In this document: one piece after another, positions 1-20,319 of the stretch | Numbering within the stretch: the stretch's first letter is position 1 | Layout of the letters: every line of letters starts with the position of its first letter | From: a virus | DNA length: 20,319 nt | Direction: 5' to 3' (one strand) | Virus record (IMG/VR): IMGVR_UViG_3300000227_000035 | Coordinates: 1 to 20,319 of that record | Position numbers and translations under genes: made by a program | The notes under the pieces: model-generated | Told to the model about the DNA's origin: nothing | The model's database searches: none | What the model saw: only the letters and a program-made list of their open reading frames with translations

Positions 1-1
1 T

Positions 2-88
2 GAACAAGAATTGGATATAGAAAATGAACAAGAATTGGATATAGAAAATGAACAAGAATTGGATATAGAAAATGAACAAGAATTGGAT
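2..88 (+). repeat. 24-bp in-frame tandem repeat, array 1
   Basis: Three full identical 24-bp units (GAACAAGAATTGGATATAG plus AAAAT) and a 15-base partial fourth copy, encoding the acidic ENEQELDI octapeptide. The array reaches the left edge and probably continues beyond it. Near-identity at DNA level points to recent expansion by slippage or unequal recombination. Confidence 0.9.
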
Positions 89-970
89 ACAATGGAACCC
101 GAATCTATTACAAAACCTAAGAAATGGGGACGTAAAGAAGATGTTGTAAAGGAACCCAAGAAACGTGGGAGAAAACCCAAAGTAAAAGAGGAAACCAAAC
201 AAAAATTGGATACAGAAGACGAACAAGAATTGGATACAGAAGACGAACAAGAATTGGATACAGAAGACGAACAAGAATTGGATACAGAAGACGAACAAAA
301 ATTGGATATTGTAGAAAACCCTGAACCTGTCAAGGAACCTAAGAAACGTGGGAGAAAACCCAAAGTAAAAAAGGAAACCAAACAAAAATTGGATACAGAA
401 GACGAACAAGAATTGGATATTGTAGAAAACCCTGAACCTGTCAAGAAACCCAAGAAACGTGGGAGAAAACCCAAGGCAAAAAAAGAAACTACAGACGAAC
501 CAATGATTTCTTTACCAAAGAAACAGTATTTCAAAAATAGGTTGAATGGCAAGATGTCCAAAATAGTTTTTCCAAAAAGGGTTCTTATGAAGGTCAAGGA
601 ACTCTATGCCACAGGGAAACTTAATAAGGGGCAGGATGATGACACTGCCATATTGAAGGCTCTTGTCTCTAAAAGTGCTACAATGTCTTCCTATGAAGTT
701 TATGAGTGGATCAAAACAACTAAAATTCCCTTCTCCAAGGACCTTAAGGGTTGTGTAAGGGAAGCCAATAAACTTCGGTGTGTTTGGAATGTTCTTGCTC
801 TCTATGATGAAGATCATGGAACAGATACCAAAATTAAAAAAGCTCTTGCTTTATTGTTTAGTGGTAAAGTGATTTCCAATAAGAATAATTTGTTGGTCGA
901 TAAATCCATTATCACCCTGATTAAACGTGCTCTGAGAGCTATTTACATGATTCACTTTTTAGGAGTCTGA
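2..970 (+). CDS. Partial repeat protein with AT-hook-like motifs
   Basis: The reading frame is open to the left edge, so the N-terminus is missing. What remains begins with 8-residue acidic repeats (unit ENEQELDI, then TEDEQELD). These alternate with three copies of the basic motif KKRGRKPK, encoded at 158-181, 341-364 and 452-475. The motif resembles an AT-hook (RGRP-type core), which binds the minor groove of AT-rich DNA; a degenerate WGRK copy lies near 125. From about base 500 a non-repetitive, mostly helical domain of roughly 150 residues follows, which I do not recognise. The gene ends 2 bases before the sliding clamp gene, so the two are probably co-transcribed. A DNA-binding role at the replication complex is inference from the motifs and the neighbours only. 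Repeat number may vary between relatives. Confidence 0.75.
   Translation, partial: EQELDIENEQELDIENEQELDIENEQELDTMEPESITKPKKWGRKEDVVKEPKKRGRKPKVKEETKQKLDTEDEQELDTEDEQELDTEDEQELDTEDEQKLDIVENPEPVKEPKKRGRKPKVKKETKQKLDTEDEQELDIVENPEPVKKPKKRGRKPKAKKETTDEPMISLPKKQYFKNRLNGKMSKIVFPKRVLMKVKELYATGKLNKGQDDDTAILKALVSKSATMSSYEVYEWIKTTKIPFSKDLKGCVREANKLRCVWNVLALYDEDHGTDTKIKKALALLFSGKVISNKNNLLVDKSIITLIKRALRAIYMIHFLGV
206..307 (+). repeat. 24-bp in-frame tandem repeat, array 2
   Basis: Four consecutive 24-bp units starting TTGGATACAGAAGACGAACA, the last with one changed base, encoding the octapeptide LDTEDEQE. It is related to array 1 by the shared LD and EQE codons, so both probably derive from one ancestral unit. 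A single further copy recurs at 389-412 inside the longer 111-bp repeat. Confidence 0.9.
302..490 (+). repeat. 111-bp repeat unit carrying acidic linker plus AT-hook-like motif
   Basis: A 37-codon block starting TTGGATATTGTAGAAAACCC at 302 begins again at 413. Each copy encodes IVENPEPVK, then a KKRGRKPK motif and a lysine-rich tail. The second copy is incomplete and runs into the unique C-terminal domain. It shows higher-order duplication on top of the 24-bp repeats. Confidence 0.85.
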
Positions 971-972
971 TA

Positions 973-1944
973 ATGTCCAAAAACTCAATCCAAACAATGT
1001 GCGACGTTTTGTCTGAAAAGGTTGGATATCAAGGTAATTTTGCTTATTCAGATGGCGAAATATTGTGGGCGTGTAATGGTAGTCTTTATGTTCAAATTAA
1101 GATGCAGATTCCTAAAGGATGTTATCACCTCCCTATTTTGTCCCATGCAATAACTACAATAGGTGATGAATGGAAACAAAAAGAGGATGATTCCAATTTA
1201 ATTCTGTCGAGTAAAAAGCTAAGATTCAAAATAGCTAAAATCGAGAATGAATTCTTGGATAAAACAGAAATCCTTGAGGAAGAGAAAGATTATTCTGATT
1301 TCAATGTTGAAGATTTGAAATTCATTAGTGCACATGCTGCTCGATCAAATCTGTCATCTTTTGGACAAGTGTTTTTCGATTCCAAAAATATGTTTGCTAC
1401 AGACAATATACGTCTTGGCATTGTCCAACATAATTTGAATGTAGACAAAACCTTTTCCATTTATATTAACACGATTAACAGGATTCTAAAGTTCAATCCA
1501 ACAAAAGTTTGCATCAAGGACAATACTTTGTACGCAAAAAATGAGTTTGAACAAATGTATCTGTGTTGTACCCTAAATATACCTGGGAATATTGTTCCTT
1601 ATGAACAGTTTTTGGATGTACAGACAGAATTTTCAATCAAGTTTCCTGATTTATCTCCAGTTATAACTGATGTTAAAATCATGTCTATTGAAAACACTGA
1701 TGAAAATTTTATTGATATTTTCTGTTCTAAAAATGGTTTGAAGTTGATTGGGAACTTCTCCTATGGAAGAGTTGAACGATCAATTCCGATAGAGATGGAA
1801 ACTGATAGAAATAAATCTTTTAAAGTTTTTCTCAAATATTTGGACATACTTAGCAATAAAACCCTTTTGTTTAAAGAGAAACCATTTATTCAAATAAATG
1901 ATGGTGAAAGAATCTCAATTATTTCAATTAAAAATGAGGAATAA
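973..1944 (+). CDS. DNA polymerase sliding clamp, beta (DnaN)-like
   Basis: A 323-residue protein read as a beta-clamp homologue: a ring that tethers DNA polymerase to the template. Visible family features are the mid-protein segment FATDNIRLGIV, matching the ATDGHRLA-type motif of DnaN; the stretch TLNIPGNIVPYEQF, matching the inter-domain linker with its FPDY..VIP pattern; and the C-terminal FKVFLKYLDIL followed by paired strands, matching the third-domain F..KYLLD pattern. It is somewhat shorter than bacterial DnaN (about 365 residues). An AGGAG site sits 8 bases before the ATG. The polymerase and clamp loader lie directly downstream, which supports the call. Overall identity to cellular DnaN looks low, so a structure prediction would firm it up. 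Confidence 0.75.
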   Translation: MSKNSIQTMCDVLSEKVGYQGNFAYSDGEILWACNGSLYVQIKMQIPKGCYHLPILSHAITTIGDEWKQKEDDSNLILSSKKLRFKIAKIENEFLDKTEILEEEKDYSDFNVEDLKFISAHAARSNLSSFGQVFFDSKNMFATDNIRLGIVQHNLNVDKTFSIYINTINRILKFNPTKVCIKDNTLYAKNEFEQMYLCCTLNIPGNIVPYEQFLDVQTEFSIKFPDLSPVITDVKIMSIENTDENFIDIFCSKNGLKLIGNFSYGRVERSIPIEMETDRNKSFKVFLKYLDILSNKTLLFKEKPFIQINDGERISIISIKNEE

Positions 1945-2133
1945 ATGGGAGCGGAATTCTACTGAAAAGAGTCAAGCTGTCATCAAAGCAGAGCTTTGAA
2001 TATTGAATCCTTTTCTCGTGATATAAAATCATGTTCAGGAGGACACTTTGAATGATATATTCAAGGAGACATCTTCCCTGATGAAGTATGGAATAGCATC
2101 AGCTATAGCTACTCAATGGGATGGGTTGGTTAA
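1945..2133 (+). pseudogene. Small frame starting MGAEFY, interrupted by two in-frame TGA codons
   Basis: The ATG at 1945 abuts the clamp stop codon and has an AGGA site 4 bases upstream, so ribosomes should start here. The frame reads MGAEFY, then TGA at 1963-1965, then 29 sense codons, TGA at 2053-2055, then 25 sense codons to TAA at 2131-2133. The translated pieces look protein-like, for example YIQGDIFPDEVWNS near the end. The opening MGA-x-x-Y recalls a family of small phage proteins beginning MGAD-Y, but no further similarity is recognised. Neighbouring genes use TGA as a true stop, so the simplest reading is a decayed gene. Recoding cannot be excluded from sequence alone. Confidence 0.4.
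2019..2027 (+). promoter_or_regulatory. Possible extended -10 promoter upstream of the polymerase gene
   Basis: The sequence TGATATAAA fits an extended -10 element (TGnTATAAT with one mismatch). No convincing -35 hexamer lies at the right distance. It would start transcripts about 120 bases before the polymerase gene. A 6-bp hairpin (TCAAAG/CTTTGA, 1983-1999) lies just upstream. Confidence 0.3.
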
Positions 2134-2143
2134 GCAAAACTAA
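2048..2143 (+). CDS. Possible 31-residue leader peptide with TTG start
   Basis: A perfect AGGAGG at 2037-2042 lies 5 bases before TTG at 2048, opening a 31-codon frame that ends at TAA 2141-2143. The peptide (MNDIFKETSSLMKYGIAS...) ends just before the AAAGGAG site of the polymerase gene, so it could couple translation into that gene. It overlaps the interrupted frame at 1945-2133 in another phase, and only one is likely to be meaningful. No family is recognised. The strong ribosome binding site is the main support. Confidence 0.35.
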   Translation: MNDIFKETSSLMKYGIASAIATQWDGLVKQN

Positions 2144-2154
2144 AAGGAGATAAA

Positions 2155-4686
2155 ATGAGTTTGTTTTCTCTGAATCAAATGGAAGAAAATTGTTTGAAAT
2201 GTGGATTATATAAAAATTGCAAGTCATCCAAAATGAATCCATTTGGTTTGGGGAAAACCAAAACTCTTCTTCTGGGAGAAGCTCCCGGTAAAACAGAGGA
2301 TGAACAAGGAAGACAATTTGTTGGGAAATCTGGTCAAGTTCTTCAAGAACAAATTGCTGCAAACAAATTGGACTTCAATTCAGATTTCTGGAGATTTAAC
2401 GCTGTTAATTGCTGGCCAAATGTTTCGCAAAAAAGATCAAGAACACCAACCGCAAAAGAAGTTAAATTTTGTCATCCTCTTGTTGAAGAAACTATTCAAA
2501 AACTGTCCCCAAAATTCATTATTCCTATTGGAAGCACAGCACTAGATACACTGTTTTTTACTGACTTTGAGAAAATAGCAATATCTATTGTTCATGGTAA
2601 GATCATTCCAGATCAAAAATATAATTGTTGGATAATGCCGGTATTTCATCCAAGTTATGTTATGTGCGATGAATTTAATTATAATTTGAAATCTGTATAT
2701 TCAAGAGATATGCAAAGAGCCTGTTCTTGGATAAAGAAAAAGAAGGAAGTTCCAAGGTATGATTTGAAGTTTGACCTTATTACAGATTTTCCAAGTATTA
2801 TCCAATTACTTAAACAAATAGCCAGAGAGAAACAAACTGTTTATTTCGATTATGAAACTACTGGATTAAAACCTTTTAGACCTGGGCACAAAATAGTTTG
2901 CGTATCCATGTCTGTAAATGGGAAAACCTTTGCTTTTCCTTTTCAATATCAATCTGTTTTCAGCTTTGAGGAACAGGAACAAATTAGAAAACTTCTGGCA
3001 AGAATCTTTACTGTATGTCCCCTTGAAGCACACAATATCCAATTTGAAGACAGTTGGACAAAGCACATCATTGGTGTCGAACCAAAACGGTGGCGATTTG
3101 ATACCATGATTGCGGCACACATTTTGGACAATCGAAGTGGTGTTGCTGGTCTGAAGATGCAGATCTATCTTAACTTTGGGATTAGACCCTATGATAGAAA
3201 TGTGAATTCATTTCTTCAAAGTAATGATCCTAGTGGATTCAATAGTGTGGAAAAGTTTCCATTGATGGAATTGCTTGAATATTGTGCAAAGGATTCTGGG
3301 TATGGAAGTATAATTTCCTCTATCCAAAAAAAGGAATTAAAAGAAAATGATTTAGTTTTCCCATACAAACTATTCCATGATGGAACATTGGTTTTGTCCG
3401 AAATGTATGAAAACGGAATTTGTATTGATGAAAAGCACTTTGATGAACAAGATAAAATGATTTCTGAGCAGATTCTTCAAATTGAGAAAGAACTTCTCTT
3501 ATCCAAAGAAAATATGAAATACAAAAAATTATTTGGAAAAGATATAAACTTGGACTCAGGAAAGGAAATAGGGGAGTTATTATTCAAAGTATTGAAACTA
3601 AAACCAACCTATACAAACAAAGGAAATCTGTCTGTAGATAAAAACACCTTATCTGATATAAACATTCCTTTTGTTACGAAACTTCTTGAACGAAGAAAAC
3701 TCGAAAAAGTACGTGGGACATATCTTGCACAATTTAAAAGAGAAATATACAACAATTCTGTTCATCCAATATTTTCAATTGGAAGTGTTTCCACATATCG
3801 ATCTTCATCTTCAAATCCCAATCTGCAAAATATTCCGGTTAGGGATGACCTGATTAAGCCAATTATTAGAAAAGGCATCAAACCTTCACCTGGAAATGTT
3901 TTGTTCCTATTTGACTTCTCAGGTGCTGAAGTAAGAACATCTGCTTGTTATAACCAAGACGCAATTATGATAAACTATATCAATGACCCAACGACAGACA
4001 TGCACCGTGATGCAGCGTCAAATATTTGGGCACTTCCAAAAGAAGAAATCACAAAGGAAATCCGTTTCTATGCAAAGAATATGTGGGTATTTGCACAATT
4101 TTACGGATCATATTGGGCGGCATGTGGAGAAAATCTTTGGAAAACCTGTATTGAGACATTGAATCTAAGAACAAAATCAGAGATACCTTTGATAGAACAT
4201 CTCAAGACACGAAATATTCTGTCCAAAAATGATTTCCTTGAACATTGTAAATTAGTTGAGGATAAGTTTTGGAATGAACAGTTTAAAGGATATTCACAAT
4301 GGAAGAAAGATATAAATTCAGAATATCAAAGAAATGGATTTATCAGAACATTTTTTGGATTTAAACTTCAAGGATACATGGATCGAAAACAAGTCTGTAA
4401 TTATCCAATACAAGGACACTCATTTCATATTTTATTATGGATTGCAATTCAGTTAAGCAAGTTCATCAAAACAAATAACCTTCGTGCCAAAATGGTCTTG
4501 GAAATTCACGATGAAATTGTATTTGATATTCCTGAACAAGAGGTGAAAACCATTGCTGATGAAGTGAATAGACTCATACACGAGGAACTGCCTAAATTTG
4601 AATGGGCTTTAGTCCCATTTGAAGTGGAATTTAGTATCACTCCCGTAAATGGTTCTTGGCATGATAAAAAGGACTGGAAGCCATGA
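2155..4686 (+). CDS. Family A DNA polymerase with N-terminal uracil-DNA glycosylase domain
   Basis: An 843-residue replicative polymerase. Residues 1 to about 200 match family 4-type uracil-DNA glycosylases: an N-terminal CLKC pair (C13, C16) and two later cysteines in VNCWP and KFCHP as likely 4Fe-4S ligands, the GEAPG motif at 41-45 followed by QGRQFVG, and HPSY at 165-168. A 3'-5' proofreading exonuclease follows, with D232 and E234 in FDYETTG, then HNIQFED, then YCAKD. The polymerase domain has motif A DFSGAEVR (D587), motif B from R637 and K641 to FYG, and motif C EIHDE (783-787). All expected catalytic residues are present, so both proofreading and synthesis should work. An AAAGGAG site precedes the ATG. 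The clamp gene upstream and loader downstream complete the holoenzyme. I recall UDG-like N-terminal domains in some large-phage polymerases but cannot verify that here. Confidence 0.93.
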   Translation: MSLFSLNQMEENCLKCGLYKNCKSSKMNPFGLGKTKTLLLGEAPGKTEDEQGRQFVGKSGQVLQEQIAANKLDFNSDFWRFNAVNCWPNVSQKRSRTPTAKEVKFCHPLVEETIQKLSPKFIIPIGSTALDTLFFTDFEKIAISIVHGKIIPDQKYNCWIMPVFHPSYVMCDEFNYNLKSVYSRDMQRACSWIKKKKEVPRYDLKFDLITDFPSIIQLLKQIAREKQTVYFDYETTGLKPFRPGHKIVCVSMSVNGKTFAFPFQYQSVFSFEEQEQIRKLLARIFTVCPLEAHNIQFEDSWTKHIIGVEPKRWRFDTMIAAHILDNRSGVAGLKMQIYLNFGIRPYDRNVNSFLQSNDPSGFNSVEKFPLMELLEYCAKDSGYGSIISSIQKKELKENDLVFPYKLFHDGTLVLSEMYENGICIDEKHFDEQDKMISEQILQIEKELLLSKENMKYKKLFGKDINLDSGKEIGELLFKVLKLKPTYTNKGNLSVDKNTLSDINIPFVTKLLERRKLEKVRGTYLAQFKREIYNNSVHPIFSIGSVSTYRSSSSNPNLQNIPVRDDLIKPIIRKGIKPSPGNVLFLFDFSGAEVRTSACYNQDAIMINYINDPTTDMHRDAASNIWALPKEEITKEIRFYAKNMWVFAQFYGSYWAACGENLWKTCIETLNLRTKSEIPLIEHLKTRNILSKNDFLEHCKLVEDKFWNEQFKGYSQWKKDINSEYQRNGFIRTFFGFKLQGYMDRKQVCNYPIQGHSFHILLWIAIQLSKFIKTNNLRAKMVLEIHDEIVFDIPEQEVKTIADEVNRLIHEELPKFEWALVPFEVEFSITPVNGSWHDKKDWKP

Positions 4687-4892
4687 AAAATATACAAGTT
4701 GAGTATGGTGTGACGATTAATTTGGGAAATTTTGAAAGTATTCGTCTTTCTGTGCGCTTGGAAGATGCAACAACAGAAGAAAATGAAATGAAAGCAATAA
4801 ATAAACTTTATCAAAAGGTCAAAAAGATTGTGATACATAAAGCAAAGAAGGAAATTCTTGAAAAGGAGAAAGAAAATGCCACTCCATATTGA
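4683..4892 (+). CDS. Small conserved phage-type protein, unknown function
   Basis: A 69-residue protein whose ATG overlaps the polymerase TGA (ATGA), implying translational coupling. The N-terminal half (IQVEYGVTINLGNFESIRLSV) predicts beta strands and resembles small hypothetical proteins with a VEYG-x-T-x-NLGNYES pattern that I have seen in phages. The C-terminal half is a charged helix rich in lysine and glutamate. It lies between the polymerase and clamp loader, so a link to the replisome is plausible but unproven. Its last 17 bases overlap the clamp loader gene. Confidence 0.7.
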   Translation: MKNIQVEYGVTINLGNFESIRLSVRLEDATTEENEMKAINKLYQKVKKIVIHKAKKEILEKEKENATPY

Positions 4893-5784
4893 TCTTCGCC
4901 CAAAAACATTGAAAGAATTTATTGGAAACCGTGTTCTCAAAGAATCTTTATTGGATGCTCTATCCAAAAATGTTCAGGTTTATTTGTTTACAGGGAAATC
5001 AGGATGTGGGAAAACGACTCTCGGGAGAATCGTAGCAAATCATTTGGGCATTCATCCACTTTGCATCCAAGTAATAAATGCGGCTGATGCAAGAGGAATC
5101 GATGCAATTAGGGAAATTATCGTTGATTCCAAAATCACTCCCTTGTATGGGACCAAAAAGATTTATATTCTTGAAGAGTCTCATCAGATTTCAACAGCAG
5201 CACAAGAAAGCCTTCTTCAATTTTTGGAAGAACCGTCAAAGAATGTTTATATAGTTCTCACTACAACTAACCCTGAAAAATTAAAGGACACACTGAAAAG
5301 AAGATGTTTTATTGGAGAAGTGAAACCTTTGGCACAGTCTGAATTTGGTAAGCTTATCCAACAAACCAAGATAAAGGTTTCACGAAAAATCTTTGAAAAA
5401 CTCTTTGCTGAAACAGAAGGTTCTCCTGGGAAAGCTTTGAAAGTATTAGATACAATTGAAAGTCTAAATGAAGAAGATGCTTTGTCTTTGATTTCATCAA
5501 GTGGTGCAGATAATCCCGATATTATTTCTTTATGCAGATTGTTGGTCAATCAGAAGCTTGATAATAATACTAAATGGGAGAAGTGTAGGAAGCTGCTTCA
5601 TGGACTCGCGATTCAACCTGAAGCAGCAAGGCAGGTAATTATGAGTTACTTGAATAAGTGCATTCTAAACTCAAATCAAGTACATTTGGTTCCAATTCTT
5701 TTCAATTTCACGGAGAATTATTTCGATGCCGGAATGTCAGGGTTACTTCTTTCAGTTTACGCTTCAATTTTCACCGACAATTAA
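4876..5784 (+). CDS. AAA+ sliding-clamp loader subunit
   Basis: A 302-residue AAA+ ATPase of the RFC-small/gp44/DnaX type, which opens the clamp and loads it on primed DNA using ATP. Seen in the sequence: the entry motif LRPKTLKEFIGN, Walker A GKSGCGKT (residues 40-47), Walker B-like YILEESH (the usual DE is EE here, E100-E101), sensor 1 TTTNPEKL, and an arginine-finger box LKRRCF in place of SRC. Helical domains follow. The ATG at 4876 is chosen over an upstream TTG at 4858 because AAGGAG lies 6 bases before it. Length matches T4 gp44 (about 319 residues). No second, gp62-like subunit is visible nearby, so the loader may be a homopentamer or have a distant partner. Confidence 0.88.
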   Translation: MPLHIDLRPKTLKEFIGNRVLKESLLDALSKNVQVYLFTGKSGCGKTTLGRIVANHLGIHPLCIQVINAADARGIDAIREIIVDSKITPLYGTKKIYILEESHQISTAAQESLLQFLEEPSKNVYIVLTTTNPEKLKDTLKRRCFIGEVKPLAQSEFGKLIQQTKIKVSRKIFEKLFAETEGSPGKALKVLDTIESLNEEDALSLISSSGADNPDIISLCRLLVNQKLDNNTKWEKCRKLLHGLAIQPEAARQVIMSYLNKCILNSNQVHLVPILFNFTENYFDAGMSGLLLSVYASIFTDN

Positions 5785-5801
5785 GAGTTTGATGCTATAA
5801 T
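5774..5801 (+). promoter_or_regulatory. Candidate promoter (CCGACA, 16 bp, TGcTATAAT)
   Basis: TATAAT at 5796-5801 is preceded by TG in the extended -10 position. CCGACA at 5774-5779 matches four of six bases of the -35 consensus at 16-bp spacing. It sits in the 53-base gap before the gene at 5838 and would drive the SSB/recombinase operon. Confidence 0.5.
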
Positions 5802-5837
5802 AAGATTAAACAAATTCAAATTGAAAGGAGGGAATAA

Positions 5838-6308
5838 ATGGATTTCAAAGTTGATTTTTATGATTTGGGAAAATGCTGGGTTGAGCAAGTGGATATGGTT
5901 TTTGAATACGGGGAAAAACTCGTTGAATTAGAACTCCAGAAAAACACAAAGAAAGACAAGTTGGAAGAACTAAAAGCTGAAATTGATTTGGACATCCGAT
6001 CAAATTCAGATAAAAAGCCCACTGAAGCAGCAATTCTTTCAATGATTATAACCAATCCAAATTATCAGGAACAATTGTCAAGTTTATATGAACTTGACAA
6101 AGAATACAGGAAAGTTAAAAATATTTGTAACGTTTTGGAAACAAGAAGAAAGGCATTGGACGGACTCACTCAGCTTTATGCAGCAGGATATTTTTCGAGC
6201 AAGAATATTGAGATACCGGAAGAAATTAAAACAAAAACACAGGAGGAACAACATGCTCAACTAAAGGATGGAAATACGAAAAGGAGGCTCAAACGTGCAA
6301 TGGTTTGA
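5838..6308 (+). CDS. Helical protein upstream of SSB, unknown function
   Basis: A 156-residue, highly charged, almost entirely alpha-helical protein, likely with coiled-coil segments around residues 25-50 and 75-110. It resembles a type of conserved phage protein found next to recombination genes, recognisable by a C-terminal pattern of R-K-A-L..L..LY..GYFS (here RRKALDGLTQLYAAGYFS), but I cannot name a function. AGGAGG ends 6 bases before the ATG, and a candidate promoter lies just upstream. The position ahead of SSB and RecA suggests a recombination or replication accessory role; that is inference from context. Confidence 0.8.
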   Translation: MDFKVDFYDLGKCWVEQVDMVFEYGEKLVELELQKNTKKDKLEELKAEIDLDIRSNSDKKPTEAAILSMIITNPNYQEQLSSLYELDKEYRKVKNICNVLETRRKALDGLTQLYAAGYFSSKNIEIPEEIKTKTQEEQHAQLKDGNTKRRLKRAMV

Positions 6309-6426
6309 TATAATATTTTTATTTTTTGCATGGCCTGGAATGATTCTTACCATATATGTTTTAACACGTGTAATTTCACTGGCAATATTCAAAAGCAAAA
6401 AAACAATGGAGAAAAATAAACGATGA
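6295..6426 (+). CDS. 43-residue single-pass membrane peptide
   Basis: A small gene starting at GTG 6295, with AAGGAGG ending 8 bases upstream. It overlaps the end of the preceding gene by 14 bases and shares an ATGA with the SSB start. The peptide has a hydrophobic stretch at residues 4-31 (FDIIFLFFAWPGMILTIYV onward), then a lysine-rich tail (KSKKTMEKNKR), so it should span the inner membrane with its C-terminus inside. No family is recognised. The conserved-looking spacing on both sides argues that it is translated. A membrane peptide inside a replication operon is unexpected. Confidence 0.6.
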   Translation: MQWFDIIFLFFAWPGMILTIYVLTRVISLAIFKSKKTMEKNKR

Positions 6427-7472
6427 AAAATCTAAGGGAGAAATTTAAGCGACAACGGGACAACTTAATGAGTCGACATAATGAACAAGTCGAATCAGCA
6501 GGTGGAAACTACCCAACAATCTTCGATAAAAATAAGATTCCTGAAGGACGCAAGTTTTGGAAACCGACCAAGGGGGATCATATTATTGACATCATTCCTT
6601 TCTTTGCTGGGCCCAATCATCCAAGAGTTTCTGAAGGTGAAGTTTCTTATGTTTTGGATTTGTACGTGCATAATGGAATTGGTCCAAAAAGGGAACCCTT
6701 TGTGTGCAAAGCAAAGAATTTCCAACAAACCGATCCAATTTGTGATTGGATCGCAAGGAACAGACTGTCTACCGAAGAATGGAAAAAGTTTTCGCCCAAA
6801 CGTAGGACAGTGTATCTTGTGTGGGTGCATGACGATGAAAAAGAGGAAGCAAAAGGACTCCAGATTTGGGAAGTTGCGCACTTTTTCTTCGAGTCTCACG
6901 TAGATGAAATCGCCAAGTCCCCAAGGGGCGGTGGTGCCGTTGTTTTTTCCGATGTTGATACGGGAAAATCAATTGCCTTTTCAATCAAAGTCTCAGGAAA
7001 ATATACAGATGGAAATGGTAAGGAACGAGATTCTTTGATCTATGTAGGGCATAGGTTTGTTGATCGAGAAGAGGCCATTCCTGATGAAATATTAGAACAG
7101 TCCTTCCCGTTGGACTCCATTGTTAAGATGAACCCATCGGATGAAGAAATGGAAACGGCCCTGAACTTTATGATTGACGGGCCCATCACTAAAAAGAAAT
7201 CCTCTTTTGCGAAACCACTGAAGGAAGAAATCAAGGAAGAGGATATTGATGTCTTTGATGAGGAAGAGGAAGAGGAAGAAGATTTTAAAAAAAATGAGGA
7301 CGAAGAAGAACCTAAAGAGATAAATGAGTCTGAAAAATCAGAATGTCCTCATTCAAAATTTGGTGAAGGATTTGATAATTTTGATGATTGCACTTTCTGT
7401 GATTTATATGATGAATGCGCGGATGAATTTGAAAAGGCCAAAATAAAGAAATCGCTGAAAAGGAAGAAATAA
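6423..7472 (+). CDS. Single-stranded DNA-binding protein (gp32-like)
   Basis: A 349-residue protein resembling phage T4 gp32-type SSBs, which coat single strands during replication and recombination. The central part (residues 35-220) contains the FWKPTKGDHIIDIIPFF opening and the strand-rich segment GGAVVFSDVDTGKSIAFSIK typical of phage SSB OB-folds. Residues about 265-305 form a very acidic linker (DEEEEEEEDF). A four-cysteine cluster follows (C308, C323, C326, C332; spacing 14, 2, 5), and the protein ends in a basic tail. Acidic tails of SSBs usually recruit partners and are usually terminal; here a probable metal site lies beyond. GGAGA precedes the ATG by 10 bases. The recombinase gene follows after 1 base. 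Confidence 0.8.
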   Translation: MKNLREKFKRQRDNLMSRHNEQVESAGGNYPTIFDKNKIPEGRKFWKPTKGDHIIDIIPFFAGPNHPRVSEGEVSYVLDLYVHNGIGPKREPFVCKAKNFQQTDPICDWIARNRLSTEEWKKFSPKRRTVYLVWVHDDEKEEAKGLQIWEVAHFFFESHVDEIAKSPRGGGAVVFSDVDTGKSIAFSIKVSGKYTDGNGKERDSLIYVGHRFVDREEAIPDEILEQSFPLDSIVKMNPSDEEMETALNFMIDGPITKKKSSFAKPLKEEIKEEDIDVFDEEEEEEEDFKKNEDEEEPKEINESEKSECPHSKFGEGFDNFDDCTFCDLYDECADEFEKAKIKKSLKRKK

Positions 7473-7473
7473 G

Positions 7474-8508
7474 ATGAAAAAAGGGCATGAGAAATCCATG
7501 CCCAATCAAATTGAAAACCTGTCGGAATCAGTGTCCAAAATCCTGATTCCTACAGGTTGTACTTTGCTCAATCTTGCCTGTTCCGATAACCATCTTGGAG
7601 GATATGGTTCAGGCAAGATTGTCAATTTGATTGGAGACTCGAGCAGCGGGAAAACATTATTGGCACTCAGCATGATGGCAGAAATTTGCAAAAGAAAGGA
7701 ATTGGATAATTACGAATTATTTTATGATGATGTTGAAGCTGCTCTTGAAATGGACCTTGCAAAAATGTTCGGTTCAAAAACAGAAAAACGTTTGATTGTA
7801 AAATCCTCAGACACAATTGAAGATGTCTATGGTTTTCTTGTTAGAACAATCCAACAAAAGAAACCTTTCATTTATATTTTGGATAGTCTTGATGCACTTT
7901 CATCCCAAGATGAACACAAAAGATCAGAAGAATATGCCAGGGACAAGGAAATTGGTGGTGGTTTCAAAACAGAAAAGGCCAGAATGATTTCTGAAATGCT
8001 TCGTGTTGTTGTACGAGACATAAAATATTCTGATTCCCTTGTACTAATCATCTCCCAAACACGAGACAATCTTGGATATGGTGCCATATTCACTCCAAGG
8101 ATTCGTAGTGGTGGAAAAGCCTTAAAGTTTTATTGTACACACGAAATATGGCTTGCAGTAGGTAAAAAGATAAAATCAAAGGACAGAGAAATTGGTGCAA
8201 TTGTTCAAGCAAAAATTACAAAGAATAAACTAACAGGAAAATACAGGAAGGTTGAATTTCCTATTTATACGGAATATGGCGTCGATTCCCTTTCTGCCAA
8301 TATTAAATTCCTTGTCGAAAACGGATATTGGACAAAGATAAGTAATAAAATTGAAGCACTTGATTTTGCTTTTACTGGAACTGAATCAACCTTGATCAAT
8401 CATATTGAATCAAAAAATCTTGAGAGGGAATTAGATGAAATCGTTTACAAAGTATGGGGGGAAATCGAGGAGTCTATCAAGATCAAACGAAAACCTAAAT
8501 ACAATTAA
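7474..8508 (+). CDS. RecA/UvsX-like recombinase
   Basis: A 344-residue ATPase of the RecA family that forms filaments on ssDNA and pairs homologous strands. Walker A is GDSSSGKT (residues 54-61), the catalytic Glu region reads YDDVEAALE, Walker B is YILDSLDAL, and the following SQTRDNLGYG plus RIRSGGKALKFYC match RecA loops and the ATP-cap region. It lacks the long C-terminal domain of bacterial RecA and is closer in size to T4 UvsX (391) or phage RecA-like proteins. ATG 7474 follows GGAAG by about 10 bases; ATG 7498 is an alternative start. It lies with SSB, nuclease and resolvase genes in one operon. Confidence 0.88.
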   Translation: MKKGHEKSMPNQIENLSESVSKILIPTGCTLLNLACSDNHLGGYGSGKIVNLIGDSSSGKTLLALSMMAEICKRKELDNYELFYDDVEAALEMDLAKMFGSKTEKRLIVKSSDTIEDVYGFLVRTIQQKKPFIYILDSLDALSSQDEHKRSEEYARDKEIGGGFKTEKARMISEMLRVVVRDIKYSDSLVLIISQTRDNLGYGAIFTPRIRSGGKALKFYCTHEIWLAVGKKIKSKDREIGAIVQAKITKNKLTGKYRKVEFPIYTEYGVDSLSANIKFLVENGYWTKISNKIEALDFAFTGTESTLINHIESKNLERELDEIVYKVWGEIEESIKIKRKPKYN

Positions 8509-9388
8509 ATACATAATATTAGACATGAACAATTTATGCCATATTGCACATTATTCAATGGGACATTTGGAAAATGATGATGATAAAAGGACCGGGGTTA
8601 TTTTTGGTGTTTTCAAACAATTATTAAGCCTTTTTAAAAAGTTCAAATCCAATAATTTTATTTTGTGCTGGGATTCCAGATTAAGCTATAGAAAACAGAT
8701 TTTTCCAGAATACAAAGCACAACGAAAGAAAAATATTACGCCGGAACAAGAAAAAGAAAGGAAATATCTTTATGATCAAATATCTCAGCTTCGATCAGAA
8801 ATCATGCCCGAAGTTGGGTTTAAAAATAATTTTATTAAAACTGGCTATGAAGCTGATGATCTTATCGCAAAGTTTATTATTGATTATAGGAATGAACCTG
8901 ATTCCAATTTTTTGATTATTAGTACAGATCAGGATTTATTCCAAATTCTTTCAAAAAATGTGCGAATTTACAACGTAATAAAAAAGGAAATGATTACAGA
9001 AGAATGGTTTATGGAAAAGTGGGAAGGGCTTTTGCCGATTAATTTTCGATCCATTAAAAGTATTGCTGGGTGTAGTTCAGACAATATTCCACCAATTGAA
9101 AAAGGTATTGGAGAAAAAACTGCTTTGAAATATGTTCTTGGAAAATGTGATGAGTTTTTAATCAAAAAGATTAAAAACTGTAGTGAAGTAAGAGAGAGAA
9201 ACTTCAAACTTGTTTCTCTCCCATTCAACAATAAGAAAAATCCTTTACCTATTTTGGACTTAGCTGAAAATAATTTCAGGATTAAAATGTTTCAAAAATG
9301 GTTTAATCTGCTTGGATTTGATTATTTCATAAAAAATTTTAATGAATGGGAGAAATTTATTGGACATGGTATCAGTTGTTCAGGATAG
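8435..9388 (+). CDS. 5'-3' exonuclease / flap endonuclease (FEN-like)
   Basis: A 317-residue enzyme expected to remove RNA primers and 5' flaps; the polymerase here lacks a 5' nuclease domain, so this supplies the activity. Motifs in order: IILDMNNLCH (first metal Asp), CWDSRLSYRKQIFPEYKAQR, TGYEADDLIA, ISTDQDLFQIL, and IAGCSSDNIPPIEKGIGEKT, which is the helix-hairpin-helix. The usual GD before SDN reads GCSSDN. The ATG at 8435 lies in the recombinase gene, giving a 74-base overlap and about 24 residues ahead of the first strand; GAGAGGGA lies upstream of it. The only later ATG (8525) would delete the first catalytic Asp, so 8435 is kept, although a non-standard start between them is possible. 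Confidence 0.88.
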   Translation: MKSFTKYGGKSRSLSRSNENLNTIKYIILDMNNLCHIAHYSMGHLENDDDKRTGVIFGVFKQLLSLFKKFKSNNFILCWDSRLSYRKQIFPEYKAQRKKNITPEQEKERKYLYDQISQLRSEIMPEVGFKNNFIKTGYEADDLIAKFIIDYRNEPDSNFLIISTDQDLFQILSKNVRIYNVIKKEMITEEWFMEKWEGLLPINFRSIKSIAGCSSDNIPPIEKGIGEKTALKYVLGKCDEFLIKKIKNCSEVRERNFKLVSLPFNNKKNPLPILDLAENNFRIKMFQKWFNLLGFDYFIKNFNEWEKFIGHGISCSG

Positions 9389-9563
9389 TGTTTTTGGGTA
9401 TGCTGATAAGTTAATTCTTGGAAGCATCTTTTTTGATTATGTTTTGCATATTTGTCAACAAGGAGCACATCCAGGATTTATACATAATGCTATGCTCATA
9501 AGTACGTATGAAGAGTATGAACCCATAGGGGAGGTCTTTTTCAATGAAAACTTCCTCTGCTAA
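9366..9563 (+). CDS. Small protein of unknown function
   Basis: A 65-residue frame between the flap nuclease and the resolvase, overlapping the former by 23 bases and the latter by 20 bases. The sequence (MVSVVQDSVFGYADKLILG... with a C-terminal acidic stretch EEYEPIGEVFF) is not recognised. It could be a small helical protein. The start is uncertain: ATG 9342 is in frame but has no ribosome binding site, while ATG 9366 has GGGAGA 13 bases upstream. It is kept because it fills an otherwise unexplained 150-base gap in a densely packed operon. Confidence 0.5.
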   Translation: MVSVVQDSVFGYADKLILGSIFFDYVLHICQQGAHPGFIHNAMLISTYEEYEPIGEVFFNENFLC

Positions 9564-9933
9564 AGCAAAAGGTCGAAGAGGCCAAGATTGGGTTGCTGAA
9601 AAAATAGGGAAATTATTAAATCTTAAAGTTGGACACGATGAAATGGTTTCCCCAAGAGAGATGGGACAAAACGGAACAGATATAAGGCTTGTAGGTGAAG
9701 CCTTAACAAGATTTCCCTATTCTGTAGAAGTTAAAAATCAAGAAAAATGGAATTTGGTTCAATGGATAAAACAAGCAAAGAAAAATGTTGTTAAAGACAC
9801 AAATTGGCTGCTTTTTTTTAAAAAGAATAGACATGAAATGATTGTGGCCATGGATGCAGAACATTTTTTTACTATCATGTCGAGGTTGTATAATGTTGAA
9901 CAAAATAAAGATAGAAAACTTCCAAAGCCATGA
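9544..9933 (+). CDS. PD-(D/E)XK nuclease, Holliday-junction-resolvase-like
   Basis: A 129-residue protein with the layout of archaeal Hjc-type and related phage nucleases: GRRGQDWVAEKI near the N-terminus with E19, then GQNGTDIRL with D46, then YSVEVKNQ with E62 and K64 as the ExK pair, then a helix (WNLVQWIKQAKKN) and strand (TNWLLFFKKN). D46, E62 and K64 would bind the metal. GGGGAGG lies upstream of the ATG. The operon position among recombinase, flap nuclease and Rad50-like genes supports junction or branched-DNA cleavage, but VRR-NUC-like or other endonuclease specificity cannot be excluded. The 3' end overlaps the next gene by 41 bases. Confidence 0.75.
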   Translation: MKTSSAKAKGRRGQDWVAEKIGKLLNLKVGHDEMVSPREMGQNGTDIRLVGEALTRFPYSVEVKNQEKWNLVQWIKQAKKNVVKDTNWLLFFKKNRHEMIVAMDAEHFFTIMSRLYNVEQNKDRKLPKP

Positions 9934-10993
9934 GAATACAGAAATTGATTTAAGTTCAGGGGTAAATATCATTCACGGCTTATCACAAGCCGGTAAGACA
10001 GCCATATTTAGAGCCTTAAATTGGGTATTCTTCAACAGACCTTCTGGGTTTCACTTCCATTCCTCTTTTGCCACGAAGCCTTATACCAAAGTTAGTCTAC
10101 TTTTTGATAATGCAAGAATATCTTTTCAGAAAACAGAGAAAACAGCTACATATTTTCTTGAAACAAAAGATGGATATAAAGAATTTTCTGTTGTAGGCAC
10201 ATCAGTTCCCGAAGAGATTCAAAGAGTTTTAAATATTTCTGAAATTAATATTGCAAATCAATTGGACAATCCTTTCTTTATTTTAAATTCACCTGGAGAG
10301 ATTGGACGAATTTTCAATTCAATAACAAATTCAGAAAAAGCTGATGAATTTGTGAGCACATTAACGTCTTTTATTAATAGAAGAAAAACTTACATTTCAA
10401 CACTTGAAACGCAAGCAAATGAACTGCAACAACAAGTTGATGCTATTGCTAAGATTGAAAAGTTTGATAAAGATTTCAAGAGATATTCTTTTTTGCAGGA
10501 AAAAGAATATTCATTAAATAATGATATCCAAAAAATAAAAGAAAAAATGAAACTTTTGGATAAAAAACAGAAATTTATTCTACGAATTGATGTGCAATTA
10601 TTGGACACAATGGTTCAAAGTCTTTCAAGAATTGAGTCACAAGTCACTTCGAATCTGAATAAAATAAATCATTTGAAAAGTCTATTTGATCGTTTGCAAA
10701 AAGCGCAACAAAACACAACCATGTTCCAGAATAAATTAAACAAAATGGGACATGTAGTAAAATTATATGAAGATCAAATTGAGATGTTATCCAAAATAAA
10801 TATGGAATTGAAACAAAAAACAGAACTAATACGTGATTTGAATTTGATCATCGATCTAACCAACTCTATTGATGATAAGCATATTAGTTTGAAAAAATTA
10901 AAACATGAATATCAAAAAGAATTATCAACAACTGGAATCTGTCCTTTTTGTTTTTCAAAAATAAATCAAAAAACTTTGCAGGAGAATCTATGA
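9893..10993 (+). CDS. N-terminal half of a Rad50/SbcC-like ATPase, ending at the zinc hook
   Basis: A 366-residue protein carrying only the first ATPase lobe of a Rad50/SbcC/gp46 protein. It starts with IKIENFQSHENTEIDL, has Walker A GLSQAGKT (residues 29-36) and a Q-loop-like NQLDNPFFIL, then a long coiled coil (about 160-345). It closes with a zinc-hook motif CPFC (350-353) only 13 residues before the stop. Walker B, signature and H-loop are absent here and occur in the separate gene at 12109-12714. ATG 9893 is chosen because it begins directly at the first strand and has GAGG about 9 bases upstream. Its stop overlaps the nuclease start as ATGA. The intact Walker A and hook argue against a decayed fragment. 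Confidence 0.88.
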   Translation: MLNKIKIENFQSHENTEIDLSSGVNIIHGLSQAGKTAIFRALNWVFFNRPSGFHFHSSFATKPYTKVSLLFDNARISFQKTEKTATYFLETKDGYKEFSVVGTSVPEEIQRVLNISEINIANQLDNPFFILNSPGEIGRIFNSITNSEKADEFVSTLTSFINRRKTYISTLETQANELQQQVDAIAKIEKFDKDFKRYSFLQEKEYSLNNDIQKIKEKMKLLDKKQKFILRIDVQLLDTMVQSLSRIESQVTSNLNKINHLKSLFDRLQKAQQNTTMFQNKLNKMGHVVKLYEDQIEMLSKINMELKQKTELIRDLNLIIDLTNSIDDKHISLKKLKHEYQKELSTTGICPFCFSKINQKTLQENL

Positions 10994-11889
10994 AACTTGT
11001 TCTTGTAAGTGATTTTCACTTATTATCTAAACGTCCAATTGGAAGAGTGGACCAAATTTTATCGACACAATGGGATAAACTTCGTTTTATTCTTGAAACT
11101 GCACAAAATTTAAGTAAGATTGTGATACAGGCAGGGGACTTGTTTGATAAACCAAGAGATTGGTCCGTGTTGGATAAATTCATTTCAATTAAAAATGAAT
11201 ATCCTGATGTTAAATTTTATTCTATTTATGGACAACACGATCTTTATTTTCGAGAATTTAATGCAGTTTGTAACATGTCTATTTTGGAAAAACTTAATAT
11301 TATCAAAATTCTTTCAAGGAAAAGGAAATTATTATATAGATTTCAGATAGTTGGATGTTCATTTGGTGAAACAAAAATACCTTACTTTGACGAAAGACTT
11401 GAAACTTTATTTGTAGTTCATGCTCCGATAACAAATTCTAATATAAATATAGAACATAGTTCAGCAGAATTATTCCTAAAAAAACATCCAAAATTTAAAT
11501 ATATCTTATGTGGAGACATACACATTCCCTTTTTGTTACAAAATAAGAAACAAATAATTATGAACACTGGTTGCATTGTTCGACACACAAGAGATGAAAT
11601 CAATAAAACTTACAAACCATTTTTTTACATATTGGATACAGATAAAGGAAATGTGTCCATAAAAAATATTCCTTGTTTAGACTATGCAGATGCTTTCCTT
11701 TCAAGGAAAGAAGAATCTTCTATTACACTCAATCAATTTTTGGATGATCTCATTGAAAAACAAACACAATCAACAAATGTGCTGTCCAATATAATGCAAT
11801 TTTTGGCTACTGATAAAACAACATCGATTGAAGCCAAGGCAGTAATTCATAAATTATTGAACGATCAATCTATAGAGGTGACAGAATGA
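10990..11889 (+). CDS. Mre11/SbcD-like nuclease (gp47 type)
   Basis: A 299-residue metallophosphoesterase, partner of the Rad50-like ATPase in processing DNA ends and hairpins. Motifs: VSDFH (D8, H10), AGDLFD (D50, D53), GQHD (81-84) where GNHD is usual, VVHAP (H144), and CGDIH (G175-H178) where GHxH is usual. The N-to-Q and H-to-D changes fall on expected metal or phosphate contacts; related phage enzymes may share the GDIH form, so activity is likely but not certain. The C-terminal part (about 220-299) should be the capping and ATPase-binding region. AGGAG lies 6 bases before ATG 10990. ATGA overlaps join it to genes on both sides. Confidence 0.88.
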   Translation: MKLVLVSDFHLLSKRPIGRVDQILSTQWDKLRFILETAQNLSKIVIQAGDLFDKPRDWSVLDKFISIKNEYPDVKFYSIYGQHDLYFREFNAVCNMSILEKLNIIKILSRKRKLLYRFQIVGCSFGETKIPYFDERLETLFVVHAPITNSNINIEHSSAELFLKKHPKFKYILCGDIHIPFLLQNKKQIIMNTGCIVRHTRDEINKTYKPFFYILDTDKGNVSIKNIPCLDYADAFLSRKEESSITLNQFLDDLIEKQTQSTNVLSNIMQFLATDKTTSIEAKAVIHKLLNDQSIEVTE

Positions 11890-12131
11890 GTGAAAAGCTC
11901 AATAAAATTAAACAGCAAATTGATGATCTAAAAACAAAGATTGCTATCGAAATCAATGAGAGCAACCGTTTGATTTCAGAATTAAAAGAAATTGTCCAAT
12001 TTGATAAACTCATTGAAATACCAGCAATATTAAGTTCTTTAGAAAAAGAAAGAGAAAAACTCTTGAAAAAGAAAAGTGAAATTGAATCCAAATTGGAGGA
12101 ACTACTAAATGGATATTCTTCAAGAGTATGA
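11886..12131 (+). CDS. Short coiled-coil protein between nuclease and ATPase C-half
   Basis: An 81-residue protein that is nearly all heptad-like helix (KLNKIKQQIDDLKTKIAIEI, then ISSLEKEREKLLKKK-type repeats). Its start overlaps the nuclease stop as ATGA, and its end overlaps the next gene by 23 bases in another phase. It has no ATPase or metal motif. By position it could provide part of the descending coiled coil that is missing between the zinc hook of the N-half and the short coil of the C-half, making a three-chain Rad50. That is inference; it could also be an unrelated accessory protein. Confidence 0.7.
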   Translation: MSEKLNKIKQQIDDLKTKIAIEINESNRLISELKEIVQFDKLIEIPAILSSLEKEREKLLKKKSEIESKLEELLNGYSSRV

Positions 12132-12714
12132 GAAAATAAAGATCAAAAAATCAATTTTAATGAACAATCTCCAATCAAAAAGTGCTATAATTGAAGCAGA
12201 AACAAAGAGAATTGATGTGCTCAATGAAGCTCGTTTGATCATTTCTGAAATTTCAAAGCAAACGCAAATATTACTTAAAAACAGGATTGAAGAGCTTGTC
12301 ACCAACTGTTTACAAGCTGTGTTTCATAACAGAGATTTTCAGTTTAAACTAAATTTTCAAATCAAACGAAATAAAATGGAGTGTGTTCCAACAATTATTG
12401 AAAATGATCGGGAACTTTCTCCTGCAAATGAAATGGGAGGCGGCGTCTTAGACATCATTGCTTTTGCCATGAGAATCGTTCTGTGGAGTATGCAGTATAA
12501 CAAAACACGGGCGTTTTTCATGTTGGATGAACCCCTTCGATTTTGTGGTAATTTAATTAGTAATGCCTGTGAAATGATTAAACAAATTTCAGATGGTCTT
12601 GGAATGCAAATTTTAATTATAACACATTCAGACGAATTGATTGATATTGCAGATAAATCATGGCATATAAAATATGTTGATGGCAAATCAGAAATTTCTC
12701 TCGACCGTCGCTGA
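12109..12714 (+). CDS. C-terminal half of a Rad50/SbcC-like ATPase
   Basis: A 201-residue protein with a short N-terminal coiled coil (about 1-65), then the second ATPase lobe: a signature motif EMGGGVLDIIAFAMRI (from residue 108), Walker B AFFMLDEP (D140, E141), a D-loop region after it, and the H-loop ITHSDEL. It has no Walker A, which is in the gene at 9893-10993, so the two must assemble to form composite ATP sites. GGAGG lies 9 bases before ATG 12109, and TAA is the codon directly before that ATG in frame, so it is independently initiated and not a simple frameshift product. It ends the operon before a structured spacer. Confidence 0.88.
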   Translation: MDILQEYEKIKIKKSILMNNLQSKSAIIEAETKRIDVLNEARLIISEISKQTQILLKNRIEELVTNCLQAVFHNRDFQFKLNFQIKRNKMECVPTIIENDRELSPANEMGGGVLDIIAFAMRIVLWSMQYNKTRAFFMLDEPLRFCGNLISNACEMIKQISDGLGMQILIITHSDELIDIADKSWHIKYVDGKSEISLDRR

Positions 12715-12806
12715 CTCCTTTGGGGGTGCGTGACACATCCCGGCAAACCAAGTCCTTCTCATATCAGCGATTGCTCTTCTTTCAAACGAAAGAAGGACAG
12801 TGTCAC
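12708..12806 (+). promoter_or_regulatory. Structured leader with pseudoknot potential upstream of HU-like gene
   Basis: The 127-base gap holds several complementary segments. Hairpin GGGGTG/CATCCC (12723-12728, 12736-12741, one G-U pair) has loop CGTGACA, and GTGACA of that loop is complementary to TGTCAC at 12801-12806. A perfect 8-bp hairpin CTTCTTTC/GAAAGAAG (12776-12783, 12788-12795) competes with GTCCTTCT/AGAAGGAC (12752-12759, 12791-12798). TCGCTGA (12708-12714) is complementary to TCAGCGA (12764-12770). There is no U-tract, so it is not a plain terminator. A regulatory 5' leader or processing site is inferred; no known riboswitch class is recognised. Confidence 0.45.
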
Positions 12807-12841
12807 AAACAACAAAAACAAATTAAATCTAGGAGCAAACA

Positions 12842-13120
12842 ATGGACTCAAAACAGGCAAGAACAGAAGTTATCAGAGTGCTTAGTTCAAGATTTGGAAT
12901 TTCCAATTATGTAATGAAGGAAATCATTGCAAACACATTGAACACTATTGTTCAAGTTACAATGGATTTTGGACGTGTCCAATTTGGATCACACATCTTT
13001 ACTAAAAAAATTTTTGATTCCAGAAAGGCAAGGAATCCTAAAACTGGTGAAGAATTGATCGTTCCATCTAAAACAAAAGTTGTATATAAAAATAAATCCT
13101 GTATCGTTGTGGGAGAATAA
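12842..13120 (+). CDS. HU/IHF-family DNA-binding protein
   Basis: A 92-residue histone-like protein of the size of HU (90). The N-terminal half is helical, then come the beta strands and the arm with the family signature FDSRKARNPKTGEELIVPS, which matches the R-x-x-x-RNP-TGE-I-IP pattern that inserts into the minor groove. It is expected to bend and compact DNA as a dimer, as phage SPO1 TF1 does. AGGAG lies 7 bases before the ATG. The structured leader upstream hints at post-transcriptional control. The first helix region is diverged from HU, so partner choice and specificity may differ. Confidence 0.82.
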   Translation: MDSKQARTEVIRVLSSRFGISNYVMKEIIANTLNTIVQVTMDFGRVQFGSHIFTKKIFDSRKARNPKTGEELIVPSKTKVVYKNKSCIVVGE

Positions 13121-13121
13121 A

Positions 13122-13319
13122 GTGTTTTACTACTATCTCATATCCATGGAAAAATCGAAAAAGAAGGGCAAGATCATTGCAAAGTATGGTTGTGAAAAAT
13201 CAGCTTTGTCCCACAAGAAAAGATTGGAATCTGATTTAAAGTGGAAAAATCTTGAGGTGCATATGTCGACAAAAAATTTGGTTAAAAATCAAATATTGGA
13301 CGTTTCATCACTAAACTAA
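13122..13319 (+). CDS. Small basic protein, unknown
   Basis: A 65-residue frame beginning at GTG 13122, one base after the HU-like stop, with GGGAGA 8 bases upstream. A TTG at 13080 would extend it into the HU gene without a ribosome binding site, so the GTG is preferred. The protein is lysine-rich (MEKSKKKGKIIAKYG; SHKKRLESD) after a short aromatic start (VFYYYLI). No family is recognised. Co-translation with the HU-like gene suggests a shared role, but only by position. Confidence 0.55.
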   Translation: MFYYYLISMEKSKKKGKIIAKYGCEKSALSHKKRLESDLKWKNLEVHMSTKNLVKNQILDVSSLN

Positions 13320-13327
13320 ATACTTTG

Positions 13328-13360
13328 TGGATACGGAGTATTTAGAATACTCCGTATCCA
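13328..13360. repeat. Perfect 15-bp inverted repeat
   Basis: TGGATACGGAGTATT (13328-13342) and its exact reverse complement (13346-13360) are separated by TAG. In RNA it would be a very stable hairpin just after the HU/65-residue operon. It lacks a following U-tract on either strand, so it fits an RNase III-type processing site, a transcript-end stabiliser or a protein operator better than a standard terminator. Confidence 0.75.
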
Positions 13361-13377
13361 TCTACATCAAAAGGAGT

Positions 13378-13412
13378 TTGAACAACACGTGTTGAATACT
13401 TTTGTTGTTCAA
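13378..13412. repeat. 10-bp inverted repeat enclosing a 12-bp palindrome
   Basis: TTGAACAACA (13378-13387) is repeated inverted as TGTTGTTCAA (13403-13412). Overlapping it is the perfect palindrome CAACACGTGTTG (13383-13394). It lies 17 bases after the first hairpin and about 30 bases before a candidate -10 element, a fitting place for an operator. The binding protein is unknown. Confidence 0.6.
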
Positions 13413-13443
13413 TCAATAACTTATGGGAAAAGACTTGTGCATT

Positions 13444-13452
13444 TGATATAAT
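13444..13452 (+). promoter_or_regulatory. Extended -10 promoter (TGaTATAAT)
   Basis: A perfect TATAAT at 13447-13452 with TG in the extended -10 position, in non-coding DNA 100 bases before the gene at 13559. No good -35 is present, which extended -10 promoters tolerate. It would start the operon covering 13559 to 17141. The inverted repeats just upstream may regulate it. Confidence 0.5.
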
Positions 13453-13558
13453 TCTTTGTTAAAGTTGAAAAGATTTATTCCCTTGAAGATGAAACACGAG
13501 TGACGATCAAAGCTCTTAAATAAAGAGACATAAAACAATCAAGCGGAAAGGTACTAAA

Positions 13559-13774
13559 ATGAAATTAATGGAAGCCATGCTTTGTTTGGATTGTGAAGAG
13601 ATTTACAGTAGAAGTAAATTTGGGTACTGCCCAAAATGTGGTGCTCAATCTTCAATTCCAATAAACAAATATCTACCAAGTTTGAAGGATAAATATGATA
13701 AAAATTCTCCTAATCTCCCTTATTGGATGGTTAATATTGATCATAGGGTTATCAAGTGCTTCCAAGGCAGGTGA
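13559..13774 (+). CDS. Small zinc-ribbon-like protein
   Basis: A 71-residue protein with two CxxC knuckles, CLDC (residues 9-12) and CPKC (24-27), separated by 11 residues, the arrangement of a small zinc ribbon. The remainder is not recognised. Such proteins often bind nucleic acid or act as protein adaptors; which applies here is unknown. GGAAAGG lies upstream of the ATG. It is the first gene after the intergenic regulatory region, and its last 80 bases overlap the transglycosylase gene in another phase. Confidence 0.65.
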   Translation: MKLMEAMLCLDCEEIYSRSKFGYCPKCGAQSSIPINKYLPSLKDKYDKNSPNLPYWMVNIDHRVIKCFQGR

Positions 13775-14066
13775 TTTCTCAAAGATAATCAAGAAACACA
13801 CAACAAAGGTTCATCTTGTGAATAAAATAATTCATAAAGAATCGAGAGGAAAATACAAAGCCAAAAACAAACACTGTATTGGACTGATGCAGATTAATAC
13901 CAAAGTTTGGTTATCTAAAAAAAGTGACAGATTTAATTTAGTCAAACTTGGCATTATTCGTAGAAAATCTGATCTTTATATCCCTGAATATAATATAAAA
14001 GCAGGGATATACATTCTAAAGCACTACAAATATAATTATAAACGATATAGGGGAATAATGCCTTGA
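13695..14066 (+). CDS. Secreted SLT-type lytic transglycosylase
   Basis: A 123-residue lysozyme-like protein. Residues 1-24 form a signal peptide or membrane anchor (long hydrophobic run ILLISLIGWLILIIGLSS, then ASKA as a plausible cleavage site). The mature part has the Slt motif IIHKESRGKY with catalytic E49, then CIGLMQINTKVW, matching the A..GLMQI..T pattern, then NIKAGIYILKHY. It should cleave peptidoglycan glycan strands in the periplasm. It is small but has the core motifs. It sits among early-type genes on the plus strand, away from the minus-strand lysis cassette. The start overlaps the zinc-ribbon gene; its stop overlaps a TTG start. Confidence 0.8.
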   Translation: MIKILLISLIGWLILIIGLSSASKAGDFSKIIKKHTTKVHLVNKIIHKESRGKYKAKNKHCIGLMQINTKVWLSKKSDRFNLVKLGIIRRKSDLYIPEYNIKAGIYILKHYKYNYKRYRGIMP

Positions 14067-14200
14067 AAGGAAAGAAATGTATTTGCTGTCAAAAGAGGAA
14101 TGTTGCCGAATATGTAGCCAGACATGGAATCTATCTTGAACACCTATGTCTCAAACACTATTTCAAATATTCTGATGTCGAAATTCACAATCCTCAGTAA
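14063..14200 (+). CDS. 45-residue Cys/His-rich protein
   Basis: A short gene beginning at TTG 14063 (TTGA overlap with the preceding stop), with GGGG 9 bases upstream. The peptide has CICC (residues 6-9) and a CLKH element (C29, H32) framed by VAEYVARHGIYLEHLC, a plausible single zinc site. No family is named. The overlap, ribosome binding site and metal-site pattern together support it as real although it lacks an ATG. Confidence 0.55.
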   Translation: MKGKKCICCQKRNVAEYVARHGIYLEHLCLKHYFKYSDVEIHNPQ

Positions 14201-14219
14201 AGGGACGGGATGAAAATTC

Positions 14220-14675
14220 ATGAGCAAAACTTTAATAAGGAACCTTTGTTATGTAAGCATTGCTCGTTATATTGGAGAGATATTTGAACACAACAACAAA
14301 TTAGTTTTGAAGGAACTTGCGCATAATTTAATCGAAAAGAGTGATCAAGCTTTGATGGCTTTAATCAAAACCTCTAAATCAAAACTAAAACAAAAACAAT
14401 TAGCAACGATCAAACAAAAATTAGATAGTTTTACACTGAAAATTTCAGAAAATGAATTTCATATTGTGGAGTTAATTGGTTTGTCTTTGGCTCTTTTGGA
14501 TGATGTATCCAAAGAAATGGAGAAAAAAAATGCTCTTTGTATTCAAAGCATAAATGAAGTTATTACTTGTCTGTTTGCATTGAACAAATATTTTGATAGG
14601 AAGTTTGAACAGACAGAATGTTATGACAAAGCCATTCTATTAACTCAGATAATGGAGGACATATGGGATGAGTAG
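14220..14675 (+). CDS. All-helical protein, unknown
   Basis: A 151-residue protein predicted to be almost all alpha helix, with no recognised motif. A basic stretch (KTSKSKLKQKQLATIKQKL) lies in the middle and an acidic C-terminus (IMEDIWDE). GGG lies about 10 bases before ATG 14220. Another ATG at 14210 in a different phase opens a 25-codon frame with a CKHC pair and better-spaced AGGG, so the start region may be used twice. The stop overlaps the next gene. Confidence 0.6.
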   Translation: MSKTLIRNLCYVSIARYIGEIFEHNNKLVLKELAHNLIEKSDQALMALIKTSKSKLKQKQLATIKQKLDSFTLKISENEFHIVELIGLSLALLDDVSKEMEKKNALCIQSINEVITCLFALNKYFDRKFEQTECYDKAILLTQIMEDIWDE

Positions 14676-14877
14676 TGACATGCTCACTAATTTGATGAAT
14701 CAAGGCAAAGAAATACATGAATATAAAACCTATAAAGAACGGGACAGAGAAAATTGGGGAAAGCGAGCGCAAAACTGTCCAGCTATTACAGGAATTATTT
14801 CACACCAAATTTGTGGGATATCAGGTCAACCTTGTTGTTTTGAAAACTGCTTTACACTTTATTGGATACGAACCTAA
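14668..14877 (+). CDS. Small Cys-rich protein
   Basis: A 69-residue protein with a polar helical N-terminus and a C-terminal cysteine cluster (NCPAITG, ICGISG, PCCFENC). Spacing NCP-x11-C-x6-CC-x3-C resembles small phage proteins thought to bind zinc, but I cannot name it. GGAGG lies 9 bases before ATG 14668, which overlaps the stop of the preceding gene. A competing 65-codon frame (14717-14914) overlaps it; this one is preferred for its ribosome binding site and cysteine pattern. Confidence 0.6.
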   Translation: MSSDMLTNLMNQGKEIHEYKTYKERDRENWGKRAQNCPAITGIISHQICGISGQPCCFENCFTLYWIRT

Positions 14878-14894
14878 AAGAAAGGAAAAATTAG

Positions 14895-15548
14895 ATGACA
14901 ATAGTACTGGATAAATCTCAGTTGCAAATTATTAGACGTGCAACAAACTTGAACAGAGAAAATATTTTAGTACATATTTTTGGTTCAACGATGAAAATAA
15001 CCGCTTCATCAAAACAAAAAGACGTGTCTCTCTTTGCAAAAACACATATTTCTGATTTTATAAACAAAGAATTCCAATTTAGTTTCTCCAATACCTTTAA
15101 CAAAACAAAACGTATTGAATTTGATTTGGACACAATGACGGTCAAAATAGCACATAACACTGTTAAACTTACAGAAGTTCCTCTCCAATATTGGACATGC
15201 TTGGAAGAATCTTATGTAAAAACATGCGTTGCATTGTCTAAAATGAATTTCATAAGATTTATTGTAAGCACGTCCTTGTCCAAAACAAAAGACTCTCTTG
15301 TTTTATTTGATTTTGATAATCCAAATGAAATGTCTCTTGTAGAAAAAGAAAATATAAAAGAATGCACTTCTATTGTGTCCAAAAAAGTTCTGCTTTCTTT
15401 TTCGTCATTGGCCTATATCGTTGACCACATTGACGATCAAACCTTCCTTGTGGGAATGGCGTCACAAAAGGATCATATTGTATTCATGCCTTCAAACTAT
15501 TTAGACCTTGAAACACAATATCTTTATTCAACTTCCTCAAACTTTTGA
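14895..15548 (+). CDS. Unknown protein, possibly clamp-like fold
   Basis: A 217-residue, strand-rich protein with no firm family. The C-terminal segment KKVLLSFSSLAYIVDHIDD followed by a strand pair ending DHIVFMPS resembles the last domain pattern of sliding clamps (F..YLLD, strands, MP), and the total length is near T4 gp45 (228). The N-terminal LDKSQLQIIRRATNL could be the first clamp helix. This is weak, pattern-level similarity. AAAGGA precedes the ATG by about 8 bases. It lies at the head of a nucleotide-metabolism cluster and 11 bases before the methyltransferase gene. Confidence 0.6.
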   Translation: MTIVLDKSQLQIIRRATNLNRENILVHIFGSTMKITASSKQKDVSLFAKTHISDFINKEFQFSFSNTFNKTKRIEFDLDTMTVKIAHNTVKLTEVPLQYWTCLEESYVKTCVALSKMNFIRFIVSTSLSKTKDSLVLFDFDNPNEMSLVEKENIKECTSIVSKKVLLSFSSLAYIVDHIDDQTFLVGMASQKDHIVFMPSNYLDLETQYLYSTSSNF

Positions 15549-15558
15549 AAGAGAACAA

Positions 15559-16179
15559 ATGAAACCATTTAATGAAATAAGAAAAGAAATCAATGGGCAA
15601 ACTTTATTGTCAGAAGTTAATCTCCAAACTCTTTATGACACATGCAAGACTGTAGAGATCTTGGAGGGCGCAGCAGTTGAAGTCGGTGTCTATAAAGGCG
15701 GATCAATTAAGATGATTGCCCAATGCCTTCCTGATAGACCTGTGTATGGTTTTGATACGTTCGAAGGCATTTCTGTTATCACCAAAGAAGATGATGGAAT
15801 TAAACACAAAATTGGAGACTTTGCACAAGATTTTGAGAAAGTAAAAGAGTTTCTACAAACTGAGAAAAACGTAACTTTGGTCAAGGGCAGTTTTTCCAAA
15901 ACACAAACCAGTCTTGTCCAAGAAAAAAAGATTTGTTTGGTCCACATCGATACAGATGCGTATATTCCGGCATTTGAGGCAATGCAATCTTTTTGGACAA
16001 GACTTGTAGTTGGTGGAATAATGCTTGTGCATGATTTTAATTGGACAAATACGCCCGGAATTGCTCTTGCCGTTAATTACTTTCTTGAAAGATTTCGTTC
16101 AGATGTTACGAGTATCAGTCATTGTGAAATTATGAACCCTCCATTTATCTCTTATTACAGAATGGTGAAAAATGCTTAA
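15559..16179 (+). CDS. TylF-type SAM-dependent methyltransferase
   Basis: A 206-residue class I methyltransferase of the TylF/macrocin O-methyltransferase family. Seen: motif I VEVGVYKGGS, VYGFDTFEG, a DF-rich region, LVHIDTDAY, and VVGGIMLVHDFNWT, the typical GG-I-x-x-H/D-D element. Family members are often metal-dependent O-methyltransferases acting on sugars or small molecules; the substrate here is unknown. ATG 15559 is preferred over 15508, which lies inside the previous gene, because AAAGAGA stands just upstream and the fold begins soon after. The stop overlaps the thymidylate-synthase-like start by 8 bases, so the two are co-translated, which is a hint of a nucleotide-linked or base-modification role. 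Confidence 0.75.
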   Translation: MKPFNEIRKEINGQTLLSEVNLQTLYDTCKTVEILEGAAVEVGVYKGGSIKMIAQCLPDRPVYGFDTFEGISVITKEDDGIKHKIGDFAQDFEKVKEFLQTEKNVTLVKGSFSKTQTSLVQEKKICLVHIDTDAYIPAFEAMQSFWTRLVVGGIMLVHDFNWTNTPGIALAVNYFLERFRSDVTSISHCEIMNPPFISYYRMVKNA

Positions 16180-16846
16180 TCCAGAATTTATTGTGGCAAA
16201 TGATATTCCGGATGCATGGTTTCAGGCTCTTTGGAGAATTGTCCAAAAAGGGAAGAAGTTCAAAATCGATGATGGAAGTTATGCAGGACAGAAAAGAATT
16301 GAATTGGATTATGTTACATTACAAATAAAATATCCCGGGACCTTCCCGAGACTTCCAAAGATAAATCCAAATTTTGGAATTCCGGAACCGGCATCTGAGG
16401 AATATCTCGAATCCTATATCAATTATTTATTAACTGATATAGTAAAAGAAGGTGAACAATACACGTATGGGCAGTATCTTGTTCCACAAATTAATGAGAT
16501 TATTTGGAAGTACAAAAACCATGGACATAGAACTAATCAATGTCTTGCTACAATTGGAGATGCTGAATCGATCTATCTTTCTGATCCTCCTTGTTTAAGA
16601 TTATTGGATACAAGGATACAAGAAAACAAACTACATTTTTTTGTTTATTTTCGATCATGGGATTGTTGGGGGGGACTTCCGGTTAATCTTGCAGGGTTGG
16701 AATATGTAAAGGAATATATGGCTTTAGAAATTGGTATAGATACAGGGGAAACCATTGCTTGCAGCAAAGGACTCCATATCTATGACCACATTGAAATAAT
16801 CGTAAAAACCTACATGGGAGGAACAGATGGGACCAAAGCAAACTGA
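16172..16846 (+). CDS. Thymidylate synthase homologue (methanogen-type)
   Basis: A 224-residue protein matching the shorter, archaeal/methanogen-type thymidylate synthase family. Catalytic Cys is C141 in DPPCLR; the dUMP-binding RSWD is 161-164; GGLPVN ends in N172, the residue that selects dUMP in synthases and is Asp in dCMP hydroxymethylases; and LHIYDH carries H202 and Y204. An HRTNQ segment replaces the usual RR phosphate site. It therefore probably acts on dUMP, either methylating it to dTMP or hydroxymethylating it as SPO1 dUMP hydroxymethylase does; the sequence alone does not decide. It is co-translated with the TylF-type enzyme and overlaps the pyrophosphohydrolase-like gene by 20 bases. 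Confidence 0.82.
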   Translation: MLNPEFIVANDIPDAWFQALWRIVQKGKKFKIDDGSYAGQKRIELDYVTLQIKYPGTFPRLPKINPNFGIPEPASEEYLESYINYLLTDIVKEGEQYTYGQYLVPQINEIIWKYKNHGHRTNQCLATIGDAESIYLSDPPCLRLLDTRIQENKLHFFVYFRSWDCWGGLPVNLAGLEYVKEYMALEIGIDTGETIACSKGLHIYDHIEIIVKTYMGGTDGTKAN

Positions 16847-17141
16847 GGGGAAGCTTGATTGGAGTGTTTTCCCTCTTACTGAAGCACAAGAGGTCTGCAA
16901 AGCTTTTATAGCAGGGAAAAAGAAATATGGGAAGGCCTTTTCCTACAGGGAAGGGATCAACCCAAATGATCTTTTTGCTGCAATCATGCGTCATTTGGAA
17001 AAAATGCAAAGATTTGGATATGATTCAATTGATGAAGATGAAAATGAAGCACAGTGTTTTCATATTGCTTGTGTTGCTGCGAATGCATTAATGATGCTTT
17101 CACAATTTACTAAAACACCCCCGATTGATGAACGTTTCTGA
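16827..17141 (+). CDS. dATP/dGTP pyrophosphohydrolase-like protein (DUF5664 type)
   Basis: A 104-residue helical protein matching the all-alpha NTP pyrophosphohydrolase superfamily (MazG-related) in its phage DUF5664-like form: KLDWSVFP near the start, AGKKKYGKAFSYREG, AAIMRHLEKMQRFG, DEDENEAQCFHIACVAANAL. Conserved acidic residues around DEDENEA and the ArgHis pair fit metal and nucleotide binding. Relatives are described as hydrolysing dATP or dGTP; here it may tune the dNTP pool. It ends the plus-strand operon, 22 bases before an inverted repeat that may be a terminator. The GGGAGGA before ATG 16827 lies inside the upstream gene. Confidence 0.75.
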   Translation: MGPKQTEGKLDWSVFPLTEAQEVCKAFIAGKKKYGKAFSYREGINPNDLFAAIMRHLEKMQRFGYDSIDEDENEAQCFHIACVAANALMMLSQFTKTPPIDERF

Positions 17142-17163
17142 AACATTCCACCTCAAATGTTTG

Positions 17164-17195
17164 TCAAGCAAAAACATTTCTTCGTTTTTGCTTGA
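17164..17195 (+). terminator. Inverted repeat, candidate transcription terminator
   Basis: TCAAGCAAAAAC (17164-17175) and its exact complement GTTTTTGCTTGA (17184-17195) make a 12-bp stem with an 8-base loop, followed six bases later by TTTTT. It lies just after the last strong gene of the operon. The stem is AT-rich, so efficiency is uncertain. It lies inside a weak 66-codon frame (17125-17325), which makes that frame doubtful. Confidence 0.45.
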
Positions 17196-17303
17196 TAGAT
17201 CTTTTTGTATGAATGAACCTTTTATCAATGAAAAGATCAAAATAGGTCAACCAAAGGATATCAAAATAAATTTACAAATAAAAAAGAAATATTTAGACAA
17301 TAA

Positions 17304-17496
17304 TACAAGGACATATTTCAATTAAATGGTGAAGATACTGAAGTAGAGTTTGATACAGATGGAGAAAAATACTTAAATTACTGGAATTTGCATTGACAAT
17401 ATTGATAGATTATATGAATTACCATGTGAAGATTTGGAGAATTTTGAAAAATTGATTTATGAATTGATGAAAACAAACGAATCAAAAAACTATTGA
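17304..17496 (+). pseudogene. Possible frameshifted gene remnant
   Basis: Two overlapping open stretches in different phases read like one protein. Phase one (17304-17393) gives IFQLNGEDTEVEFDTDGEK and then YLNYWNLH before TGA. Phase two (17377-17493) gives IDNIDRLYELPCEDLENFEK and then LIYELMKTNESKNY before TGA. Neither has a proper start codon with a ribosome binding site. A single one-base indel near 17380-17393 would join them. Family unknown. Read error is a possible alternative. Confidence 0.35.
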
Positions 17497-17525
17497 AAAA
17501 GATGTAAGGAAATGGAGTCAATATT

Positions 17526-17726
17526 ATGCCAAATAAAATATATTTACCTAATCCAACCGAAGACAATGGAATCGTCATAGTTTGGAAGAAAAAGGAACAT
17601 ATACTTAGTTTTAGTGGATGGTTTGATTCTTTTGTTGAAATTGAAGGGGGAGCAATATCCTTGGAAGAATTTTTCAAAGAGATTGGTATTACTAAAAAGG
17701 ATTGTGACAAAGCATTCGAAAAGTAA
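17526..17726 (+). CDS. Small acidic protein, unknown
   Basis: A 66-residue frame starting at ATG 17526 with a GGAG about 10 bases upstream. The sequence (MPNKIYLPNPTEDNGIVIVW...; GGAISLEEFFKEIGITKKD) suggests a short beta sheet followed by helices and a helix-turn-helix-like end, but no family is recognised. It is followed by a 56-base gap and the next gene. Confidence 0.5.
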   Translation: MPNKIYLPNPTEDNGIVIVWKKKEHILSFSGWFDSFVEIEGGAISLEEFFKEIGITKKDCDKAFEK

Positions 17727-17782
17727 ACCAGTTTCTAACTGCCATTTAATGACAGTTGGATTTTCAATTTCAAGGAGGACAA

Positions 17783-18298
17783 ATGGAAACAAATTCCGAT
17801 CCAAAAATAAGATTTGGGGAATGCTATTCAGAAAATCTAGTTGAACCTTCAGTAGTAAAAGTGCTTCAAAAAGACCAACAGGTATATTATTCAACTAAGG
17901 GAAATTTAACAAATGGCCATTGGTTGTTAAATCCTGAATTTATTCCAAATAATCTTAAAAAACGACTCGAAAAACACAAACTAATAAAATATGATAGTTG
18001 TCCACAAGAGACAAATTTGTGGTCAACTCAAACCAGCAATCTTAAATATTTATTTACTATTTTACCTCCAATGTCTGGTAAAGCTCCTTGTGCAATTTTT
18101 CGAAACTCCACTGGTAAGATAGTGACCTTTAATGCTGAATATGTGTCTTATTTTTCACATTGGATTAAAAATTTCCGTTTGCAAGCAGATATTAAAGAAC
18201 CACAAATGCTTCCAACTGTAATTTATTCTGGGGATCAAAAGATAGGACTTCTAATGCCTTATTTAATGGGCAACCTTTTTGATGGATTGTGTATATAG
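17783..18298 (+). CDS. Unknown protein, last plus-strand gene
   Basis: A 171-residue protein with no recognised family. ATG 17783 is chosen over a TTG at 17756 because AAGGAGG ends 5 bases before it. The sequence is mixed alpha/beta, with a central segment LKYLFTILPPMSGKAPCAIF and a C-terminal GLLMPYLMGNLFDGLCI that ends abruptly at TAG. An open, protein-like stretch in the next phase (18283-18384) may be its displaced C-terminus. Confidence 0.55.
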   Translation: METNSDPKIRFGECYSENLVEPSVVKVLQKDQQVYYSTKGNLTNGHWLLNPEFIPNNLKKRLEKHKLIKYDSCPQETNLWSTQTSNLKYLFTILPPMSGKAPCAIFRNSTGKIVTFNAEYVSYFSHWIKNFRLQADIKEPQMLPTVIYSGDQKIGLLMPYLMGNLFDGLCI

Positions 18299-18384
18299 CT
18301 GAAATCAAACGAATTATATTTGAATTGTTTACGGTATGTCACAATGATGTTGGATTTGCAATTCTAGTGACGTTAAACGAGTAG
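18283..18384 (+). other. Open stretch, possible displaced C-terminus or 31-codon frame
   Basis: In the phase one base back from the preceding gene, codons from 18283 are open to TAG at 18382-18384. From GTG 18289 the peptide is VYIAEIKRIIFELF, then TVCHNDVGFAILVTLNE, protein-like but without a ribosome binding site. A TGA at 18280-18282 in the same phase means a simple slip before it would stop. Frameshift mutation in the gene ending at 18298 is the leading explanation. Confidence 0.3.
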
Positions 18385-18408
18385 TTTTGAAAAAAACAAA
18401 CCAAAAAT

Positions 18409-18588
18409 TTATAAGTCTTGTTTGTAGTTTCTAACTATGTCCTCATATTCTTGAATATGTTCTTTCTCCTGGCGGTCCCTTCTACTCTTCCAATTCCAGT
18501 ACCATTGGGCAACACGATGTATCGGAATCATCACCGTTGTTTCATCCCTTGGATTTCCTGCCGGGTCATGGTCATAGTCATTCTGCAT
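18409..18588 (-). CDS. Small charged protein at the end of the lysis cassette
   Basis: A 59-residue protein, last gene of the minus-strand cassette. ATG at 18588 is preferred over a GTG at 18612 because CGGAGA stands 6 bases before it. The protein is rich in charged and aromatic residues (VAQWYWNWKSRRDRQEK), predicted helical and soluble, with no recognised family. It overlaps the upstream membrane-protein gene by 11 bases. It converges with the plus-strand genes across about 110 non-coding bases. Confidence 0.6.
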   Translation of the reverse strand: MQNDYDHDPAGNPRDETTVMIPIHRVAQWYWNWKSRRDRQEKEHIQEYEDIVRNYKQDL

Positions 18589-18763
18589 CGATTTTCTCCG
18601 GTAGTGTTCCACCTCGAAGGACGGAATAAGTCTGAGTAAGTAAAGTTATGATCTTATTGTCCACAACAGACGGTGTAATCAAGGCAATGCCCTTCAATGC
18701 CGTAATTACAAGATACATGGTCAACCAGTTATTACTAACAAACTCAAGGATATATTTATCCAC
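18578..18763 (-). CDS. Small one-pass membrane protein (holin-like candidate)
   Basis: A 61-residue protein starting at GTG 18763 with GGGAG 6 bases upstream. A hydrophobic segment (NWLTMYLVITALKGIALI, about residues 12-29) is followed by an amphipathic helix and a polar tail. Small proteins of this shape next to endolysin genes are common in phages and may serve as holins or holin partners; there is no direct evidence for pore formation. Its start follows the SleB-type stop by two bases, so both are probably translated together. Confidence 0.65.
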   Translation of the reverse strand: MDKYILEFVSNNWLTMYLVITALKGIALITPSVVDNKIITLLTQTYSVLRGGTLPEKIDAE

Positions 18764-18765
18764 AG

Positions 18766-19215
18766 CTACTCCCTTTCCATATCAATAGTTGGATCGTGTA
18801 GAAAAACGTGTTTCCCCATTTTGGTAAGTTTTTTCATTCTCTTTTCCCACTGGGGTGCACCGCCTTCAATCAGGTCTGGGTTGTAATAGTGTGTAGGTTC
18901 TCCCAAATAGTCTTGGATATGCCCAAGATAAATATCGACAGCAATAATTCTACATCTTTTCCAGTCGTTTGTTTTCTCTTTCCTTGCATGGATAATCACA
19001 TTTGTGTTTCTATCTGTCCAGCAGGTAAATTGCCGATCTGCAAGACACACCTCTCTCCAGTTCCTCCCCCACCATCCGGGATGATTCACTCTTGTTTGAA
19101 TTGTAAGTCCTACACCGATCTTCCCTTCTGCACTCTCTCCTCGTGCTTCTCCAAAGATTGTTCCTGTCAAGATGTCCAGTTCACTCCACGTTTCGAATCC
19201 TTCGATTAGCTTCAT
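18766..19215 (-). CDS. SleB-type cell-wall hydrolase (endolysin)
   Basis: A 149-residue hydrolase of the SleB/Hydrolase_2 family, which cleaves peptidoglycan. The family signature IFGEARGESAEGKIGVGLTI lies at about residues 20-39 with catalytic E23, followed by V(N)HPGWWG, a short insertion, RQFTCWTD, and THYYNPDL near the C-terminus. No signal peptide or membrane anchor is present, so release to the wall needs a holin. The start ATG overlaps the stop of the upstream membrane-protein gene (TAATG). It is the clearest member of the lysis cassette. Confidence 0.88.
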   Translation of the reverse strand: MKLIEGFETWSELDILTGTIFGEARGESAEGKIGVGLTIQTRVNHPGWWGRNWREVCLADRQFTCWTDRNTNVIIHARKEKTNDWKRCRIIAVDIYLGHIQDYLGEPTHYYNPDLIEGGAPQWEKRMKKLTKMGKHVFLHDPTIDMERE

Positions 19216-19586
19216 TAATTTACCCCATTAAAGTTATAAACGGACGCCACCTTGCCCTCGATCCTAGCTAGTCGTTGACTAATCTCATTCAATTGATTTA
19301 TAATATCATCACGGCTGGTCTCCCGTTTTGAGTCCATAGACATAATCAGTGTTTTGATTTCTTGAACTGTTTTCTCTTGTTGCATGATACAAACCCCTCG
19401 TATTTTTTCGCACTCTTTTTCACTCATATAACTTGATTTATATTCTTTCAGGGCAGCCAATGTATGTGAGTGCTCTTTGAGCGTAGTACACATCACATTC
19501 GTTGACTGCCAAAGCTTGCCTAGAGAGAATAGTGTTGTACTCACAAAAACAATCTGAGGCCAATACTTCAAGATAAAGTTTTCCAT
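19215..19586 (-). CDS. Membrane-anchored coiled-coil protein (lysis-related)
   Basis: A 123-residue protein with an N-terminal transmembrane segment (YWPQIVFVSTTLFSLGKLW, about 8-26), then a long helical domain with a coiled-coil end (DIINQLNEISQRLARIEGKV). Two cysteines (KECEK, GVCIM) lie between. The shape fits an inner-membrane spanin subunit or a holin accessory, and it lies between a lipoprotein and the endolysin gene; function is inferred from that. It starts 3 bases after the lipoprotein stop. Confidence 0.65.
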   Translation of the reverse strand: MENFILKYWPQIVFVSTTLFSLGKLWQSTNVMCTTLKEHSHTLAALKEYKSSYMSEKECEKIRGVCIMQQEKTVQEIKTLIMSMDSKRETSRDDIINQLNEISQRLARIEGKVASVYNFNGVN

Positions 19587-19589
19587 GAG

Positions 19590-20051
19590 TTATTCCAATC
19601 CAGGGATAGAAGTTGTTGGCAAGATAGTATTTGTAGTCGTAGTAGGGATGTCAATACTAGTTGTTGTGGTAGGAATCTCAACATTCCTTCCGGCCATGTG
19701 TCCACCAGAAGATGTTGTGTTTGTGACGTTGGGCCGGACAGACTTCATTGCGCTCGACCACTCATGGCTCACAGCCCAATTGCCAAGACCGAACATACCA
19801 AGAGATATAGCCATAGAGATTGGGGACGCCCATTCAGAGTCCTTAATCTGAGCAACCTGAATCTGTTGATCTGGCATTACAATAGATTGTTTCATAAGTC
19901 GTCCCTGAGCATCGAACTCCTGGACAATTCCTGGTTGCTGTCTGTAAGCATTGGCCTTGGCTATTGCTTCCGTATAATTCCTGTATGCATCTTGGCTCGC
20001 ACATCCACCAAGGATCATCAATATCAGTAGGATAAATAAAAGTCGCTTCAT
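19590..20051 (-). CDS. Lipoprotein of the lysis cassette
   Basis: A 153-residue protein with a type II signal peptide: KR, a hydrophobic run LLFILLILMILGG and C17 in the lipobox LGGC-AS. It should be lipid-anchored in the membrane. A second hydrophobic stretch lies at about residues 77-92 (SPISMAISLGMFGLGNW). The C-terminus is a Thr/Pro-rich tail with repeated IPTTTT units. AGGGGAT precedes ATG 20051. In Gram-negative hosts such a protein could be an outer-membrane spanin, but the Thr-rich tail is unusual for that. It is immediately upstream of a membrane coiled-coil gene, the other possible spanin half. Confidence 0.75.
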   Translation of the reverse strand: MKRLLFILLILMILGGCASQDAYRNYTEAIAKANAYRQQPGIVQEFDAQGRLMKQSIVMPDQQIQVAQIKDSEWASPISMAISLGMFGLGNWAVSHEWSSAMKSVRPNVTNTTSSGGHMAGRNVEIPTTTTSIDIPTTTTNTILPTTSIPGLE

Positions 20052-20063
20052 GCTGATCCCCTT

Positions 20064-20315
20064 TCATACCGGATCCTTGCCAGTAGAATTGAACTTGAAG
20101 AAACTCAGCATGTTAATGAGTTTCGAGAACAACCCTTGAACACTCGTCCATAGCTCGTTATTCCCGATAATCGCTTCAATGGACTGAAGTACATATGTCT
20201 TTTTCTCAACTCCTGTCCCTTTGTCAGGTAGGGCTTTCTCAGCAAGCTGCATAAGTTCGATGATCGCCTGAATTAAACTCGGTAGTGCTGCTAAAATCTG
20301 CAAAAAAGTAGTCAT
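20064..20315 (-). CDS. Small amphipathic protein, holin-like candidate
   Basis: An 83-residue protein with an N-terminal hydrophobic helix (FLQILAALPSLIQAIIELM) and an internal KGTGVEKKTYVLQSIEAII segment, followed by a helix and FFKFNSTGKDPV. The pattern matches a type of small phage protein I have seen near lysis genes, sometimes annotated as holin. One hydrophobic segment is clear; a second near residues 60-73 is weaker. It is complete, with its start four bases from the right edge, and is the first gene of the cassette visible here. Confidence 0.6.
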   Translation of the reverse strand: MTTFLQILAALPSLIQAIIELMQLAEKALPDKGTGVEKKTYVLQSIEAIIGNNELWTSVQGLFSKLINMLSFFKFNSTGKDPV

Positions 20316-20319
20316 GTTA

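Follow-up and report, generated by a model that had tools for sequence, protein, structure and literature searches.

Rad50/SbcC-like ATPase encoded in separate genes beside an Mre11/SbcD-like nuclease gene in phages and Bacillota

Described Rad50 and SbcC proteins and the locus in the window

In other organisms DNA breaks are processed by a machinery made of a single long Rad50 chain and a nuclease. The best sequence and fold matches of the system described here are the archaeal Rad50 proteins (Pyrococcus furiosus, Methanocaldococcus), which have the same N-lobe, C-lobe, CxxC hook, coiled arm and Mre11-like partner. However, the archaeal protein is one chain with a mid-chain hook and an LSGGE signature, while the split system consists of three chains (an N-half, a C-half and a small coiled-coil protein) and carries xGGGVxD. 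T4 gp46/gp47 and RncB/RncA of the Staphylococcus phage Twort are likewise phage SbcC/SbcD pairs encoded in the replication-recombination region, and the total length around the hook is similar, but both gp46 (560 aa, CxxC near residue 288) and RncB (636 aa, CxxC near 323) are single chains. The SbcCD of E. coli and B. subtilis follows the same plan of head, arm, hook and nuclease, but its SbcC is undivided and at least about 1000 aa long. In PHROGs, phrog_16465, phrog_15167 and phrog_18563 contain the N-half, the C-half and the coil from phages of Firmicutes; the first is labelled 'exonuclease', the second 'ATPase' and the third unknown, and nothing there says that the three make up a single protein. 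No account of a split Rad50/SbcC came up in the literature searched.

The window, the whole stretch of 20,319 nucleotides analysed, carries the four genes of this system on the plus strand. The N-half (366 aa, 9893..10993) comprises an N-lobe, an ascending coil and a C-terminal zinc hook; it matched AAA_23 of Pfam (2e-15) and phrog_16465 (5e-30), and the nearest solved structures were Rad50 N-lobes. The Walker A motif GLSQAGKT (9977..10000) was recognized in its sequence, the G and K being kept in 140/141 N-halves, and the Q-loop NQLDNP (10256..10273) has its Gln in 138/141. The predicted half zinc hook, CPFC (10940..10951, residues 350-353), is followed by only 13 residues before the stop. 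Next come an Mre11/SbcD-like metallophosphoesterase of 299 aa (10990..11889; Pfam Metallophos, 1e-8), a coiled-coil protein of 81 aa (11886..12131), proposed to be a piece of the descending arm on a chain of its own, and the C-half of 201 aa (12109..12714; phrog_15167, 7e-25), which holds the coil base and the C-lobe. The match of the C-half to SMC_N of Pfam over Walker B was sub-threshold (5e-5). Walker B, FFMLDEP (12514..12534), keeps its D and E in 139/141 sequences and the His of the H-loop TH (12622..12627) is found in 128/141. At the LSGGE site, alignment to Rad50 placed a non-canonical C-loop, MGGGVLD (12433..12453), with GGG and D kept in the clade. ATGA overlaps were found at the N-half/nuclease and nuclease/coil borders, and the coil and C-half genes overlap by 23 nt. 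Genes for a RecA-like protein, a 5'-3' exonuclease and a PDDEXK endonuclease (7474..9933, plus strand; Pfam RecA 1e-28, 5_3_exonuc_N 8e-29, PDDEXK_15 2e-6) adjoin the set as recombination genes outside the complex, and the window also contains a PolA gene.

The first-pass annotation had given the two halves these same borders and had described an N-half with Walker A that stops 13 residues past CPFC; the sequence agreed on both counts. Its statement that all motifs are intact across the pair held for Walker A, Walker B (MLDEP) and the H-loop (ITH), but not for the signature, which reads MGGGVLD and not LSGGE, nor for the D-loop, where the Asp is lost.

In sequence and fold searches the N-half aligned to residues 1 to about 218 of Rad50, and the complementary C-lobe was matched by the C-half. 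Among the matches are 1f2t, 1f2u and 1ii8, crystal structures of the P. furiosus head in which the N and C parts are two chains. The AlphaFold2 model of the C-half had a pLDDT of 94, and its best fold match was the P. furiosus Rad50 C-lobe chain 9a9j_B (Z 14.2, rmsd 3.8, 165 aligned). An SMC, RecN or RecF identity was rejected, since a CxxC hook and a nuclease neighbour are present and Rad50 was the top sequence match of both halves.

Conservation of the split in phages and Bacillota chromosomes

Separate genes for the N-lobe and the C-lobe were found in the window, in all viral relatives and in nearly all genome relatives, and the split was spread over 40 clusters (70% identity). A homologue of the small coil was present in 71/71 viral loci having both halves, in 70 as a separate gene and in one (L088) as part of a fusion. 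The coil gene ended at most 30 nt before the start of the C-half, or overlapped it, in 54 of these 70 loci, and a complete nuclease gene was situated between the N-half and the C-half in 45/71. The position of the hook near the chain end was also kept: 122 of the 125 distinct complete N-halves terminate within 45 residues of CxxC, and both hook Cys were invariant in a 40-row alignment (A5). In Microbacterium phage Magritte the CxxC motif is absent. Alignment A1 was nowhere conserved enough to be used in a scan of contigs. In comparison with a relative of 51-73% identity, dN was well below dS for all four genes, with dS near or at saturation. The recurrence over clusters and N-halves and the purifying selection on the four genes form a pattern that exceeds chance. 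The profile check proposed in the first pass, whether other genomes keep the split, was thus answered positively by Bacillota genomes as well as by viral contigs and the records of isolate phages; the split is, moreover, one with three Rad50 pieces and not two, the small coil being the universal fourth gene.

The order nuclease-N-coil-C was observed at more than 50 chromosomal loci in Bacillota. Nearly all of these adjoin recA, most of them with rny on the opposite side, and the operon order on the chromosomes is recA-M-N-K-C-rny. The coil gene was found in nearly all genome loci. Thus the split system is also chromosomal in Bacillota and not a phage oddity. SbcC_Walker_B (PF13558) was rarer in the Bacillota genomes with the split set (24/66 vs 201/332, p = 0.0004), and the genome of the window gave no match to it. 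A search of 694 genomes from two phyla gave no single-chain relative with a full arm; besides the coil-less fusions it brought up only proteins of SMC size and a small number of shorter, weak matches.

Fused forms were also detected. In the viral locus L088 the nuclease, N-half, hook and coil are in one chain, with the coil-like segment placed directly after the hook. In three genomes (L197-L199) the nuclease, N-lobe and C-lobe are fused, without coil or hook. Fusions of Mre11 and Rad50 have been reported before from Mimivirus (R555), Bacillus phage 0305phi8-36 and Anaerostipes, where, as far as the accessible part of that report goes, the nuclease is joined to a Rad50-like part as in L088, while a separate C-half or coil gene is not reported in that part (PMC3175470). 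Since the cut recurs in many phages and many Gram-positive chromosomes, the split looks like an old and working alternative design and not a broken gene. The earlier suggestion that a working ATPase is made of several chains, with the split at the hook, is supported as the best explanation by the split relatives, by the fused relatives, which link the same parts, and by the complementary Rad50 matches.

Proposed assembly and alternative readings

The four genes very probably encode one Mre11-Rad50-type complex, the Rad50-like subunit of which is assembled in trans from three chains. The lobe with Walker A would come from the N-half, along with the ascending arm and the terminal CxxC half-hook. 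The C-half would contribute the lobe with Walker B and the base of the descending arm, and the small coil protein would be the missing segment of that arm between the hook and the C-half. As for physical assembly and stoichiometry, we infer that the N-lobe and C-lobe join into one ATPase head and that two such heads are carried on a nuclease dimer. Two CxxC chain ends would share a zinc, and by this putative zinc binding the arms would be closed or bridged. The presumed biological role in phages is end resection for recombination-dependent replication beside the phage RecA, as in case of T4 gp46/gp47; on the Bacillota chromosomes it may be recA-linked end repair.

The presumed ATPase and nuclease activities have to be considered together with the altered motifs. 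In the xGGGVxD signature of the clade the Ser is not conserved in either alignment register; S-x-G-E is kept in T4 gp46 and Twort RncB. In yeast Rad50 a Ser-to-Arg replacement in the signature abolishes both dimerisation and ATP hydrolysis (PMC7049730), thus the absence of this Ser and of the D-loop Asp suggests that the ATP cycle may have been altered or even lost. The nuclease family keeps D-H, GD, GNHD, H and GHxH. In the window nuclease GNHD and GHxH are replaced by GQHD (motif III, 11230-11241) and GDIH (motif V, 11512-11523), which changes two metal-ligand positions, and 35 other aligned loci likewise pair GQHD with GDxH.

The arm is where another reading has to be weighed. In the shortest-arm class the ascending arm (147 aa) corresponds well to the coil protein plus the C-half coil (149 aa). 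However, the ascending arm of most members, at 196-344 aa, is longer than the coil plus C-half coil (149-161 aa), so a simple one-to-one rod fits the shortest class only. The arm length varies by steps of about 48 aa with internal repeats, and the model of the window N-half has a helix break within the arm. These features would suit an arrangement in which the halves rebuild the head, the N-half arm folds on itself via the repeats of about 48 aa, and the coil protein is a regulator or loader and not an arm segment. We regard this as unlikely, though it merits serious attention, since it leaves the length match of the shortest class unaccounted for, the coil-like segment of L088 stands straight after the hook in the same chain, and the coil gene is never absent from viral loci with both halves.

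It is improbable that the halves act apart and not as one ATPase, the N-half as a partner of the nuclease and the C-half either joined to some other N-lobe protein or serving as a regulator. The non-canonical signature and D-loop of the C-half and the distance of about 93 kb between the halves in the linear record of Magritte would agree with this, but the ATP site is incomplete in each half by itself, the co-occurrence of the halves is strict, and the fused chains of N-lobe and C-lobe and the complementary matches to Rad50 connect them. Covariation of the N-lobe and the C-half was uninformative, its top pairs being mostly due to a single clade-marking column (effective number about 80). That an intron, intein, frameshift or trans-splicing turns the halves into a single chain is highly improbable: the overlapping gene ends would permit a frameshift between direct neighbours, but a whole nuclease gene separates N from C in the loci counted above, no RNA family reached the threshold of Rfam in the window, and the halves have start codons, with the hook at the end, in all clades. 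A sequencing or assembly error, or the decay of a single-chain SbcC into a pseudogene, could explain the broken N-half of one genome locus (L135), but hardly the same split in contigs, isolate phages and chromosomes with dN well below dS, and it can practically be dismissed. A defence system was also considered and rejected, as PADLOC returned only generic ATPase matches (LmuB, AriA, mad3, GajA, PtuA) and nothing for the nuclease, and the genes nearby belong to replication and recombination.

Significance of a Rad50 in separate chains

The communication between hook, arm and head of Rad50 is an open question, and the usual approach to it is to cut or mutate a single long chain. In the split system nature has already made the cuts, at the hook and within the arm, and the cut form is kept across phages and many Bacillota, while in three genomes arm and hook are lost. 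A wider interpretation, for which we see about equal weight on either side, is that phages and the recA operons of Bacillota hold an ancient second class of Mre11-Rad50 with a natural three-chain Rad50 and the hook at a free chain end. If this is so, arms that are broken and quantised in length would mean that head-to-hook communication cannot need a continuous coiled coil, the changed signature would imply a different engagement of the heads, and the coil-less one-chain derivatives would have arisen from this class. In the tree Twort served as the only root, and the deepest branching is unsure.

The split system may also explain why the Mre11-Rad50 fusions of the earlier report are seemingly short of one ATPase segment. 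Since the chains are small and separate, and one of them is a proposed arm segment of 81 aa, the arm becomes exchangeable in experiments. Finally, the recA-linked chromosomal operon, found where canonical SbcC often goes undetected, points to an undescribed route of end processing.

Separate genes for the two halves of the ATPase

In the window, which is essentially the entire contig C105 of an assembly of 338 contigs (3.64 Mb), the four genes lie where the first-pass annotation had placed them: the N-half at 9893-10993, the Mre11/SbcD-like nuclease at 10990-11889, the small coiled-coil protein (coil) at 11886-12131 and the C-half at 12109-12714. The N-half indeed stops 13 residues past the CPFC zinc hook. 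The reported ATGA overlaps could be observed at the N-half/nuclease and the nuclease/coil junctions, while the coil and C-half genes overlap by 23 nt. It had also been claimed that all motifs are intact across the pair. Walker A, Q-loop, Walker B and H-loop could all be found; however, the signature position of the C-half reads MGGGVLD and its D-loop lacks the Asp, thus this statement was not correct. Also encoded in the window is a phage-like module for replication and recombination, composed of a single frame in which a family A DNA polymerase is fused to a domain of the uracil-DNA-glycosylase family (UDG-PolA, 2155-4686, 843 aa), a clamp-loader-like ATPase, a RecA-like protein, a 5'-3' exonuclease and a PDDEXK endonuclease. 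A TylF-type methyltransferase gene (15508-16179) lies within this module, and the frame at 11-970 has repeated stretches, acidic or rich in proline and lysine (DTEDEQEL, EPKKRGRKPK), ahead of an ordinary-looking C-terminal part.

Rad50 ranked first for both halves in the sequence profiles. The AlphaFold2 model of the C-half had a pLDDT of 94 and that of the N-half 84, the latter with a pTM of 0.40, a low value that is probably due to the long arm. The C-half matched 9a9j_B, a chain of P. furiosus Rad50 (Z 14.2, rmsd 3.8, 165 aligned residues) and 1f2u_B (Z 13.3, rmsd 2.7, 143 aligned), the N-half 9a9j_A (Z 13.1, rmsd 7.8, 170 aligned) and 1f2u_A (Z 12.7, rmsd 2.8, 122 aligned); SMC heads scored equally well. 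In these predicted models the top matches of the two halves make up complementary portions of the same heads.

Viral and chromosomal relatives

That other genomes keep the same split was borne out by searches with profiles built from the genes of the window and their relatives. The scan of viral contigs yielded 80 loci; N-half and C-half occurred together in 71 viral loci including the window (some being the same contig twice), which form 40 clusters at 70% identity, and the profile search of these contigs detected both lobes in one chain in none of the viral loci. A coil gene of about 77-108 aa, 81 aa in the window, lies between the halves in 70 of the 71, with E values between 1e-10 and 1e-29 and a single match per locus in all but one. 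The gene order was N-half, nuclease, coil, C-half in 45 loci and N-half, coil, C-half, nuclease in 25. In the remaining, fused locus (L088) the nuclease is joined to N-half and hook in one chain of 771 aa that ends in a tail of 138 aa, and a separate C-half gene follows; a stretch of the tail matches the coil profile (E 3e-8, one sequence, coiled-coil bias being possible).

Among annotated isolates, the set is present in Bacillus phage vB_BboS-125 (gp32, gp34, gp35, plus a nuclease that bears no annotation) and Microcystis phage Mvi-JY20. A 485-kb uncultured phage record has N-half, nuclease and C-half, and Tunturiibacter phage Tunturi_5 a C-half. Microbacterium phage Magritte has both halves (L006 284-934 and L007 5001-6053), separated by about 93 kb of the linear record, its N-half being without a CxxC hook. 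Between N-half and coil gene, vB_BboS-125 carries an AP2-domain-annotated gene (L005 5407-5979), and a similar ORF occupies this place in Brevibacillus fulvus (L145 8380-8919).

From genome contigs 75 loci were obtained, almost all of them in Bacillota. In more than 50 of these the order nuclease, N-half, coil, C-half directly follows recA (Tissierella, Peptoniphilus, Aedoeadaptatus, Thermoactinomycetaceae, Caloramator), with rny on the other side in most and pgsA, often cinA, upstream. Tissierella praeacuta is one such case, its four genes (L138 5997-9352) being flanked by recA and rny, an arrangement shared by more than 40 other Bacillota loci. When 398 genomes of its phylum were searched, matches at E ≤ 1e-14 were obtained in 67, at 71 places: 67 frames were shorter than 330 aa, three had 686-702 aa and one was SMC-sized. 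The window was the only strong match in the phylum to which its own genome belongs, the weak ones being mostly SMC-sized frames. Within the same 398 genomes the canonical SbcC_Walker_B family was detected in 24 of the 66 that carry the split set, versus 201 of the 332 that lack it (Fisher p = 0.0004, without correction for kinship among the genomes).

The three frames of 686-702 aa are fusions (about 690 aa) of nuclease, N-lobe and C-lobe with no coil or hook (L197 3764-5818; L198 4152-6254 and L199 3083-5170, both on the minus strand), adjoined by a gene which, from its sequence, we take to be AddB-like. Because they are nested inside the chromosomal split clade in the FastTree tree of N-lobe and C-half, their fusion appears to be secondary. 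Their existence shows that N-lobe, C-lobe and nuclease are parts of one machine.

The pieces are found in PHROGs, Pfam, NCBIfam and PADLOC under general names only. Full-text searches, in a collection that takes in few subscription journals and preprints, brought up no account of a split Rad50 or SbcC, and an earlier one may exist. The closest report concerns Mre11/Rad50 fusions, with two fusion proteins without one P-loop segment (PMC3175470).

Arm length and altered active sites

The length of the arm was measured between the conserved Asp at its base and CxxC. In the N-halves of 132 loci including the window it is quantised, with increments of about 48 residues (144-150, about 180-204, 248-250, 286-301 and 343-345, with two at 226 and 232). 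When long arms were compared with themselves, offsets of 47 and 94 stood out as peaks, with repeats of 47-48 residues inside the arm. The coil protein and the coil of the C-half together amount to 149-161 residues in every class. Since they equal the ascending arm in the shortest class only (149 vs 147), a rod with one coil copy fits the short-arm class; longer arms require inserted repeats that fold on themselves, several copies of the coil or a different arrangement.

In 36 of 141 loci, the window included, Asn of nuclease motif III (11230-11241 in the window) is replaced by Gln, always together with His to Asp in motif V (11512-11523), which suggests a rebuilt metal site. The main biochemical question is the missing signature Ser. 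The residue aligned to yeast S1205 is Arg in 87 of 141 members (HMMER register), and the yeast S1205R protein neither dimerises nor hydrolyses ATP but retains the ability to tether ends (PMC7049730). Head engagement must thus rely on different contacts, or the complex may serve more as a tether.

Proposed assembly

Most likely, the three chains would assemble in trans into a single Rad50-like subunit, and two such subunits would sit on a nuclease dimer with their CxxC chain ends joined through zinc. In the phage the complex would have the role of T4 gp46/gp47, which is established knowledge and is also given in PMC3175470. In the structures 1f2t, 1f2u and 1ii8 the two parts of the Rad50 head, N and C, are listed as separate chains, and this two-chain head is a laboratory precedent for the split seen in nature.
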